A stretch of 64,000 nucleotides of DNA from Mycobacterium sp. (GTDB lineage Bacteria; Actinomycetota; Actinomycetes; Mycobacteriales; Mycobacteriaceae). Position numbers and translations under genes: made by a program. How positions within the stretch are numbered: the first letter of the stretch is position 1; every line of letters starts with the position of its first letter. Location: the NCBI RefSeq assembly GCF_029961025.1, contig NZ_JASBVP010000007.1, positions 310,001 to 374,000 on the forward strand, in the 5' to 3' direction. The notes below the pieces were generated by a model. The model was not told the DNA's origin, searched no databases, and saw nothing but the letters and a program-made list of their open reading frames with translations. This document shows, piece by piece, positions 1 through 64,000 of the stretch.

Positions 1-1372
1 TGTTGTTCCACTCCGTCTCGATCCAGCGGGTATGCACCGAGAAGCCGTTCTCATCCCCGACGAACGCCGGGTCGCGCACGATCGCCCGGTGAAACGGGAT
101 CACCGTGGCCAGGCCCTCGACCTCGAACTCATCGAGGGCGCGCCGGGCGCGTGCGATGGCCTCCTGGCGGGTGGCACCGTGCACGATCAGCTTGGCCAGC
201 ATCGAGTCGAACTGGCCGCCGATGACCGAGCCCGTCTCGACGCCGGAGTCCAGCCGCACTCCCGGGCCGGTGGGCGGGTGGAATTTGGTCACCGGCCCCG
301 GTGCCGGCAGGAAGTTGCGCCCGGGGTCTTCGCCGTTAATCCGGAATTCGATAGCGTGTCCCCGCGGCTCGGGGTCTTCGGTGATGTCCAGCGTGTCACC
401 GTTGGCGATCTTGAACTGCTGCAAGACCAAATCAATACCCGCGGTTTCCTCGGTGACCGGATGCTCCACCTGCAGCCGGGTGTTGACTTCCAGAAACGAG
501 ATCAGACCGTCCTGGCCCACCAGGAACTCCACGGTCCCGGCGCCGTGGTAGTGCGCCTCTTTGCAGATCCGCTTGGCGGATTCGTGAATCTCCCGGCGCT
601 GGGCATCGGTCAAAAACGGCGCCGGCGCTTCTTCGACCAGTTTTTGGTAGCGACGCTGCAGTGAGCAATCCCGGGTGCCCGCGACCACGACGTTGCCGTG
701 CTGGTCGGCGATCACCTGTGCCTCGACATGACGTGGTTTGTCCAGGTAGCGCTCCACGAAGCACTCGCCGCGGCCGAACGCGGCCGTGGCCTCGCGGACC
801 GCCGACTCGTACAACTCGGGGATTTCGTCGAGCGTGCGGGCCACCTTCATGCCCTTGCCGCCCCCGCCGAAGGCCGCCTTGATCGCGATCGGCACCCCAT
901 ACTCTCGGGCGAAAGCCACCACCTCGTCGGCGTCCTTGACGGGATCGGGGGTGCCGGGCACCAGGGGGGCCTGGGCGCGGGCGGCGATGTGCCGGGCGGT
1001 GACCTTGTCACCGAGGTCGCGGATCGCCTGCGGGCTGGGTCCGATCCAGATCAGGCCGGCGTCGATGACCGCCTGCGCGAAGTCCGCGTTCTCCGCCAAA
1101 AACCCATAGCCGGGGTGAATGGCGTTGGCGCCGGACTTCGCGGCGGCATCGAGGAGCTTACCGAAGTCCAGATACGACTCCGCCGATGTCTGTCCGCCCA
1201 GTGCGAACGCCTCGTCGGCCAGCCGGACGTGCAGCGCCTCGGCATCGGGCTCGGCGTACACCGCGACGCTGGACAGGCCGGCGTCGCGGGCCGCGCGGAT
1301 CACCCGCACCGCGATCTCACCGCGATTGGCGACCAGCACTTTGGAGATCCTCGAGCTGGCATGACTGGGCAC
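1..1372 (-). CDS. accA3: Acyl-CoA carboxylase alpha subunit AccA3, biotin carboxylase part (3' end outside window)
   Basis: This is the alpha (biotin carboxylase/biotin carrier) subunit shared by mycobacterial acetyl-, propionyl- and long-chain acyl-CoA carboxylases. About 457 N-terminal residues are visible of roughly 600 usual for the family, so the biotinyl domain lies beyond base 1. Visible motifs are the N-terminal [11 protein letters not shown], the ATP-grasp glycine loop [11 protein letters not shown] and the catalytic stretch [11 protein letters not shown] chose the GTG at 1372 because AGGAGG stands just upstream and the product then starts VPSHA, close to the M. tuberculosis protein. 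The ORF track missed it because it runs off the window. Its beta and epsilon partners accD5 and accE5 lie 2.2 kb away on the same strand. Confidence 0.96.
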
Positions 1373-1477
1373 TGCGCCTCCTGTCTGGCATCTCAGCGGA
1401 GATTCTCTAAGAGAATTTCTTACAACGGTGTCGGGGGAAGTCTAAGCGCCGCGCCGCGAGTCGGCTCAGCCGGTGTC

Positions 1478-1903
1478 TTAGCCTCGGGCCGCCTGGCGTA
1501 ATCGCTGCTTGATCCGCGCCAGCATCGCTGACATCCCACGCAGCCGCAGCGGGCTGATCAACGCCGCCAGACCCAGATCGGCGTAGAAGTCTTCGGGCAC
1601 GGCAAGAATGTCGGTGGCGGGCTGTTCATCCAGGCCGGCCGCCAGGATCGCCGCGAACCCGCGGGTGGTGGGCGCCTCGGCCGGAGCACTGAAATACAGC
1701 CGGACCCGCTGCGGGTCACTGGCATCGACGTGCAGGAACAGTGGGGATTGGCACTCGGGCACCGGCTCCATCGCCGCCTCTTGCAATTCGGCGGGCAACG
1801 GCGGCAGGTCGTTGGCGAATTCCAGCAGCAGCCGCAGCTTGTCGGGGCCCTGAACTTCGGCGAAGTCGGACACCACCTCGGCCAGCGGCGCGGGCAGGGT
1901 CAT
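1478..1903 (-). CDS. SufE-like Fe-S cluster metabolism protein
   Basis: A 141-residue SufE-family protein, corresponding to M. tuberculosis Rv3284. SufE proteins accept sulfur from a cysteine desulfurase through a conserved cysteine, here the Cys in VPECQSPL at about residue 50. The track ORF starts further upstream, but [10 protein letters not shown] at 1903 is the natural N-terminus and gives an ATGA overlap with the sseA stop codon. That overlap indicates translational coupling with the rhodanese-type enzyme SseA, so the pair probably act together in sulfur transfer. Family assignment is firm; the sulfur acceptor role is known from the family and not shown here. Confidence 0.9.
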
Positions 1904-2793
1904 AGCGCCGGTACTTCTCCGGGTTCCTCGCCGGCGACGATCGGCACCCGCACGGTGTTGCCCCACTCGGTCCACGACCCGTCGTAGTTGCGGACACCGG
2001 GCTTGCCGAGCAGGTGCGTCAGCACGAACCAGGTGTGGCTGGATCGCTCGCCGATGCGGCAGTAAACGATAGTCTTGTCGTCCGGCTTGATGAAGCCGTA
2101 GATCGTCTCCAGCTCCTCGCGGCTGCGAAACCGCCCGGTCTCATCCACCGCTTTCCCCCAGGGAATGTGCACCGCCGTCGGGATATGCCCGGCGCGCAGC
2201 GCGCCCTCTTCGGGGTAGTCGGGCATGTGGGTGCGCTTGCCGGTGTACTCCTCCGGTGAGCGCACGTCGATCAGCGGCTGGCTGCCGAGGCTGGCCAGGA
2301 CGTCATCTTTGAACGCGCGAATCGGTTCGTCGTTGCGCTGCACGACCGGGTAACCGCTCGAGGTTTTGGTGGGAACCTCCAATGTGGTCTCGCGGCCCTC
2401 GGAGAGCCAGAGATCGCGCCCGCCGTTGAGCAGCCGCACATCGGGATGGCCGAACAACGTGAACACCCACAGCGCGTAGGCCGCCCACCAATTGCTCTTG
2501 TCGCCGTAGATCACCACGGTGTCATCGCGGGCGATGCCTTTGCGGTCCATCAACTCGGCGAATTGCTCGCCGTTGATGTAGTCCCGCACACGTGGCTGGT
2601 TGAGGTCGGTATGCCAGTCGATCTTCACCGCGCCGGGAATATGGCCGACGTCGTAGAGCAGCACGTCCTCGTCGGATTCGACGATGACCAGGCCGGGTTG
2701 GCCCATGTTGGCGGCCAGCCAGTCGGCGGTGACCAGCCGTTCCGGGTGGGCGTAGGACTGCAGGCTGGGGCTTGGGTCTGGCGGTAGTGGCAC
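1900..2793 (-). CDS. sseA: Thiosulfate/3-mercaptopyruvate sulfurtransferase SseA
   Basis: A 297-residue tandem-rhodanese enzyme that moves sulfane sulfur from thiosulfate or 3-mercaptopyruvate to a thiophilic acceptor. The N-terminal rhodanese fold is inactive. The C-terminal one carries the active-site loop YCRIGERS with catalytic cysteine near residue 243. It starts at GTG 2793, nine bases after the maf stop codon, and its stop overlaps the start of the SufE-like gene by four bases, so maf, sseA and the SufE-like gene look like one transcript. Length and motifs match the mycobacterial family (Rv3283). Confidence 0.95.
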
Positions 2794-2802
2794 GTCTTAA
2801 GC

Positions 2803-3501
2803 CTACCTACCATGACCTTGCCCGGGCCAGCCGCCGGAATCGGCGCCCGTGGACGTGGTCTCGGTGACCGGATTGGCCCTCCACAACGCCGCGATTGACA
2901 ACCCGGCCCGGTGCAGCAGTGAGCGCGTTGCCGGCAGCCCCAGGCCCACCACCGCCGACGGGTCGCCGTCGACGTTGTCGATGAACCAGCCGCCCAGCCC
3001 GTCCAGCGTGAATCCACCCGCGACCCGCAGGGATTCCCCACTGGCCAGGTAGGCATCGAGGTCCTCTGGTGATGGTACGCCGAAATGCACAGTGGTTACT
3101 GATGTTTCAATGCCACGGTAGATAATTTGGTTGTGTTGCAATCGGATTACGCAGTGCCCGGTGTAGAGTTGGCCGGCCCGGCCCGCCATCGATTGCCAAA
3201 GCCCCCGGGCCTCAGCGATGGATTGCGGTTTGCCGCAGAGTCGGTTGTCGATGTGCAGCATCGAATCGCAGCCGATGACAACACAATCTGCCGCGATCTC
3301 ACGATCGACGTCGACGGCGACCCGTTCGGCCTTTACCTGGGCCAGGGCACCCACCACGTCCCGCGGTGAGGTGTCCGGTGCCAGTGCGGCGGTGACGGCA
3401 TCCTCATCGACAGCCGGGGTCAGGACCAGCGGTTCGATGCCCGCTTGGCGAAGCACCTTGAGCCGCCCCGGAGACGAGGACCCGAGCACCACGCGGGTCA
3501 T
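2803..3501 (-). CDS. maf: Maf/YceF-family nucleotide pyrophosphatase
   Basis: A 232-residue Maf-family protein (Rv3282 type). These enzymes hydrolyse non-canonical or modified nucleoside triphosphates to monophosphates and are linked to house-cleaning and septum control. The N-terminal signature [10 protein letters not shown] and the DEDAV segment around residue 32 are typical of the family. The C-terminus ([19 protein letters not shown]) is a poorly conserved tail. It lies downstream of accE5 across a MIRU-like intercistronic element that ends at the maf ATG, and just upstream of sseA on the same strand. Confidence 0.92.
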
Positions 3502-3556
3502 CGGCGCCGCTTCGTGATCCCGGCTTCGCCGGCATCGTCGTCCCCGGTGGGGATCA
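3502..3556 (-). repeat. MIRU-like intercistronic element between accE5 and maf
   Basis: Read on the minus strand, the 52 bases between the accE5 TGA and the maf ATG begin TGATCCCCACCGGGGACG, continue with CGATGCCGGCGAAG and finish GAAGCGGCGCCGATG. The stop codon at one end, the GACGATGC core and the GCGGCGCCGATG end match the layout of mycobacterial interspersed repetitive units. Two related elements occur in this window, at purK-purE and mtrA-mtrB. The assignment rests on recalled MIRU sequence and was not aligned by software. This copy is the most divergent of the three in its middle part. Confidence 0.55.
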
Positions 3557-3817
3557 TCGGCGCATGTGGGTCCGTTCCAGCAGCGTGACGCGCTGCCAGC
3601 TGAAGATGGGATAGCGCAGTTTGTCGACGGGATGTCCCCACATGTTGCGCTCGACGGGTCCGGGGTCGGCCGGGCCGGCGCCGATACTGCCCAGAACCGC
3701 GATCAGCGCGGCCAGCTCCTCATCGGTGGGCTGGCCTTTCACGATCTGGATATGGGGCTCGTGTTGGTCATCCGACTCGGTGGGGGTTGGCTGGTTCGTC
3801 TTACTCCCGTCGCTCAC
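3554..3817 (-). CDS. accE5: Acyl-CoA carboxylase epsilon subunit AccE5
   Basis: An 87-residue epsilon subunit that binds AccD5 and stimulates the carboxylase complex. The conserved core is the helical segment [17 protein letters not shown] followed by [10 protein letters not shown] and a C-terminal THMRR. M. tuberculosis AccE5 is about twice as long owing to an N-terminal repeat region. Here the only start that reads through is GTG 3817 ([10 protein letters not shown]), preceded by GGAG eight bases upstream, and it sits inside the last of three tandem DNA repeats. Upstream copies of the same start run into stop codons. It lies about 155 bp after accD5 on the same strand and probably shares its transcript. 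Confidence 0.9.
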
Positions 3818-3962
3818 TGCGTTCGCTCCGCTCGTTCGACTCGGTGGGGGTTGGCTGGTTCGTCTTACTCCCGTCGCTCACTGCGTTCGCTCGCTCGTTC
3901 GACTCGGTGCGGCTGGTTCGTCTTACTCCCGTCGCTCACTGCGTTCGCTCCGCTCGTTCGAC
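3777..3962 (-). repeat. Three tandem repeats (59/63/64 bp) carrying duplicated accE5 start regions
   Basis: Three adjacent copies on the minus strand cover 3904-3962 (59 bp), 3841-3903 (63 bp) and 3777-3840 (64 bp). Each holds CGAACGCAGTGAGCGACGGG and the same potential GTG start giving [10 protein letters not shown]. Two of the three copies carry GGAGCGAAC in front of it; the middle copy has lost one G. The length differences place the copies in different reading frames. Starts in the first and second copies end in stop codons within the following copy, after 24 and 26 codons. Only the third copy opens into accE5. Confidence 0.9.
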
Positions 3963-3972
3963 TCACGGGTGC

Positions 3973-5649
<1,677 letters not shown>

Positions 5650-5664
5650 CTAAGCTGGGCGGCG

Positions 5665-6474
5665 ATGGACGGTGATGTGCCCAGGCCGCCGCTGGATGCG
5701 CCGACGATAGGTGACGGTCTGGTGGGGCCGGGGCTGCCATGGCGCCGGCTTGACGTGGTCGAGGAGACCGGCTCCACCAACGCCGACCTGCTGGCCCGGT
5801 GCGCGGCCGGCACCGACATCGACGGGTCGGTGCTGCTCGCCGAATACCAGAACGCCGGCCGCGGACGCCACGGCAGGCAATGGTCGGGCCCGCCCCGTTC
5901 CCAGATCGCCATGTCGGTCGGGGTCAGCGCGTCGTCGGTTCCCCCCTCGGGGTGGGGCTGGCTGACGTTGGCGACCGGTGTGGCGGTGGTCGACGCGCTG
6001 GCCGAGATGCCCGGCGTGCAGGCGGGTCTGAAATGGCCGAACGACGTGATGCTCGGCGGCGGCAAGCTGGCCGGTATCCTCGCCGAAGTCGCCGCGCCCG
6101 CCCCGACGATCGTGGTGGGCCTGGGGCTCAACGTCACGATGACGGCCGACGAAGCACCCGATGACGCGGCCACCTCGTTGTTGCTGGCGGGATCACCAGC
6201 CGACCGAAACGCGCTGACCTCCGGTATTCTTCGTGCACTGGCCAGACGCATCCGGCAGTGGCGCGCCGGCGGGGGCGCCGGTCGGGAGCTGCACGACGAC
6301 TACCGCCGCTACAGCCTGACGCTGGGTCGGCGGGTGCGGGCGACGCTTCCCGGTGGCCGCCATCTCGTCGGCCTTGCCCGGGACGTCGACGAGTTGGGCC
6401 GGTTGCGCATCGACACGGGCGAACACACGGTGACGCTATCGGCCGGCGACATCACCCACCTGCGAGCGCTCTAG
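5665..6474 (+). CDS. birA: Biotin--[acetyl-CoA-carboxylase] ligase BirA
   Basis: A 269-residue monofunctional biotin protein ligase that attaches biotin to carrier lysines of AccA-type subunits and pyruvate carboxylase through biotinyl-AMP. Visible motifs are ETGSTNADL near residue 35, the biotinyl-AMP loop GRGRHGRQW at about 67-75 and KWPNDVMLGG at about 122. There is no N-terminal helix-turn-helix domain, so it is not a DNA-binding repressor like E. coli BirA. It is divergent from accD5 and followed by the remnant of a PH-domain membrane protein gene. Confidence 0.95.
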   Translation: MDGDVPRPPLDAPTIGDGLVGPGLPWRRLDVVEETGSTNADLLARCAAGTDIDGSVLLAEYQNAGRGRHGRQWSGPPRSQIAMSVGVSASSVPPSGWGWLTLATGVAVVDALAEMPGVQAGLKWPNDVMLGGGKLAGILAEVAAPAPTIVVGLGLNVTMTADEAPDDAATSLLLAGSPADRNALTSGILRALARRIRQWRAGGGAGRELHDDYRRYSLTLGRRVRATLPGGRHLVGLARDVDELGRLRIDTGEHTVTLSAGDITHLRAL

Positions 6475-6482
6475 GTGCCGGC

Positions 6483-6639
6483 GTGCGCTATCCCGACAAT
6501 GTGTTGGCCGGCGACGAACAGGTGGTCGTGCATCGCACCCGCACTGGAATTTTGCGACATTCCGCGGGTGGCACAAGTGCCCGCGCTGCCCTATCACGAG
6601 GTCTTCGACACCCTCGAGTCCGATGAATCGCCCAGCTGA
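6483..6639 (+). pseudogene. Remnant of PH-domain membrane protein gene (Rv3278c type), internally deleted
   Basis: The first codons, GTG 6483 onward, read VRYPDNVLAGDEQVVVH, the normal N-terminus of the PH-domain (bPH2) membrane protein that follows birA in mycobacteria. In a different frame the DNA then reads LEFCDIPRVAQVPALPYHEV and FDTLESDESPS to a TGA at 6639, the normal C-terminus. Roughly 115-120 central codons, including both membrane segments, are missing, and the junction near 6543 shifts frame. The gene is therefore broken. Its 3' end overlaps the convergent GtrA gene by 46 bp. Confidence 0.88.
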
Positions 6640-7253
6640 CGAAACCGGTTGGCGCGCGATCGCCACGAGCGCAGCAGGGTGACGTTGCCGCCCTCGATGT
6701 TGTCTTCGAAGACCTCGGCGAATCCGCCCGCCGTGAGGGTGGACTCGAGTGCCTTCTCGGGGTTGCGCCCGAACTCGTCGGGGAACACCCAGCGCCGGAA
6801 CGCCCAGAAGCGGAACGCCATCTGCAGCAGATTGCCGATGATGTAGGCGGCGATGAAGTCGGCGATGTTCTCCACCGTCAACGACACCGTGGGCACCCGC
6901 AGCTGCAGGATGTAGTGGGAGACCCACAACGGTGCCAGGGCGAGCAGCACGCCCCCCCCGCTGAACGCGAAGAACAGCAGCGCCTCGTGGTGGCGTTCGC
7001 GGCCGCCGCGGTCGCGGAAGCTCCACTCCCTGTTCAAGATGTAGGAGGCGATGACGGCGACGATCCCGGAGATGACCTTGGCCGTCACGGGTTTGGGCTC
7101 GAGCACGGTGAGCTTTAGGGTGTAGAAGATCGCCGAGTCGATGACGAACGTGGTGGCACCGACGATGGCAAACTTGATCAGCTCGTGATGGCGTTCGACG
7201 TATGGTCGGACGAGCCCAGGTAACCGCGCGATCGTGGCATCGGCAAAGGACAC
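6594..7253 (-). CDS. GtrA-family membrane protein
   Basis: A 219-residue protein of the GtrA/DPMS family (Rv3277 type). These four-helix membrane proteins are thought to move or position polyprenyl-linked sugars for cell-surface glycosylation. The GtrA core (HELIKFAIVGATTFVIDSA and further segments GIVAVIASYILNREW, LFFAFSGGGVLLALA, IAAYIIGNLL) spans about residues 27-160, followed by a polar tail. I chose GTG 7253 (VSFADATIAR) over the longer track start because it matches the mycobacterial N-terminus and avoids overlap with purK. It is divergent from purK and convergent with the PH-domain remnant. Confidence 0.88.
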   Translation of the reverse strand: MSFADATIARLPGLVRPYVERHHELIKFAIVGATTFVIDSAIFYTLKLTVLEPKPVTAKVISGIVAVIASYILNREWSFRDRGGRERHHEALLFFAFSGGGVLLALAPLWVSHYILQLRVPTVSLTVENIADFIAAYIIGNLLQMAFRFWAFRRWVFPDEFGRNPEKALESTLTAGGFAEVFEDNIEGGNVTLLRSWRSRANRFRQLGDSSDSRVSKTS

Positions 7254-7338
7254 AGTTTGGCAGTGTACGTACCGCCGGTGACCCGTGCGCCGCGACGGTG
7301 TCACCACCGTTAAATACTTGCTCAGCCGCCATGACACC

Positions 7339-8544
7339 ATGAATGGCGTGCCCGCAGCCCGCGCCGCTGCGCCGCTGGTCGCCATGGTCGGCGGCGGTCA
7401 GCTCGCCCGGATGACCCACCAGGCGGCGATCGCGTTGGGTCAGTCGCTGCGGGTGCTGGTCACCGATGCCCACGAGCCGGCCGCTCAGGTCACCCCGGAT
7501 GTGGTGATCGGCTCGCACACCGACCTCGACGACCTGCGCCGCGTGGCGGCCGGGGCGGACGTGGTGACCTTCGATCACGAGCATGTCCCGATCGAGCTGC
7601 TGGAGAAGCTGGTCGCCGAAGGCGTCAACGTGGCACCCTCGCCGCAGGCCCTGGTGCACGCCCAGGACAAGCTCCGGATGCGCCGCCGGCTGGCGTCGGT
7701 GGGCGCGCCGGTGCCGCGTCACGTCGGCGTCGAGAGCCTCGACAACTTGGCCGATATCGACGCCTTCGTCCGGCGGATCGGGGGTCCGGTCGTGGTCAAG
7801 GCGGTCCGCGGTGGTTATGACGGGCGCGGAGTGCGGATGGCGCGTGATCTGGCGCATGCGCGGGAGACCGCGGCCGAGTTTCTGACCGCCGGCGTGGCGG
7901 TGCTGGTCGAAGAGCGGATCACGCTGCGCCGGGAGTTATCGGCGCTGGTGGCACGCTCCCCCTTTGGCCAGGGCGCGGCCTGGCCGGTGGTCGAGACGGT
8001 GCAGCGGGACGGTATTTGCGTGCTGGTGATCGCGCCGGCGCCGGACCTGTCCGAGGACACCGGCACCGAGGCGCAGCATCTGGCCTTGCGCTTGGCGGCC
8101 GAGCTGGGCGTCGTGGGCGTGCTGGCGGTCGAGTTGTTCGAGACCACCGCGGGTGCGCTGCTGGTCAACGAGCTCGCGATGCGGCCGCACAACTCCGGGC
8201 ACTGGACCATGGACGGGGCCCGCACCAGTCAGTTCGAGCAGCATCTGCGCGCGGTGCTCGACTACCCGCTCGGGGAGACCGCCGCGACCGTTCCGCTGAC
8301 CGTGATGGCCAACGTGCTGGGTGCCCCGCAGCCGCCGGCGATGACCGTCGACGAACGACTGCACCACCTGTTCGCCCGGATGCCCGACGCCCGAGTTCAC
8401 CTCTACGGCAAGGACGAGCGCCCGGGCCGCAAGATCGGGCACGTCAACCTGCTCGGCGCCGACGTCGCCGATCTGGCGACCCTGCGGGAACGCGCCGAGC
8501 GGGCGGCACACTGGTTATCCCACGGACAGTGGACCGACCGATGA
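7339..8544 (+). CDS. purK: N5-carboxyaminoimidazole ribonucleotide synthase PurK
   Basis: A 401-residue ATP-grasp enzyme that carboxylates aminoimidazole ribonucleotide with bicarbonate and ATP in de novo purine synthesis. Visible are the N-terminal nucleotide-binding segment VAMVGGGQLARM, the ATP-grasp loop KAVRGGYDGRGVRM and NELAMRPHNSGHWT. ATG 7339 (MNGVPAARA) is preferred to the track start at 7285 because the extra 18 residues are not typical. The gene is joined to purE by a MIRU-like spacer, and PurK and PurE act in sequence. Confidence 0.94.
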   Translation: MNGVPAARAAAPLVAMVGGGQLARMTHQAAIALGQSLRVLVTDAHEPAAQVTPDVVIGSHTDLDDLRRVAAGADVVTFDHEHVPIELLEKLVAEGVNVAPSPQALVHAQDKLRMRRRLASVGAPVPRHVGVESLDNLADIDAFVRRIGGPVVVKAVRGGYDGRGVRMARDLAHARETAAEFLTAGVAVLVEERITLRRELSALVARSPFGQGAAWPVVETVQRDGICVLVIAPAPDLSEDTGTEAQHLALRLAAELGVVGVLAVELFETTAGALLVNELAMRPHNSGHWTMDGARTSQFEQHLRAVLDYPLGETAATVPLTVMANVLGAPQPPAMTVDERLHHLFARMPDARVHLYGKDERPGRKIGHVNLLGADVADLATLRERAERAAHWLSHGQWTDR

Positions 8545-8596
8545 GCCCCGCCGGCGGCGATGCAGAGCGCAGCGATGAAAAGGAGCGGCGCCGATG
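8542..8596 (+). repeat. MIRU-like intercistronic element between purK and purE
   Basis: From the purK stop the spacer reads TGAGCCCCGCCGGCGG, then CGATGCAGAGCGCAGCGATG and AAAAGGAGCGGCGCCGATG, the last three bases being the purE start. The GATGCAGAGCG-GCGATGA core and GGAGCGGCGCCGATG end are characteristic of MIRU elements as known from the M. tuberculosis senX3-regX3 junction. The element supplies the purE ribosome-binding site (AAAAGGAG). This is the best match of the three copies in the window. Confidence 0.75.
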
Positions 8597-9100
8597 ACCC
8601 GACAACCCCGAGTCGCGGTGATCATGGGCAGCGACAGCGACTGGTCGGTGATGACCGCGGCCGCCGAGGCGCTGGCCGAGTTCGACATCCCCTTCGAGGT
8701 GCGGGTCGTTTCGGCGCACCGCACGCCCGCGCTGATGCTGGACTACGCCCGCGGCGCCGCCGACCGCGGCATCCAGGTGATCATCGCCGGCGCCGGAGGC
8801 GCCGCCCACCTGCCGGGAATGGTCGCCGCCGCCACGCCGCTGCCGGTCATCGGGGTGCCGGTGCCGCTGGCCCATCTCGACGGCCTCGACTCGCTGTTGT
8901 CGATCGTGCAGATGCCGGCCGGCGTGCCGGTGGCCACGGTCGCTATCGGGGGTGCCCGCAACGCGGGTCTGCTGGCGGTGCGCATGCTGGGGTCCGCGGA
9001 CCCCGGGCTGCGCACGCGGATGCTGGCCTTCCAGGAGCGGTTGGCGGAGACGGTACGGGCTAAGGACAACTCGCTTCAAGGTAAAGTTACCGGCGAATAG
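8594..9100 (+). CDS. purE: N5-carboxyaminoimidazole ribonucleotide mutase PurE
   Basis: A 168-residue class I PurE that isomerises N5-CAIR to CAIR, the step after PurK. The signature [13 protein letters not shown] is at about residues 8-20, SAHRTP near residue 41 and [12 protein letters not shown] near 66, all part of the octameric enzyme's active site. The ATG at 8594 follows a clear AAAAGGAG site within the MIRU-like spacer. fadE25 follows after 87 bp. Confidence 0.95.
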
Positions 9101-9187
9101 CCAGCGGCGACGCCGCCCATCGGGTAAACCCGAGGGCACTGCGGGTGCCGGGGAAGCCGGGTGATCGGGCACAGCGAGGAGGCCGAG

Positions 9188-10357
9188 GTGGGTAAGTGGG
9201 CCGGAAACCCGTCGTTCGATCTGTTCCAACTGCCCGAGGAGCACGAGCATTTGCGGGCGGCGGTGCGTGCGCTGGCGGAAAAAGAGATCGCCCCGTACGC
9301 CGCCGACGTCGACGAGCGCTCCCGATTTCCCGAGGAGGCGCTGGCCGCGCTTAACGCTTCGGGGTTCAACGCCGTCCACGTTCCCGAGGAGTACGGCGGG
9401 CAGGGGGCGGATGCGGTCGCGACCTGCATCGTGATCGAGGAAGTGGCACGCGTGGACGCCTCGGCGTCGTTGATCCCGGCCGTGAACAAGCTGGGCACCA
9501 TGGGCTTGTTGCTCAGCGGTTCCGAGGAGCTGAAGCGACAGGTGCTGCCGGCGGTGGCGTCCGGAGAAGCGCTGGCGTCGTATGCGCTGTCCGAACGCGG
9601 ATCGGGCAGCGACGCGGTGGCTATGCGCACCCGCGCCAGGCCCGACGGAGACTCCTGGGTGCTCAACGGGTCCAAATGCTGGATCACCAATGGCGGCAAG
9701 TCGACTTGGTACACGGTCATGGCGGTGACAGACCCGGACATGGAGGCCAACGGGATCTCGGCGTTCATGGTGCACAAGGACGACGAGGGGTTTTCGGTTG
9801 GCCCCAAGGAACGCAAGCTCGGCATAAAAGGCTCACCGACCACGGAGTTGTACTTCGAGAATTGCCGCATCCCGGGGGATCGGATCATCGGCGAGCCCGG
9901 CACCGGGTTTAAGACCGCGCTGAAGACGCTGGATCACACCCGCCCGACGATCGGCGCCCAAGCGGTGGGTATCGCCCAGGGCGCGCTGGATGCCGCGATC
10001 GCCTACACCAAGGAGCGCAAGCAGTTCGGCCAGCCGATCAGCGATTTTCAGGGTGTGCGGTTCATGCTCGCCGACATGGCGATGAAGCTGGAGGCGGCCC
10101 GGCTCATGGTGTACACGGCCGCCGCCCGCGCCGAACGCGGCGAGACCGGGCTCGGTTTCATCTCGGCGGCCTCGAAATGCTTTGCCTCCGACGTCGCGAT
10201 GGAGGTCACCACCGACGCCGTGCAGCTGTTCGGTGGCTATGGCTACACCCGCGACTTCCCGGTCGAGCGGATGATGCGCGACGCCAAGATCACCCAGATT
10301 TACGAGGGAACCAACCAGATTCAGCGTGTGGTGATGTCCCGGGCGCTACTGCGCTGA
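9188..10357 (+). CDS. fadE25: Acyl-CoA dehydrogenase FadE25
   Basis: A 389-residue FAD-dependent acyl-CoA dehydrogenase catalysing alpha,beta-dehydrogenation of acyl-CoA in beta-oxidation. Family signatures include YALSERGSGSDA at about residue 130, KCWITNG near 165 and the C-terminal IYEGTNQIQR, whose Glu is the catalytic base in short-chain types. GTG 9188 is chosen over the track start at 9161 because AGGAGG lies five bases upstream and the product VGKWAGNPSFDL aligns with the M. tuberculosis start. The C-terminus overlaps the convergent CoA-transferase gene by 12 bp. Confidence 0.94.
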   Translation: MGKWAGNPSFDLFQLPEEHEHLRAAVRALAEKEIAPYAADVDERSRFPEEALAALNASGFNAVHVPEEYGGQGADAVATCIVIEEVARVDASASLIPAVNKLGTMGLLLSGSEELKRQVLPAVASGEALASYALSERGSGSDAVAMRTRARPDGDSWVLNGSKCWITNGGKSTWYTVMAVTDPDMEANGISAFMVHKDDEGFSVGPKERKLGIKGSPTTELYFENCRIPGDRIIGEPGTGFKTALKTLDHTRPTIGAQAVGIAQGALDAAIAYTKERKQFGQPISDFQGVRFMLADMAMKLEAARLMVYTAAARAERGETGLGFISAASKCFASDVAMEVTTDAVQLFGGYGYTRDFPVERMMRDAKITQIYEGTNQIQRVVMSRALLR

Positions 10358-11533
10358 CGTGGCCTCCGGGGTGGTGAGGAACTCGCCGTTGTGTTGGCCC
10401 GCGGCGGGAGGCGGGTCGGTCACCGCCGCGGTGAACGTGGTGTAGCGCGCGGGGGTGCGAATCACGGTAACCGCTTCCTGGCCACCGCCAACTTTCAGGG
10501 CCAGCTTGTTTTCCGCAAACAGCGGGGTGGCGACGACCTGTTTCCAGGTGTAGGGCAGGCACGCCATTATCCCGTTGCGGCACAGCAAGTCAACCCATTC
10601 GGAAGCGGTCCTGGTGAGTAGTGTCGCCTCCAATTCGTCGGTCAACTCGGCGTAGTGGATCGCTCGCGATCGCTGATCGGCGAACCGCGCGTCGTCGAGA
10701 AGGTCGCAGCGGCCGAGGACCCGGCACAGCAGCACCCAATGTTTGGGCACGTAGGCGCTGATGACGACATACCCGTCTGCGGCGCGAAAGGCACCTGAAG
10801 GTTGCGCCGCAAACCCCACCGTCTTGCGGCCCGCGGCGCGCGACACCGGTTGATCGCCGGGCGGGTTCAGATGCACCGTCAACTGGCTGGCTTGCAGTCC
10901 CACCGCCACGTCATACATTGCGACGCTGATGACGTCGGCCACGCCGTGGCGTTCCCGGTTGAGCAGGGCGGCCAGCACCGCCTGGGCCAACACGTGACCG
11001 CTGGCATTGTCGACGAGCTGAAACGGGATGAGTTGCGGTCGGCCGTCCGGGGTGCGCATCCCGGAGGTCATGCCGGCTTCGGCCGCCACCGTCAAGTCGA
11101 TGCCCGGCCGGCTGCCGTGCGGGCCGTTACCGCCGTAGGCCGAGAGCCGCGCATAAATCAGTTTGGGGTTGCGTGCCTGCACGTCGGCGGGGCCCAAGCC
11201 GAGCTTTTCCATCACCCCGGGGCGGAACGCCTCAAGGATCACGTCCGCGGTGTCGGCGAGCCGCAGGATCTGCTGCTTGGCTTCTTCGGCGCCAAGATCG
11301 ACCATCACCGATTTCTTGCCGCGATTATTGGGAAGAAAATACGCGGGCAGCGACGGGCGCCCGGGAAGGACCGAGGTGAGGTGGCGGGCGGCCTCCCCGC
11401 CGGGCGCCTCGATCTTGATGACCTCGGCGCCCAGGTCGGCAAGTACCTGTCCGGCCAGCGGCCCGGCCACGTTCTGGGTGAAATCCAACACCCGAAACCC
11501 CTGAAGAGGCTTGGGGCCATCGCCGTCGGGCAT
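10346..11533 (-). CDS. Family III CoA-transferase (CaiB/BaiF type)
   Basis: A 395-residue family III CoA-transferase, related to carnitine, bile-acid and formyl-CoA transferases, corresponding to Rv3272. The N-terminus FRVLDFTQNVAGPLAGQVL and the segment EVIKIEAPGGEA are typical. The active-site Asp is expected in the RPGIDLTVAAEAGM segment near residue 135. ATG 11533 is used, since the 52 extra residues in the track have no family support. A 14-bp gap separates it from the upstream methyltransferase gene, suggesting cotranscription. The substrate is unknown. Confidence 0.88.
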   Translation of the reverse strand: MPDGDGPKPLQGFRVLDFTQNVAGPLAGQVLADLGAEVIKIEAPGGEAARHLTSVLPGRPSLPAYFLPNNRGKKSVMVDLGAEEAKQQILRLADTADVILEAFRPGVMEKLGLGPADVQARNPKLIYARLSAYGGNGPHGSRPGIDLTVAAEAGMTSGMRTPDGRPQLIPFQLVDNASGHVLAQAVLAALLNRERHGVADVISVAMYDVAVGLQASQLTVHLNPPGDQPVSRAAGRKTVGFAAQPSGAFRAADGYVVISAYVPKHWVLLCRVLGRCDLLDDARFADQRSRAIHYAELTDELEATLLTRTASEWVDLLCRNGIMACLPYTWKQVVATPLFAENKLALKVGGGQEAVTVIRTPARYTTFTAAVTDPPPAAGQHNGEFLTTPEATSAQ

Positions 11534-11547
11534 CTGCGGCCCTTTCC

Positions 11548-12480
11548 CTAGCGCGCGCCGTCCTTGGTGTGCAGTACCGCGGTGCAGTAGTAGTTGTCGG
11601 CGTAGTACGCCCCACCGTCTTGGGTTTGCGGCACCGGTAATCCGTTGTCGGCCAACAGTTGGCCCTGCGATATGCGCACCGTGCTCCAATGGTGGCCCGC
11701 CAGGTAGCTCACCACATCGTTACGTTCCCCGGAAAACCACAGGTCGTCGAGTTCCACGTCGAGACCGTGCTCGTACCACTTCCGGGTGGCCGCCCGCAGG
11801 ATTTGCTGGTTGCCAGGGGAATTCCCGAAGACCTCGGCAACCAGCCGGCTGCCGGCGGCGCTGAGTTCGGTGATGTTGTCCAGCAAGCGGTCCTGGGCTT
11901 CGGGAGGCAGGAACGCCAGCAGGCCTTCGACGACCCACGCGGTGGGCCGCGTCGTGTCGAACCCGGCCTCGCGCAGCGCCGTCGGCCAATCGTGGCGCAG
12001 ATCGATCGGTACCGTCCGCAGGTCGACGGTCGGCTCGGCGCCGAGTTCGGCGAGCGCGGCGGTCTTGAACTCGATCACCCGCGGTTGGTCGATCTCGAAC
12101 AGCGTCATGCCGTCCGGCCAGGGGAGTCGATAGCCGCGGGTGTCCAGACCCGAAGCCACGATCACCGCCTGGCGGATTCCGGCCGCGACGGCGTCCGACA
12201 GGAACGTGTCGATGAAACGGGTGCGCGCGGCCAGCACGTCGGTCATCCGCTGCATCCCCCACGGCAAGTCGGGAATGTCAACGTCGACCGACTCGAGTTC
12301 GCCGGTGGCCCACCGGGTGAAAAAGTCGATGCCGACCGCCCGGACCAGGGGCTCGGCAAACCGGTCTTCGATGAGCGGATGCTCAGCTCGGGTGGCGCGG
12401 GCCCGGCCCGCGGCCACCATCGTCGCGGTGGCCCCCACGCTGGTTGCCAAATCCCAGGTGTCGTTTTCGGTGCGTACCAT
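11548..12480 (-). CDS. SAM-dependent methyltransferase, mycobacterial TIGR00027 type
   Basis: A 310-residue putative O-methyltransferase of the leucine-carboxyl-methyltransferase-like family that is expanded in mycobacteria. The N-terminal signature [13 protein letters not shown] and [13 protein letters not shown], the SAM-binding loop [14 protein letters not shown] near residue 108 and FEIDQP near 130 are all present. Its methyl acceptor is unknown. It is upstream of the CoA-transferase gene and divergent from the first acyl-CoA ligase gene, with about 150 bp between the starts. Confidence 0.88.
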
Positions 12481-12630
12481 CGCCGCCAGTGTAACGGCAG
12501 ACGCGGCGCAATCGCCCGCGGCGAATGCGCGCCCGATCGAGAGACCCCCGTCAGCCGACCGTTCGCCGGGGAAGCGCCACCGGCGATTGCGGATTCGGCG
12601 ATTATGGATTCAGACGGAGAAGGAGCGCCG

Positions 12631-14523
12631 GTGACCGACTTGGACCTGCGGAAAAATCTCGTGACGCGCGTCAACGTGGGCGACATGCTGACCCGTACCG
12701 CTTGGCGACTGCCTGGGAAAGAGGCCGTGATCGACGGCCCGCGCCGGCTGACCTATGGCGAGCTGAACGCCGCCGTGAATCGGCTGGCCAACGCGCTGCT
12801 GACCGCGGGTTACCACCGCGGCGATGTGCTCGCCCTGGCGTGTGGTAACAGCGTCGAGTTCTTGCTCACCTATTACGCGTGTGCCAAAACCGGTGTGGTG
12901 TGTGTGCCGATCAATCTCGCGTGGGGACCGTCCGAGACGGCCTACGTGCTGGGGCACTGCGGCGCCAAAGGAATACTTGTGGAAAGCCAATTGGCCGAGC
13001 TCGTCGGTGCGGCGCTCGACCGCCTCGAACATCGCACGGTGACCGATGTGATCGTCGCACCCGGTACCGGCAGGCAATGGGGATCCACCGGTTCGTGCCA
13101 CTGGCGGGCACTGGGCGAGTTCGTCGGCGACGCCACCGACGCCGAGCCGGAATGCTTCGTCGCCGACCGGGACCCCATCACCTACCTCTACACCAGCGGC
13201 ACGACGTCGGCCCCCAAGGGGGTGGTGAGCAGCCACCTCGCGGTCTACCTGGAGTCGCTCACGGCCCCTTTGGTGTTGGGTCTTGGTGCCCAGGACCGCG
13301 CGGCGGTGATGATGCCGCTGTTTCACACCGCTCAACTCAACGGGTTCACCACCGCTTTGATCTACGTCGGTGGCACCGCGGTGTTGATGCGGGCGTTCGA
13401 CCCGGCCGCGCTGTTGGCGACCATCGAGGCCGAGCGCCTCACGCAGATCTTCGGGCTGCCGATGATGTACCGCGCGATGATGGATCACCCCGATATCACC
13501 GCACGCGACCTGTCGAGCCTGCGCCTGGCGCTGTATGCGATGGCACCGATGCCCGACACCGACCTGCGCAGGGCCATGGAGGTTTTCGGCTGCCGGTTCG
13601 CGCTCGGTTTCGGCCAGACCGAGATGAACCCGCTGACCACCGTCTTTCCGCCCGAGTATCAGCTGTCGCACGCGGGCTCCGTCGGCCTGCCGGTTCCCAA
13701 TGTTCAGGTGGGGATCATGGACGATGCCGGCCGGCTGCTGCCCGGCGGCCAGCCCGGCGAGATCGTCTACCGTGGCCCGCACGCGATGGAGGGCTACCTG
13801 CGCGACCCGGAGGCCACCGCCGAGGCATTCGCGCATGGCTGGTTTCATTCCGGCGACATCGGCCGCTTCGATGCCGACGGGCTGCTGTGGTTCACCGACC
13901 GCAAGAAGGACGTGATCAAGACCGGGGGTGAGAACGTGGCCTCCATTGAAGTCGAGAAGGCGCTCTATGAGGCAGAGCCCCGGATCCAGGAGGTGGTCGT
14001 GGTGGGAGTGCCGCATGAACGCTGGACCGAGGCCATCGTGGCGATCGTCACCCCCAAGCCGGACACCCGGCTCACCGAGGAGGACGTGCTGGCTGCGGCC
14101 CGCCACCGACTGTCGGGGTTCAAGGTGCCCAAGGCGGTGATCTTCACCGACAAGATGCCCCGCACCGCGACGGGCAAGGTGCAAAAGAACCTGCTACGGG
14201 AGCAGTACCAAGACTTTTTCTTTCCAGGACTAAACGGAGGGGGAGGTCGGTGTCCACTGCGCCGGTCGCGGTCCCGGCGCCCGGGGACGTGTCGACCGAC
14301 GTGGCGTGGATCGGTTCCCGGCTGTTTCACGGGTCGGGCGGTGGTGCCATCTCGCGAAAACTGCGGTGCGCGTAGACGATCGGTGAGGCCTCACCCAGAC
14401 GAACGTGCCGCACCAAGCCGAGCAGGATGGTGTGGTCGCCGGCTTCAATCCGCTGTGCGGTCTCGCAGTCGACGGTGGCCACCGCGTCAACGAGCGCCGG
14501 ACAGCCCAGGGCGGTGTCGGTGA
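12631..14523 (+). CDS. Acyl-CoA synthetase (FadD type) with aberrant C-terminal read-through
   Basis: An AMP-forming acyl-CoA ligase. Visible are the P-loop YLYTSGTTSAPKG near residue 180, LGFGQTEMNP near 330, the hinge region WFTDRKKDVIKTGGENV and the C-terminal PRTATGKVQK with catalytic lysine. GTG 12631 follows AAGGAG by five bases. The family normally ends soon after the TGK motif. Here the frame continues about 95 residues past FFFPGLNGGG as low-complexity Arg-rich sequence overlapping a minus-strand gene. A TAA lies in the +1 frame at 14231, just after a run of five T's, so a one-base slip may have removed the natural stop. Conserved domains are intact, so it may still be active. Confidence 0.82.
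   Translation: MTDLDLRKNLVTRVNVGDMLTRTAWRLPGKEAVIDGPRRLTYGELNAAVNRLANALLTAGYHRGDVLALACGNSVEFLLTYYACAKTGVVCVPINLAWGPSETAYVLGHCGAKGILVESQLAELVGAALDRLEHRTVTDVIVAPGTGRQWGSTGSCHWRALGEFVGDATDAEPECFVADRDPITYLYTSGTTSAPKGVVSSHLAVYLESLTAPLVLGLGAQDRAAVMMPLFHTAQLNGFTTALIYVGGTAVLMRAFDPAALLATIEAERLTQIFGLPMMYRAMMDHPDITARDLSSLRLALYAMAPMPDTDLRRAMEVFGCRFALGFGQTEMNPLTTVFPPEYQLSHAGSVGLPVPNVQVGIMDDAGRLLPGGQPGEIVYRGPHAMEGYLRDPEATAEAFAHGWFHSGDIGRFDADGLLWFTDRKKDVIKTGGENVASIEVEKALYEAEPRIQEVVVVGVPHERWTEAIVAIVTPKPDTRLTEEDVLAAARHRLSGFKVPKAVIFTDKMPRTATGKVQKNLLREQYQDFFFPGLNGGGGRCPLRRSRSRRPGTCRPTWRGSVPGCFTGRAVVPSRENCGARRRSVRPHPDERAAPSRAGWCGRRLQSAVRSRSRRWPPRQRAPDSPGRCR
14250..14375 (+). pseudogene. Truncated ORF (41 codons) at edge of flavin monooxygenase operon
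   Basis: GTG 14250 is preceded by a strong AGGGGGAGG ribosome site and opens VSTAPVAVPAPGDVSTD then VAWIGSRLF before ending at a TAG after 41 codons. The position and ribosome site are those expected of the second gene in an operon with the upstream acyl-CoA ligase. The frame runs into the 3' end of the convergent flavin reductase gene, so the rest appears to have been lost at a recombination junction around 14330-14345. The original product is not recognised, and it could also be a genuine small ORF. Confidence 0.45.
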
Positions 14524-14833
14524 ATGATGCGCCCGCAAACTTGTCGGCGCCCTTGCAGGCGAATCTGCGCGCCAGGGCGCGGTGCTGTACGCCGAGAATG
14601 TTGACCGCGAACGCTCGCGTTGCCAGGAAGGCCGGGTGACAGTCGGCGGTGCGATCCAGACACGTCAGGACCAGCGGTGGAGCCACGGACACCGCGGTGA
14701 ATGCGGTGGCGGTGAAGCCCCGTGGGCGGCCGTCGGCAGCCAAGGTGGTGACCAGGGTCACCCCGCTGGGAAAGCGGCTCATCGCCTCGCGGAACAGCGC
14801 TTGGGTCACTGCGGTGTCTTGGCCGACGGTCAT
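14327..14833 (-). CDS. Flavin reductase (HpaC/HsaB-like FMN-binding)
   Basis: A 168-residue flavin reductase-domain protein that uses NAD(P)H to supply reduced flavin to a partner monooxygenase. The family pattern SRFPSGVTLVTT near residue 20, GFTATAFTAVSVAPPLVL and FAVNILGVQH are clear. The start overlaps the stop of the 75-residue ORF (ATGA), and the gene is last in an operon with a luciferase-type oxygenase, so it is the obvious reductase component. The final residues APPPDP are unlike the family and may derive from the junction with the truncated plus-strand ORF. Confidence 0.88.
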   Translation of the reverse strand: MTVGQDTAVTQALFREAMSRFPSGVTLVTTLAADGRPRGFTATAFTAVSVAPPLVLTCLDRTADCHPAFLATRAFAVNILGVQHRALARRFACKGADKFAGASFTDTALGCPALVDAVATVDCETAQRIEAGDHTILLGLVRHVRLGEASPIVYAHRSFREMAPPPDP

Positions 14834-15057
14834 CGTGGCGCCCGGTAGACGTCGTCGGGCAGATCCTCGGGCAGATCGAGGAGAGGACCGAGCTTATCCC
14901 GCTTGCTGCGCAGGTAGCGAAGGTTATCTGCGGTGACGCCGCAGCGCGGCGCTACCCTGTCGAGGCCGTAACCGGGCGGACCGGGCGGACCGGTGTACTT
15001 CGCGGGAGTGAGCGGCATGTCACGGTGCTCGGCAAATCGCTGCAGGATCCGAGACAT
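14830..15057 (-). CDS. Small protein of unknown function (75 aa) in flavin monooxygenase operon
   Basis: I do not recognise this protein. It is basic at the N-terminus (MSRILQRFAEHRDM), Pro/Gly-rich in the middle (YTGPPGPPGYGLDR) and ends in an acidic helix-like segment (LLDLPEDLPDDVYRAPR). There is no signal peptide, membrane segment or cysteine pair. It lies six bases after the hydrolase gene stop and overlaps the flavin reductase start by four bases, so it is almost certainly translated. Tight coupling to the reductase suggests a small partner in that reaction, but this is inference only. Confidence 0.7.
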   Translation of the reverse strand: MSRILQRFAEHRDMPLTPAKYTGPPGPPGYGLDRVAPRCGVTADNLRYLRSKRDKLGPLLDLPEDLPDDVYRAPR

Positions 15058-15063
15058 CGTCGG

Positions 15064-15852
15064 TTACTCGAAGCAGTGGGGGGCGTGGCCGAATTCCGCC
15101 CAGTCTTGCGGATCGTGGGTGATCCACACCGTGGCGTCGGCGCTGTCGCGCAACAATTGCAGCCGCCGGATGGAGCGCAGCGACTGCTCGGTGTTCGCGT
15201 CGTAGGGCATCGGCACCACGGCTTCGAGGGCCTCACGCAGATGCACCGTGTCGCCGGTGAGGATGAAATTGCGACTGGGCAGGCGCACCAGCAGGCTCAG
15301 CTCCCCGGGGGTGTGGCCGGGCGTGAACAGGATCACGACGCTGCCGTCACCGAACACGTCGTGGTCTACCCCCGGGATCTCCCGCCACCGGAACCGCCGG
15401 GCGGCGTCGATGTCCGCTTGCCGGAAGAACGCCGCGCCTGCGGGGTCGGGCCAGTACGCGTAGCGGATATCTCCCTGCCCGACGAAGAACTCGGCCTGCG
15501 GGAACAGATACAAACCGCCGCTGTGATCGAAGTGGGTGTGCGAGACGATCACGTATTTGACATCCGACGTCGCATAACCCAGCGCCTGCAGCTGACGGTC
15601 GATCGCCTGCTCGGGACTGAAGCGCAACCCGAGCAGCCCGGCGAGTTCCCCGTAGACGCCTTCGGGGTCGGTCGCCGCCGCCGGGACCAGGCCGGTGTCG
15701 AACAGCACCAGCCCTTTGGGGTGCTCGATGAGGTAGGCGGGCATGGGGATGGTGCACTCGCCGGAGGCGCCGACCATGAGAATCGACTTATCGAGGGTGA
15801 ACGTCGGCGAATCCAGCGCCCACAGGCGCTTTGCCGTGCCGAACGCGGTCAT
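15064..15852 (-). CDS. Metallo-beta-lactamase-fold hydrolase, N-acyl homoserine lactonase-like
   Basis: A 262-residue metallo-hydrolase resembling AttM/AiiB-type lactonases. The metal site SHTHFDHSGG is near residue 102; later ligands appear in FTPGHTPGELSLLV and TGDTVHLREA. Such enzymes open lactone or thioester bonds. ATG 15852 is preferred because the longer track start at 15900 would overlap the oxygenase gene by 32 bases. Its place between a flavin monooxygenase and its reductase suggests it opens a lactone or ester formed in that pathway rather than serving quorum quenching, but the substrate is not visible. Confidence 0.85.
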   Translation of the reverse strand: MTAFGTAKRLWALDSPTFTLDKSILMVGASGECTIPMPAYLIEHPKGLVLFDTGLVPAAATDPEGVYGELAGLLGLRFSPEQAIDRQLQALGYATSDVKYVIVSHTHFDHSGGLYLFPQAEFFVGQGDIRYAYWPDPAGAAFFRQADIDAARRFRWREIPGVDHDVFGDGSVVILFTPGHTPGELSLLVRLPSRNFILTGDTVHLREALEAVVPMPYDANTEQSLRSIRRLQLLRDSADATVWITHDPQDWAEFGHAPHCFE

Positions 15853-15868
15853 TGGCGGGGCATCGTCG

Positions 15869-17266
15869 TCAGGTCCCGGCCACCGCCGGCACGGCGACAT
15901 CCAGGTTCACCGAGCTGTCTTGGCGCGCCGGGCTGCCGCCGCATTCCTTGCGCAGCACCGGCATGATCTCCTCGGCGAAGTACTGCATCTGCGCCTCGAT
16001 CTCCTCGCCGGCGAAGCCCCCGAGCTCAAACCAGGCGTTGAACATGAAGTCCTCATAGCCGCACTGGTCTTTGACCTTCATGATGGTGTCGATCACGTAG
16101 TCCTTGGAGCCGTGGATGGCGACCTCCTTTTGGCGCAGCAGGTCCGCGGTGACCTTCATGTTCAGGTCGTACATGGGCTCGTCGGCCTCGGCCAGCACTG
16201 CGGCGAACCCGAACGGCCCGTAGTAATCCCACTGCAGCTCCATTCCGCGTGCGGCGCGATCCAGATCGCCCAGCCCCTTGTCGACCACATGGATGTAGCG
16301 GCAGGTCACCACGCCGCGGCGCTTCTCGGCATCCCAGCCGTGTTTGAACTGCCCGCGGCCCTGGCGGTCCGGCCATCCCGCTTTCTCCGCAGCGTCGTAG
16401 TACAACTCGATGTTCTTACGCAGCCGCGAGTTCGGTTCGACAATGAAGTAGCCATTGATGCCGTGCTCGGCTGCCCACTTGATGGAGCGGGAGCTGGTCA
16501 GCGGCTCCCAGATCTGGGGGTAGGGCTTCTGCAGCGGCTGCGGGTAGACGGGAAACTCCAGCAGCTTGGTGGTGGTCGCCTGGACCGGGTTGCCGCCCGA
16601 GTACATGTCCGGCGGCCCCAGCTTGAGCACCTGCTCCAACGACCGGCCCACGCCCGGACGGCTGAAATAGGCGATCGTCTGCTTGTGATTCCACTTGGTG
16701 TAGGACGGCGGCAGCGACAGGAATTCGCCGTGGTGGCTGAAGGAGTCCTGGGTCCAGGCCTTGATGATGGTCTCGTAGGCCTCTTCGTAGTAGGCGCGGT
16801 TGCGTTCCTGGTCCTGGATGGTCGACCCATAGGTCCATCCGAAGGTTTCGTTCTCCCGCGGCTGATAGCCGCGGCCGATGCCGAACTCCAGGCGCCCCCC
16901 GCTGATCACGTCGAGCATCGCGGCTTGCTCGGCGATCCGCACCGGGTGCCACCAGGTGATGATGTTCGCCGCTTGTGCCAGCCGGATCCGCTTGGTCCGA
17001 GACGCGATCGCCGCCTCGCTGAGCAGCGGATTCGGCGACAGTTCCGCGCCTTCGGGCTGGAAGTGGTGCTCGGTTTGAAACCAGTAGTCATAGCCGAGCT
17101 GGTCGGCGAGAATGCCTTGCCGCACCTGGTTGACGATGGTTCGCTGGGCGGCGGCATGGGTCTCGGCCAGCGTGCCGTCGTTGACGGTGACCGACACCCC
17201 GTCCACGTCCACCGCGACCCCGGGCAGGTCGGATGCACCGTTGTGGAAGACCCCGATCTCGATCAT
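15869..17266 (-). CDS. Luciferase-like (LLM class) flavin-dependent monooxygenase
   Basis: A 465-residue LLM-family TIM-barrel oxidoreductase. Typical segments are QLGYDYWFQTEHHFQPEG near residue 57, SRTKRIRLAQAANI, HPVRIAEQAAMLDVISGGR and FGIGRGYQPRE near 130. It is longer than most LLM proteins because of insertions in the middle. It starts at ATG 17266 after AAGGAG. A flavin reductase is encoded three genes downstream on the same transcript, so it probably works as the oxygenase of a two-component FMN-dependent system. Substrate unknown; flanking acyl-CoA ligases point to a hydrophobic or carboxylate-yielding compound. Confidence 0.9.
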   Translation of the reverse strand: MIEIGVFHNGASDLPGVAVDVDGVSVTVNDGTLAETHAAAQRTIVNQVRQGILADQLGYDYWFQTEHHFQPEGAELSPNPLLSEAAIASRTKRIRLAQAANIITWWHPVRIAEQAAMLDVISGGRLEFGIGRGYQPRENETFGWTYGSTIQDQERNRAYYEEAYETIIKAWTQDSFSHHGEFLSLPPSYTKWNHKQTIAYFSRPGVGRSLEQVLKLGPPDMYSGGNPVQATTTKLLEFPVYPQPLQKPYPQIWEPLTSSRSIKWAAEHGINGYFIVEPNSRLRKNIELYYDAAEKAGWPDRQGRGQFKHGWDAEKRRGVVTCRYIHVVDKGLGDLDRAARGMELQWDYYGPFGFAAVLAEADEPMYDLNMKVTADLLRQKEVAIHGSKDYVIDTIMKVKDQCGYEDFMFNAWFELGGFAGEEIEAQMQYFAEEIMPVLRKECGGSPARQDSSVNLDVAVPAVAGT

Positions 17267-17344
17267 CTCGCTCCTTATCGTTGTGGGTCTCGGCCGCGCC
17301 GGACCGCGTCAGCGTTAGCTTGCTCCCGGTATCGGCTGATGATG

Positions 17345-17361
17345 CGTCCCGAAACGGGACA
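17345..17361. promoter_or_regulatory. Candidate operator 1 for AcoR-like regulator, upstream of LLM monooxygenase operon
   Basis: The sequence CGTCCCGAAACGGGACA contains a perfect 6-bp inverted repeat, GTCCCG / CGGGAC, around AAA. It lies about 80 bp before the monooxygenase start in the only long gap of the operon. It matches the site at 22386 at 16 of 17 positions and the site at 19632 at 13 of 17. All three lie in front of genes of the same block, which suggests a common regulator, most simply the adjacent AcoR-like protein. Confidence 0.6.
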
Positions 17362-17401
17362 CCGAGAGAAACGGCGGCCGCCGAAGCGGGTCGGGTTACG
17401 T

Positions 17402-17845
17402 TCAGTCATCGCGGCCTTGCCCGGGGGGTCGGTGCGCGGGGTGGGCGTGCGGGTGGCCGGGGTGCGGCGGGCGGCCATGTCCGTGGTCATGGCGTACCGG
17501 CTCACCGGCCGCAGCCCCGTGCTCGCGCAGCGTTTGCTCCTGGCGCTGCAGTTCGCGTTCCAGTCGCCGGTTGTCGCGGCGGGCGCGGGCCACCCAGGCG
17601 CGCGCCGCCGGGGGCGTCAGGTGGCACAACCCGGGCACGTCGGGATACTCACGGCAGGACGGCGCCCGGTCACCGGAACCGTCCGCCGCGGGCGGCCGGG
17701 CGACACCGCCGAGGCTCACCGGGCGGTAGCACCGCCGCGCCGGAGCGCCGCAGGCCGGGCAGGGCATCACGCTCGGCGGTGGTGTCGCGACGAGCCGCTC
17801 CACCCGGCCGGAGCAGGTCGTGCAGCGGTAGTCCACCAGGATCAC
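17402..17845 (-). CDS. FmdB-type zinc-ribbon protein with His-rich C-terminus
   Basis: A 147-residue protein beginning VILVDYRCTTCSGRVERLV and PCPACGAPARRCYRP, a four-cysteine zinc ribbon of the FmdB/CxxC-SSSS type found in putative regulatory proteins. The middle includes a coiled-coil-like Arg/Gln/Glu stretch (RRLERELQRQEQTLREH). The C-terminus is strikingly rich in histidine (HDHGHGRPPHPGHPHAHP), suggesting metal binding. GTG 17845 overlaps the ligase stop codon (GTGA). Its function is unknown; small FmdB-like proteins commonly accompany monooxygenase and acyl-CoA ligase genes in actinobacteria. Confidence 0.82.
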   Translation of the reverse strand: MILVDYRCTTCSGRVERLVATPPPSVMPCPACGAPARRCYRPVSLGGVARPPAADGSGDRAPSCREYPDVPGLCHLTPPAARAWVARARRDNRRLERELQRQEQTLREHGAAAGEPVRHDHGHGRPPHPGHPHAHPAHRPPGQGRDD

Positions 17846-19494
17846 CGGGCCGGCACCTCCCCGGCGGGGGCGCGCAGCGCCGCGCGAGCGGCCGGATCGG
17901 CGAACCGGGCGCGCAGCGCCTTCTTGTCGAATTTGCCGACCCCGGTCTTGGGAATCTCCGGCAGCAACAGGACCTCGTCGGGTATCCACCATTTGGGTAG
18001 GCGGTCGGCCAGATACGCCCTGAGTTCCGGCTCGGTCAGCACATCCCTGGCGACAACACAGGCCAGTGGACGTTCCAGCCACCGGGGGTGCGGCACCGCC
18101 ACCACCGCCGCCTCGATCACCGCCGGGTGGGCCATCAAGGCGTTCTCCAATGCCACCGAGGAGATCCACTCGCCGCCGCTTTTGATCAAGTCCTTGGCCC
18201 GGTCGGTCAGGCGCACGTACCCGTCCGGGTCGATGGTTCCGACGTCACCGGTGTAAAACCAGCCGTCGCGAAAACTCTCTGAGCTGCGGGGATCGTCAAA
18301 ATACTCGCGGGCAACCCAGGGTGAACGCAGCAGAAATTCGCCCACGTGGGTGCCGTCCCACGGCAGTTCCCGGCCGGCCTCGTCGACGAGCCTGATCTCG
18401 CACAACGGCAGCGGCAGCCCTTGGGCGGCGCGAACCGCGTCCCGCTCATCCTCGGCAAGATCGCGGTGCTTTTCCTTCAGCTCGGTGAAGGTCACCAACG
18501 GCGAGGCCTCGGTCATGCCCCAGCCCTGGGCCACGCTGACCCCGTGCACGTCGCGCCACCAGCGCATCAGGCCGGTAGGTGGTGCTTGTCCGCCCAGCCA
18601 CAGCACCTGCAGCGAAGAGAGGTCATAGGCTCGCCCGGCCGACAGCAGCTCATCGCGCATCATCACCCCGACCGTGACCGCGCCGACGGCATGGGTGACC
18701 CGACACGCCTCGATCAGCTCGAGGTAATCGCGTGCCTGCGGGTGCGGGCCGGGCAGCACCAGGGTGGTGCCCTGCAACGCGGCCGCATACGGGATGCCCC
18801 AGCTGTTGGCGTGAAACATCGGGCTGATGGCCAGGAAGGTGGCGTCTTCGCGCACGCCGATCGACCCGTGCACGCACAACCCCAACGTGTGCAAAACCAG
18901 GCTGCGGTGGCTGTACACCACGGCCTTGGGATCACCGGTGGTGCCGGAGGTGTAGCACACGGCCGCGGCGGTGTTCTCGTTGAATTCCGGTGCACCGCCA
19001 TCGCCGCGACCCGCGGCCAGCAGGTCCTCGTATCCGTAAACCGGGCACAGCCGGGTCTCGGGGACCCTGGGCGCCATCACGACGTAGGCCCGCACCCCGG
19101 GCAGCTGCGGTGCCAGCCGCTCGGCCAGGGGGATCTGATCGGGCTCCAGCAAAAGCACCCGGTCCCCGGCGTGGTTGATGGTGTAGCGAATCTGCTCGGG
19201 AGGCAGCCTCAGGTTCACGGTGTGCAGCACCGCGCCCATGCAGGGCACCCCGAAATAGGCCTCGTAGTGCCGGTAGGTGTTCCACGCCAGAGTGCCCACC
19301 CGGTCGCCGGCACGCACACCCAGCGCCGCCAGCGCCTCACCGAGCCGGCGAACGCGATCCGCGAACTCCGCGTAGCTGTAGCGGTGGATGCCCTCGCCGG
19401 TGCGCGCAATGACCGGTTTGTCGCCGAAGACGTGCTCGGCGCGCCACAGCAGCCGGTGGACCAGCAGCTGGTGGTCCATCATCAGTGCGCGCAT
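17842..19494 (-). CDS. Acyl-CoA synthetase (AlkK/medium- to long-chain type)
   Basis: A 550-residue AMP-forming ligase that activates a carboxylic acid to its CoA ester. Motifs are CYTSGTTGDPKAVVYSHRS near residue 175, QGWGMTEASPL near 325, WFYTGDVGTIDPDGY and DRAKDLIKSGGEWISS near 425, and C-terminal PKTGVGKFDKK with the catalytic lysine. ATG 19494 (MRALMMDHQLL) follows GGAAGGG and replaces the longer track start at 19605. It is divergent from the AcoR-like regulator gene and coupled to the zinc-ribbon gene by a four-base overlap. Confidence 0.9.
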   Translation of the reverse strand: MRALMMDHQLLVHRLLWRAEHVFGDKPVIARTGEGIHRYSYAEFADRVRRLGEALAALGVRAGDRVGTLAWNTYRHYEAYFGVPCMGAVLHTVNLRLPPEQIRYTINHAGDRVLLLEPDQIPLAERLAPQLPGVRAYVVMAPRVPETRLCPVYGYEDLLAAGRGDGGAPEFNENTAAAVCYTSGTTGDPKAVVYSHRSLVLHTLGLCVHGSIGVREDATFLAISPMFHANSWGIPYAAALQGTTLVLPGPHPQARDYLELIEACRVTHAVGAVTVGVMMRDELLSAGRAYDLSSLQVLWLGGQAPPTGLMRWWRDVHGVSVAQGWGMTEASPLVTFTELKEKHRDLAEDERDAVRAAQGLPLPLCEIRLVDEAGRELPWDGTHVGEFLLRSPWVAREYFDDPRSSESFRDGWFYTGDVGTIDPDGYVRLTDRAKDLIKSGGEWISSVALENALMAHPAVIEAAVVAVPHPRWLERPLACVVARDVLTEPELRAYLADRLPKWWIPDEVLLLPEIPKTGVGKFDKKALRARFADPAARAALRAPAGEVPAR

Positions 19495-19579
19495 GTGTGC
19501 GCCCTTCCGCTCTCCTCCCGCGAAGCGGAGTCCACGGCATACGCCATAACCAGGCACTTCGGCTGCCACGCGAACCGTC

Positions 19580-19621
19580 GCCATTCTGGCATCAGCGGAA
19601 GCCATTCTGGCATCAGCGGAA
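19580..19621. repeat. Perfect 2 x 21-bp tandem repeat in ligase/regulator divergent promoter
   Basis: Two perfect adjacent copies of GCCATTCTGGCATCAGCGGA plus A lie in the 224-bp space between the acyl-CoA ligase and the regulator. Each copy holds the short dyad GCCA-TTC-TGGC. A 21-bp period equals two DNA turns, so the copies would face the same side of the helix. They are 11 bp from candidate operator 2, which suggests a second regulatory element, though a simple recent duplication is equally possible. Confidence 0.7.
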
Positions 19622-19631
19622 TCAGAAAGCG

Positions 19632-19648
19632 TGTCTCAAAACGGCACA
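19632..19648. promoter_or_regulatory. Candidate operator 2 for AcoR-like regulator, in ligase/regulator divergent promoter
   Basis: TGTCTCAAAACGGCACA shares 13 of 17 positions with the site at 17345 and keeps the outer TGT...ACA dyad. It lies between the divergent starts of the acyl-CoA ligase (19494) and the regulator (19719), a position able to control both genes. It is the weakest of the three copies, as is often the case for an autoregulatory site. Confidence 0.5.
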
Positions 19649-19718
19649 TCGTTGCCCCGGTCGATACGGGAAACTCACTGTAACGTGGCTCACATACCGA
19701 GATAAGCGGAGGATCCAG

Positions 19719-21515
19719 GTGGCGGTTGCACGGGCATCAACCAGCCATGCCGCGATGGAGAGCGCGAAAGCCCGGTTGATCAACGGAGAGCCGATCAGCC
19801 ACAGCGTTCGCGACGAAATCCTCACCTCGTGGCGTCGCTCCCGAATGCTCGGGGCTGATCCGGACCGGTTTGCGCTGCCATACCGGCCCGAGTTCGACGC
19901 GCAGAGCCCGCTGCTGCGTGCCGCGATTCCCGTTGTCGATCGGCTGGCCACCCTGCTGGCGGACACCAACACCGCGATCATCCTGTCCGACCCGCTCGGC
20001 CGCATCGTGGCCCGCCGGGTGGGTCAGGGCGCCCTGATGCGCCACCTCGACCGGGTGTGCGCGGCCGAGGGTTTCGTCTACGCCGAGGACATCGTCGGCA
20101 CCAACGGCCTGGGCACCGCGGTGGAAATCGGCCGGGCGATCCAGGTGGTCGGACCGGAGCACTTCGCCGAGCGGCTGGCGGAGCTGACCTGTGTCGGCGT
20201 GCCCATCCTCGATCCGCTCACCCGACGACTGGTGGGCGTGATCGATTTGACCTGTCACGTGCGCGACACCAACGGTTTGCTTCGCCCCCTGGTGGAACAA
20301 GCCAGCCGGGACATCAGCGAGCGGCTGTATCACCAGCGCAGCCTGGACGAGCAGGCGTTGCTGCAGCATTTCCTGCAAGCCGGCCACACCAGTTCGCAGG
20401 CGCTGGTCGCCATCAACCAGCGGATCATGATCGCCAACGCGCGGGCGTCCCGCCTGCTCGCCGGCGTCGAACACGCCCTGCTGTGGGAACAGGCGGGCCG
20501 GATGATGACGATCGGCACCGGTGGCGAACACGACCTCGCGTTTCCGGGTGAGACGGGTTTGCGGGTGCGGGCCAGGGCGATCCAGGAGGCCGGCACACCG
20601 ATCGGTGCGCTGCTGGAGATCCGGGAGATGGCACAGCCGCCGGGTCCGCGACCGACGGGCGACGACGGCGCCGACGAGCTTCCCGGTGTGGCCGGTCGCA
20701 GCGCCGCGTGGCGAGGATGCTGTCGGCTTGCCCGCGACGCCGCGCGCCGCGGCGCCTCGCTGGTCCTGTCGGGCGAGCCCGGGGTGGGCAAGTTCACCGT
20801 GGCCAAGGCGCTGCACGAGACGGTGCACCCGGGGGCCGCACTGGTGGTGGCCGACGCGGCCGCGGTGGCCGTCGAGGGCCCGTCGCCGTGGTTGTCCCGG
20901 CTGCGTCACCAGGTCGCCGGCCCGCCGCACGGGACCCTGATCGTCCGCAACGTGGATGTGCTGGAACCGGCGCTGGTGCGCGGCTTGCGCGCACTGGCGC
21001 AGGATCTTCCCGCGGGTGGGTGGCTGTTCATCGCGACCGCGACCGGCCTCGGTGACTGTGATCCGCTAACAACGTTTCTCGACGCGGTGCGGGTCGAGGT
21101 GCCGACGTTGCGGGAACGGCCCGAGGATCTGCCGCCGCTGGTCGCCGCGCTGGCAACGCGCCAGGCGCGGCGCACCGGGCGGCGGCGCGAGTTCAGCAGC
21201 GAGGTACTGCAGGCCTTCCAACGGCTGTACTGGCCGGGCAACGTCGCCCAGCTGGCCGAGCTTGTCGAGACCCTGACCTCGGGTGCGCAACCCGGTCCGG
21301 TCCGCCTGACCGAAGTTCCAGCCGACCTGCTGCGCGCGGCGACTCGCCGCCCCGTCAGCCGCTTCGAGCGCGCCGAAGTCGACGCGATCCTGGCCGCGCT
21401 GCACGAAACCGGGGGCAACAAGAAAGCGGCGGCGCAACGCCTGGGGATCTCACGCTCCCGCCTGTATCGCAAGTTGCACAGCGTCGGCATCGATATCGAC
21501 CACGCGTTTTACTGA
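19719..21515 (+). CDS. AcoR/NtrC-like transcriptional regulator (GAF, degenerate AAA+, Fis-type HTH)
   Basis: A 598-residue regulator. An N-terminal sensor with GAF-like features (EDIVGTNGLGTAVEIG near residue 125 and VGVIDLTCH near 170) is followed by an AAA+ domain with Walker A GEPGVGKFTVAKAL near 360. A Fis-type helix-turn-helix, GGNKKAAAQRLGISRSRLYR, lies at the extreme C-terminus. The sigma54-contact GAFTGA loop is missing and the usual GTLFLDE Walker B reads GTLIVRNVD. Mycobacteria lack sigma54, so this AcoR-like group must act with another sigma factor. GTG 19719 follows GGAGG. It is divergent from the ligase operon and probably its activator, with candidate binding sites at 17345, 19632 and 22386. 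Confidence 0.88.
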   Translation: MAVARASTSHAAMESAKARLINGEPISHSVRDEILTSWRRSRMLGADPDRFALPYRPEFDAQSPLLRAAIPVVDRLATLLADTNTAIILSDPLGRIVARRVGQGALMRHLDRVCAAEGFVYAEDIVGTNGLGTAVEIGRAIQVVGPEHFAERLAELTCVGVPILDPLTRRLVGVIDLTCHVRDTNGLLRPLVEQASRDISERLYHQRSLDEQALLQHFLQAGHTSSQALVAINQRIMIANARASRLLAGVEHALLWEQAGRMMTIGTGGEHDLAFPGETGLRVRARAIQEAGTPIGALLEIREMAQPPGPRPTGDDGADELPGVAGRSAAWRGCCRLARDAARRGASLVLSGEPGVGKFTVAKALHETVHPGAALVVADAAAVAVEGPSPWLSRLRHQVAGPPHGTLIVRNVDVLEPALVRGLRALAQDLPAGGWLFIATATGLGDCDPLTTFLDAVRVEVPTLRERPEDLPPLVAALATRQARRTGRRREFSSEVLQAFQRLYWPGNVAQLAELVETLTSGAQPGPVRLTEVPADLLRAATRRPVSRFERAEVDAILAALHETGGNKKAAAQRLGISRSRLYRKLHSVGIDIDHAFY

Positions 21516-21558
21516 GCGTTTTACCCGAGAGCCTGGTTGGCGCTGCGGCCCGATCACC

Positions 21559-22311
21559 TCACTGGGCGGTGTAACCGCCGTCGATGACGAGTTCGGAGCC
21601 GGTGACGAATGAGGACTCGTCCGATGCGAGAAACAGGGCCCCGTAGGCAACCTCCTCGGGTTTCCCGGCCCGGCCCAGCGGGGTGGCCCGAATTAACGGG
21701 GGCAGCGCGTCGGGCGGCACTTGCTCGTCGATCATCGGGGTGGCGATGACACCGGGGTGCACGGAGTTGACCCGGATGCCCTGCGGGGCGTACTGGATCG
21801 CGGCGGTCTTGGTCAGCAGCCGAACGGCGCCCTTGGTGCCTTGGTATGCGGTCGCGGCGCCGCTGCCGATGAGGCCATAGATCGACGAGACATTGACGAT
21901 CGAGCCGCCCCCTGCCCGGCGCATCGCCGGCACGCAGGTCTTCATGCCCAGCCACACACCGGTCTGGTTGACCGCGATGATGGTGTTCCACAACGCCAGG
22001 TCGGTGTCTTCGACCCCCGCCATGCTCAGGATTCCCGCGTTGTTGACCAGGACGTCCAGCTTCCCGTAGCGGTTCTCGGCCTGCGTGACCGCGTTCGTCC
22101 AGTCGCTTTCACGAGTCACGTCGAGGCGCATCGCGTAGACCTCGCGGTTGCTGCCAGCCAACTCGTCGCGAAGAGCGTACACGTCATCTTCCCGCACATC
22201 GCCGATCACTAACCGGGCGCCCTCGGCGGCGAACAAGCGGGCCTCCGCGGCGCCCTGCCCGCGGGCGGCCCCGGTGATCAACGCCACCTTGCCCTGGAGT
22301 CTGTCGGCCAC
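21559..22311 (-). CDS. Short-chain dehydrogenase/reductase
   Basis: A 250-residue classical SDR. The nucleotide-binding loop TGAARGQG is near residue 13, NNAG near 88, the catalytic Ser in SSIYG and the YxxxK motif as YQGTK near 153. GTG 22311 (VADRLQGKVALITG) replaces the long track start. A basic position after the second strand is absent (GDVRED), which favours NAD(H) over NADP(H). It is convergent with the regulator gene and has its own candidate operator about 75 bp upstream, so it is probably part of the same catabolic regulon. Confidence 0.88.
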   Translation of the reverse strand: MADRLQGKVALITGAARGQGAAEARLFAAEGARLVIGDVREDDVYALRDELAGSNREVYAMRLDVTRESDWTNAVTQAENRYGKLDVLVNNAGILSMAGVEDTDLALWNTIIAVNQTGVWLGMKTCVPAMRRAGGGSIVNVSSIYGLIGSGAATAYQGTKGAVRLLTKTAAIQYAPQGIRVNSVHPGVIATPMIDEQVPPDALPPLIRATPLGRAGKPEEVAYGALFLASDESSFVTGSELVIDGGYTAQ

Positions 22312-22385
22312 CGGGACCCGCCCTTCCGCTCGCGCCTTCGAAAACCGTTCATCGCGCAGTATGCCCGCTGCGGAGGCCGGGGAGG

Positions 22386-22402
22386 TGTCGCGTTTCGGGA
22401 CG
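22386..22402. promoter_or_regulatory. Candidate operator 3 for AcoR-like regulator, upstream of SDR gene
   Basis: On the plus strand the site reads TGTCGCGTTTCGGGACG. Its reverse complement CGTCCCGAAACGCGACA differs at one position from the site at 17345. It stands about 75 bp before the dehydrogenase start. The match over 17 bases between two intergenic sites 5 kb apart, both in front of genes of this block, is unlikely by chance. Confidence 0.6.
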
Positions 22403-22477
22403 CACCCTGGATTGCGGGCGACGCCCGCTCGGCGCGGCCCTCGGAAGCGCGCCGGGGTTACCGCTAGCATCACGGGG

Positions 22478-23161
22478 ATGACCCACCCCGTCGGGAACCG
22501 CGCCCGTCACGCCGGAGACACCTGCTGCGACGACGATTCACCGCAGTCCGGCCGGGAAGCGGCATGGCACCGGCTCGCCCGGTGGGCGCGACGGCTGGCC
22601 TGGGTGAGCCTGGCCGCGATGCTCACCGAAGGCGCCGTGGGGTTGTGGCAGGGCTTGGCGGTGGGATCCATCGCACTGACCGGCTGGGCGCTGGGCAGTG
22701 CGCCCGAGGCGCTGGCCAGCGCCATGGTGATCTGGCGGTTCAGCGGGGTGCGCACCCTCTCCGCGACCTCCGAACGACGGGCCCAGCGCGGTGTCGCGCT
22801 GTCGTTTTGGCTGACGGCCCCCTACATCGCCGCCGAATCCGTCCGGGATCTGTTCGGTGCGCACCGCGCCGAGACCTCGCGGATCGGCATCGCCGTGACC
22901 GGCATTGCGCTGGTGTTGATGCCGGTCCTCGGCCGGGCCAAACGCAACCTCGCGCTGCGGTTGGGCTCGCCGGCCACCGCCGGCGAGGCCACCCAGAATT
23001 ATCTGTGCGCCGCCCAGGCCGCCGCGGTTCTGGTCGGTCTTTCACTCTCCGCCGCCTGGCCCGGCGGCCGGTGGTGCGATCCGGTGATCGGTCTGGGCAT
23101 CGCCGCCGTCGCGGCCTGGCAGGGCATCCGGTCGTGGCGGGGCGAAGACTGCGGATGCTGA
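22478..23161 (+). CDS. CDF-like integral membrane protein with Cys-rich termini (Rv3271c type)
   Basis: A 227-residue membrane protein with about five hydrophobic segments, resembling the transmembrane half of cation diffusion facilitators (AGLAVGSIAL-like segment GLAVGSIALTGWALGSAPEAL, then SAMVIWRFSG). The cytosolic metal-binding domain of true CDF proteins is missing. Short acidic/cysteine motifs occur at both ends: DTCCDDDS near residue 15 and GEDCGC at the C-terminus. It corresponds to Rv3271c beside ctpC. The last 120 bp overlap the convergent ctpC gene. A metal-related role is inferred from its neighbours. Confidence 0.85.
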   Translation: MTHPVGNRARHAGDTCCDDDSPQSGREAAWHRLARWARRLAWVSLAAMLTEGAVGLWQGLAVGSIALTGWALGSAPEALASAMVIWRFSGVRTLSATSERRAQRGVALSFWLTAPYIAAESVRDLFGAHRAETSRIGIAVTGIALVLMPVLGRAKRNLALRLGSPATAGEATQNYLCAAQAAAVLVGLSLSAAWPGGRWCDPVIGLGIAAVAAWQGIRSWRGEDCGC

Positions 23162-25381
23162 ATCATCACCGTCAGCACCCGGGCTGTCGGCGTGGCCCCG
23201 CGCACCGGGCGCCGCCGGCGATCGCCCCTGCTGGTCGAGGCGGTAGCGGATCAGCCGGGAGCTGTTGGCCACCACGGCCACCGAGGAGGCGTTATGCAGG
23301 ATCGCCGCCAGCACCGGTGACAGCGCGCCCCCGGCGCCGATCAGCAGTCCGGCGGCGTTGACCGCGATGGACATGGCGTAGTTCTGCCGGATCACGTCCA
23401 CGGCCCGGGCACCCAGGTCGCGCACGTCGAGCAGGCGCTGCAGATCGTCGTTGGCCAACGCGACATCGGCGGTCTCGACGGCGACGTCGGTTCCGGCCAG
23501 CCCCATGGCGATCCCGATGTCGGCGGCCGCCAGCGCGGGCGCGTCGTTGATCCCGTCGCCGACCATCCCGACGACGTGACCCTGCTGCTGCAACGCGCGC
23601 ACCACTTCGAGTTTGTCCTCGGGCAGCACCTCCGCGCGCCACTCGTCGATGCCCAGCTCCCCGGCGACCGCCTCAGCGGTCTGGGGGTGATCACCGGTGA
23701 GCATGACGATGCGGCGGATGCCGGTGTCCCGCAACTTCTTCAGCACGTCGACGGCCTCAGGCCGCACTTCGTCGCGCAGGCTGATCAGGCCGACCAGCGT
23801 GCCGTCGACGGCGAGCAACAGCGGGGTCTCGGCTTGGCGTCGCAGCTTGTGCACCCACTCGGCCGCCTGCGGGGACACCTCGACGTTTTCGGCCTGCAAC
23901 AGCGAGGGGCTGCCCAGCAGCAAGGTCCGGCCGTCGGCCCAGGTCCGCATGCCCAGACCCACCAGCACCTCGCATTCCTCGTGCGGCGGAATGCTGATGC
24001 GGCGTTCCTCGGTCGAGCGGATCACCGCTTCGGCCAGCGGATGGCGGGAGTGGATCTCCGAGCTGGCCGCATAGGCCAGCACCTGCTCGGGTTCCCAATC
24101 CTCATGCATGGCAACGATATTCGTTACCACTGGGCGCCCGACGGTGAGCGTGCCGGTTTTGTCGAACACGATCGCGTCCACCTGGCCGGCTTGTTCCAGG
24201 TGTGACCCGCCCTTGATCAGGATGCCGCGGCGGGCGCCGTTGCCGATCGCCGCGCTGATCGCGGTCGGGGTAGCCAGCCCCACCGCGCACGGGCAGGCGA
24301 TGAGCAGCATCGTCATCGCGCGCCGGACATCCCCGGTGACCGCCAGGGTGAGCACGGAAACGATGAACGACGTGGGCACGAAACGCCGGGAGAAGTTCTC
24401 GCCGACGGTTTGAATCGGCGCCCGGTCGTGCTGGGCCTCTTCGACGCGGGCGATGATGCGGCCGATCGCGGTGTGCCGGCCCACCGCTCGGGCCCGCACC
24501 ACCAGGCGGCCGCGCACCACCACCGAACCGGCGTGCACCGTCGCTCCGGGGAGGATGCTGACGGGCAGGGTCTCCCCGGTGATCGCCGACTGGTCGACAA
24601 CCGCCTCACCGTCGACCACCTCGCCGTCGACCGGGATCGCCACGTGATCGTGCACCACCACCTCGTCGCCGATGCGCACCGAGTCGATCGGCACCTGGAT
24701 CTCGTCTCCGCCGTCCAGGCGAATCCACGCCGTGTCGGCGCTGCCGCGCAGCAACTCCGAGATGGCCCGCCGGGTGCGTCGCAAGGTCAGGTCCTGCAGG
24801 TACTCGCCGATATTGAGCAGCCACAGCACCGTGAGCGCGACCACGTTCTCGCGCAGCACCAGGCTGGCCACCGTCGCCGCGGACACCAGGGCATCGGTGC
24901 CCGCCCGGCCGGAGCGAATCGAGCGCAAGGCGCCGCGCAGGAACGGATAGCCGGTGAACACCGTGACGCCGGTGGCAACCAGTCGGCCGGTCGGGCCCAA
25001 CAGCGGCGGCCGACCGAACACGTAGCGGCGCACCCCGAGCAGCGCCAGCGCCGCCCCGCCGGCGACCATGCGCAGTACGTCGGCGTTGCGGATCTCGGCC
25101 GAATGCGGGGCGCGCGCCGGGATCAGGTCGACGGGAACGTCAGCGGCCGCGCGGATCGCCGCCAGCACCCCGGCGCGATCGCAGCGTTTCGGCGAATACC
25201 ACACCACGACGGACCCGGTACGCGGATAGCCATGCACCGCGCGCACGCCGGGTTGCTTGGCCACCGAGTCCTCGACGGCCACGGCGCGACGGGCATCGCC
25301 GGACACCCACGCAACCCGGACCCGCATCCGTCCGGCGGCATCCGAAATAACCTGCAGGGCAGGACCCCTCGCGATAGTCAT
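23042..25381 (-). CDS. ctpC: P1B-type metal cation-transporting ATPase CtpC
   Basis: A 779-residue P-type ATPase associated in M. tuberculosis with Mn2+ transport and zinc resistance. An N-terminal HMA-like domain without a CxxC motif is followed by the transmembrane region, the CPC ion-path motif (IACPCAVGLATP near residue 360), the phosphorylation site DKTGTLTVG near 408 and GDGINDAPA near 615. The protein is about 60 residues longer than its M. tuberculosis counterpart because it continues past RLIRYRLD with a Pro/Ala/Gly-rich tail coded in the overlap with the convergent membrane protein gene. The PacL-type gene lies 23 bp upstream. Confidence 0.95.
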   Translation of the reverse strand: MTIARGPALQVISDAAGRMRVRVAWVSGDARRAVAVEDSVAKQPGVRAVHGYPRTGSVVVWYSPKRCDRAGVLAAIRAAADVPVDLIPARAPHSAEIRNADVLRMVAGGAALALLGVRRYVFGRPPLLGPTGRLVATGVTVFTGYPFLRGALRSIRSGRAGTDALVSAATVASLVLRENVVALTVLWLLNIGEYLQDLTLRRTRRAISELLRGSADTAWIRLDGGDEIQVPIDSVRIGDEVVVHDHVAIPVDGEVVDGEAVVDQSAITGETLPVSILPGATVHAGSVVVRGRLVVRARAVGRHTAIGRIIARVEEAQHDRAPIQTVGENFSRRFVPTSFIVSVLTLAVTGDVRRAMTMLLIACPCAVGLATPTAISAAIGNGARRGILIKGGSHLEQAGQVDAIVFDKTGTLTVGRPVVTNIVAMHEDWEPEQVLAYAASSEIHSRHPLAEAVIRSTEERRISIPPHEECEVLVGLGMRTWADGRTLLLGSPSLLQAENVEVSPQAAEWVHKLRRQAETPLLLAVDGTLVGLISLRDEVRPEAVDVLKKLRDTGIRRIVMLTGDHPQTAEAVAGELGIDEWRAEVLPEDKLEVVRALQQQGHVVGMVGDGINDAPALAAADIGIAMGLAGTDVAVETADVALANDDLQRLLDVRDLGARAVDVIRQNYAMSIAVNAAGLLIGAGGALSPVLAAILHNASSVAVVANSSRLIRYRLDQQGRSPAAPGARGHADSPGADGDDSASAVFAPPRPDALPGRDGGDAQTDHRIAPPAAGPGGGE

Positions 25382-25404
25382 GTCACCGGTTCCAGGTCAC
25401 CGGA

Positions 25405-25686
25405 TCAGTGTTCGTGCCGCTCGGTGTCGCCGAGGGCCGGGGCCGGCACCTCTTCCCCGATGCGTTCTCGGGCTTCGGCCATCACGTCGGCCAGCTTCAG
25501 CCGGGCCGATTCCGCCGCCTCCTCGGCCCGCCGGGTCCCCCGCAGCCCCCATTCCGCGGCGGTGACGGCGGCTTGGTGGAAGGGAACTTTGGTCACCGCC
25601 TTGCGCAGCGCCTCATAGCCGGCCGCCCCGATCACCCCGGTGAGCGCCAGCGTGGCCGTTTTCGCGACAAGCCCGTGCATCGCCAT
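25405..25686 (-). CDS. pacL1: PacL1-type DUF1490 membrane partner of CtpC
   Basis: A 93-residue DUF1490 protein, equivalent to Rv3269 (PacL1), which clusters with CtpC in the membrane and supports zinc tolerance. One transmembrane segment (TATLALTGVIGAAGYEAL) occupies about residues 10-27, followed by an amphipathic Ala/Glu/Arg helix with TRRAEEAAESARLK. The C-terminal metal-binding motif, Asp/His-rich in M. tuberculosis, is reduced here to GDTERHEH. ATG 25686 has GGAAGG just upstream. It is the first gene of the ctpC operon. Confidence 0.9.
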   Translation of the reverse strand: MAMHGLVAKTATLALTGVIGAAGYEALRKAVTKVPFHQAAVTAAEWGLRGTRRAEEAAESARLKLADVMAEARERIGEEVPAPALGDTERHEH

Positions 25687-26023
25687 TGTTTAACCTTCCT
25701 CCCGTGCTGCCTCGTCGGCGCGACCGCCGTCTGGGTGCCAGATTAACATAGAAATATTGCTATATCAACATGAATCTGAACGGCTATCGGTCGCGATCAT
25801 CCGACGCGGGTGCTATTTTCCTGGTTAGCTTCGTTCGGCGAGTGGGTCTGGTCCGGACGCCAAGTGGGTGTGCCGTCGCGGTGCTGCGGCGATCGGAACC
25901 TGGCCAAGGTGTGGGGTATGCGTTCGGGGCGCGATGGGTCCAGGCGGCCTCGCGGTTCGCGGGCTGGTGGGCGAAAGCGGATGTGGGGGAGGCTGTTTCG
26001 GCTACGCGGAAGGGTTGCTGCCA
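25687..26023. promoter_or_regulatory. Divergent promoter region of pacL1-ctpC and wax ester synthase, with AT-rich dyad
   Basis: This 337-bp gap has no convincing gene. It contains an unusually AT-rich stretch at about 25742-25782 that stands out against roughly 67% GC surroundings. Within it ATAG-AAATATTG-CTAT is a perfect 4-bp-arm dyad flanked by further A/T runs, resembling ArsR/SmtB-type metal-sensor operators in composition. It is about 60 bp upstream of pacL1 and likely holds the ctpC operon promoter. No clear -35/-10 pair was found by eye. Confidence 0.45.
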
Positions 26024-27550
26024 ATGCCGGTCCCGATGCCGCCCACCGACGCGTTGTTTTTGGCCGCCGAGACACCGAAGCGGCCGATGCACGTCGGCGC
26101 ACTGGCATTGCTGAGCGGACCCGAGGGCGGCCACCCGCACCACGTGCGGGAGATGTTCGCCGCCGCGCTGGCGCGTGAGCGGGTAGCGCCGCTGTGGCGG
26201 CGGCGCCCGCGTCGCTCACTGACTTCGCTCGGACAGTGGTACTGGCACACCGACACCACCGCCGACCTGTCCTACCACGTACGGCTGAGCGCGTTGCCGC
26301 GCAACGCCGGGATGGCCGGGTTGTGGGATTTGGTGGCAGAGCTTCATTCGGAGATGCTGGACCGGTCCCGCCCGCTGTGGCAATTGCACCTGATCGAGGG
26401 CCTGGGCGACCAGCGGTACGGGCTGTACGTCAAGACCCACCACGCGATGGCCGACGGTGTCTCGGCGATGGGCCTGCTGCAGCGAACCGTCAGCGCCGAC
26501 CCGGATCGGCGCGGCATGCCCGCGATGTGGGAGATCGCCGGTCACGCCCGATCGTCGGATACCACGGCGACCGCGGGCAGGGCCGGTGGCTTAAGCGCCG
26601 CACGTCGGGTGATGGAAACCGCCGAAGAGTGGGCCGGCATGGTGCCCGCCATGGCCGACACCGCCTGGCGGGCGCTGCGCGGCCGCGGTGGCCCGCTGAG
26701 CCTGGCCGCACCACATACCCCCCTGAACGTGTCGATGAGCAATTCCCGGGTCGTCGCCGGTTGCACCTTCCCGATCGAGCGGCTGCGGCTGGTGGCCAAG
26801 CACGCCGACGCCACCCTCAACGACGTCGTGCTCGCCATGTGCTCGGGTGCGCTGCGGCGTTATCTGCTCGCCCGCGAGGCTTTGCCGGCCGCGCCGCTGG
26901 TGGCGATGGTGCCGGTCTCGCTGCGGGAGGCGGAGAATTCCGGGGCGCCAGGCGACGTTCCCGGCAACAAGATCGGGACGTTGATGTGCTCACTGGGCAC
27001 GCATCTGGCCGATCCGGCCGAGCGGCTGGCGGCGGTGCAGGCGAGCATGCGCGACGGCAAGGCCGCACTCGCACGCCGCAGCCCGTTACAGGTGCTGGCG
27101 ATGAGCGCGGTGGGCGCCGTCCCGCTCGCGCTCGCGATGGTGCTGGGCCGTGCGCCCGGGGTGCCGCCGCCACCGAACGTCATGATTTCCAATGTTCCCG
27201 GCCCGGTGGGACCGCTGTACTGGAACGGCGCTCGCCTGGAAGCGCTCTACCCGGTGTCGGTTCCCGTCGACGGGCAGACCCTCAACATCACCTGCACCAG
27301 CCTCGACGGCCAGATGTCGTTCGGCCTGACCGGCTGCCGCCGCGCCGTACCGCAGATCGGCACGCTGGCCGACCTGCTGGGCCGCGAGCTGGATGTGCTG
27401 GACGCCTTCCACCGGCTCCCGGAAGCCCGCCGCGAGCGACACCACGATCGGCGGCCTCGCCGGCGGCCGAGTTCGCCGCGATCCGGCCAGGCCCCGGCGA
27501 TGCGTTCGTCGTCGCGGTCCGGACCGCAGCGGCCGCTCGGGCCGCGGTAA
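26024..27550 (+). CDS. Wax ester synthase/diacylglycerol acyltransferase (WS/DGAT)
   Basis: A 508-residue acyl-CoA:diacylglycerol/alcohol acyltransferase making storage lipids. The intact catalytic motif THHAMADGVSA is near residue 140. The C-terminal half has NDVVLAMCSGALRRYL, PGNKIGTLMCSLGT and NVMISNVPGPVGPLYWNG, all family hallmarks. ATG 26024 (MPVPMPPTDALFLAAETP) is used because the 52 upstream residues in the track are non-homologous. The C-terminus is a disordered Arg/Pro/Ser-rich tail. It interrupts the ctpC-to-lcp1 order known from M. tuberculosis, so it looks like an insertion here. Confidence 0.9.
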   Translation: MPVPMPPTDALFLAAETPKRPMHVGALALLSGPEGGHPHHVREMFAAALARERVAPLWRRRPRRSLTSLGQWYWHTDTTADLSYHVRLSALPRNAGMAGLWDLVAELHSEMLDRSRPLWQLHLIEGLGDQRYGLYVKTHHAMADGVSAMGLLQRTVSADPDRRGMPAMWEIAGHARSSDTTATAGRAGGLSAARRVMETAEEWAGMVPAMADTAWRALRGRGGPLSLAAPHTPLNVSMSNSRVVAGCTFPIERLRLVAKHADATLNDVVLAMCSGALRRYLLAREALPAAPLVAMVPVSLREAENSGAPGDVPGNKIGTLMCSLGTHLADPAERLAAVQASMRDGKAALARRSPLQVLAMSAVGAVPLALAMVLGRAPGVPPPPNVMISNVPGPVGPLYWNGARLEALYPVSVPVDGQTLNITCTSLDGQMSFGLTGCRRAVPQIGTLADLLGRELDVLDAFHRLPEARRERHHDRRPRRRPSSPRSGQAPAMRSSSRSGPQRPLGPR

Positions 27551-27577
27551 ACGCCGCCGGGCGCGCCCGGGCTTGGC

Positions 27578-28300
27578 TCAGGCCAGGACGCGGGTGATCT
27601 TCTCGGCCTCGATCCTGCGCGGCAACGCCGAGGGGTCGGGGTTGACGACCTGCACCAGCGAGGCGCCGATCGCCAGGACGGCCAGCACATTGTCCACCAG
27701 GTCGCCGGGCCGGTCCCAGGACATGGTGGATAACACCCGGTCGGCTGGTGTCAAAGCCCTGGCCGCCGCGGAGTTTTCACAGGCGGTCAGGACCTCGCCG
27801 ACCGATCGACCGGCCAGTGCCGGGCCGGGATGGGGTTCGGGGATGATCCGGTCGGCGTGCACCCGAACAGCGGTGGCGTAGTCGGTGACGCCGACCGGCA
27901 GATCGGGAGCCGGCCGCCCGAACGGATCCAGCGAGAGCACCGCCACCTCGCCGCCGGCACCGACGGCCGCCTCCGCAGCGTGGACCCGATCAGCGGTGCA
28001 CAACGCGACCTCGGCGGGGCCGCCGAACACGACCTGTGCGCCGATCCACCAGATACCGAACAACACCGCCGCGGTCTGCCAGTGCGCCGGCAGCAGCACG
28101 GCGACCCGGCTGGTCCTCCCGGCGCCCAGTTCGTCGCGCAACAGGTTGCCGGTCTTGGCGGCCCAGTTGGCCAGGGTGGCCGCGGACAGCTCGATGCGCT
28201 CGCCGGCAGCGTCGTCGTAGTAGGTGATGCGCGGTCCCACCGGGTCGGCGCGCAGCATCGGGCCCAGGATCGCGTCGGTGAGCGTGGTCAGTTCACACAC
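27578..28300 (-). CDS. TIGR03089 family protein (acyl-CoA synthetase N-terminal-like)
   Basis: A 240-residue actinobacterial protein of unknown function (Rv3268 type). It resembles the first part of AMP-binding ligases (LSAATLANWAAKTGNLLRDE, VAVLLPAHWQTAAVLFGIW) but lacks the P-loop and the C-terminal lid, so it is unlikely to be a ligase by itself. GTG 28300 overlaps the lcp1 stop by 13 bp, showing coupling to the cell-wall ligase gene. The constant pairing of these two genes in mycobacteria points to a cell-envelope role. Confidence 0.85.
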   Translation of the reverse strand: MCELTTLTDAILGPMLRADPVGPRITYYDDAAGERIELSAATLANWAAKTGNLLRDELGAGRTSRVAVLLPAHWQTAAVLFGIWWIGAQVVFGGPAEVALCTADRVHAAEAAVGAGGEVAVLSLDPFGRPAPDLPVGVTDYATAVRVHADRIIPEPHPGPALAGRSVGEVLTACENSAAARALTPADRVLSTMSWDRPGDLVDNVLAVLAIGASLVQVVNPDPSALPRRIEAEKITRVLA

Positions 28301-29754
28301 TCCGGGTGCTCGGAGCCGGCGGTCAGAATCGGCGACGGCGGGGGAGCGCCGGTGTCGCCCGGACCCTGCTGCGACGCGGCCGGCTTCGCCGCGGCGGTGC
28401 CCTCAAGACCGGATCCGGGGCCGGTGTAGTCGTTGGAGAGCACCACCCGAACGGATCCGGGCGGCACCGACGGATCGGCGATGACGGGCAAGCCGCCGAG
28501 GTCTTTAGACACCGCCTGCGCGCCCAGGTCGTCGGTCTTAGCGGCCCGCACCTGGCTAGCGGTCACATGCCCGGTTTCGTTGTTGGCGACGGTGCCCGCG
28601 GTAAACCCTTTGGCGGTCAACACCTCTGACACCGCAGCGGCCAATCCGTTGATGTCGGTGTCATTGAACACGTTGGCGGTGGTCTTGCTGGGCGTGTAGG
28701 TCAACTCTTCGGTTTTGCCCTGATCCTGGGCACGCAGCAAGCCGGCGACCCAGTCGCGAACCTGGTTGGGATCCACCCGCACCACGCTGTGCATGCCGTC
28801 ATCGCTCCAGCCGGCTTCATCGAGCACCGGAATGGTGGCGAAGGCGATATTGCCGGCGGCCAGCTTCTGCAACTGCTGCACGAAATCCATGATGTCCCAC
28901 CCGGAGGAGATCACCACCGACCGTTGGATGGCCTGCTGCAGCCGGTTCAGCGTGGCGGGGTGTGACAGCGTCTTGCCGGAGATGACCTTATGGGCGAGTG
29001 CGGCCATCACCGCCTGCTGGCGCACCACCCGATCCAGGTCGCCGCGGGGCAAATCGTGGCGCTGGCGGACAAAGCTCAATGCCTGGGGGCCGTTGAGCTT
29101 TTGCCAGCCCGCCGGAAAGTCGGCACCCGAAAATGGCTCGTACACCGGTTCTTTGAGGCACACGTCGACACCGCCGAGGGCATCGGTGATCAGGGCGAAG
29201 CCCAGCAGGCCGATCTCGGCATAGTGGTCGACGGTCACCCCGGTCAGGTCGGCGACCGTTTCGATCAGGGCCTCCCGGCCGGCCTCCGTACCCCGCGCCT
29301 CGGCCTCCGCCGGCGCCACGCCCGACTTGACGAGGCCGGCCCGCTTGTCCTCCCTGACTTGCCCGTAAACCCCGTTGATCTTGGTCTTGCCCAGACCCGG
29401 TGCCTGGACATAGGTGTCGCGCGGAATCGAGATCGCGGTGGCCGATTTTCCGTTGTTGGGGATGCGAATCAAGATGATGGTGTCGGTGTTGGTGACGACG
29501 TCGTCACCCGCGCGCAGCGCGGCCAACTCCTCGGCGGACAGCGGGTTGCCGTGGGCGTCGGTGCGGCTGTCCATGCCGACCAGCAAGATGTCGATCGCAC
29601 CGTCGTCGCCGCCACGGCCCAGCGAGGGGGCGAACATGTGATAGATGCCGTCTTCGAAGGTGTGGAGCTTGCTCCACGCGACCCCGGTGCCGAGCACCAC
29701 GGTGACGGCCGCCGCGGTGGCGACCATACGGCTCACTCGCTGAACATCCATCAC
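28288..29754 (-). CDS. lcp1: LytR-CpsA-Psr family cell-wall ligase (Lcp1 type)
   Basis: A 488-residue LCP phosphotransferase corresponding to Rv3267, which joins arabinogalactan to peptidoglycan. One N-terminal transmembrane helix (ATAAAVTVVLGTGVAW) anchors an extracytoplasmic LCP domain with ILLVGMDSR, NTDTIILIRI, SIPRDTYVQ and GDLDRVVRQQ, the Asp/Arg residues that hold the polyprenyl pyrophosphate. A LytR_C-type domain occupies roughly residues 345-440, followed by a Pro/Ser tail. It is divergent from rmlD-wbbL, which makes the rhamnose linker of the same structure. Confidence 0.93.
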   Translation of the reverse strand: MMDVQRVSRMVATAAAVTVVLGTGVAWSKLHTFEDGIYHMFAPSLGRGGDDGAIDILLVGMDSRTDAHGNPLSAEELAALRAGDDVVTNTDTIILIRIPNNGKSATAISIPRDTYVQAPGLGKTKINGVYGQVREDKRAGLVKSGVAPAEAEARGTEAGREALIETVADLTGVTVDHYAEIGLLGFALITDALGGVDVCLKEPVYEPFSGADFPAGWQKLNGPQALSFVRQRHDLPRGDLDRVVRQQAVMAALAHKVISGKTLSHPATLNRLQQAIQRSVVISSGWDIMDFVQQLQKLAAGNIAFATIPVLDEAGWSDDGMHSVVRVDPNQVRDWVAGLLRAQDQGKTEELTYTPSKTTANVFNDTDINGLAAAVSEVLTAKGFTAGTVANNETGHVTASQVRAAKTDDLGAQAVSKDLGGLPVIADPSVPPGSVRVVLSNDYTGPGSGLEGTAAAKPAASQQGPGDTGAPPPSPILTAGSEHPECVN

Positions 29755-29876
29755 TTTAGATTACTTCCGCTACAGCCCCATCGTGGGGACGAGGGTCCGG
29801 CGTGCCAGACTCAACCCGTGCAGAGCGAAGCGCTGCGCTGGGGGTGCCTGCCGGTCGCAAGCGAGGGCGGCCGCGG

Positions 29877-30785
29877 ATGAGCCCGCCGGCCAGGATCGTG
29901 ATCACCGGCGCCGGCGGGCAGGTCGGGAGGTTTTTGGCGGCGGCGGCCGCCGACCGGGGCGGCGACGTGCTGGCGCTGACCTCAGCGCAGTGGGATATCA
30001 CCGACCCGGCCGCCGCCGAGCGCATCGTGCAGACCGGCGACGTGGTGATCAACTGTGCGGCCTACACCGACGTCGACGCCGCCGAGAGCGAGGCGGTCAG
30101 GGCGTATGCGGTCAACGCGACCGGCCCGCGGTATCTGGCGCGCGCCTGCGCGCGCGCCGGCGCCCGGCTGATCCACGTTTCCACCGACTATGTGTTCAGC
30201 GGCGAGTTCGGCGGCCGGCCGCCGCGCCCCTATGAGCCCGGCGACCAGACCGGTCCGGTGAATGCCTACGGGCGCACCAAGCTCGCCGGCGAATCGGCCG
30301 TTCTGGCGGCATGTCCGGACGCCACCGTGGTGCGCACCGCCTGGGTCTACACCGGGGGGGCCGGCAACGACTTCGTCGCCACCATGCGCCGGCTGGCCGC
30401 CGGCGACGGCGTCGTGGAGGTGGTCGATGACCAAACCGGCTCACCGACCTACGTCGCGGATCTGGCCGCGGCGCTGCTGGAGGTGGCCGACGGGCGGGTT
30501 GGGCGGGCGCCGGCGGGCATCATGCACATCGCCAACGACGGGGCGGTCACCCGCTACGGTCTCGCCCGCGCGGTGTTCGAGGAGCTGGGGGCCGACCCGC
30601 GGCGGGTGTTGCCGGTCTCCAGCGACCACAAGCCGCGGCCGGCGCGCCGACCGCGCTACTCCGCGTTGTCACCCCGGCTGTCGGTGCAGGCCGGTCTCTC
30701 GCCGCTTCGGCCATGGCGGGATGCGGTGGCCCGGGCATTGTCCGCGGCGCAGTCCCCGCGACCGTTACCCTCGACGCGTGAGTGA
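29877..30785 (+). CDS. rmlD: dTDP-4-dehydrorhamnose reductase RmlD
   Basis: A 302-residue NADPH-dependent reductase for the last step in dTDP-L-rhamnose synthesis, needed for the arabinogalactan linker. Visible are the nucleotide loop ITGAGGQVGRF, INCAAYTDVDAAE near residue 58, STDYVFSG near 102 and the catalytic YGRTK motif near 128. ATG 29877 (MSPPARIVITG) is used since the 25 residues before it are not family-like. The gene overlaps wbbL by eight bases. Confidence 0.94.
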   Translation: MSPPARIVITGAGGQVGRFLAAAAADRGGDVLALTSAQWDITDPAAAERIVQTGDVVINCAAYTDVDAAESEAVRAYAVNATGPRYLARACARAGARLIHVSTDYVFSGEFGGRPPRPYEPGDQTGPVNAYGRTKLAGESAVLAACPDATVVRTAWVYTGGAGNDFVATMRRLAAGDGVVEVVDDQTGSPTYVADLAAALLEVADGRVGRAPAGIMHIANDGAVTRYGLARAVFEELGADPRRVLPVSSDHKPRPARRPRYSALSPRLSVQAGLSPLRPWRDAVARALSAAQSPRPLPSTRE

Positions 30786-31671
30786 CATTCTGCCGGTGGT
30801 GACGGTGACCTACTCCCCGGGGCCGCACCTGGAGCGTTTTCTGGCATCGCTGTCACTGGCCACCGAGCGGCCGGTGCGGGTGCTGCTGGCAGACAACGGC
30901 TCCACCGACGGGGCCCCGCAGGAGGCGGTGGCGCGCTACCCCGATGTGCGGCTGTTCCACACCGGGGCCAACCTCGGTTACGGAACGGCGGTGAACCGTG
31001 CGATCCTCCAGCTCGCCAAAGACGGCGAGGTCAGCGACGAGTGGGTCATCGTGGCCAACCCGGACGTGCAGTGGGGGCCGGGCAGCATCGACGCGCTGCT
31101 GGACGCCGCCGCCCGCTGGCCCCGCGCGGCCACCCTGGGCCCGCTGATCCGGGAGCCCGACGGCTCGGTGTACCCCTCGGCGCGCCAGCTGCCCAGCCTG
31201 ATCCGCGGGGGCATGCACGCGGTGCTCGGACCGATCTGGCGCGACAACCCGTGGTCGACGGCTTACCGCCAGCAGCGCCTGGAGCCCAGCGAGCGCCCGG
31301 TGGGCTGGTTGTCGGGTTCGTGTCTGCTGGTGCGCCGCGCGGCCTTCGACCAGGTCGGCGGCTTTGACGAGCGTTATTTTTTGTACTTCGAGGACGTCGA
31401 CCTCGGCGACCGGCTGGCCAAAGCGGGTTGGTTGAACGTCTATGTGCCGTCCGCTGAGGTGCTGCACCACAAGGGTCATGTCACCCGGCGCGATCCGGCC
31501 GGCAACCTGGCGGCCCATCACAGCAGCACCTATATCTTCCTCGCCGACCGGCATTCCGGTTGGTGGCGCGCGCCGCTGCGATGGACGATGCGGGCCGGAT
31601 TGCTGGCACGCTCGCGGTGGATGGTGCGCCGGTCGCGGCGCGCACAGGCAGAAGGGCGGCGGACACGGTGA
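30778..31671 (+). CDS. wbbL: Rhamnosyltransferase WbbL
   Basis: A 297-residue GT2-family transferase that adds rhamnose to decaprenyl-diphosphate-GlcNAc, forming the mycolyl-arabinogalactan linker; it is essential in M. tuberculosis. The N-terminal nucleotide-sugar fold shows VLLADNGSTDGAPQ, the DxD-like WVIVANPDVQ near residue 96 and YFLYFEDVDLGDRL near 200. It starts with GTG inside the end of rmlD and its stop overlaps the next start (GTGA), so rmlD, wbbL and the guanylyltransferase gene are coupled. Confidence 0.94.
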   Translation: MSDILPVVTVTYSPGPHLERFLASLSLATERPVRVLLADNGSTDGAPQEAVARYPDVRLFHTGANLGYGTAVNRAILQLAKDGEVSDEWVIVANPDVQWGPGSIDALLDAAARWPRAATLGPLIREPDGSVYPSARQLPSLIRGGMHAVLGPIWRDNPWSTAYRQQRLEPSERPVGWLSGSCLLVRRAAFDQVGGFDERYFLYFEDVDLGDRLAKAGWLNVYVPSAEVLHHKGHVTRRDPAGNLAAHHSSTYIFLADRHSGWWRAPLRWTMRAGLLARSRWMVRRSRRAQAEGRRTR

Positions 31672-32741
31672 CCCACCCCGAGGTCGATGCGGTGGTCTTA
31701 GTCGGCGGCAAGGGCACCCGGCTGCGGCCGCTGACCCTGTCGGCGCCCAAGCCGATGCTGCCGATCGCCGGGGTGCCGCTGCTAACGCACCTGCTGTCGC
31801 GAATCGCGGCGGCCGGTATCGAGCACGTGGTGCTGGGCACGTCTGATCGGCCGGCGGTGTTCGAGGCGGAATTCGGTGATGGGTCCAAGCTGGGTTTGCA
31901 AATCGAATACCTGACCGAGGAGCACCCGTTGGGAACCGGCGGCGCCATCGCCAACGTCGCGGGGCAACTGCGTTACGACACCGTGATGGTGTTCAACGGC
32001 GACGTGCTCTCGGGCGTGGATCTGGGTCGGCTGCTCGAGTACCACCGCGACAGCCGGGCCGATGTCACTTTGCACCTCACCCGGGTTTCTGACCCCCGGG
32101 CATTCGGCTGTGTGCCCACCGAGAACGGCCGGGTCACCGCATTTCTCGAAAAGACCGAGGACCCGCCGACCGACCAGATCAATGCGGGTTGCTATGTCTT
32201 CTCCCGCGAGATCATCGGCCGCATTCCCCGGGGCCGGGAGGTCTCGGTGGAGCGCGAGGTGTTTCCGGCGCTGCTGTCCGCGGGGGTCAAGATCTGCGGC
32301 TATGTGGACGGCAGCTACTGGCGGGACATGGGCACGCCGGAGGACTTCGTGCGGGGTTCTGCGGATTTGGTGCGTGGCATTGCCCTGTCTCCGGCCCTGC
32401 ACGGTCACCACGGTGAGAAGTTGGTGCACGACGGGGCGGCGGTGTCCCCGGGGGCGGTGCTCATCGGCGGGACGGTCGTCGGGCGGGGCGCCGAGATCGG
32501 CCCCGGTGTCCGGTTGGACGGTGCGGTCATCTTCGACGGCGTGCGGGTCGAGGCCGGCAGCGTGATCGAGCGGTCGATCATCGGCTTCGGGGCTCGTATC
32601 GGCCCGCGGGCACTGATCCGGGACGGTGTGATCGGCGACGGCGCCGATATCGGCGCCCGCTGTGAGCTGCTGCGTGGTGCCCGGGTGTGGCCCGGGGTCG
32701 TTATTCCCGACGGCGGTATCCGCTACTCCAGCGACGTCTGA
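31668..32741 (+). CDS. manC: Mannose-1-phosphate guanylyltransferase (GDP-mannose pyrophosphorylase)
   Basis: A 357-residue nucleotidyltransferase that makes GDP-mannose for lipomannan, PIMs and glycoproteins. The N-terminal pyrophosphorylase signature VVLVGGKGTRLRPLTL is at about residue 10, FNGDVLSG near 105 and YWRDMGTPED near 217. The C-terminus (from about 255) is a left-handed beta-helix with hexapeptide repeats such as VIFDGVRVEAGSVIERSII. It corresponds to Rv3264c, which older literature calls manB; I use manC for the activity. It is coupled to wbbL, and its 3' end overlaps a NUDIX remnant on the other strand. Confidence 0.9.
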   Translation: MTHPEVDAVVLVGGKGTRLRPLTLSAPKPMLPIAGVPLLTHLLSRIAAAGIEHVVLGTSDRPAVFEAEFGDGSKLGLQIEYLTEEHPLGTGGAIANVAGQLRYDTVMVFNGDVLSGVDLGRLLEYHRDSRADVTLHLTRVSDPRAFGCVPTENGRVTAFLEKTEDPPTDQINAGCYVFSREIIGRIPRGREVSVEREVFPALLSAGVKICGYVDGSYWRDMGTPEDFVRGSADLVRGIALSPALHGHHGEKLVHDGAAVSPGAVLIGGTVVGRGAEIGPGVRLDGAVIFDGVRVEAGSVIERSIIGFGARIGPRALIRDGVIGDGADIGARCELLRGARVWPGVVIPDGGIRYSSDV

Positions 32742-32925
32742 GTCGCCCGGGAGACCGGGTAGGCCAGCGCGTCGTCGCTGCCCGGCGGCAACGACTCCAC
32801 CGGCCACCAGCGCAGATTCATCGACTCGCGGCTGATCGCGATCTGCGCCCCGGGCGGCGCGTGGGCCGTGAACTGCGGGTCCAGGTGGCGGGTCGAAAGG
32901 CCCGGTGAGCAGCTGACCGGGGCAC
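32723..32925 (-). pseudogene. C-terminal remnant of a NUDIX hydrolase gene
   Basis: Just after the fbiB stop codon, in one open frame, the minus strand reads SCSPGLSTRHLDPQFTAHAP then GAQIAISRESMNLRWWPVES and ends at 32723. This is the usual C-terminal half of a small actinobacterial NUDIX hydrolase. The N-terminal half with the NUDIX box is absent: fbiB abuts the remnant directly. There is no start codon with a ribosome site. The gene appears to have lost its 5' half by deletion. Confidence 0.7.
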
Positions 32926-32933
32926 TTATTTGC

Positions 32934-34304
32934 TCATTTGCGCACCAGCAGATCCGCGGGCGGGGCCGGGTCCCGCGGTTGTACCGGCTGGTGGGGGTAG
33001 CCGATCGCGATGGCGCCCAACGGTTCCCAGTCGTCGGGCAGCTCCAGCTGGGCGCGCACCACCTCGGCCGCGAAGATCGTCGATCCGATCCAGCAGCTGC
33101 CCAGGCCACGCACCGCCAGCGCGACCAGCAGGGCTTGCACGGCCGCGCCTCCCGCGACCGTGAACATGGTGTGCTCGGCGGTGCTGCGAGCGGCATCGGG
33201 GTAGCGGTGCGCGCCGTCGGCCACCAGCATCGGGAGAACGACTTCGGGTGCCTCGTAGAGGATCTGGCCCCGCGCCACCCGCCGCTCCACGGCGTCGGTG
33301 GGCCGGCCGTCGGCGATCAGGTCGGAGCGCCACTTGGCGCGCATCGCGTCCAGCAGCCGGGTGCGAACCGGGGGTGTCTGCAGCCACACGAACCGCACCG
33401 GGTGGGTGTGATGCGGGGCCGGGGCGGTCAGGGCCTCGGCGACGGCGGCCTCGAGGAGGTGCGCGGGCACCGGCCGGTCGGCGAACTGGCGGATCGACCT
33501 GCGCAGCAACTGGGCCTGTCGGCGGCCCAATTCGAGGGCTTCGGCGGTGCCGAGCCAAAACAGATCCTCGTCGCCGGGTCGCAGCAAGTCTTGTGCCGTG
33601 GAGCCGTTGTCGGTCACGATGCGGCCGCCAAGTCCGCGCACCACCGCCACCGGCACGGCGCCCAGTTTGCCTTTGACCAGATCCGCCGCGGCCGCGATCT
33701 CGTCGGCCACGGCGATTTCGCTGACCCGCAACTCGTTGCCGTGCCGGTCGAAGGCGCCGGTATACCTGTGCAGCACAGTCAGACCGGCGGCGCCGACGGC
33801 GGCGTCGATCTGGCCGGTGCGCCAGGCGCGGCCCATGGTGTCGGTGACCACGACGGCGACCGTGACACCGAGACGTTCCCGCAAGGCGGCGCGCAGCGCC
33901 GCGGCACTGGCATCCGGGTCGACGGGCAGCAGCGCCAGTTCGGCCGGGCCGACGTTCGAGGCGTCTACCCCGGCGGCGGCCTGCACCACACCCAGGCGGC
34001 CCTCGGTGATCAGGGTCCGGCCCTTGCGGGCCAGCACCCGCACCGACTCCTGGCTGATCAGCTTGCGCCGCAACCGGTCTCGTTTCACGGCGTCGTTGGG
34101 TGCTGGTATCAGCCGGCCCTCGCACTTCGACACCACCTTGCTGGTCACGACCACCACGTCGCCGTCGCGCAGCCAGGGCGCGGCCGCCGCCAGGGCCGCG
34201 CCGAGGTCGTCGCCGGGCCGGAATTCGGGAAGCCCGGCGACGGGAAGGATCTCGACGGGCGAGCCGGAGCCGTGGTCCGGCGGCACCGGATCCCCGACGT
34301 TCAC
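32934..34304 (-). CDS. fbiB: Coenzyme F420:L-glutamate ligase / dehydro-F420 reductase FbiB
   Basis: A 456-residue two-domain enzyme. Residues 1 to about 245 form the CofE-like gamma-glutamyl ligase ([47 protein letters not shown]). The rest is a nitroreductase-fold FMN domain ([24 protein letters not shown]) that reduces dehydro-F420-0. It extends the polyglutamate tail of F420. GTG 34304 overlaps the fbiA stop (GTGA). F420 is used by many mycobacterial luciferase-like and nitroreductase enzymes. Confidence 0.95.
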
Positions 34305-35293
34305 GCCGGCACCCCCGCCAGCTCCAGGCCGGCGCTCACCATCTTGGCCGTCGCTTCCGGGTCGGTCATCAGCAGGGGAACCGATCGCACGGCCACACCG
34401 TCGATCGCGGCGTGCTCGCCGTCATGCACGAGCCAGCAGTCCAATATCCCGGTGTCGCTGCGGGCCCCGTAATAGCGGCCCACCGCCTCCGCGGTGGACT
34501 CCACACCGATTGCGGTAAGACACTCATAAGCCATGCCGCGCAACGGCTTTCCATCGATGATCGGCGAGTATCCGACAACCGGGGCAGTGGCTGAGCGCAG
34601 TGCCGCCCGGATGCCGGGGACCGCCAGGATGGCGCCGATACTCACCACCGGGTTCGACGGCGCCAACAAAATGATGTCAGCCTCGGCGAGGGCTTGCGCC
34701 GATTCGGTTGCTGCGCTGGCCGTTTCAGAACCGATGAAGGCGAAGCCGTGCGTGGGCACCTGGGCGCGGTAGCGCACCCACCATTCCTGAAAATGGATTG
34801 CCCGCCGGGTGCCGTCAGCAGGGTCGGTGATGACCACGTGGGTTTCGCACCGATCGTCGCTGGCCGGCAGCAACCGCGCCCCCGGCCGCCAGCGGTCGCA
34901 GAGCGCAGCGGTGATCTGCGACAGCGGGTAGCCGGCCCGCAGCATCCGGGTGCGCACCAGATGGGTTGCCAGATCGCGATCGCCCAGGTGAAACCAGTCG
35001 GGTTGCACACCGTAGCGGGCCAGTTCCTCCATTGCGTGCCAGGTTTCGTCGCGGTGGCCCCAGCCGCGCTCCGGGTCGACACCGCCGCCGAGGGTGTACA
35101 TGCAGGTGTCCAGATCGGGGCAGACCCGCAGCCCGTGGATCCAGGCGTCATCGCCGATGTTGACGATCGCGGTCAACTCGTGGTCACCGCTCGGAAGGTG
35201 TTGGGGGGCAAACTGACCCAGGCCGAGCAGGCGCTGCACCCCAAGCAGGAAACGGGCGCCGCCGACTCCGCCGACGAGAACCGTGACCTTCAC
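34301..35293 (-). CDS. fbiA: Phosphoenolpyruvyl/2-phospholactate transferase FbiA (CofD)
   Basis: A 330-residue CofD-family transferase that joins the activated three-carbon phospho-acid moiety to Fo in F420 biosynthesis. N-terminal [14 protein letters not shown] is the substrate-binding loop; INIGDD-like [21 protein letters not shown] and [13 protein letters not shown] near residue 200 are family signatures. I chose GTG 35293 (VKVTVLVGG); the long track N-terminus has no homology. It is the first gene of the fbiAB operon and divergent from whiB2. Confidence 0.95.
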
Positions 35294-35641
35294 ACCGCAG
35301 ACAGTACGCGGAGTTCGCGAGGCCGCGGGGGTGGGCCGCGCTTCCCCATCTCCCGGCGACAGCCGGCGAGAGCGCAACCAGCCCACCCGGTGCGACACGC
35401 CGCAGGCCAAAGCACCGCAGAACCGCCAAATTTTGATCACGAGATGGTATGAAATTGCATTCCGGATCTTGACCGCGGTTGCTTACGCGTGTGTAATCAC
35501 ATGAGTGTCATTTCTCGGCCCGACCAATTACCGTGTCGCAGCCGGGATTCGGTCACATGTTCGAATATTGAGATGGTCGCAGATCCAACCACATCACAAT
35601 AGCGGGCGACATTCACGAACAACCAGGTGAGGAGTCGGAGC
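35294..35641. promoter_or_regulatory. Divergent fbiA / whiB2 promoter region
   Basis: This 348-bp stretch holds no gene. Its whiB2-proximal part, from about 35430, is distinctly more AT-rich than the surroundings (AATTTTGATCACGAGATGG, GTTCGAATATTGAGATGG), as expected of a regulated promoter. TGTG-TAAT-CACA at about 35490-35501 is a short dyad, but its 4-bp spacer does not fit the mycobacterial Crp consensus. GAGGAG precedes the whiB2 ATG. No certain -10/-35 element was assigned. Confidence 0.5.
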
Positions 35642-36010
35642 ATGTCCTGTGAGCACCTGCGGGGCGTGGTGGGAGGCACCCCGCACGTCAATGCCGGCAC
35701 CGCGAGAACGGCCGCGATAACACGGCCGCATTTGAGTTTGGTTGCCGATGCGCCCGAGCTATTTCCGCGGGTGGCGGTAACGGCGGTCACCAGGGAGCAG
35801 TGGCAAGACCGGGCATTGTGTGCGCAAACCGACCCCGAGGCGTTCTTTCCCGAAAAGGGCGGCTCCACCCGCGAGGCCAAAAAGATCTGCCTCGGCTGTG
35901 AGGTCCGCGCCGAGTGTCTGGAGTACGCCCTGGCGCACGACGAGCGTTTCGGCATCTGGGGTGGTCTCTCCGAGCGGGAGCGCCGCCGGCTCAAGCGCGG
36001 CGTCGTCTAG
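35642..36010 (+). CDS. whiB2: Fe-S transcription factor WhiB2
   Basis: A 122-residue Wbl protein (WhiB2/WhmD), required for septation and cell division in mycobacteria. Four cysteines for the [4Fe-4S] cluster occur in RALCAQTD and KICLGCEVRAEC. The turn FGIWGGLSERERRRLKRG, with its basic DNA-binding tail, follows. ATG 35642 has GAGGAG seven bases upstream and gives a longer N-terminus than M. tuberculosis WhiB2, comparable in size to M. smegmatis WhmD. A start closer to the conserved core cannot be ruled out. Confidence 0.94.
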   Translation: MSCEHLRGVVGGTPHVNAGTARTAAITRPHLSLVADAPELFPRVAVTAVTREQWQDRALCAQTDPEAFFPEKGGSTREAKKICLGCEVRAECLEYALAHDERFGIWGGLSERERRRLKRGVV

Positions 36011-36022
36011 CGGCGCGGGCGA

Positions 36023-36523
36023 TCAGCCCCCGTTCTCATCGATCGTCGGGTCGATCACCGACGGCTCGACGTCGAGATAGGTGGCTACCTGAGCCACCAG
36101 GATTTCATGCAGCAATTCACCCAGTTCCACGGTGTCCTTGGCGCGTCGCTCAATCGGCTTGCGGAACAGGACGATTCGCGCCCGCGTAGCGTTGCCGCGG
36201 ACATCGACTCCCGCGGGGATCAACCGGGCCAGCGGGATCGCGCCGTCAGCGAGCACCTCGGGCGGCCACTGCACGCTGTCGGGATCCTTAGGGGCAATCC
36301 GGGGGATCTCGTCGACCGCGATGTCCAGTTCCGACAGCCGCTCATGCCAGCGCTGCTCGATGGGTTCATACGCCTCCAGCACGGCCATGTCGAATCGCTC
36401 GGCCCGGCTGCGCCACCCGGGCACCGTCGGCGGTAGCAGCGGCCCGCGGATATCCCGGCCCCGCCGCAACGCCGATCTGCCCGGCGACCGGGCGCGTCGG
36501 TGGAAGCCCCGCGAATCACCCAT
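36023..36523 (-). CDS. Metallopeptidase-like protein (Zincin_1 family, Rv3259 type), degenerate motif
   Basis: A 166-residue protein of the actinobacterial family annotated as metallopeptidase (Rv3259). The position of the zincin helix is recognisable as LGELLHEILVAQVATYLDVE near residue 135, but the second histidine of HExxH is replaced, so classic zinc coordination is not complete. The N-terminus is Arg-rich (GFHRRARSPGRSALRRGRD). ATG 36523 is used. It is convergent with whiB2 (12 bp) and divergent from the DUF3499 gene. Enzymatic activity is doubtful. Confidence 0.85.
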   Translation of the reverse strand: MGDSRGFHRRARSPGRSALRRGRDIRGPLLPPTVPGWRSRAERFDMAVLEAYEPIEQRWHERLSELDIAVDEIPRIAPKDPDSVQWPPEVLADGAIPLARLIPAGVDVRGNATRARIVLFRKPIERRAKDTVELGELLHEILVAQVATYLDVEPSVIDPTIDENGG

Positions 36524-36612
36524 TGACCGATGGTAACGGTTGCACATCGCGGCCCGGGGCACTGCGCGTGTCCGGCGCTGCCGGGCCGTTTGTTGACGAT
36601 AGCCTCTGGGTC

Positions 36613-37068
36613 GTGACCGTTCCCCGTCGCTGTTGCCGGCCCGGGTGTCCGCATTACGCGGTGGCGACGCTGACGTTCGTCTATTCGGATTCCACCGCGG
36701 TGATCGGTCCGCTTGCCATCGTGCCCGATCCCCATTCTTGGGATTTGTGCGTGGGTCACGCCGGGCGGATCACCGCGCCGCGGGGCTGGGAACTCGTCCG
36801 CCATCCCGGCCCGCTGCCCGCCAATCCCGATGAGGACGACTTGGTTGCGCTCGCCAACGCGGTACGTGAGGGGCGGCAGCGGTTGACGACCGCCCCCTCG
36901 CTTAACGGTGTTCCTCCACAAGCAGCGGATGCCGCCGCCGATTCCGGCCGACCCGTCGGTGGCCACGCCGGCATGGCGGATGCCGGGCGGCACGCCCCGA
37001 CCGGGCGCTCCAGCCGCGCCGGACGCCGGCGGGGCCATCTGCGGGTGCTGCCCGATCCCCCCGACTAG
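36613..37068 (+). CDS. DUF3499 family protein (Rv3258c type)
   Basis: A 151-residue conserved actinobacterial protein of unknown function. The N-terminus RRCCRPGCPHYAVATLTF resembles a zinc-knuckle, with Cys/Cys/Cys and later CVGHAGRIT. A variable Pro/Ala-rich linker leads to a conserved basic end, RRRGHLRVLPDPPD. GTG 36613 (VTVPRRCC) is chosen because it aligns with the M. tuberculosis start. It precedes pmmA by about 100 bp, so cotranscription with mannose genes is possible. Confidence 0.88.
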   Translation: MTVPRRCCRPGCPHYAVATLTFVYSDSTAVIGPLAIVPDPHSWDLCVGHAGRITAPRGWELVRHPGPLPANPDEDDLVALANAVREGRQRLTTAPSLNGVPPQAADAAADSGRPVGGHAGMADAGRHAPTGRSSRAGRRRGHLRVLPDPPD

Positions 37069-37172
37069 CGGCGGCTCGGCGGAAACTCACAGGGGTTCGG
37101 CGCAGCGACGGGCAACCGAATTCGCAACGACTAGGCTTGGGTGCCAAGAGTCCACGTCGTCAGGAGCCCGGT

Positions 37173-38585
37173 ATGTCTCGGCCCGTCGCGGCTGTCAACC
37201 ACGTGATCAAGGCCTATGACGTGCGGGGATTGGTCGGCCAGGAGATCGACGAGTCGCTGGCAGCAGACATCGGCGGCGCGTTCGCCAGGATGGTGCGCGG
37301 GGAGGGTGCGCGCCGGGTGGTGATCGGCCACGATATGCGAGACAGTTCGCCATCGCTGGCCGCCGCCTTTGCCCGCGGGGTTCTCGCTCAGGGCCTGGAT
37401 GTGGTGCGCATCGGCCTGTCCTCCACCGATGAGCTGTATTTCGCCTCGGGGCTGCTGGATTGCCCCGGCGCGATGTTCACCGCCAGCCACAACCCGGCGG
37501 CCTACAACGGCATCAAGATGTGTCGGGCCGGCGCCAAACCGGTGGGTCAAGACAGCGGGCTCGCCGCAATCCGAGACGAGCTGATCGCCGGTGTCCCCGG
37601 CTATGACGGGCCGCCCGGCCAGCTCACCGATCGCGACGTGCTGGGTGACTACGGAGCGTTTTTGCGCTCGCTGGTGGATTTATCGGGGCTGCGTCCGCTG
37701 CGGGTGGCCGTCGACGCCGGCAACGGGATGGCCGGGCACACCGCTCCGGCGGTGTTCGGCGCGATCGATTCGATTACCTTGCTGCCGTTGTACTTCGAAC
37801 TTGATGGCAGGTTTCCCCACCACGAGGCCAACCCGCTCGATCCCGCGAACCTGGTGGATCTGCAGGCCTACGTGCAAGAAAACGGCGCCGATATCGGGCT
37901 GGCCTTCGACGGCGACGCCGACCGGTGCTTCGTGGTCGACGAACGTGGCCGTGCGGTCGCGCCGTCCACGGTGACCGCCCTGGTTGCCGCGCGCGAGCTG
38001 AACCGGGAAGCGGGTGCGACCGTGATTTACAACCTGATCACCTCGCGGGCGGTGCCCGAACTGGTGCTCGAGCGTGGCGGCACGCCGGTGCGTTCCCGTG
38101 TCGGGCACTCCTACATCAAGACCCTGATGGCCGAGACCGGCGCGATTTTCGGTGGCGAGCATTCCGCGCACTACTACTTCCGCGATTTCTGGGGCGCCGA
38201 TTGCGGGATGCTGGCCGCGTTGCATGTGCTGGCCGCCCTCGGCGAGCAGCGGCGGCCGTTATCGGAGCTGACCGCCGACTACCAACGCTATGAGTCCTCC
38301 GGCGAGATCAACTTCACCGTTGCCGACGCGGCGTCGGCGATCGACGCGGTGCTGAGGTCCTTCGGCCCCAGGATCCGCTCCGTCGACCACCTCGACGGGG
38401 TGACCGTGGACTTAGCCGATGGCAGCTGGTTCAACTTGCGCAGCTCCAACACCGAGCCGCTGCTGCGGTTGAATGTCGAGGGGCGCAGCGTCAAGGAGGT
38501 CGAGGCGGTGGTGCAGCAGGTCGCTGGGCAACTGGCTGCAACGGGTGCCGTGCGCGAGCGACCGCGTGAAAAGGCGCGGCGGTGA
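37173..38585 (+). CDS. pmmA: Phosphomannomutase PmmA (ManB)
   Basis: A 470-residue alpha-D-phosphohexomutase converting mannose-6-phosphate to mannose-1-phosphate for GDP-mannose. The phosphoserine loop TASHNPAAYNGIK is near residue 107, the metal loop DGDADR near 247, the sugar-binding loop GGEHSAHYYF near 328 and the phosphate-binding SSNTEPLLRL near 420. ATG 37173 has CAGGAG upstream. It overlaps the following SIS-domain gene (GTGA). With manA downstream and the guanylyltransferase nearby, the window encodes the full route from fructose-6-phosphate to GDP-mannose. Confidence 0.95.
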   Translation: MSRPVAAVNHVIKAYDVRGLVGQEIDESLAADIGGAFARMVRGEGARRVVIGHDMRDSSPSLAAAFARGVLAQGLDVVRIGLSSTDELYFASGLLDCPGAMFTASHNPAAYNGIKMCRAGAKPVGQDSGLAAIRDELIAGVPGYDGPPGQLTDRDVLGDYGAFLRSLVDLSGLRPLRVAVDAGNGMAGHTAPAVFGAIDSITLLPLYFELDGRFPHHEANPLDPANLVDLQAYVQENGADIGLAFDGDADRCFVVDERGRAVAPSTVTALVAARELNREAGATVIYNLITSRAVPELVLERGGTPVRSRVGHSYIKTLMAETGAIFGGEHSAHYYFRDFWGADCGMLAALHVLAALGEQRRPLSELTADYQRYESSGEINFTVADAASAIDAVLRSFGPRIRSVDHLDGVTVDLADGSWFNLRSSNTEPLLRLNVEGRSVKEVEAVVQQVAGQLAATGAVRERPREKARR

Positions 38586-39670
38586 ACGCTATTCCTGCCG
38601 TGATCGACCTCGATGACGCCCCCGGCCTGATGGCCGCCGACCGTGACGGTCTGCTGCGCGCCGCGGCGAGCGCGGGCGCGCAGGTGCGGGCCACCGCCGC
38701 AGCGCTCGACGAGGGCCTTTTGGACTCGGTGCGCGAGCAGGGTCGCCCGCGCACCGTGACCTGGGTGGCCGGCCGGGGCACCGCCGAGACCGCCGGCGCC
38801 ATGCTGGCGGCGGCGTTGGGCGGTCTGGCCGACGAGCCGATCGTTGTCACGGCCCAGCCACCGCGGTGGCTGGGGACGCTCGATGTGCTGATCGTCGCCG
38901 GCGACGACCCGGGCGACCCCACGCTGGTCGGTGCGGCTGCGGCCGGGGTGCGTCGTGGCGCTCGGGTGGTCGTGGTGGCGCCCTACGAAGGTCCGCTGCG
39001 CGACGCCACGGCGGGCCGGGTCGCGGTGCTGTCGCCGCGGCTGCCGGTGCGCGACGAATTCGGGCTCTGTCGATACCTGGCCGCCGGCCTGGCCGCGCTG
39101 GGATGCGTGGACGCCAAGCTTGGCACCGACCTGGCGGTGCTGGCCGACCAGCTGGATGCCGAGGCGTTGCGCAATAGTCCCGGCCGCGAACTGTTCACCA
39201 ACCCGGCAAAGACGCTCGCCGAGCGCATGTCCGGCCGGCGGGTGGCATTGGTCGGCGACTGTGCGGCCACCCTGGTGCTGGCCCGCCACGGGTGCTCGGT
39301 CTTGCTGCGGGTAGCCCATCAGGTGGCCGCCGCGGCCGGGCTGGCGGATGCCGTGGCGGCGCTGCGCTCCCCGGCGGTGTTCGGGCCCACCCCGGTGGAG
39401 GCGCTGTTTCACGACGACCAGATCGACGGTCCGCTGCCCGAGCGGCTGCGGGTGCTGGCCTTGACGTTGCCCGGCGACCGGACGGTGGTGGCCGCGCGAG
39501 TCGCCGGGCTTGACGACGTGGACCTCGTCGGCGCCGAGGATGTACCCGATTCGCCCGATTCGCCCGGCAGTGCGACGCCGCCGGGTGCGCGACGGACCGA
39601 GCAGCAGCTGGCCATTTTGGCGCTTCGGCTGGAAATGGCCGCGGTTTACTTGCGACTGGTGCGGGGATAA
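38582..39670 (+). CDS. SIS-domain protein, phosphoglucose/phosphomannose isomerase-like (Rv3256c type)
   Basis: A 362-residue protein with the two sugar-isomerase folds of the bifunctional PGI/PMI family. The SIS domains cover roughly residues 40-170 and 215-355, but motifs are weakly conserved, as in Rv3256c. Its steady position between pmmA and manA suggests a role in mannose phosphate metabolism, perhaps regulatory. It is translationally coupled to pmmA, and manA starts seven bases after its stop. Confidence 0.85.
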   Translation: MNAIPAVIDLDDAPGLMAADRDGLLRAAASAGAQVRATAAALDEGLLDSVREQGRPRTVTWVAGRGTAETAGAMLAAALGGLADEPIVVTAQPPRWLGTLDVLIVAGDDPGDPTLVGAAAAGVRRGARVVVVAPYEGPLRDATAGRVAVLSPRLPVRDEFGLCRYLAAGLAALGCVDAKLGTDLAVLADQLDAEALRNSPGRELFTNPAKTLAERMSGRRVALVGDCAATLVLARHGCSVLLRVAHQVAAAAGLADAVAALRSPAVFGPTPVEALFHDDQIDGPLPERLRVLALTLPGDRTVVAARVAGLDDVDLVGAEDVPDSPDSPGSATPPGARRTEQQLAILALRLEMAAVYLRLVRG

Positions 39671-39677
39671 CACGATC

Positions 39678-40904
39678 GTGGAACTGCTACGCGGAGCGAT
39701 ACGGACCTACGCTTGGGGCTCGCGGACCGCAATCGCCGAATTCACCGGACGACCGGTGCCGGCCGCTCACCCCGAGGCCGAACTGTGGCTGGGCGCGCAC
39801 CCCGGGGACCCGGCGTGGCTGGAAACCGAGCACGGCGAAACATCGCTGCTAGACGCGCTCACCGCCGATCCAGACGGACAGCTCGGCACGGCGGTGCGGG
39901 CCCGTTTCGGGGAAACGCTGCCGTTCCTGGTCAAGGTGCTCGCGGCCGAGGAGCCGCTGTCGCTGCAGGCCCATCCCAGCGCGGCGCAGGCGCGGGAAGG
40001 CTATCAGCGCGAGGAGCAGCTCGGCATTCCGGTCACCTCGCCGGAGCGAAACTACCGCGACAGGAGCCACAAACCCGAGCTGGCTATCGCGCTGGCGCCT
40101 TTTGAGGTGCTGGCCGGGTTTCGACCGCCGGGGCGCACCGTGCAGCTGCTCCGGGCGTTGGCGGTCTCAGACCTCGACCCGTTCATCGATTTGCTGAGCG
40201 GCCAGTGCGACGCCGACGGCCTGCGAGCACTGTTCACCACGTGGATCACCGCTCCGCAGCCCGACATCGACGTGCTGGTGCCCGCCGTGCTCGACGGCGC
40301 TATCCACTATGTCAGCTCGGGGGCGACGGAGTTCGCTGCGGAAGCCAAGACGGTGCTGGAGCTGGGGGAGCGCTACCCCGGTGATGCCGGTGTGCTGGCG
40401 GCGTTGTTGCTCAACCGGATCAGCCTGGCCCCGGGGGAAGCGATCTTCGTCTCGGCCGGTAATTTGCACACCTATTTGCGCGGGGTAGCGCTAGAGGTGA
40501 TGGCCAACTCCGACAACGTGTTACGCGGCGGGCTTACCCCCAAGCACGTGGATGTGCCCGAGCTGCTGCGGGTGCTGGACTTCACCCCCGCTACCGAGGC
40601 CCAGTTGCGGGTCCCGACACACAAAGACGGACTCGAGCTGGTCTATGACACGCCCGTTGAGGAGTTCGCGGTGTCGCTGTTGAGCCTCGAGGACGGCTAC
40701 CTCGGCCATCAGGTCGACGTACCGTCGGCACACGACGGGCCGCAGATGCTGTTGTGCACCGAGGGGCGCGTGACGGTCTGCGGGAAGTCGGGGATGCTCA
40801 CGCTTCGCCGCGGCATGGCCGCCTGGGTGGCGGCCGACGACGGGCCGATCCGGCTGCTGGCGGGCCGGCCGGCCGCGTTGTTCCGGGTGACCGTGGGCCT
40901 ATGA
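39678..40904 (+). CDS. manA: Mannose-6-phosphate isomerase ManA
   Basis: A 408-residue type I, zinc-dependent isomerase linking fructose-6-phosphate and mannose-6-phosphate. Visible are IRTYAWGSRTAIAEF at the N-terminus, the zinc-site strand LSLQAHPSAAQA near residue 98, HKPELAIAL near 133 and NLHTYLRGVALEVMANSDN near 262. GTG 39678 starts the conserved N-terminus, VELLRGAIRTYAWG. The stop overlaps the next start (ATGA). Confidence 0.95.
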   Translation: MELLRGAIRTYAWGSRTAIAEFTGRPVPAAHPEAELWLGAHPGDPAWLETEHGETSLLDALTADPDGQLGTAVRARFGETLPFLVKVLAAEEPLSLQAHPSAAQAREGYQREEQLGIPVTSPERNYRDRSHKPELAIALAPFEVLAGFRPPGRTVQLLRALAVSDLDPFIDLLSGQCDADGLRALFTTWITAPQPDIDVLVPAVLDGAIHYVSSGATEFAAEAKTVLELGERYPGDAGVLAALLLNRISLAPGEAIFVSAGNLHTYLRGVALEVMANSDNVLRGGLTPKHVDVPELLRVLDFTPATEAQLRVPTHKDGLELVYDTPVEEFAVSLLSLEDGYLGHQVDVPSAHDGPQMLLCTEGRVTVCGKSGMLTLRRGMAAWVAADDGPIRLLAGRPAALFRVTVGL

Positions 40905-41842
40905 GCGGAACGGGGAGCGGTAGGGCGGCCTCCGCTAGCAGGCGGGCCATCATGGCGGCACTGGCGGCCAACGCCGGTATCGCGTGTGCCAAGTTCGCCG
41001 GGTATCTCATCACCGGCAGCTCGTCGATGCTCGCCGAGTCGGTGCACTCGCTGGCCGACACCGCCGATCAGGGCCTGCTGCTGCTGGGCCAGCGGACGGC
41101 GGTCAGGCAAGCCGACAGCCTGCATCCCTTCGGCTACGGGCGCAGTCGCTACTTTTGGTCCTTTATGGTCGCGCTGGTGTTGTTCGCGGTCGGATCGGTG
41201 TTCGCGCTCTACGAGGGCTACCGCAAGATCACCCACCCGGCGTCGCTGAGTTCACCCGTGGTGGGGATCGTGATCTTGGTGGTGGCAATCACGCTGGAAA
41301 GCTACAGCTTTCGCACCGTGATAGCCCAGTCGCGGCCGTTGAAGGGCAACGACGGCTGGTGGCGGTTTATCCGGGGCTCCCGCAATCCCGAGCTGCCGGT
41401 GGTGTTGCTGGAGGACACCGCGGCGCTGATCGGGCTGGCGGTCGCGCTGGCCGGCGTGGGCCTGACGGCGGTCACCGGGGACCCGGTGTGGGACGGCCTC
41501 GGCACGATCGGCATCGGGGGGCTGCTCGGGGTCATCGCGATCATTCTGATGGTCGAGACGCACAGTCTGCTCATCGGCGAGGGCGCCACCGGGGCCGAGG
41601 ACCGGGCCATCCGCGCGGCGCTGGAGCACACCGCGCACGTTGATCGCCTGATCCATCTTCGGACCCAGTACCTGGGCCCCGACGAGATGCTCGTCGGGGC
41701 CAAGATCGCGCTGGCTCCCCAGGTGCAGCTGGCAACCGTGGCGGCCGTTATCGACGCCGCCGAGGCCAATATCCGCGCGGCGATACCGACCGCGCGGGTC
41801 ATCTATATCGAGCCCGACCTGGATCGGTCGGGCACCCGGTAG
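40901..41842 (+). CDS. Cation diffusion facilitator (CDF) family transporter
   Basis: A 313-residue metal/proton antiporter of the CDF family with six predicted membrane segments and a C-terminal cytosolic domain (from about residue 225, RAIRAALEHTAHVDRLI). The TM2 metal motif appears as SVHSLADTADQ (HxxxD) near residue 47. The TM5 site reads LLEDTAALIGL, an Asp/Glu variant seen in ZNT9-like CDFs. The start overlaps the manA stop, so it is expressed with the mannose genes. M. tuberculosis has a different gene here as far as I recall. Confidence 0.88.
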   Translation: MSGTGSGRAASASRRAIMAALAANAGIACAKFAGYLITGSSSMLAESVHSLADTADQGLLLLGQRTAVRQADSLHPFGYGRSRYFWSFMVALVLFAVGSVFALYEGYRKITHPASLSSPVVGIVILVVAITLESYSFRTVIAQSRPLKGNDGWWRFIRGSRNPELPVVLLEDTAALIGLAVALAGVGLTAVTGDPVWDGLGTIGIGGLLGVIAIILMVETHSLLIGEGATGAEDRAIRAALEHTAHVDRLIHLRTQYLGPDEMLVGAKIALAPQVQLATVAAVIDAAEANIRAAIPTARVIYIEPDLDRSGTR

Positions 41843-42315
41843 CGGCCGCGCCGCGTCCGCCCGCGCTTTCCGGGCGCGGCGGTCCGCTCCGTCACCAGCG
41901 TCTGCCCGGACGGCAACATCCTCGGTTCCGTCTCCCCGGGTCAACAACCGCGACACCCGGACAACCCCGGCAACCCAGCGAGCACCCAGGAAACCCGCCA
42001 CCCCACGAGGCAACCGGCAGCTGACACGCACCAAGACCGTGCTCACAGAACCACGGCAAAAATCCAGGCGACCCACGACCGTTCGGGGCCGCCCACCGGG
42101 CGAAACTCAGTTTCACCCAGTGTTGAGGAACGGTGTCGGACAACCCGGGCGGTCGGCCCCGGCCGACGGCACCGGATCGCCGCCGTCCAGAAGGGCGAAG
42201 CGACGCAAAAACTCGCCGCGCAGCTGCGCACCGTAGTCGGTACTGTGCCCACGAAAGGAACAAGAAACGCAAAAGGCAAAAGGAAAGACGGAAGCAAAGC
42301 TGAAAGGAAAGGTGC
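41843..42315 (+). promoter_or_regulatory. Long leader region upstream of amino acid permease, with dyads and purine-rich tract
   Basis: No convincing gene occurs in these 473 bp. Just after the CDF stop a GC hairpin (CCCGCG / CGCGGG-like arms, 41855-41885) could terminate transcription. GAAACT-C-AGTTTC at 42101-42113 is a perfect 6-bp dyad. CGGTCGGCCCCGGCCGACGG at about 42150 can fold into a strong stem. The last 60 bases before the permease ATG are almost purely A/G (AAAGGAACAAGAAACG, AAAAGGCAAAAGGAAAG), unlike anything else in the window. The layout fits a structured 5' leader, but no known riboswitch class was recognised. Confidence 0.45.
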
Positions 42316-43830
42316 ATGACCGGCCGCTGGCGCACGAAGTCGGTCGAGCAGTCGATCGCCGGCACCGACGTACCGGGAACGCGGCTGCGCAAGGAGCTTA
42401 ATTGGCGCGACCTGGTGGTATTCGGGGTCTCCGTGGTGGTCGGGGCCGGTATTTTCACGGTCACCGCGTCCACCGCGGGTGACATCACCGGGCCGGCCAT
42501 CTGGGTCTCTTTCCTGATCGCTGCGGTCACCTGCGGTCTGGCGGCCCTGTGCTACGCCGAATTCGCTTCGACCGTTCCGGTTGCGGGCAGCGCCTATACC
42601 TTTTCGTATGCCACCTTCGGCGAATTTTTCGCCTGGACTATCGGCTGGAACCTGGTGCTCGAGCTGGCGATGGGCGCGGCCGTGGTGGCCAAAGGCTGGT
42701 CGAGCTACCTCGGCACGGTGTTCGCCTTCATCAACGGCACCATCGCTGTCGGCTCGTTGAAGGTCGATTGGGGCGCGCTGCTGATCGTCGCGCTGGTGGC
42801 GGTGTTGCTTTCGCTGGGCACCAAGTTGTCGTCGAAGTTTTCCGCGGCCGTCACCGCGATCAAGGTTTCGGTGGTGGTGCTGGTCGTCATCGCCGGCGCT
42901 TTTTACATCAATCCCGCAAACTTCTCGCCGTTCATCCCGCCGCCCCGGGCCGGCCGCGCCGGAACGGGTGTCGACCAGTCGGTGCTGTCGCTGCTGACCG
43001 GCGCCCATACCAGCCACTACGGTTGGTATGGCGTGCTGGCGGGGGCGTCGATCGTGTTTTTCGCGTTCATCGGGTTTGACATCGTGGCGACCATGGCAGA
43101 GGAAACCAGGTGTCCACAGCGTGACCTGCCGCGGGGAATCCTGGCCACGCTGGCAATCGTCACCGTGCTTTATGTCGCGGTTTCGGTCGTGTTGTCCGGG
43201 ATGGTCCCCTACACCGACCTGCGGACCACCCCGGCCGGCCGGCACGCCAACCTGGCCACCGCGTTCGCCGTTGACGGGGTGTACTGGGCATCGGGCGTGA
43301 TCTCCGTCGGTGCGCTGGCGGGGCTGACAACGGTGGTGATGGTGCTGATTTTGGGGCAGTGCCGGGTGCTGTTGGCAATGTCGCGTGACGGACTGCTGCC
43401 CCGGCCATTGGCCAAAACCGGCCCCCGCGGCACGCCGGTGCGGATCACCGCACTGGTGGCGTTGTCGGTGGCCGCGGCGGCGCTGGTGTTACCGATGGGC
43501 AAGCTGCAGGAAATGGTCAACGTCGGAACGCTGTTCGCGTTTGTGCTGGTGTCCGCGGGGGTGATCGTGTTGCGCCGCACCCGACCGGACGTGCAGCGGG
43601 GTTTCCGGGCCCCCTGGGTGCCGCTGCTGCCGATCGCATCGGTGTGCGCGTGCCTGTGGCTGATGCTCAACCTCACCGTGTTGACCTGGATCCGGTTTGC
43701 CGTCTGGATGGTGGCGGGGACGGTGATCTACCTGGGCTATGGTCGCCGGCACTCGGTGCTGGCCGGCCGCCGGGCGGCACACCCCGCGGCCGAGCGCTCC
43801 GGTGGCTCGGCGCGGCTGCGGGCCGGATGA
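42316..43830 (+). CDS. APC-superfamily cationic amino acid permease
   Basis: A 504-residue transporter of the cationic amino acid (CAT) type with about twelve membrane helices, corresponding to Rv3253c. N-terminal [20 protein letters not shown] contains the GAGIF substrate loop. [21 protein letters not shown] and [14 protein letters not shown] are further family signatures. ATG 42316 follows AAAGGAAAGG. In M. tuberculosis the alkB-rubredoxin genes lie between this gene and sahH; here they are absent and sahH follows after 116 bp. Confidence 0.92.
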
Positions 43831-43946
43831 CGGAGCCACGGGTAGGGTGCTCAACCGACTCAACCGGCCGGCTTTCCCACCCCCGCTGCGTCGTGGCTAA
43901 CGTGGAGCCCAGCCAAGCAGTTGCACCGACGACGATGGGGTTCAGG

Positions 43947-45425
43947 ATGACGACTACGGAAACGGCACTGACCGCCGATGTTCGCAACGGCATCGAGTTC
44001 AAGGTCGCCGACCTGTCGCTGGCGGACTACGGCCGCCGCGACATTCAGCTCTCCGAACACGAGATGCCGGGGTTGATGTCGCTGCGTCGCGAATACGCCG
44101 GGGTTAAGCCGCTGAAGGGCGCCCGCATCTCCGGCTCGCTGCATATGACCGTGCAGACCGCAGTGCTCATCGAAACCCTCGTCGAGCTGGGTGCCGACGT
44201 CAGGTGGGCGTCGTGCAACATTTTCTCCACCCAGGATCATGCCGCCGCGGCGGTGGTGGTGGGCCCGCACGGCACCCCCGAGGAGCCCCGTGGTGTCAGC
44301 GTGTTCGCGTGGAAGGGTGAGACCCTCGACGAGTACTGGTGGGCTTGCGAGAAGGCGCTGACCTGGCCCGATCCCGACAAGCCGGTCAACATGATCGTCG
44401 ACGACGGCGGGGACGCCACCCTGATGGTGCTGCGCGGCAAGCAGTATGAGAAAGCCGGTGTGGTGCCGTCCGCCGACGAAGACGACCCGGCCGATCTTAA
44501 GGCGCTCCTGAACCGGCTGCGGCAGGGTTTCGAGGCCGACAAGACCAAATGGACCCGGATCGCCGGGTCGGTCAAGGGCGTCAGCGAGGAGACCACCACC
44601 GGTGTGCACCGGTTGTACCAATACGCCGCCGCCGGGGATCTGCCGTTCCCGGCGATCAACGTCAACGACTCGGTGACCAAGTCCAAGTTCGACAACAAAT
44701 ACGGTTGCCGGCATTCGCTGATCGACGGCATCAACCGTGGCACCGACGTGTTAATCGGCGGCAAAAACGTGCTGATCTGCGGTTACGGTGACGTTGGCAA
44801 GGGCTGCGCGGAGTCGATGAAGGGCCAGGGAGCCCGGGTCACCATCACCGAGATCGACCCGATCAACGCGTTGCAGGCGCTGATGGACGGCTATGACGTC
44901 AAGACCGTCGAGGACGTGATCGGCGAGGTCGACATCGTCATCACCGCCACCGGCAACAAGGACGTCATCACGCTCGAGCACATGAAGGCGATGAAAAACC
45001 AGGCGATCCTGGGCAACATCGGGCACTTCGATAACGAGATCCAGATGGCCGCGTTGGAACGCTCCGGTGCGAGCAAACTCAACATCCGGCCCCAGGTCGA
45101 CCTGTGGACCTTTCCCGACACCGGTAAGTCGATCATCGTGCTCTCCGAGGGCCGGCTGCTCAACCTCGGCAACGCCACCGGGCACCCGTCGTTTGTGATG
45201 AGCAACAGCTTCTCCAACCAGGTGATCGCCCAAATCGAACTGTGGACCAAAAACGATAAATACGACAACGAGGTCTACCGGCTGCCCAAGCACCTCGATG
45301 AGAAGGTGGCCCGGGTGCACGTCGAGGCGCTCGGCGGCAAGCTGACCAAGCTCACCAAGGAGCAGGCCGACTACATCGGTGTCGACGTCGACGGCCCCTA
45401 CAAGCCCGACCACTACCGCTACTGA
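43947..45425 (+). CDS. sahH: S-adenosyl-L-homocysteine hydrolase SahH
   Basis: A 492-residue NAD-dependent enzyme splitting S-adenosylhomocysteine to adenosine and homocysteine, which relieves inhibition of methyltransferases. Conserved motifs are [25 protein letters not shown] near residue 90, [14 protein letters not shown] with the catalytic lysine near 243, and the NAD loop [10 protein letters not shown] near 280. It carries the insertion typical of the long plant/bacterial form and ends [12 protein letters not shown] 43947 ([12 protein letters not shown]) is chosen; ATG 43935 is possible. Confidence 0.96.
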
Positions 45426-45587
45426 GGGTCTGTTTCGGTCGGCGCGTGGCGACCGGGGCAACGTCGCGGGCGAGATCGCGACCGGCTGCGGTGGCAGTGT
45501 CCCGGTCAGCGAGGACCGCCTGGCGCGCTGCGGCGCACTGCCGCCGAATGTCGGCAGGCGGCCGGGTTTTCTGGGTAGGCTCGCGCC

Positions 45588-46220
45588 GTGTTGATCGCCA
45601 TCGAAGGGGTGGACGGTGCCGGGAAGCGCACACTCTGCGACGCCCTACGCGCAGCGATCGAAGCCGATGGGCTCTCGGTGGCCACATTGGCGTTTCCGCG
45701 CTACCGGGAGTCGGTGGTGGCCGATATCGCCGCCGAAGCGCTGCGCGGGCAGCACGGTGACCTGGCGTCATCGGTCTACGCCATGGCGTTGCTGTTTGCA
45801 CTGGACCGTGCGGGCGCCAGGGACCAGATCGGCGGGCTGTGCCGCGACCACGACGTGGTGATCCTCGATCGCTACGTGGCCTCCAACGCCGCCTACAGCG
45901 CCGCGCGCCTGCACCAGGACGCGATGGGCGAGGTGGCGGCCTGGGTGTACGCCATCGAATACCGCCGGCTGCGTCTGCCGGAGCCGGATTGCCAAGTGCT
46001 GCTCGGTGTGTCCCCCGAGCTGGCCCGGCGGCGGGCACGCCGCCGGGCCCGGCTGGACGCCGGCCGCGGGCGCGACAGCTACGAACGCGACGACGACCTT
46101 CAGCGGCGCGCCGGCGCGGTGTACGCGGGGCTGGCCGCCGCCGGATGGGGTGGGCGATGGGTGGTCGTCGACGCCGGGGTGGACCCCCGCCGGCTGGCCG
46201 CCACCCTGATCCCCCGGTGA
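45588..46220 (+). CDS. tmk: Thymidylate kinase
   Basis: A 210-residue dTMP kinase. The P-loop is EGVDGAGKRTL at residues 6-16, the DRY motif reads ILDRYVASNAAYSAARL near 94 and LARRRARRRARLD near 150 is the Arg-rich lid. It starts at GTG 45588 (VLIAIEGVDGAG). The 162-bp gap from sahH holds no recognisable element. It is followed by mtrA on the same strand, the standard mycobacterial order. Confidence 0.95.
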   Translation: MLIAIEGVDGAGKRTLCDALRAAIEADGLSVATLAFPRYRESVVADIAAEALRGQHGDLASSVYAMALLFALDRAGARDQIGGLCRDHDVVILDRYVASNAAYSAARLHQDAMGEVAAWVYAIEYRRLRLPEPDCQVLLGVSPELARRRARRRARLDAGRGRDSYERDDDLQRRAGAVYAGLAAAGWGGRWVVVDAGVDPRRLAATLIPR

Positions 46221-46319
46221 GCCGGGGTCTTCGGTCGCTGCCCCGGGCGAGTGTTTGCCGGCCTCGTCTGCAAGAAACGCGCGTGTGATACCTCAGATTT
46301 GTCGCGAACTGGTGACACC

Positions 46320-47006
46320 ATGGACACCATGAAGCAAAGGATTCTGGTCGTCGATGACGACGCCTCGCTGGCCGAGATGCTGACCATCGTGCTGCGTAAC
46401 GAAGGGTTTGACACCGCGGTCATCGGCGACGGCAGCCAGGCGCTCACCGCGGTCCGCGAACTGCGCCCCGACTTGGTGCTGCTGGACCTGATGCTGCCGG
46501 GGATGAACGGTATCGACGTCTGCCGGGTGCTGCGTGCGGACTCCGGTGTGCCCATCGTGATGCTGACCGCCAAGACCGACACCGTCGACGTGGTGCTGGG
46601 GCTGGAGTCGGGCGCAGACGATTACATCATGAAGCCGTTCAAGCCCAAAGAGCTGGTCGCTCGGGTGCGCGCGCGGCTGCGGCGTAACGACGACGAGCCC
46701 GCCGAGATGCTCTCGATCGCCGATGTCGACATCGACGTGTTGGCCCACAAGGTCACCCGCAATGGTCAGCAGATTTCGCTCACCCCGCTGGAATTCGACT
46801 TGCTGGTGGCGCTGGCACGCAAACCCCGCCAGGTGTTTACTCGTGATGTGCTGCTCGAACAGGTGTGGGGTTACCGACATCCCGCGGACACCCGTTTGGT
46901 GAACGTGCACGTCCAGCGGTTGCGAGCGAAGGTCGAGAAAGACCCGGAGAACCCGCAGGTGGTACTGACCGTTCGAGGAGTAGGTTACAAGGCCGGACCT
47001 CCGTGA
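46320..47006 (+). CDS. mtrA: Two-component response regulator MtrA
   Basis: A 228-residue OmpR/PhoB-type regulator, essential in M. tuberculosis, controlling dnaA, cell division and wall genes. The receiver has [10 protein letters not shown], the phosphorylated Asp in [13 protein letters not shown] near residue 56, T in MLTAKTD and K in MKPFKPKEL. The winged helix occupies about 130-225 ([27 protein letters not shown]). ATG 46320 gives [14 protein letters not shown], almost identical to M. tuberculosis. Its kinase gene mtrB follows across a MIRU-like spacer. Confidence 0.97.
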
Positions 47007-47067
47007 TCCGCGCCGGCGACGATGCAGAGCGCCGCGATGCCGGCGATATTCGGGGGCGGCGCCGGTG
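47004..47067 (+). repeat. MIRU-like element between mtrA and mtrB
   Basis: The spacer from the mtrA stop to the mtrB start reads TGATCCGCGCCGGCGACG, ATGCAGAGCGCCGCGATGCC, GGCGATATTCGGGGGCGGCG and CCGGTG. The GCCGGCGACGATGCAGAGCG core is close to that of the purK-purE element and of classical MIRUs. The end GGCGGCGCCG-GTG supplies the start codon. The middle, ATATTCGGG, differs. The mtrB ribosome site is therefore weak (GGGGGCGG), which may set the kinase-to-regulator ratio. Confidence 0.68.
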
Positions 47068-48708
47068 ATCTTGACCTCGAGGCGGCGTATTCACCGCCGC
47101 TCGGCACCGCTGACGCGCGGGCTGACCGCGCTAAGTCGAGCCGTGGGTGTTCTTTGGCGTCGTTCGTTGCAGCTGCGGGTAGTGACACTGACCCTGGGGC
47201 TTTCGCTCGCGGTGATTTTAGTGCTCGGCTTCGTGCTGACCAGCCAGATCACCAACCGGGTGCTTGACATAAAACTCAAGGCCGCAACCGAGCAGATCGA
47301 GCGGGCGCGTAACACGGTGAGCGGCATCGTCAATGGTGAAGAGGCGCGCTCCCTGGACAGTAGCCTGCAACTCGCGCGCAACACGTTGACATCGAAGACC
47401 GACCCGACCTTGGGTGCCGGTCTTGCGGGTGCGTTCGACGCGGCACTGGTGGTTCCCGGTGACGGCCCGCGGGCCGCCACCGCGGCCGGGCCCATCGACC
47501 AGGTTCCCGTCGCCCTGCGAGATTTCGTCAAGGCCGGGCAGGTGGCCTACCAGTACGCGACGGTGCGCACCGAGGGCTTCTCGGGGCCGGCGCTGATCAT
47601 CGGCACCCCGACGCGCTCGCGGGTGGCCAACCTGGAGTTGTACCTCATTTATCCGCTGAACAACGAGCAGGCCACGATCGCCCTCGTGCGCGGCACCATG
47701 GCCACCGGCGGTCTGGTGCTGTTGGTGTTGTTCGCGGGCATCGCGCTGCTGGTATCGCGTCAGGTAGTGGTGCCGGTGCGCTCCGCGTCGCGCATCGCTG
47801 AACGGTTCGCCGACGGGCATTTGTCGGAGCGGATGCCGGTGCGCGGCGAGGACGACATGGCCCGATTGGCGCTGTCGTTTAATGACATGGCGGAGAGTTT
47901 GTCGCGACAGATCACCCAACTCGAAGAGTTCGGCAATCTGCAGCGCCGCTTCACCTCCGATGTCAGCCACGAGCTGCGGACCCCGCTGACGACCGTGCGG
48001 ATGGCCGCCGACCTGATCTATGACAACAGCGAAAACCTCGACCCGGCGTTGCGGCGGTCGGCTGAGCTGTTGGTCAGCGAGTTGGACCGGTTTGAGGCGC
48101 TGCTGAACGACCTGCTGGAAATCTCACGGCACGACGCGGGTGTGGCCGAGCTGTCCGTCGAGTCGGTCGACCTGCGCTCCACCGTGACGAGTGCGCTGAC
48201 CAGCGTGGGTCACCTGGCCGCCGACGCCGGTGTCAAGCTGATCGTGGATCTGCCCGAGTCCGCGGTGATCGCCGAGGTCGACGCGCGCCGGGTGGAGCGC
48301 ATCTTGCGCAACCTGATTTCTAACGCCATCGACCATGCCGAGCACAAGCCGGTGCGAATTCGGATGGCCGCCGACGAGGACACCGTCGCGGTCACCGTGC
48401 GCGATTACGGGGTAGGGTTGCGGCCCGGCGAGGAGAAGCTGGTGTTCAGCCGATTCTGGCGGGCCGACCCGTCGCGGGTACGGCGCTCCGGGGGGACCGG
48501 GCTGGGTTTGGCGATCAGCCTCGAAGACGCGAGGCTGCACCAGGGCCGGCTGGAGGCCTGGGGCGAGCCCGGCAAGGGCTCCTGCTTCCGGCTGACGCTT
48601 CCGTTGGTACGCGGACACAAGGTCACAACCAGTCCGCTACCGCTGAAACCGATTGCACCGGAACGATATTCTCAACACGAGCGTGAGCACGCCGAAAGGA
48701 GCGGGTAA
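47065..48708 (+). CDS. mtrB: Two-component sensor histidine kinase MtrB
   Basis: A 547-residue membrane kinase. TM1 is at about residues 40-60, an extracytoplasmic sensor region extends to about 205 and TM2 follows ([18 protein letters not shown]). A HAMP linker ([18 protein letters not shown]) leads to the phosphoacceptor [16 protein letters not shown] near 302, N box [10 protein letters not shown] near 417 and G box [11 protein letters not shown] near 477. GTG 47065 matches the known N-terminus after the MIRU-like spacer. The stop shares one base with the lpqB ATG. Confidence 0.96.
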
Positions 48709-50462
48709 TGCGGCGGCTGGCCGTGTTGCTCCTGGCTGTGGTACTCGCCGGCTGCGCCGGGGTGCCCGGCATGTCGGCACCGCAGGCTATCGGTACCGTG
48801 GAGCGGACTGCTCCGTCGAACCTGCCTAAACCGGCCGCGGGCATGGATCCCGATAAACTGCTGCGCGAATTTCTCAAAGCCACAGCCGATCCGGCGAACC
48901 GGCACCTGGCTGCCCGGCAGTTTCTGACCCAGTCGGCATCCAATGCCTGGGATGACGGGGGCAGCGCCACCCTGATCGACCATGTGATGTTCGTCGAAAA
49001 CCGCGGTGCGGACCGGATTTTGGTCACCATGCGGGCCGATATTTTGGGTTCGTTGTCTGACATGGGGGTTTTTGAAACTGCTGAGGGCGCACTACCGGAT
49101 CCGGGGCCGATCGAATTGGTCAAGACACCCGGCGGCTGGCGCATCAATCGGCTGCCCAATGGGGTGTTTTTGGATTGGCAGCAGTTCCAGGCGACCTACA
49201 AGCGCAACATGCTGTACTTCGCCGATCCGACCGGGAAAACCATGGTTCCCGATCCGCGCTATATCGCGGTGGCCGACCGCAATCAACTGGCTACCGAATT
49301 GGTGTCCAAGCTGATTTCAGGTCCGCGTCCCGAATTGGCGCACGCGGTGCTGAATCTCCTGGCGCCGCCGCTGCGCTTGAGCGGCCCGGTTACCCGGGCC
49401 GATGGCGGAAAGACCGGCGTCGGGCAGGGTTATGCCGGTGCGCGGATCGACTTGCAAAACCTTTCCACCACCGATCCGCACAGCCGGCAATTGGTTGCCG
49501 CGCAGATTATTTGGACGCTGGCCAGGGCGGACATCAAGGGGCCGTATGTGATCAACGCCGATGGTGCTCCCCTGGATGACAGGTTCGCCGACGGGTGGAC
49601 CACCTCCGATGTCGCGGCCACTGATCCGGGCGTGGCCGACGGCGCCGGCGCCGGGGTGCATGCGTTGGTGGGCGGGTTGTTGGTAGCGCTGGACGGACAG
49701 CATTCCGTCCCGGTGCCGGGAGACTTGGGGCGGATACCGGATCAGACCGCCGCCGCGCTGTCGCGCAGCGGGCATCGGGTGGCGTCGGTGGTGACCCAGC
49801 ACCCCGGCTCCCCGGATATGGCGGCCACGCTGTGGATCGGTGATCTAGGTGGTGAGGCGGTGGCGTCCGCCGACGGGCGCAGTCTGTCGCGGCCCAGCTG
49901 GGCGCTCGACGACGCGGCATGGGTGGTGGTCGACACCACCAGCGTGCTGCGGGCTATCCGGGAGCCGGCTTCCGGGCAGCCCACCCGCATCCCGGTGGAT
50001 TCCGCGGCGGTATCCAGCCGTTTCCCGGGGCCGATCAGCGAGCTGCAGCTGTCGCGGGATGGCACCCGGGCGGCGATGGTCATTCAGGGGCAGGTGATCT
50101 TGGCCAGTGTCGAGCAGCGGCAGCCGGGCCAGTTCGCCCTGACCTACCCCCGACGGCTGGGATTTGGGCTGGGGTTTTCGGTGGTGTCGTTGGCGTGGCG
50201 CACCGGTGATGACATTGTGGTCAGCCGCACCGACGCGGCTCATCCGGTGTCGTACGTGAACCTGGATGGGGTGAATTCTGATGCGCCCAGCCGTGGTTTG
50301 CAGCCTCCGGTGTTCACGGTTGCGGCCAACCCGTCAACGGTGTATGTGGCCGCCCCCCCGGGGGTGGCGCAGTTGTCGACTTCGGCGCCGGAAAACGAGC
50401 AGGGCTGGTCGATCGTGGAGGGGTTGGCGACACCCGGGGCGCTGCCGGTGCTGCCGGGCTAG
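48708..50462 (+). CDS. lpqB: Lipoprotein LpqB, MtrAB accessory
   Basis: A 584-residue lipoprotein that interacts with MtrB and influences MtrA phosphorylation and cell-wall function. The signal peptide [16 protein letters not shown] ends in a clear lipobox with Cys16. A GerMN-like domain covers roughly residues 60-320, and the C-terminal half is a beta-propeller-like LpqB domain ([16 protein letters not shown]). Its coupled position after mtrB is conserved across actinobacteria. Confidence 0.95.
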
Positions 50463-50471
50463 CAGCACTTT

Positions 50472-50497
50472 TCGGATCTAGTCGTCGGATCTAGTCG
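50472..50497. repeat. Perfect 2 x 13-bp tandem repeat after lpqB
   Basis: Two adjacent identical copies of TCGGATCTAGTCG fill most of the 60-bp gap between the convergent lpqB and gldA genes. Each contains CTAG, a tetramer rare in mycobacterial DNA. The duplication may mark the insertion or deletion event that placed gldA here, since M. tuberculosis has an unrelated gene at this position. No function is evident. Confidence 0.75.
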
Positions 50498-50522
50498 CCG
50501 GTGGCTTCGCCGCGGTTCTCGG

Positions 50523-51638
50523 CTAGCTCGCGGGCACGCTTTTGAGGAAGTCCCTGCCGATCGCGTCGGCGGTGAGGATCGCGTCGATGACCGTCTCCGG
50601 GACGACTTCGAATGGCTCGTTGTGAATGGTTTCGCCGGGGGCGGTAGCACGGTCGGCGATCGGCGCCAGGCGTTCCCGAGTGGCGTCGCCAAGGCCGATC
50701 TCGTTGAGAGTGATGGGCAGATTCACCGCTCGGGAGAACCTCAACACCTCGGTGAGCGTTTCCTGCGGCGCCCCTTCGAGCACCAGCTGCACGAGAGTGC
50801 CGAACGCGACTTTTTCCCCATGGTAAAAATCGTGGGTTTCGGGGGCTACGGTCAGACCGTTATGGACAGCGTGGGCAGCCGCCAATCCGGCTGATTCGAA
50901 GCCGAGCCCCGAAAGAAGCGTGTTGGCCTCGACGAGCCGTTCGAGGGCCGGCGTGACCGACCCGGTGGCAACGGCGGCCAACGCGTCGGTGCCGTCAGCC
51001 AGCAGCGTTCGATAGCACAGCTCGGCGAGACCCAGGGCGGAACGCGTCGACGCGCCCCCCCGCATGTTGCGGACCGAGGTGGCGGCGCAGGTCCGGGCCT
51101 CGAACCAGGTGGCCAGCGCGTCACCCATGCCGGCCGAGAGCAGCCGCGCCGGTGCCTGCGCAATAACCGCGGTGTCGACCAAGACCAGCTCGGGGTTCTG
51201 TGGATAAATGCGGTATTCCTCGAAAACGCCGTCGTCGGAATAGACCACCGACAGGGCGCTGCAGGGGGCGTCGCTGGAGGCAATCGTCGGGCAGTTCACG
51301 ATCGGAAGACGCAAATCAGCCGCGGCGGCGCGCGCCGTGTCGAGCACCTTGCCGCCGCCGGCGCCGATGATGGTCCGGGCCGAAAGCTCACGCGCCTGTG
51401 CCTTGACCCGTTCGATCTCGGTATTGCAGCATTCGCCCGTGAAATGGTGCACGCCGTAGGTGATGTTCTCGGCGGCCAGGCTGGTTTTCCAGGTGGGGCC
51501 CAACAGGTGAGCGACCCGTTGGCTCGCCACGATCAGCGCGGGGCCTTGCAGGCCGATCGTGGTCATTTCGGCGCCGAGGGCGGCAGTTGCGTTCTTGCCC
51601 TGGGTGTAGCGGGTCGGGGAGCAGAAGACCGAAAGCAT
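50523..51638 (-). CDS. gldA: Glycerol dehydrogenase-like iron/zinc alcohol dehydrogenase
   Basis: A 371-residue NAD-dependent enzyme of the GldA group of metal-dependent alcohol dehydrogenases, oxidising glycerol to dihydroxyacetone. The NAD loop IIGAGGGKVLDTARA is near residue 90 and NCPTIASSDAPCSALSVVY near 115. Metal ligands fall in GMGDALATWFEA (Asp), AAHAVHNGL (His) and FYHGEKVAFG (His). It is encoded against the direction of the mtr-sec gene string and is absent from this place in M. tuberculosis, which suggests gene gain. ATG 51638 has AGGAAGG upstream. Confidence 0.88.
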   Translation of the reverse strand: MLSVFCSPTRYTQGKNATAALGAEMTTIGLQGPALIVASQRVAHLLGPTWKTSLAAENITYGVHHFTGECCNTEIERVKAQARELSARTIIGAGGGKVLDTARAAAADLRLPIVNCPTIASSDAPCSALSVVYSDDGVFEEYRIYPQNPELVLVDTAVIAQAPARLLSAGMGDALATWFEARTCAATSVRNMRGGASTRSALGLAELCYRTLLADGTDALAAVATGSVTPALERLVEANTLLSGLGFESAGLAAAHAVHNGLTVAPETHDFYHGEKVAFGTLVQLVLEGAPQETLTEVLRFSRAVNLPITLNEIGLGDATRERLAPIADRATAPGETIHNEPFEVVPETVIDAILTADAIGRDFLKSVPAS

Positions 51639-51840
51639 TATCAGCCTGCCTTCCTATGAGTTGGTTTCGTCGGGTTGCAGCGGGCGACCGCCAATCGGCG
51701 CCGGAGCGTATCGACCGCTTTCGACGATGGTGAACACGGTAGAAGGTGCGGCTCACGGGATGGGGGTCGCCCCACGCTGTTTTGTGGCGTCGTTTTTGTG
51801 ACGCTACGCCCCTGTCACCCGCTGCTGCCACACTGCGGTT

Positions 51841-52476
51841 GTGCTCGATCTCATCCTGCCGTTGGCATGCGGCGGCTGCGGCGCGCCGGCCACCCGCTGG
51901 TGTGACGTGTGCGCACAGCAACTCGAGGTCGGCCCCGACCAGCCACACGTGGTGAGCCCGCGCGTCGACCCGACGGTGCCGGTGTTCGCGCTCGGGCGCT
52001 ACGCCGGTGTGCGTCGTCAAGCGATCGTCGCGATGAAAGACCACGGCCGTGCCGATCTCATCCCGCCGCTGGCGCGCGCCCTGGCCCTCGGTGTGCATCG
52101 GCTGCTGACCTGGGGAATGCTTCAGACGCCGCTGACGATCGTGCCGGCACCGACGCGACGCGCGGCGGCGCGGCGGCGCGGAGGTGATCCGGTGAGCCGG
52201 GTAGCGGTGGCCGCGGTGGCGGGTCATCCGGGGATCGGGGTAGTTCCGGGGTTGCGCCTTAAGGGGTGGGCCCGCGATTCGGTCGGCCTGAGCTGCGCTG
52301 CGCGGGAGCGCAACATCGTCGGCCGGGTGGTTTTGCGAGGGCCGCTTCCCGAAGCCGGCGAGGTGCTGATCGTCGACGATGTCGTCACCACCGGGGTGAC
52401 GGCGCGGGAGTCTGTTCGTGTCCTGCGAAGCGCGGGTGCTCGGGTAGCCGCGGTGCTGACGCTCGCCGCCGCCTAA
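51841..52476 (+). CDS. ComF-family phosphoribosyltransferase-like protein
   Basis: A 211-residue ComF-like protein (Rv3242c type). An N-terminal zinc-finger-like cluster, CGGCGAPATRWCDVC, occupies residues 10-24, and the C-terminal phosphoribosyltransferase motif is VLIVDDVVTTGVTARES near 177. In competent bacteria ComF assists DNA uptake, but its mycobacterial role is unclear. GTG 51841 starts the typical VLDLILPLACGGCG. It precedes hpf and secA1, as in other mycobacteria. Confidence 0.9.
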   Translation: MLDLILPLACGGCGAPATRWCDVCAQQLEVGPDQPHVVSPRVDPTVPVFALGRYAGVRRQAIVAMKDHGRADLIPPLARALALGVHRLLTWGMLQTPLTIVPAPTRRAAARRRGGDPVSRVAVAAVAGHPGIGVVPGLRLKGWARDSVGLSCAARERNIVGRVVLRGPLPEAGEVLIVDDVVTTGVTARESVRVLRSAGARVAAVLTLAAA

Positions 52477-52777
52477 TTCGCCACCGGTACCTGAGGGGTG
52501 CTCATCGGACCGCGGATGTCAACAACTCGCAACAGGTGCGCGCAAGCACTAGCACTTGCCGGTGAACACAGGCTACCGTCGGATCAGATACCCGTGAACC
52601 GACTCGCGGTGACGATTTTGCGAGGTTGAGCGCCACTTCACCGGTAGCGGTAGGAGGTGACTTCCCGATACCTTTCATCCGCGGGTGGTCTGCCGCAGAT
52701 GCTGCGTGAACCCCCGCCGGCAGCTGTGGATCAAAAGCAGGGCACGCCCGGCGCGTGCAACGCGAGAGAGAAACGAG
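52477..52777 (+). promoter_or_regulatory. Upstream region of hpf
   Basis: About 300 bp without a gene. GGTAGCGGTAGGAGGTGA at about 52644 looks like a strong ribosome-binding site but has no long ORF behind it. The region probably contains the hpf promoter and an untranslated leader. I saw no DosR-type palindrome and no confident -10/-35 pair. The hpf ATG itself has only a weak GAGAGA site. Confidence 0.35.
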
Positions 52778-53470
52778 ATGTCAGGTATGTCAAGCCAAAT
52801 CGTGGATTCCGGCCAGGGGGGTTCAGGAGTGGTTGAAGCCCAAGAGCGGGACGAGGCGGCACCGCGTGCCGAGGTCGTCGTCAAGGGCCGCAACGTCGAG
52901 ATCCCCGATCACTTCCGCGTCTACGTTTCGCAGAAACTCGCCCGCATGGAGCGGTTCGACCGGAGCATCTACCTGTTCGACGTCGAACTCAAGCACGCAC
53001 CCAACCGCCGCCAGCGCAAATCGTGTCAGCGTGTCGAAATCAGCGCCCGCGGCCGGGGGCCGGTGGCCCGCGGCGAGGCCTGCGCCGACAGTTTCTATGC
53101 CGCGTTCGAATCCGCCGTCAACAAGCTAGAGAGCCGGCTGCGTCGGGTCAAGGATCGCCGCAAGGTCCATCACGGCGACAAGACCCCGGTCTCGGTGTCC
53201 GAGGCCACCGCGACGGCGGTGCCGCCGACGGCCTTCAGCACCGAGGCTGCTGCGGCGCATGAGCATGGCGGTGCCGCGACCGACCACGAACCCGGCCGGA
53301 TCGTGCGTGTCAAGGAACACCCGGCCACGCCGATGTCGGTCGATGACGCGCTCTATGAAATGGAGCTTGTCGGCCACGACTTCTTTTTGTTCCACGACAA
53401 AGACACCGACCGGCCGTCGGTCGTCTACCGTCGCCGCGGCTACGACTACGGCCTGATCCGGCTCTCCTGA
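52778..53470 (+). CDS. hpf: Long-form ribosome hibernation-promoting factor
   Basis: A 230-residue long HPF (Rv3241c type) that dimerises or stabilises idle ribosomes under stress. The N-terminal S30AE domain spans about residues 33-135 ([29 protein letters not shown]). The C-terminal dimerisation domain starts near 175 ([32 protein letters not shown]) and ends [16 protein letters not shown]. An Ala/Thr/His linker joins them. ATG 52778 ([11 protein letters not shown]) is used. secA1 follows after 130 bp. Confidence 0.94.
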
Positions 53471-53600
53471 ACCCCCGGCGGGCCCCGGCCGTCGGGTTGT
53501 CAAAGCCCGTGGGTCGACGCGGCACCCCGCAACGTGCGGTCACCTAGGATGGACTGGCGAGAACGCCCAACCACACCGTCTACCCATAGGGGACCTAGCT

Positions 53601-56435
<2,835 letters not shown>

Positions 56436-56465
56436 GCGGTAGGGCGACGAATTCGCTTCCCGCAG

Positions 56466-56924
56466 CTAGTCCTCGACGAGCTCGGCGATCCGTTCCAGAG
56501 TGGCGCGCATCGCGTTCTCGGTTTGCTTGGCGGCCAGCTTGACCAGTGGTCGCTGCCGATCGGTGGATATGTCCCACGTTTCCCGCACCAGGGTGCCGCC
56601 GTCGGTCGGGGTCAGCTCGTAGCGCCAGATGCGGCCGCCGATCAGCCCGCCCAAAGCGGTGGTCTTCCAAGCGATGCGGCGATCCGGCTCGTACTCGACG
56701 ACGGTGTTGCTGGTGCGGTAGGGCAGAAACAGCGATTCCCGCCGGCCCCGCATCGCCATGGTGAACGTCGTTCCCAGCGATAACGGCACCGAATCCCGGG
56801 CGGCGTGGTCGACCCCGCCCGACCCGTCGAAACTGGCATGTTTGCCGGCGTCGGCCAGCAACGCGAAAATCTTGCTGGCGGGCGCGTTGATGGCTCGCTC
56901 GACACTGATGGTATTTGGGTCCAT
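56466..56924 (-). CDS. SRPBCC-superfamily (polyketide cyclase/START-like) protein
   Basis: A 152-residue helix-grip fold protein. N-terminal ISVERAINAPASKIFALLAD and IWRYELTPTDGGTLVRETWD are typical of the Polyketide_cyc2/SRPBCC family, which bind hydrophobic ligands in a deep pocket. The ligand is unknown. It is convergent with secA1 and divergent from the antiporter regulatory gene, with about 100 bp on that side. Confidence 0.85.
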   Translation of the reverse strand: MDPNTISVERAINAPASKIFALLADAGKHASFDGSGGVDHAARDSVPLSLGTTFTMAMRGRRESLFLPYRTSNTVVEYEPDRRIAWKTTALGGLIGGRIWRYELTPTDGGTLVRETWDISTDRQRPLVKLAAKQTENAMRATLERIAELVED

Positions 56925-57022
56925 CCGCCTACAGTACGGCGGCTCGGCGGGCCGAATCCACGAAATCGGTCCCGAGCGCGCCGCATTGCCGGTGTTGTGG
57001 CAGGTGGTGGAGGATCAAGCGC

Positions 57023-57505
57023 ATGGACGTCAAGGAGGTGCGGCTACCGGGCATCGGTGTGCGCTACGAGTTCACCAGCCACGACGGTGACCGGATCGGC
57101 ATCATCGCCCGGCGCAGTGGGGGCTTCGAGATTTGCCGATACGCCCGCGACGACCCGGACCGGGCGCAACCGCTGCTGCGCTTCACCGATGACGAGGCCG
57201 ACGCGGTGGCCCAGATCCTGGGTGCACCCCGGATCGCCGAACGGTTCACCGAGCTGACCCGGGAAGTTCCCGGGCTGGATGTCGGGCAGGCTCACATCGA
57301 GCCGGGCAGTCCGTTCGTGGATCGTCCGCTCGGCGATACCGGTGCCCGTAGCCGCACCGGCGCGTCGATCGTGGCGATCGTGCGCGACAAAAAGGTGCTG
57401 CCGTCGCCCGCGCCGGCGGAAGTCCTGCGCGCCGGAGATGTCCTGGTCGTGATCGGCACCGAAGAGGGCATCGCCGGGGTCGAGCAGACCGTCGACAAGG
57501 GCTAA
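57023..57505 (+). CDS. TrkA-C domain regulatory subunit of cation/proton antiporter (Rv3237c type)
   Basis: A 160-residue cytosolic protein with an N-terminal sensor-like region (EVRLPGIGVRYEFTSHDGDRIGII) and a C-terminal RCK_C/TrkA-C domain (GASIVAIVRDKKVLPSP, EVLRAGDVLVVIGTEEGI). It is the gating subunit of a KhtTU-like K+/H+ antiporter. ATG 57023 follows GGAGG. The antiporter gene starts five bases after its stop, so the two subunits are made together. Confidence 0.9.
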   Translation: MDVKEVRLPGIGVRYEFTSHDGDRIGIIARRSGGFEICRYARDDPDRAQPLLRFTDDEADAVAQILGAPRIAERFTELTREVPGLDVGQAHIEPGSPFVDRPLGDTGARSRTGASIVAIVRDKKVLPSPAPAEVLRAGDVLVVIGTEEGIAGVEQTVDKG

Positions 57506-57509
57506 GCCG

Positions 57510-58667
57510 GTGGCGATCCCGGTGGCGCTGCTGCTGCAACTGGGCGCCATCTTGACCGTGCTCGCCCTGTTGGCCGGCGTCGCACGGCGATTCGGGTTGT
57601 CGGCGATACCCGTATATCTGCTTGCCGGCCTGGCGCTCGGCAAGGGGGGAATCGCCCCGGTGGCCGCCGCAGGTCAATTTATCACCACGGGCGCCCCGAT
57701 CGGCATCGTGCTGCTGCTGTTGACCTTGGGTTTGGAGTTCTCTGCGGCGGAATTCGCCAGCAGCCTGCGCCACCACCTGCCGTCCGCCGCGCTGGATCTG
57801 GCGCTGAACGCCACGGCCGGTGCGCTGGCCGGGTGGCTGGTGGGGCTCGACGGGGTCGGCATGCTGGCTCTGGCCGGCGTCACCTACGTCTCCTCCTCGG
57901 GGGTGATCGCCCGGTTGCTGGAGGACTTGCAGCGGCTCGGCAACCGGGAAACACCGGCGGTGCTGGCGGTGCTGGTGCTCGAGGACTTCGCGATGGCGGG
58001 CTACCTGCCGCTCTTTGCGGTGCTCGCGGCGGGCGGCACGTGGTTGCCCGCGGTGGCCGGCATGGTCGCCGCGGTCGGCGTGTTATGGGCGGTGTTTACC
58101 CTGTCGTATCGCTGGGGCCACCACGTCGGGCGGCTGGTGACCCACCCGGATTCCGAGCAGCTGCTGCTGCGGGTTTTGGGCGTCACCCTGCTCGTGGCCG
58201 CGGCGGCCGAATCGGTGCATGCGTCGGCCGCCGTCGGCGCGTTTCTGGTGGGGCTCACCCTGACCGGTGAGACCGCGGAGCGGGCCCGCAACGTGCTCGG
58301 CCCACTTCGCGACCTGTTCGCCGCGATTTTCTTTCTCGGGATCGGCCTTTCCACGGATCCTCGAGAGCTGCTCCCGGTGCTGCCGACCGCCCTGGCGCTG
58401 GCCGCGGTCACCGGTGCAACCAAGGTGGTCACCGGGGTTGTCGCCGCCCGGCGGGACGGTGTGGCGCGCCGCGGGCAGTTGCGGGCCGGTGCCGCGCTGA
58501 TCGCCCGGGGCGAGTTTTCACTGGTCATCGTCGGATTGGTCGGCTCGTCGATCCCCGGGCTCACCGCGCTGGCGATGTCGTATGTGTTCGTCATGGCGAT
58601 CGCCGGCCCGCTTCTGGCCCGTTTCGCCGGTGCTCCAAGGCCGGTTGTCGCCGGCGTGCAGAAGTAG
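57510..58667 (+). CDS. kefB: CPA2-family potassium/proton antiporter, KefB-like
   Basis: A 385-residue integral membrane antiporter with about twelve hydrophobic segments (Rv3236c type). The CPA2 signatures ILLLLTLGLEFSAAEF near residue 70, YVSSSGVIARLLEDL near 125 and HASAAVGAFLVGLTLTGE near 240 are clear. There is no C-terminal RCK domain; that function is supplied in trans by the preceding TrkA-C gene. It is likely involved in K+ and pH homeostasis. GTG 57510 is the start. Confidence 0.92.
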   Translation: MAIPVALLLQLGAILTVLALLAGVARRFGLSAIPVYLLAGLALGKGGIAPVAAAGQFITTGAPIGIVLLLLTLGLEFSAAEFASSLRHHLPSAALDLALNATAGALAGWLVGLDGVGMLALAGVTYVSSSGVIARLLEDLQRLGNRETPAVLAVLVLEDFAMAGYLPLFAVLAAGGTWLPAVAGMVAAVGVLWAVFTLSYRWGHHVGRLVTHPDSEQLLLRVLGVTLLVAAAAESVHASAAVGAFLVGLTLTGETAERARNVLGPLRDLFAAIFFLGIGLSTDPRELLPVLPTALALAAVTGATKVVTGVVAARRDGVARRGQLRAGAALIARGEFSLVIVGLVGSSIPGLTALAMSYVFVMAIAGPLLARFAGAPRPVVAGVQK

Positions 58668-58694
58668 CGCGGAGGTAGCGCGGTTGCGGATCGA

Positions 58695-59219
58695 TCAGCC
58701 GATGTGCAGGGCGACTATCTGCCACCGGGTTCCGCCGGTGGCGGGCAGCAGTTCGACCCGGCAGGCGATGGCGTGCACGCGGCGCCCGCGGCTGTAGGTG
58801 CCGAACACCTCGGCGGCGCGGAACTCGCCGTCGCGGCCGGCCGTTTGCAGCCGCAGCCGGCGCAGCACCGCCGCCCCGTGCCCGCCCACCGCCCGGTTTC
58901 CCGCGAGCACGGCGTCGAGCAGGCCCGCCGCCAACACCGGACGCAGCTGGGCCGCCGGGCGACGACGGTCGATGACTTCCAGCACTCGGCGCAGTGCCGA
59001 GTCGGCGAAAATCGCCGCCTGCCGCATCGGCGGGGAAAGGCCGGGCGCTTCGGGCGCCGGCGGCCGCGGGCCGCCGGGCCGCTGTGGCGCGCGGGTGGGG
59101 CGCTGCCGCAGCGTCGCGGGCGACACGCCCCGGCAGTGCTCGACGGTCCCCGGCGGCGGCTCATAGTCCACGACGGGTGTGACGGCGAACGCGGCGCGCG
59201 GTTCGGGCGTGCGGGTCAA
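58695..59219 (-). CDS. Rv3235-family protein
   Basis: A 174-residue actinobacterial protein of unknown function (Rv3235 type) found near secA. A Pro/Arg-rich N-terminal half is followed by a conserved domain (AAIFADSALRRVLEVIDRRR, VAGRDGEF-like strand, RRVHAIACRVELL and WQIVALHIG). I prefer TTG 59219 because GGAGAGG lies six bases upstream and the product begins MTRTPEPRAAF; ATG 59297 would add 26 residues. It is convergent with kefB and divergent from tgs3. Confidence 0.78.
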   Translation of the reverse strand: MTRTPEPRAAFAVTPVVDYEPPPGTVEHCRGVSPATLRQRPTRAPQRPGGPRPPAPEAPGLSPPMRQAAIFADSALRRVLEVIDRRRPAAQLRPVLAAGLLDAVLAGNRAVGGHGAAVLRRLRLQTAGRDGEFRAAEVFGTYSRGRRVHAIACRVELLPATGGTRWQIVALHIG

Positions 59220-59420
59220 CTGGCACCTCTCCAGTGTTCGGGCTACCGGATGGGCCTGCTGGAGAGTGGCAGACAACAGACAACCGCCGATGATCATCGC
59301 ACAACTCGCGTTGTCAGGTATGCGCCCCGCGGCCCGGCCGAATCGGCGGTACCGTGACGGCAGGTCTCGATCGGCGGATCCCGGGCGGATCTCGCGACGG
59401 ATGCAGGGAGGACGGCCGCC

Positions 59421-60830
59421 ATGGTGACCCGGCTGACCACCGCGGACGCCGCCTTCTACCGGTTGGAGAACACCGCCACCCCAAGGTATCTCGGGTCGGT
59501 GTGGATTTTGCGCCGGCCGCGTGCCGGGTTGAGCTATGAGACCTTGCTGGACACCGTCGAAAAGCGGCTGCCGCAGGTGCCGCGGTATCGCCGGAAAGTC
59601 CGCGAAGTGACGATGGGCCTGGGCAGGCCGGTGTGGGTCGATGATCGCGATTTCGACATCACCTACCATGTCCGCCGGTCAGCGTTGCCGTCGCCGGGCA
59701 GCGACGAGCAACTGCATGAGCTGGTCGGGCGGCTGGCCGCGCGGCCGCTGGACAAATCCCGGCCGCTGTGGGAGATGTACCTGGTCGAAGGCCTCGCCGA
59801 CAATCGCATCGCGCTCTACATCAAGTCCCATCAGGCACTGGTCGCCGGGGCGGGCGCGGTGGCGCTCGAGCATGTCATCGCCGATCGGACGCGACACCCG
59901 CGATCGTTCCCCGAAGACATCTGGGTACCGGAGCGCGACCCCAGCGGCACGCGGCTGCTCCTGGGCGCGATCGGTGACTGGATATCCGGCCCGCGGGCTC
60001 AGCTGCACGCCACAGGTTCCGCACTTGCGGGCCTGGCAACGAATTCCGGGCACGTTGTGCGCCCCGGTCGGCGGCTCCTCGAGATGGCGCGCACCTGGGC
60101 CCGGGGCGCCGCGCCCAGCAGCCCGCTTAATGCCCCGGTCTCCCGCCACCGGCGTTTCACGGTTGCCCGCGGGCGCCTGGACGATTACCGGACCGTGCGG
60201 GCCCGCTACCACTGCGACGTCAACGACGTGGTGCTGGCGGTGATTACCGGTGCATTGCGCAACTGGCTGCTGTTGCGCGGTGAGCCGCTGGCGCCGACCG
60301 CGACGATCCGCGCGATGGCACCGATGCCGGTCTACCCGGACGATCATTCCGATTCGGGCCGCCGCGGTGGGGCGATCGGCCAGGTGGCACCGTTCCTTGT
60401 CGACCTGCCGGCGGGGGAGGGTAACGCGGTGGTGCGGCTTTCGCAGATCGCCCACGCCACCGAAACGCACCCGACGGCCCCCAGCCTGATCGACGCGCGC
60501 ACCATTTTGACGATGCCGGGCTTTGTCCCACCCACCCTGCACGCCATGGGCATTCGGGTCGCCAGCGGTTTTTCCTCGCGGTTGTTCAACCTGCTGATCA
60601 CCAACGCGCCCGGTACCCAATCGCAGATGTTTGTCGCCGGCGCCAGGCTGCTGGAGACGTACCCGGTGCCCCCACTGCTGAACAACCAGGTGCTGGCCGT
60701 CGGTGTGACGTCCTATGACGGCATGCTGTATTTCGGGATCAACGCCGACCGTGAGGCGATGAGCGATGTCGATGTGCTGCCGACGCTGCTCGGCGAATCA
60801 CTTGACGAACTGCTGGAAGCGGCCCGGTAA
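59421..60830 (+). CDS. tgs3: WS/DGAT-family acyltransferase, Tgs3-like, degenerate active site
   Basis: A 469-residue full-length protein of the wax ester synthase/DGAT family. In M. tuberculosis the matching region is split into two genes, Rv3234c and Rv3233c; here it is one ORF. N-terminal TTADAAFYRLENTATPRYLG and C-terminal NVLITNAPG-like LLITNAPGTQSQMFVAG are family features. The HHxxxDG motif reads IKSHQALVAGAGA near residue 143, lacking both the catalytic second His and the Asp, so acyltransfer may be lost. ATG 59421 has GGGAGG upstream. Confidence 0.88.
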   Translation: MVTRLTTADAAFYRLENTATPRYLGSVWILRRPRAGLSYETLLDTVEKRLPQVPRYRRKVREVTMGLGRPVWVDDRDFDITYHVRRSALPSPGSDEQLHELVGRLAARPLDKSRPLWEMYLVEGLADNRIALYIKSHQALVAGAGAVALEHVIADRTRHPRSFPEDIWVPERDPSGTRLLLGAIGDWISGPRAQLHATGSALAGLATNSGHVVRPGRRLLEMARTWARGAAPSSPLNAPVSRHRRFTVARGRLDDYRTVRARYHCDVNDVVLAVITGALRNWLLLRGEPLAPTATIRAMAPMPVYPDDHSDSGRRGGAIGQVAPFLVDLPAGEGNAVVRLSQIAHATETHPTAPSLIDARTILTMPGFVPPTLHAMGIRVASGFSSRLFNLLITNAPGTQSQMFVAGARLLETYPVPPLLNNQVLAVGVTSYDGMLYFGINADREAMSDVDVLPTLLGESLDELLEAAR

Positions 60831-60870
60831 TCGGGCTACCCGGGCCGGGACGCTGACATAGCATTGGCTG

Positions 60871-61728
60871 GTGAGCAAGGCCGGTAAAAACAGCGCCGCA
60901 ACCGAGGCGGACGGCACCGGGCCGATGGCGCGTAAGCTCCCCAACCACGTCTATAAAGCCGAATTGTTCCGGCTACAAACAGAATTCGTCAAACTGCAAG
61001 AGTGGGTGCGCCATTGTGGAGCGCGCATCGTGGTGATCTTCGAAGGTCGTGATGGCGCGGGCAAGGGGGGTACGATCAAGCGGATTACCCAGTACCTCAA
61101 CCCGCGGGTGGTGCGGATCGCGGCACTGCCCGCCCCGACCGATCGAGAACGTGGCCAGTGGTACTACCAGCGATATATCGCGCATCTGCCGGCCAAAGGG
61201 GAAATGGTACTTTTCGACCGGTCGTGGTACAACCGCTCCGGTGTCGAGAAAGTCATGGGATTCTGCACCCCGAAGGAATACGTACTGTTCCTGCGCCAGA
61301 CGCCGATCTTCGAGCAGATGCTCATCGACGACGGGATTCTCCTGCGGAAGTATTGGTTTTCGGTGTCCCAGCAAGAGCAGCTGCGACGGTTCAAAGCACG
61401 CATGAATGACCCTGTGCGGCAATGGAAACTCACCGCCATGGACCTGGAGTCGGTGTATCGGTGGGAGGATTACTCGCGGGCCAAGGACGAGATGATGGTG
61501 CATACCGACATTCCGGCAAGCCCCTGGTATCTCGTCGACTCCGATATCAAAAAGCACGCCCGGCTGAACATGATGGCGCACCTGCTGTCCAGTATCGACT
61601 ATCACGATGTCGAGAAGCCGAGGGTCGAGCTGCCCGCGCATCCGGTGGTGAGCGGCAACTACCAGCGCCCGCCTCGCGAGTTGTCGACCTATGTCGATGA
61701 TTACGTGGCCACGCTGATCGGGGCTTGA
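60871..61728 (+). CDS. ppk2: Polyphosphate kinase 2 (PPK2)
   Basis: A 285-residue single-domain PPK2 that transfers phosphate between polyphosphate and nucleotides, favouring GTP/ATP synthesis from GDP/ADP. Walker A is FEGRDGAGKGGTI near residue 58, the lid segment includes APTDRERGQWYYQRYI and Walker B is VLFDRSWYNRSGVEKVMGF near 112. GTG 60871 is used. It sits 40 bp after tgs3 on the same strand; the next gene's GTG is 32 bp downstream. Confidence 0.94.
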   Translation: MSKAGKNSAATEADGTGPMARKLPNHVYKAELFRLQTEFVKLQEWVRHCGARIVVIFEGRDGAGKGGTIKRITQYLNPRVVRIAALPAPTDRERGQWYYQRYIAHLPAKGEMVLFDRSWYNRSGVEKVMGFCTPKEYVLFLRQTPIFEQMLIDDGILLRKYWFSVSQQEQLRRFKARMNDPVRQWKLTAMDLESVYRWEDYSRAKDEMMVHTDIPASPWYLVDSDIKKHARLNMMAHLLSSIDYHDVEKPRVELPAHPVVSGNYQRPPRELSTYVDDYVATLIGA

Positions 61729-61760
61729 GGCGTGCCGGCGGGCATCCGGGTTGGCGTCTC

Positions 61761-62261
61761 GTGACGCGGGTCTACATTCCGGCCACCCTGGCCATGCTTC
61801 AGCGTTTTGTCGCCGACGAGTCGCTATGGCCGCCCGGCGGCACCGCGTTCGCGGTGACGCCGGCGTTGCGCGAGGCGTACCTCGAGGGTGACGATGACGA
61901 GCTCGCCGAGGTGGCGCTGCGGGAGGCGGCGCTGGCCTCGCTGCGGCTGCTTGCCACCGACACGCCTGACGAGTTGCCGCCGCGGCGCGCGGTGGTGGTC
62001 GCCGACGTGGACGACGTCACCTCGCGCCCCGACCTCGACGCCGCCGTCGTCAGGCTGGCGGCTCCCGTGGCGATCACCCGGGTCATCGCCGTGTTCGTCG
62101 ACACTGCTGACGCCGAGGCGGACGTGGTGGCCGCGCGAGCGGTCATCGACGCGGCCGATCTCGGTGACGAGGACGCGGAACTCCTCGTCGGTGACGCCCA
62201 GGACCACGATCTGGCGTGGTACGCCACCCAGGAGCTGCCGTTTCTGCTTGACCTGCTGTAA
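61761..62261 (+). CDS. Conserved hypothetical protein (Rv3231c type)
   Basis: A 166-residue mycobacterial protein of unknown function. It is acidic, with strands and helices spread evenly (YIPATLAMLQRFVADESLWP, FAVTPALREAYLEGDDDE) and a strongly conserved end, DLAWYATQELPFLLDLL. No signal peptide, membrane segment or catalytic motif is visible. GTG 61761 (VTRVYIPATL) replaces the track start at 61725. It lies between ppk2 and the desaturase reductase gene, as in M. tuberculosis. Confidence 0.85.
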   Translation: MTRVYIPATLAMLQRFVADESLWPPGGTAFAVTPALREAYLEGDDDELAEVALREAALASLRLLATDTPDELPPRRAVVVADVDDVTSRPDLDAAVVRLAAPVAITRVIAVFVDTADAEADVVAARAVIDAADLGDEDAELLVGDAQDHDLAWYATQELPFLLDLL

Positions 62262-62299
62262 CCCCGATCGATCTGCCGACGATTGCCCTACCAGAGCAA

Positions 62300-62317
62300 G
62301 TTACGGTACCGTAGGTT
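62300..62317. promoter_or_regulatory. Candidate repressor operator upstream of desaturase reductase gene
   Basis: GTTACG-GTAC-CGTAGGTT is an imperfect dyad about 67 bp before the reductase ATG. Its half sites GTTACG and CGTAGGT, with a 4-bp spacer, are identical to those of the second overlapping site in front of desA3. Shared operators at the two genes of one enzyme system argue for joint control, probably by a TetR-type acyl-CoA-responsive repressor, which is not encoded in the window. Confidence 0.6.
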
Positions 62318-62383
62318 CGTCGAGGATGGTTGACTTCCGGGCCCATCGCAAGGAGCTTTGTCACGAACACGTTTCCCAGGAAC

Positions 62384-63541
62384 ATGAAAACGACCAAGGT
62401 GACTGCCAAGGTTACCGCCAACCTCGTCGACACCAAGCCGCCCACCGTCGTCGGCGCGGACCGCCATCCGGGATGGAACGTGCTGCGCAAGCTCGGCACC
62501 CGCATCACCACCCCGCTGTTGCCCGACGACTACCTGCATTTGCTCAATCCGCTATGGTCGGCGCGGGAGTTGCGGGGCCGCGTGCTGGAAGTCCGCCGCG
62601 AGACAGCCGATTCTGCAACTCTGGTCATCAAACCGGGATGGGGTTTTAGCTTCGACTACCAGCCGGGCCAGTACATCGGGATCGGCCTGCTGGTGGACGG
62701 GCGCTGGTGGTGGCGGTCGTATTCGCTGACGTCGAGTCCGGTGACCGCCGGTGCCCGCCGGCGATCGCGCACCGTGACCATCACGGTCAAAGCGATGCCG
62801 GAAGGGTTTCTGTCGGCGCATCTGGTGGGTGGGGTTGAACCCGGCACGATCGTGCGTCTGGCCGCCCCGCAGGGCAATTTCGTGCTGCCCGATCCGGCGC
62901 CGCCGGCGATCCTGTTCATCACCGCGGGATCCGGGATCACGCCGGTGATGTCGATGCTGCGGACGTTGGTGCGCCGTAACCAGATCACCGACATCGCGCA
63001 CCTGCACTCGGTGCCTACCGCGGCGGATGTCATGTTTGCCGACGAACTGGGCGAACTGGCTCGCAGCCACCCCGGTTACCGGTTGCGGATCCGCACCACC
63101 CGCACCGAGGGCCGACTCGACCTTGCCCGGCTGTCCGACGAGGTGCCCGATTGGTCCGAACGCCAGACCTGGGCCTGCGGGCCGGAGGGCATGCTGCACC
63201 GGGCCGAGCAGGTCTGGTCGTCGGCGGGAATCGCCGAACGGCTCCACGTGGAGCGGTTTGCGGTGTCGCGGGCGGCCCCGGCCGGGGTGGGCGGCACGGT
63301 CACCTTTGCGCAAAGCGGCAAGAGCACGGCCGCCGATGCCGCGACGTCGCTGATGGACGCCGGTGAGCGGGCCGGTGTGCAGATGCCGTTCGGCTGCCGG
63401 ATGGGTATCTGCCAGTCGTGCGTGGTTTCGCTGCTGGAGGGCCACGTGCGTGATCTGCGGACCGGTGTCGAACACGAGCCCGGCACCCGGATTCAGACCT
63501 GCGTCTCGGCCGCATCCGGCGATTGCGTGCTCGACATCTAA
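62384..63541 (+). CDS. Stearoyl-CoA desaturase electron-transfer reductase (Rv3230c type)
   Basis: A 385-residue NADPH oxidoreductase that passes electrons to DesA3 for delta-9 desaturation of stearoyl-CoA. The FAD site [11 protein letters not shown] is near residue 110, the NAD(P)H loop [15 protein letters not shown] near 180, and a C-terminal plant-type [2Fe-2S] ferredoxin domain has CRMGICQSC and a final Cys in [19 protein letters not shown] 62384 is chosen; TTG 62330 is an alternative. A candidate operator lies upstream. desA3 follows after 77 bp with its own operator. Confidence 0.93.
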
Positions 63542-63554
63542 CGATTACTCCCTG

Positions 63555-63590
63555 GTAACCTACGCTTTCGTAGGTTACGATAGCGTAGGT
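63555..63590. promoter_or_regulatory. Double operator in desA3 promoter
   Basis: GTAACCTACG-CTTT-CGTAGGTTAC is a perfect inverted repeat with 10-bp arms and a 4-bp spacer (63555-63578). Its right arm is shared with a second site, GTTACG-ATAG-CGTAGGT, ending at 63590. The pair lies 29-64 bp before the desA3 ATG, where a promoter core is expected, so a bound protein would block transcription. The half sites recur in front of the reductase gene. Confidence 0.75.
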
Positions 63591-63618
63591 CAGTGACTAC
63601 CGACCCGGAAGGCGACAG

Positions 63619-64000
63619 ATGGCGATCACCGATGTGGACGAATACACGCGCCTGACCGACGCCGACATCGACAGCCTGGCCGCCGAGCTGGACGCGATCC
63701 GCCGCGACATCGAAGATTCCCGGGGCCAACGCGACGCCCGCTACATTCGCCGTACCATCGCCGCGCAGCGTGCGCTGGAGGTGACCGGGCGGGTGTTGTT
63801 GACCGCCGGCTCGCGGCGGCTGGCGTGGTGGGCGGGCGCCGTCACCCTGGGCGTGGCCAAGATCATCGAGAACATGGAGATCGGCCACAACGTCATGCAC
63901 GGCCAGTGGGACTGGATGAACGACCCGGAGATTCACTCCTCGACCTGGGAGTGGGACAACCTCGGGGCATCCAAGCACTGGCGCTACAGCCATAACTTCG
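63619..64000 (+). CDS. desA3: Stearoyl-CoA delta-9 desaturase DesA3 (3' end outside window)
   Basis: The first 127 residues of a membrane di-iron desaturase that makes oleoyl-CoA from stearoyl-CoA. The N-terminal region (AAELDAIRRDIEDSRGQRDARYIRRTI) leads to a hydrophobic segment and the first histidine box GHNVMHGQ near residue 95; HWRYSHNF at the window edge begins the second box. ATG 63619 follows GGAAGG. Its reductase partner is immediately upstream. M. tuberculosis DesA3 is about 427 residues, so most of the gene lies outside. Confidence 0.94.
   Translation, partial: MAITDVDEYTRLTDADIDSLAAELDAIRRDIEDSRGQRDARYIRRTIAAQRALEVTGRVLLTAGSRRLAWWAGAVTLGVAKIIENMEIGHNVMHGQWDWMNDPEIHSSTWEWDNLGASKHWRYSHNF

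Follow-up and report, generated by a model that had tools for sequence, protein, structure and literature searches.

The window analysed here is the whole 64-kb stretch of DNA, and all coordinates below are in window numbering. An acyl-CoA ligase lies on the forward strand, and its conserved part (12631..14230), recognised through Pfam and its orthologues, carries a full-length AMP-binding domain (PF00501, 3-384 of 384) and a full-length AMP-binding_C domain (PF13193, 1-76 of 76). As the original prediction had stated, this gene is without a normal stop, and the frame stays open to 14521-14523, giving 630 codons counted from 12631. Facing it on the reverse strand is a flavin reductase (14327..14833; PF01613), followed on that same strand by a remnant of RibBA (14830..15057), a lactonase-like hydrolase of the metallo-beta-lactamase (MBL) fold (15064..15900; PF00753), a luciferase-like monooxygenase (15869..17266; PF00296) and a second acyl-CoA ligase (17842..19605; PF00501/PF13193). 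The intact genes of this series are 88%, 95%, 97% and 85% identical, respectively, to those of Mycobacterium sp. SM1. Between the first ligase and the reductase are a diverged convergent spacer (14234..14338) and, on the forward strand, a 41-codon ORF (14250..14375) that is probably not a gene.

The end of the ligase gene

The ligase resembles FadD-type acyl-CoA ligases (the NCBIfam NF006182/NF004837 neighbourhood) in having both domains complete. Unlike members of those families, it scores below the curated cut-offs, with 515 bits against 663 for NF006182, the best among the matches listed, and 469 bits against 476 for NF004837. A search of 199 Mycobacterium genomes found five orthologues with 77-90% identity, each stopping at 531-536 aa, and a search of the collection found further relatives in Pseudonocardia, Prauserella, Amycolatopsis and others. 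Eighteen of the 19 best relatives are full-length and stop at the expected place, all at 524-537 aa, and the long C-terminus of the window ligase is thus not a conserved feature. In the nineteenth (L102), the frame is broken. The nearest relative is that of SM1, with 90% amino acid identity and the C-terminus ...REQHQGFFLD*.

Pairwise alignment with SM1 places the difference at 14213..14233 on the forward strand, where the window has ctttttctttccaggactaa and SM1 has ctttttcctggactag, a net gain of 4 nt. This length is indivisible by three and amounts to a +1 shift, so that the SM1 ligase ends in ...CTTTTTCCTGGACTAG and that of the window continues as ...CTTTTTCTTTCCAGGACTAA. The old stop, a TAA at 14231-14233, is still present one frame off (+1), downstream of a five-T run at 14215-14219, as had been noticed earlier. 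The loss of the stop can be polarised because all the relatives agree.

The spurious read-through extension (14234..14523, forward strand) comprises about 95 codons and is antisense to the reductase from 14327. Its GC content at the three codon positions is 0.73/0.83/0.56, compared to 0.67/0.46/0.85 in the ligase, which makes the extension non-coding in its statistics. This antisense frame is likewise open in SM1, but there an in-frame stop cuts it off from the ligase. The open frame is therefore a side effect of the reductase being encoded on the opposite strand; antisense frames in high-GC DNA are commonly open.

The convergent junction and its spacer

Collinearity between SM1 and the window extends across the full 64 kb at about 89% DNA identity, and the gene order of SM1 is ligase, convergent reductase, RibBA, MBL hydrolase, luciferase-like monooxygenase and second ligase. 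SM1 thus shares the convergent ligase/reductase junction while its ligase has the normal stop, which makes the junction older than the frameshift. It would have been inherited from an ancestor common to the window lineage and SM1. The original prediction had placed a recombination point joining two operons at 14212-14375, and this shared local synteny does not support it. The tail of the reductase had been described as abnormal, and this was not confirmed: the Flavin_Reduct domain of Pfam is complete, with residues 18-161 aligned to profile positions 1-151 of 153, and the differences from SM1 are confined to the last ~7 residues, beyond FREM (APPPDP vs TERHDPLGPL).

The spacer is about 61% identical to SM1. 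This is barely above shuffled sequence, as the local score was 40.5 and the shuffles gave 28.6 (sd 5.1) with a maximum of 49.5. Twelve further places in the window lose identity to SM1, most of them to a greater extent than the spacer does. Since SM1 is the sole genome with the same junction, the spacer change cannot be assigned to one of the two lineages. A terminator hairpin was considered and rejected, as the window spacer folds no better than shuffled sequence (z -0.04, +0.40) and no terminator-like site was found in it; the SM1 spacer gives a weak folding signal (z -1.5 and -2.1). A mobile-element footprint at the spacer was likewise rejected because no repeats of it occur elsewhere in the genome.

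The 41-codon ORF starts with GTG and terminates within the 3' part of the facing reductase gene, to which its final codons are antisense, as first reported. It had been called well signalled. The motif AGGGGGAGG does precede it at 14238-14246, just 3 nt from the GTG, but an unusually good signal was not confirmed: among the 153 ORFs of 40-60 codons in the window, six have a 5/6 Shine-Dalgarno match. No homologue was found in 397 Mycobacterium genomes, in which the best other E-value was 0.004 among hundreds of comparable chance matches, or in 249 other genomes of the order. Plasmids, phages and the remainder of the source genome likewise gave none. A full-length gene with the same start (VSTAPVAVPAPGDVSTD) was absent from these genus, order, plasmid, phage and own-genome searches as well. 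Downstream of the ligase relatives, the 19 loci gave only chance matches, the best of which was the SM1 reductase antisense. The SM1 frame matching the ORF ends at the same TAG with ISRKPRCA, its upstream part is unrelated, and the two share only the antisense tail ISRKxRCA*. With no full-length homologue found, the claim that this ORF is a truncated gene could not be demonstrated. It is probably a chance ORF of the convergent spacer that finishes in the antisense of the reductase tail; its fairly coding-like third-position GC (0.83) and its 5/6 Shine-Dalgarno match count against this reading.

The monooxygenase island

Of the 199 Mycobacterium genomes, just two, that of the window and SM1, have the reductase and the monooxygenase at the thresholds used, and this monooxygenase is absent from 249 other genomes of the order. 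A relative with 43% identity sits on a Rhodococcus plasmid. The pairing of a luciferase-like monooxygenase with a PF01613 reductase is that of two-component monooxygenase/flavin reductase operons, here with the lactonase-like MBL hydrolase in addition. The operon of SM1 also has its own RibBA, a protein of 412 aa encoded between the reductase and the MBL hydrolase that passes the cut-off of NCBIfam NF006803, whereas only a remnant of 75 codons is left in the window. This remnant joins a dozen residues from the middle (SM1 176-188) to the C-terminal ~57 residues. As two separated pieces are fused, at least two deletions took most of the gene, assuming that the SM1 form is ancestral. The loss of the cluster copy is tolerable since the housekeeping RibBA of riboflavin biosynthesis is intact on another contig (G000:C2:985-2199).

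These genes are part of a catabolic island (~12500-22900) containing the ligase, flavin reductase, lactonase-like MBL hydrolase, monooxygenase, second ligase, a DhaR-like regulator and an SDR, flanked by an LCM methyltransferase and ctpC. In one genome (G063), caiB and LCM adjoin ctpC with neither the ligase nor the monooxygenase cluster between them, and in another (G122) the distance from caiB to ctpC is 612 bp. The flanks are thus kept in a relative without the ~10-kb block from the ligase to the SDR, which delimits the island to roughly 12.5 to 22.9 kb. We infer that it arrived as one piece. The original prediction also saw the monooxygenase cluster as foreign to the genes around it. At the larger scale this stands, given the presence in 2 of 199 genomes and the ~10-kb block missing in a relative, but it fails at 14.2-14.4 kb, a point inside the island and not at its edges near 12.5 kb and 22.9 kb.

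Other elements were seen near the same flank. In a further genome (G160, L146 6020-7468), the neighbour of LCM is another acyl-CoA ligase with 31% identity, which suggests that this place is a variable spot for insertions. SM1 has an IS607-looking insertion element between LCM and the ligase (L051 ~6400-8712) and a second copy ~17 kb away; the element encodes a serine-resolvase-like protein and a second ORF of 538 aa that is TnpB-like by eye only. The window is without this element between LCM and the ligase, and a 70-bp fragment 87% identical to the element's end is located at 42065-42134.

Origin and meaning of the lost stop

We consider it probable that the window ligase ends in a lineage-specific +1 frameshift in its last codons and is otherwise intact. 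The net 4 nt gained relative to the sister species would have put the normal stop out of frame, and the open frame would then cross the convergent spacer, which diverges fast, and enter the antisense strand of the flavin reductase gene. Another explanation, with a minor but real chance of being correct, is a sequencing or assembly error in which a base was miscounted near the T runs and the true ligase stop is at 14231-14233. The stretch ctttttctttcc is T-rich, and a gene-by-gene comparison with SM1, made for the window only, found few other genes broken in the 64 kb, so the lesion is nearly alone. However, the net difference is 4 nt and not a one-base homopolymer slip, although the same sum would arise from one erroneous base together with a genuine insertion of a 3-nt codon, and the assembly is good (99.94% complete, 27 contigs). 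We infer that the mutation at the ligase end is biological and not an assembly error.

It is very unlikely that recombination joined two operons here, making the ligase read through and reducing the gene that followed it in its operon to a stump. Such a joining would fit the rarity of the reductase/monooxygenase cluster and the ligase orthologues of four other Mycobacterium genomes, which lie in other contexts without the cluster. Yet the same junction next to an intact ligase stop in SM1 largely refutes it, no full-length gene like the 41-codon ORF was found downstream of the ligase orthologues or elsewhere in the searches, and the adjoining of LCM and ctpC in a relative means that the ligase and the monooxygenase cluster are missing together. 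Programmed or slippage frameshifting, by which some ribosomes would reach the TAA one frame off, has still less to recommend it. A TTT TTC TTT run is immediately 5' of that TAA, but the SM1 orthologue needs no shift, the features of the site are not conserved, and a run of five T is short for transcript slippage. It is also most improbable that the Arg-rich tail of 95 residues alters the behaviour of the ligase, or that the 41-codon ORF encodes a small protein which arose very recently in the convergent spacer, in this lineage alone.

The gene arrangement was thus inherited, and the lesion within it is explained by an ordinary stop-loss frameshift or, possibly, by a fault in the assembly. Ordinary 3'-terminal frameshifts of bacterial genes likewise have a small indel in the last codons, a stop out of frame and a non-homologous tail, and nothing notable differs here; the tail of the window ligase happens to overlap a convergent gene. 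The main consequence is for annotation, in which the predicted ligase would exceed its proper length by about 95 residues and overlap the reductase, and the label of truncated gene should be withheld from the 41-codon ORF. With its domains intact, the ligase may keep its activity with a useless tail, or it may be beginning to decay alongside the RibBA remnant. The surroundings, in which the partner riboflavin-synthesis gene of the island is almost entirely deleted, suggest that a monooxygenase island of rare and patchy distribution is in an early stage of decay in a mycobacterial genome of small size.

Follow-up and report, generated by a model that had tools for sequence, protein, structure and literature searches.

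A 15-bp-spaced TAC-N6-GTA operator array before the mycobacterial desA3 and its reductase gene, with an Rv1019-type TetR protein as the probable cognate regulator

Through oleate synthesis, the desaturase DesA3 and its reductase contribute to mycobacterial growth and membrane lipids. A conserved motif, termed "X" and consisting of TAC and GTA around a 6-bp spacer, was described in 2012 with its regulator left unnamed; it was tied to palmitate-induced genes, with two sites upstream of Rv3230c and three each upstream of Rv3229c, where they are evenly spaced, and of Rv2524c (fas) (PMC3388012). According to the title of a 2022 FEBS J. article, the TetR protein Rv1019 negatively regulates Rv3230c-Rv3229c (doi 10.1111/febs.16647, cited in PMC9861118). 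Two further TetR regulators are relevant here. FasR (Rv3208) is acyl-CoA-responsive, activates fas-acpS through three inverted repeats, is released by acyl-CoA from C16 upwards, and was co-crystallized with a DNA (TACCCGTACGTAGAACTCGCCAGTA) that includes TAC-N6-GTA (PMC7382501). MadR (Rv0472c) represses desA1 and desA2, and is released by saturated acyl-CoA (PMC8872791).

The window analysed here (64,000 nucleotides of a Mycobacterium sp. genome) ends inside desA3, and the features at issue are collected in Table 1. A pattern search of the window found TAC-N6-GTA three times in the gap upstream of desA3, in steps of exactly 15 bp; this gap measures 77 bp from the end of the reductase gene, and core 1 starts 5 bases past the reductase stop codon. 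The repeat unit before desA3 is TAC-N6-GTA in three copies. The preliminary description of this DNA had reported a perfect palindrome with its arms around CTTT, together with an overlapping second site. Both are present, and the two arms are exact (GTAACCTACG at 63555-63564, CGTAGGTTAC at 63569-63578), but the sites are three in number, core 1 having been overlooked. The 24-bp palindrome is made of two 10-bp arms and a 4-bp spacer that is itself non-palindromic, and the outer bases of the second dyad are asymmetric, with 3 mismatches to ACCTACG-N4-CGTAGGT.

Table 1. Coordinates of the reductase-desA3 locus and its putative regulatory elements (window positions).
Feature	Position	Strand	Remarks
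Rv3230c-type reductase gene, electron donor of DesA3	62330..63541	+	FAD-binding, NAD-binding and 2Fe-2S domains (Pfam); start codon uncertain
Operator core before reductase	62302..62313	.	TACGGTACCGTA; includes -10-like TACGGT, its final T shared by 77/77 relatives
Operator core 1	63546..63557	.	TACTCCCTGGTA; exact TAC-N6-GTA, 15 bp upstream of core 2; TAC and GTA kept in 76/76 aligned mycobacterial loci
Operator core 2	63561..63572	.	TACGCTTTCGTA; with its flanks forms the 24-bp palindrome 63555-63578
Operator core 3	63576..63587	.	TACGATAGCGTA; promoter-proximal; equals the second dyad TACG-ATAG-CGTA
Probable -10 hexamer of desA3	63576..63581	+	TACGAT; within core 3; its sixth base is T in all 76 loci aligned
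desA3, acyl-CoA desaturase, gene start	63619..64000	+	FA_desaturase PF00487, E 4.5e-33 (Pfam); continues past window end

The motif is not new, having been published in 2012: the core, the genes (Rv3229c and Rv3230c) and the three evenly spaced sites before desA3 are identical to those of motif X, the difference being that two reductase sites were described there and one of them is lost in the present genome (PMC3388012). The present analysis adds the exact 15-bp period, the TACGNT of the proximal site, the distribution across the family and the genomic association with Rv1019. The half sites had also been said to recur at the reductase gene, as they do in TACGGTACCGTA, the single intact TAC-N6-GTA core of that promoter in the present genome; 71 of the 78 mycobacterial loci have the exact pair. 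The missing second core is a lineage loss of one copy and no reason to reject the motif family. Between 62280 and 62300 of the window, the upstream reductase operator is eroded both here and in Mycobacterium sp. SM1 (L005), and it is kept in most mycobacteria.

Conservation was evaluated on 78 mycobacterial loci retrieved with the reductase, aligned positions being counted in 76 of them for desA3 and in 77 for the reductase. The preliminary description had tied its reading to the motif not being absent from other mycobacterial desA3 promoters; absent it is not, since a perfect triple precedes desA3 in 75/78 loci. In the wider family, the exact array occurs in 141 of 151 genomes (274 copies vs. 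55 for the reversed pattern). On the evidence of the sequences, we regard the array as a genuine and strongly conserved regulatory element.

A clue to its mode of action is found in the hexamer TACGNT, which is invariant only within the promoter-proximal core. Its sixth base is T at every aligned locus, both in core 3 of desA3 (76/76) and in the proximal core of the reductase (77/77), vs. just 7/76 at the equivalent position of desA3 core 2. Since this T is not demanded by the symmetry of the operator, a -10 hexamer (TANNNT) lying inside it is the likely reason, and repression by occlusion would follow from the invariance of TACGNT in the promoter-proximal core. A scan with the sigma-70 consensus found no promoter at desA3; such scans commonly fail for mycobacterial promoters. 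The repressor binding over the promoter that had been put forward earlier thus gains a conserved array with TACGNT inside its proximal site, and the array very probably mediates repression at desA3. The cooperativity that was part of the same proposal is plausible, as judged from the fixed period.

Within the 3.74-Mb genome, desA3 is the sole site of the exact pattern TAC-N6-GTA-N3-TAC-N6-GTA (two overlapping matches; none for the reversed-pattern control). Permitting one mismatch yields one extra array match genome-wide, upstream of a gene for a FadE5-like acyl-CoA dehydrogenase (one match for the control). The shorter pattern TACG-N4-CGTA is found 9 times genome-wide vs. 25 for its control, and four of the nine matches fall in the promoters of desA3 (two), the reductase and the fadE5-like gene. 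At the latter (G000:C27:56084-56110; ~4084-4110 of L098), a TACGGTTGCGTA core accompanies the one-mismatch array. The product of this gene matches PDB 6kpt (E 3e-214), and the gene is likely a further member of the regulon. Furthermore, the fas promoter of the present genome carries TACTCGCGCGTAGAACTCGTCAGTA, related to the desA3 core. The earlier idea of one control for electron donor and desaturase holds as far as both genes have the array in common; the motif reaches wider here, to the fadE5-like gene and, as a related sequence, to fas.

Two TetR genes of this genome deserve consideration as the source of the regulator: an orthologue of FasR (C25:392889-393569) and one of Rv1019 (C25:496712-497302, divergent from glmU). 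These paralogues share 35% identity, and their recognition helices are nearly identical; among solved structures, that of FasR comes closest to the Rv1019 orthologue, and almost every genome of the genus has both genes. Judged by the title of the 2022 article (doi 10.1111/febs.16647), Rv1019 has the very same target gene pair, a repression that suits sites over the -10, and an orthologue present here; the difference is that the motif is missing from the promoter of Rv1019 itself. The TAC-N6-GTA core was found in 0/30 Rv1019 promoters (up to 200 bp upstream), which argues for no autoregulation of Rv1019 through it and counts against Rv1019 as the cognate protein. TetR regulators need not all use the same site for their own gene.

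Genomes lacking one or the other paralogue allow both candidates to be compared. The array is missing from 6 of the 9 genomes without Rv1019 and from 4 of the 142 genomes with it, a raw contrast among the 151 genomes that is inflated by kinship and by the absence of desA3 from five of the array-less genomes. Given this confounding, the case has to be made from the few genomes in which the gene pair is retained. Three of them (G067 and G096 of one genus, G088 of another) possess desA3, the reductase and FasR but yielded no Rv1019 match at E 1e-30, and the 14-15 kb around their gene pair contained no array even with two mismatches allowed. Another three (G092, G112 and G128) have Rv1019 and no FasR, and carry the array before reductase-desA3. 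The seemingly array-less G065, G130 and G145 contain Rv1019, and a slightly worn triple before desA3. Among the gene-pair genomes read, the array is therefore seen in 0/3 without Rv1019 and in 7/7 with it (three of these slightly worn), in a small and partly kin sample. Because the gene-pair genomes without Rv1019 are few and come from two genera, this observed co-occurrence rests on about two losses. G074, 66% complete, shows the array with neither regulator found, and was set aside. In the FasR-less genus, Rv1019 was found to adjoin mfd in all three of the genomes inspected, and in one of them glmU flanks it on the opposite side, so that orthology is supported by position. Array retention at the gene pair does not follow FasR, as the array is kept in FasR-less G092, G112 and G128 and absent in FasR-bearing G067, G096 and G088; at the level of gene content, this shows FasR to be neither required nor sufficient for it.

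The single exact arrays of G067 and G096 were considered as counter-examples and discarded, being located elsewhere, without the inner CG, and not at desA3 or the reductase. A different 15-bp array (TACTCGCCAGTAAGTTAC...GTAAC, no inner CG; ~1501-1527 of L233 and L234) stands before a gene for an oxidoreductase-like membrane protein in both Rv1019-less genomes of one genus, and is probably read by another regulator.

Our preferred reading, to which we assign a probability of roughly 60% from the sequence evidence, is that three TetR operator sites span the desA3 promoter, that the reductase promoter has a two-site counterpart (one site intact in this genome), and that the Rv1019 orthologue is the cognate protein. 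Binding, repression at the desA3 promoter and the effector are what we infer, as follows. TetR-family dimers are predicted to occupy the TAC-N6-GTA cores at intervals of 15 bp (~1.4 helical turns), which would place adjacent dimers on roughly opposite faces of the DNA. The proximal core would hold the -10 hexamer, with the other cores extending back over the -35 region, and the occupied cores would block RNA polymerase at both genes. An Rv1019-type TetR dimer, paralogous to FasR, is the most probable cognate protein. A saturated long-chain acyl-CoA would probably release the repressor, so that desaturase and electron donor would be produced upon the build-up of saturated chains; stearoyl- or oleoyl-CoA had been named earlier as candidate effectors. 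The regulator-less motif of 2012 would thereby receive a specific candidate in Rv1019, with the genomes lacking one or other paralogue arguing against FasR.

A wider version would make Rv1019 the master repressor of acyl-CoA desaturation throughout the lineage, acting through a fixed-15-bp array and having diverged from FasR into desaturation vs. synthesis on nearly the same half site; it is considerably more tentative, and we lean against it. The FasR-less genus has a like array also before fas (L177) and before an accD-type carboxylase gene (L178 and L179, by inspection), as though control of these genes had passed to the Rv1019 side. The repressor cg2737 of C. glutamicum, likewise named FasR, targets fas and accD1.

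FasR itself (the Rv3208 orthologue) might read the array, activating fas from its known sites and repressing desA3 and the reductase over the -10, with its release by long-chain acyl-CoA lowering synthesis and raising desaturation. It had been the first-choice regulator for the likeness to its co-crystal DNA, until genome co-occurrence turned against it. The likeness is partial: the FasR operator of fas-acpS shares TAC-N6-GTA, GTTAC half sites and several consecutive repeats with the present array (PMC7382501), and the fas promoter in this genome has its related TACTCGCGCGTAGAACTCGTCAGTA. Moreover, GTTAC half sites are common to 30/30 fas promoters read, most of them with TAC-N6-GTA, and fas and desA3 were listed under one motif (PMC3388012). 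These fas promoters, like the near-identical recognition helices, favor FasR, and from the former it follows that the half sites recognized by the two paralogues are probably similar. However, FasR is an activator at fas, where spacing and arms are others (PMC7382501): the fas array advances in steps of 15 and 13 bp and has no GTAGG arms. Furthermore, the genomic co-occurrence of the desA3 array does not track FasR, as G092, G112 and G128 retain it at reductase-desA3 without FasR, and G067, G096 and G088 have FasR, no Rv1019 and no array at the gene pair. All in all, we hold FasR as the reader of the array to be unlikely. The FasR operator at the fas promoter of the present genome (GTTAC...GTTACCCGTGCGTAGAACTCRCCAGTAACC; ~6991-7035 of L096, G000:C5) is common to the genus, its steps being 15 + 13 and not 15 + 15.

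A dual control, in which Rv1019 would be the main repressor and FasR a second input on the same array, would suit the similar half sites and recognition helices as well as the presence of both genes in almost every genome of the genus; nothing specific speaks against it, as the double dissociation only makes FasR neither needed nor enough, and we rate it slightly below control by FasR. Binding of the array by MadR is highly improbable and largely refuted: its theme of an acyl-CoA-responsive TetR repressor of desaturase genes, released by saturated acyl-CoA, is alike, but its targets and operator are others (PMC8872791), its consensus TCTGTG-N7-GT was not found on either strand of the intergenic sequence (63540-63620), and desA3 (MSMEG_1886) showed no rise upon madR deletion.

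The surroundings of the candidate Rv1019 gene in the present genome (L097 and L099; G000:C25, ~490001-506000) comprise glmU-prsA-rplY-pth and the divergent Rv1019 orthologue, ~7 kb from mfd, with a fadD-like gene adjoining mfd. In M. tuberculosis, mfd directly follows Rv1019. The gap between Rv1019 and glmU of the present genome also harbors GC-rich tandem repeats (CGGCTTCTCGCCGGCCCGCGACGGGCCGGCATCGTCGCCG..., ~7380-7560 of L099).
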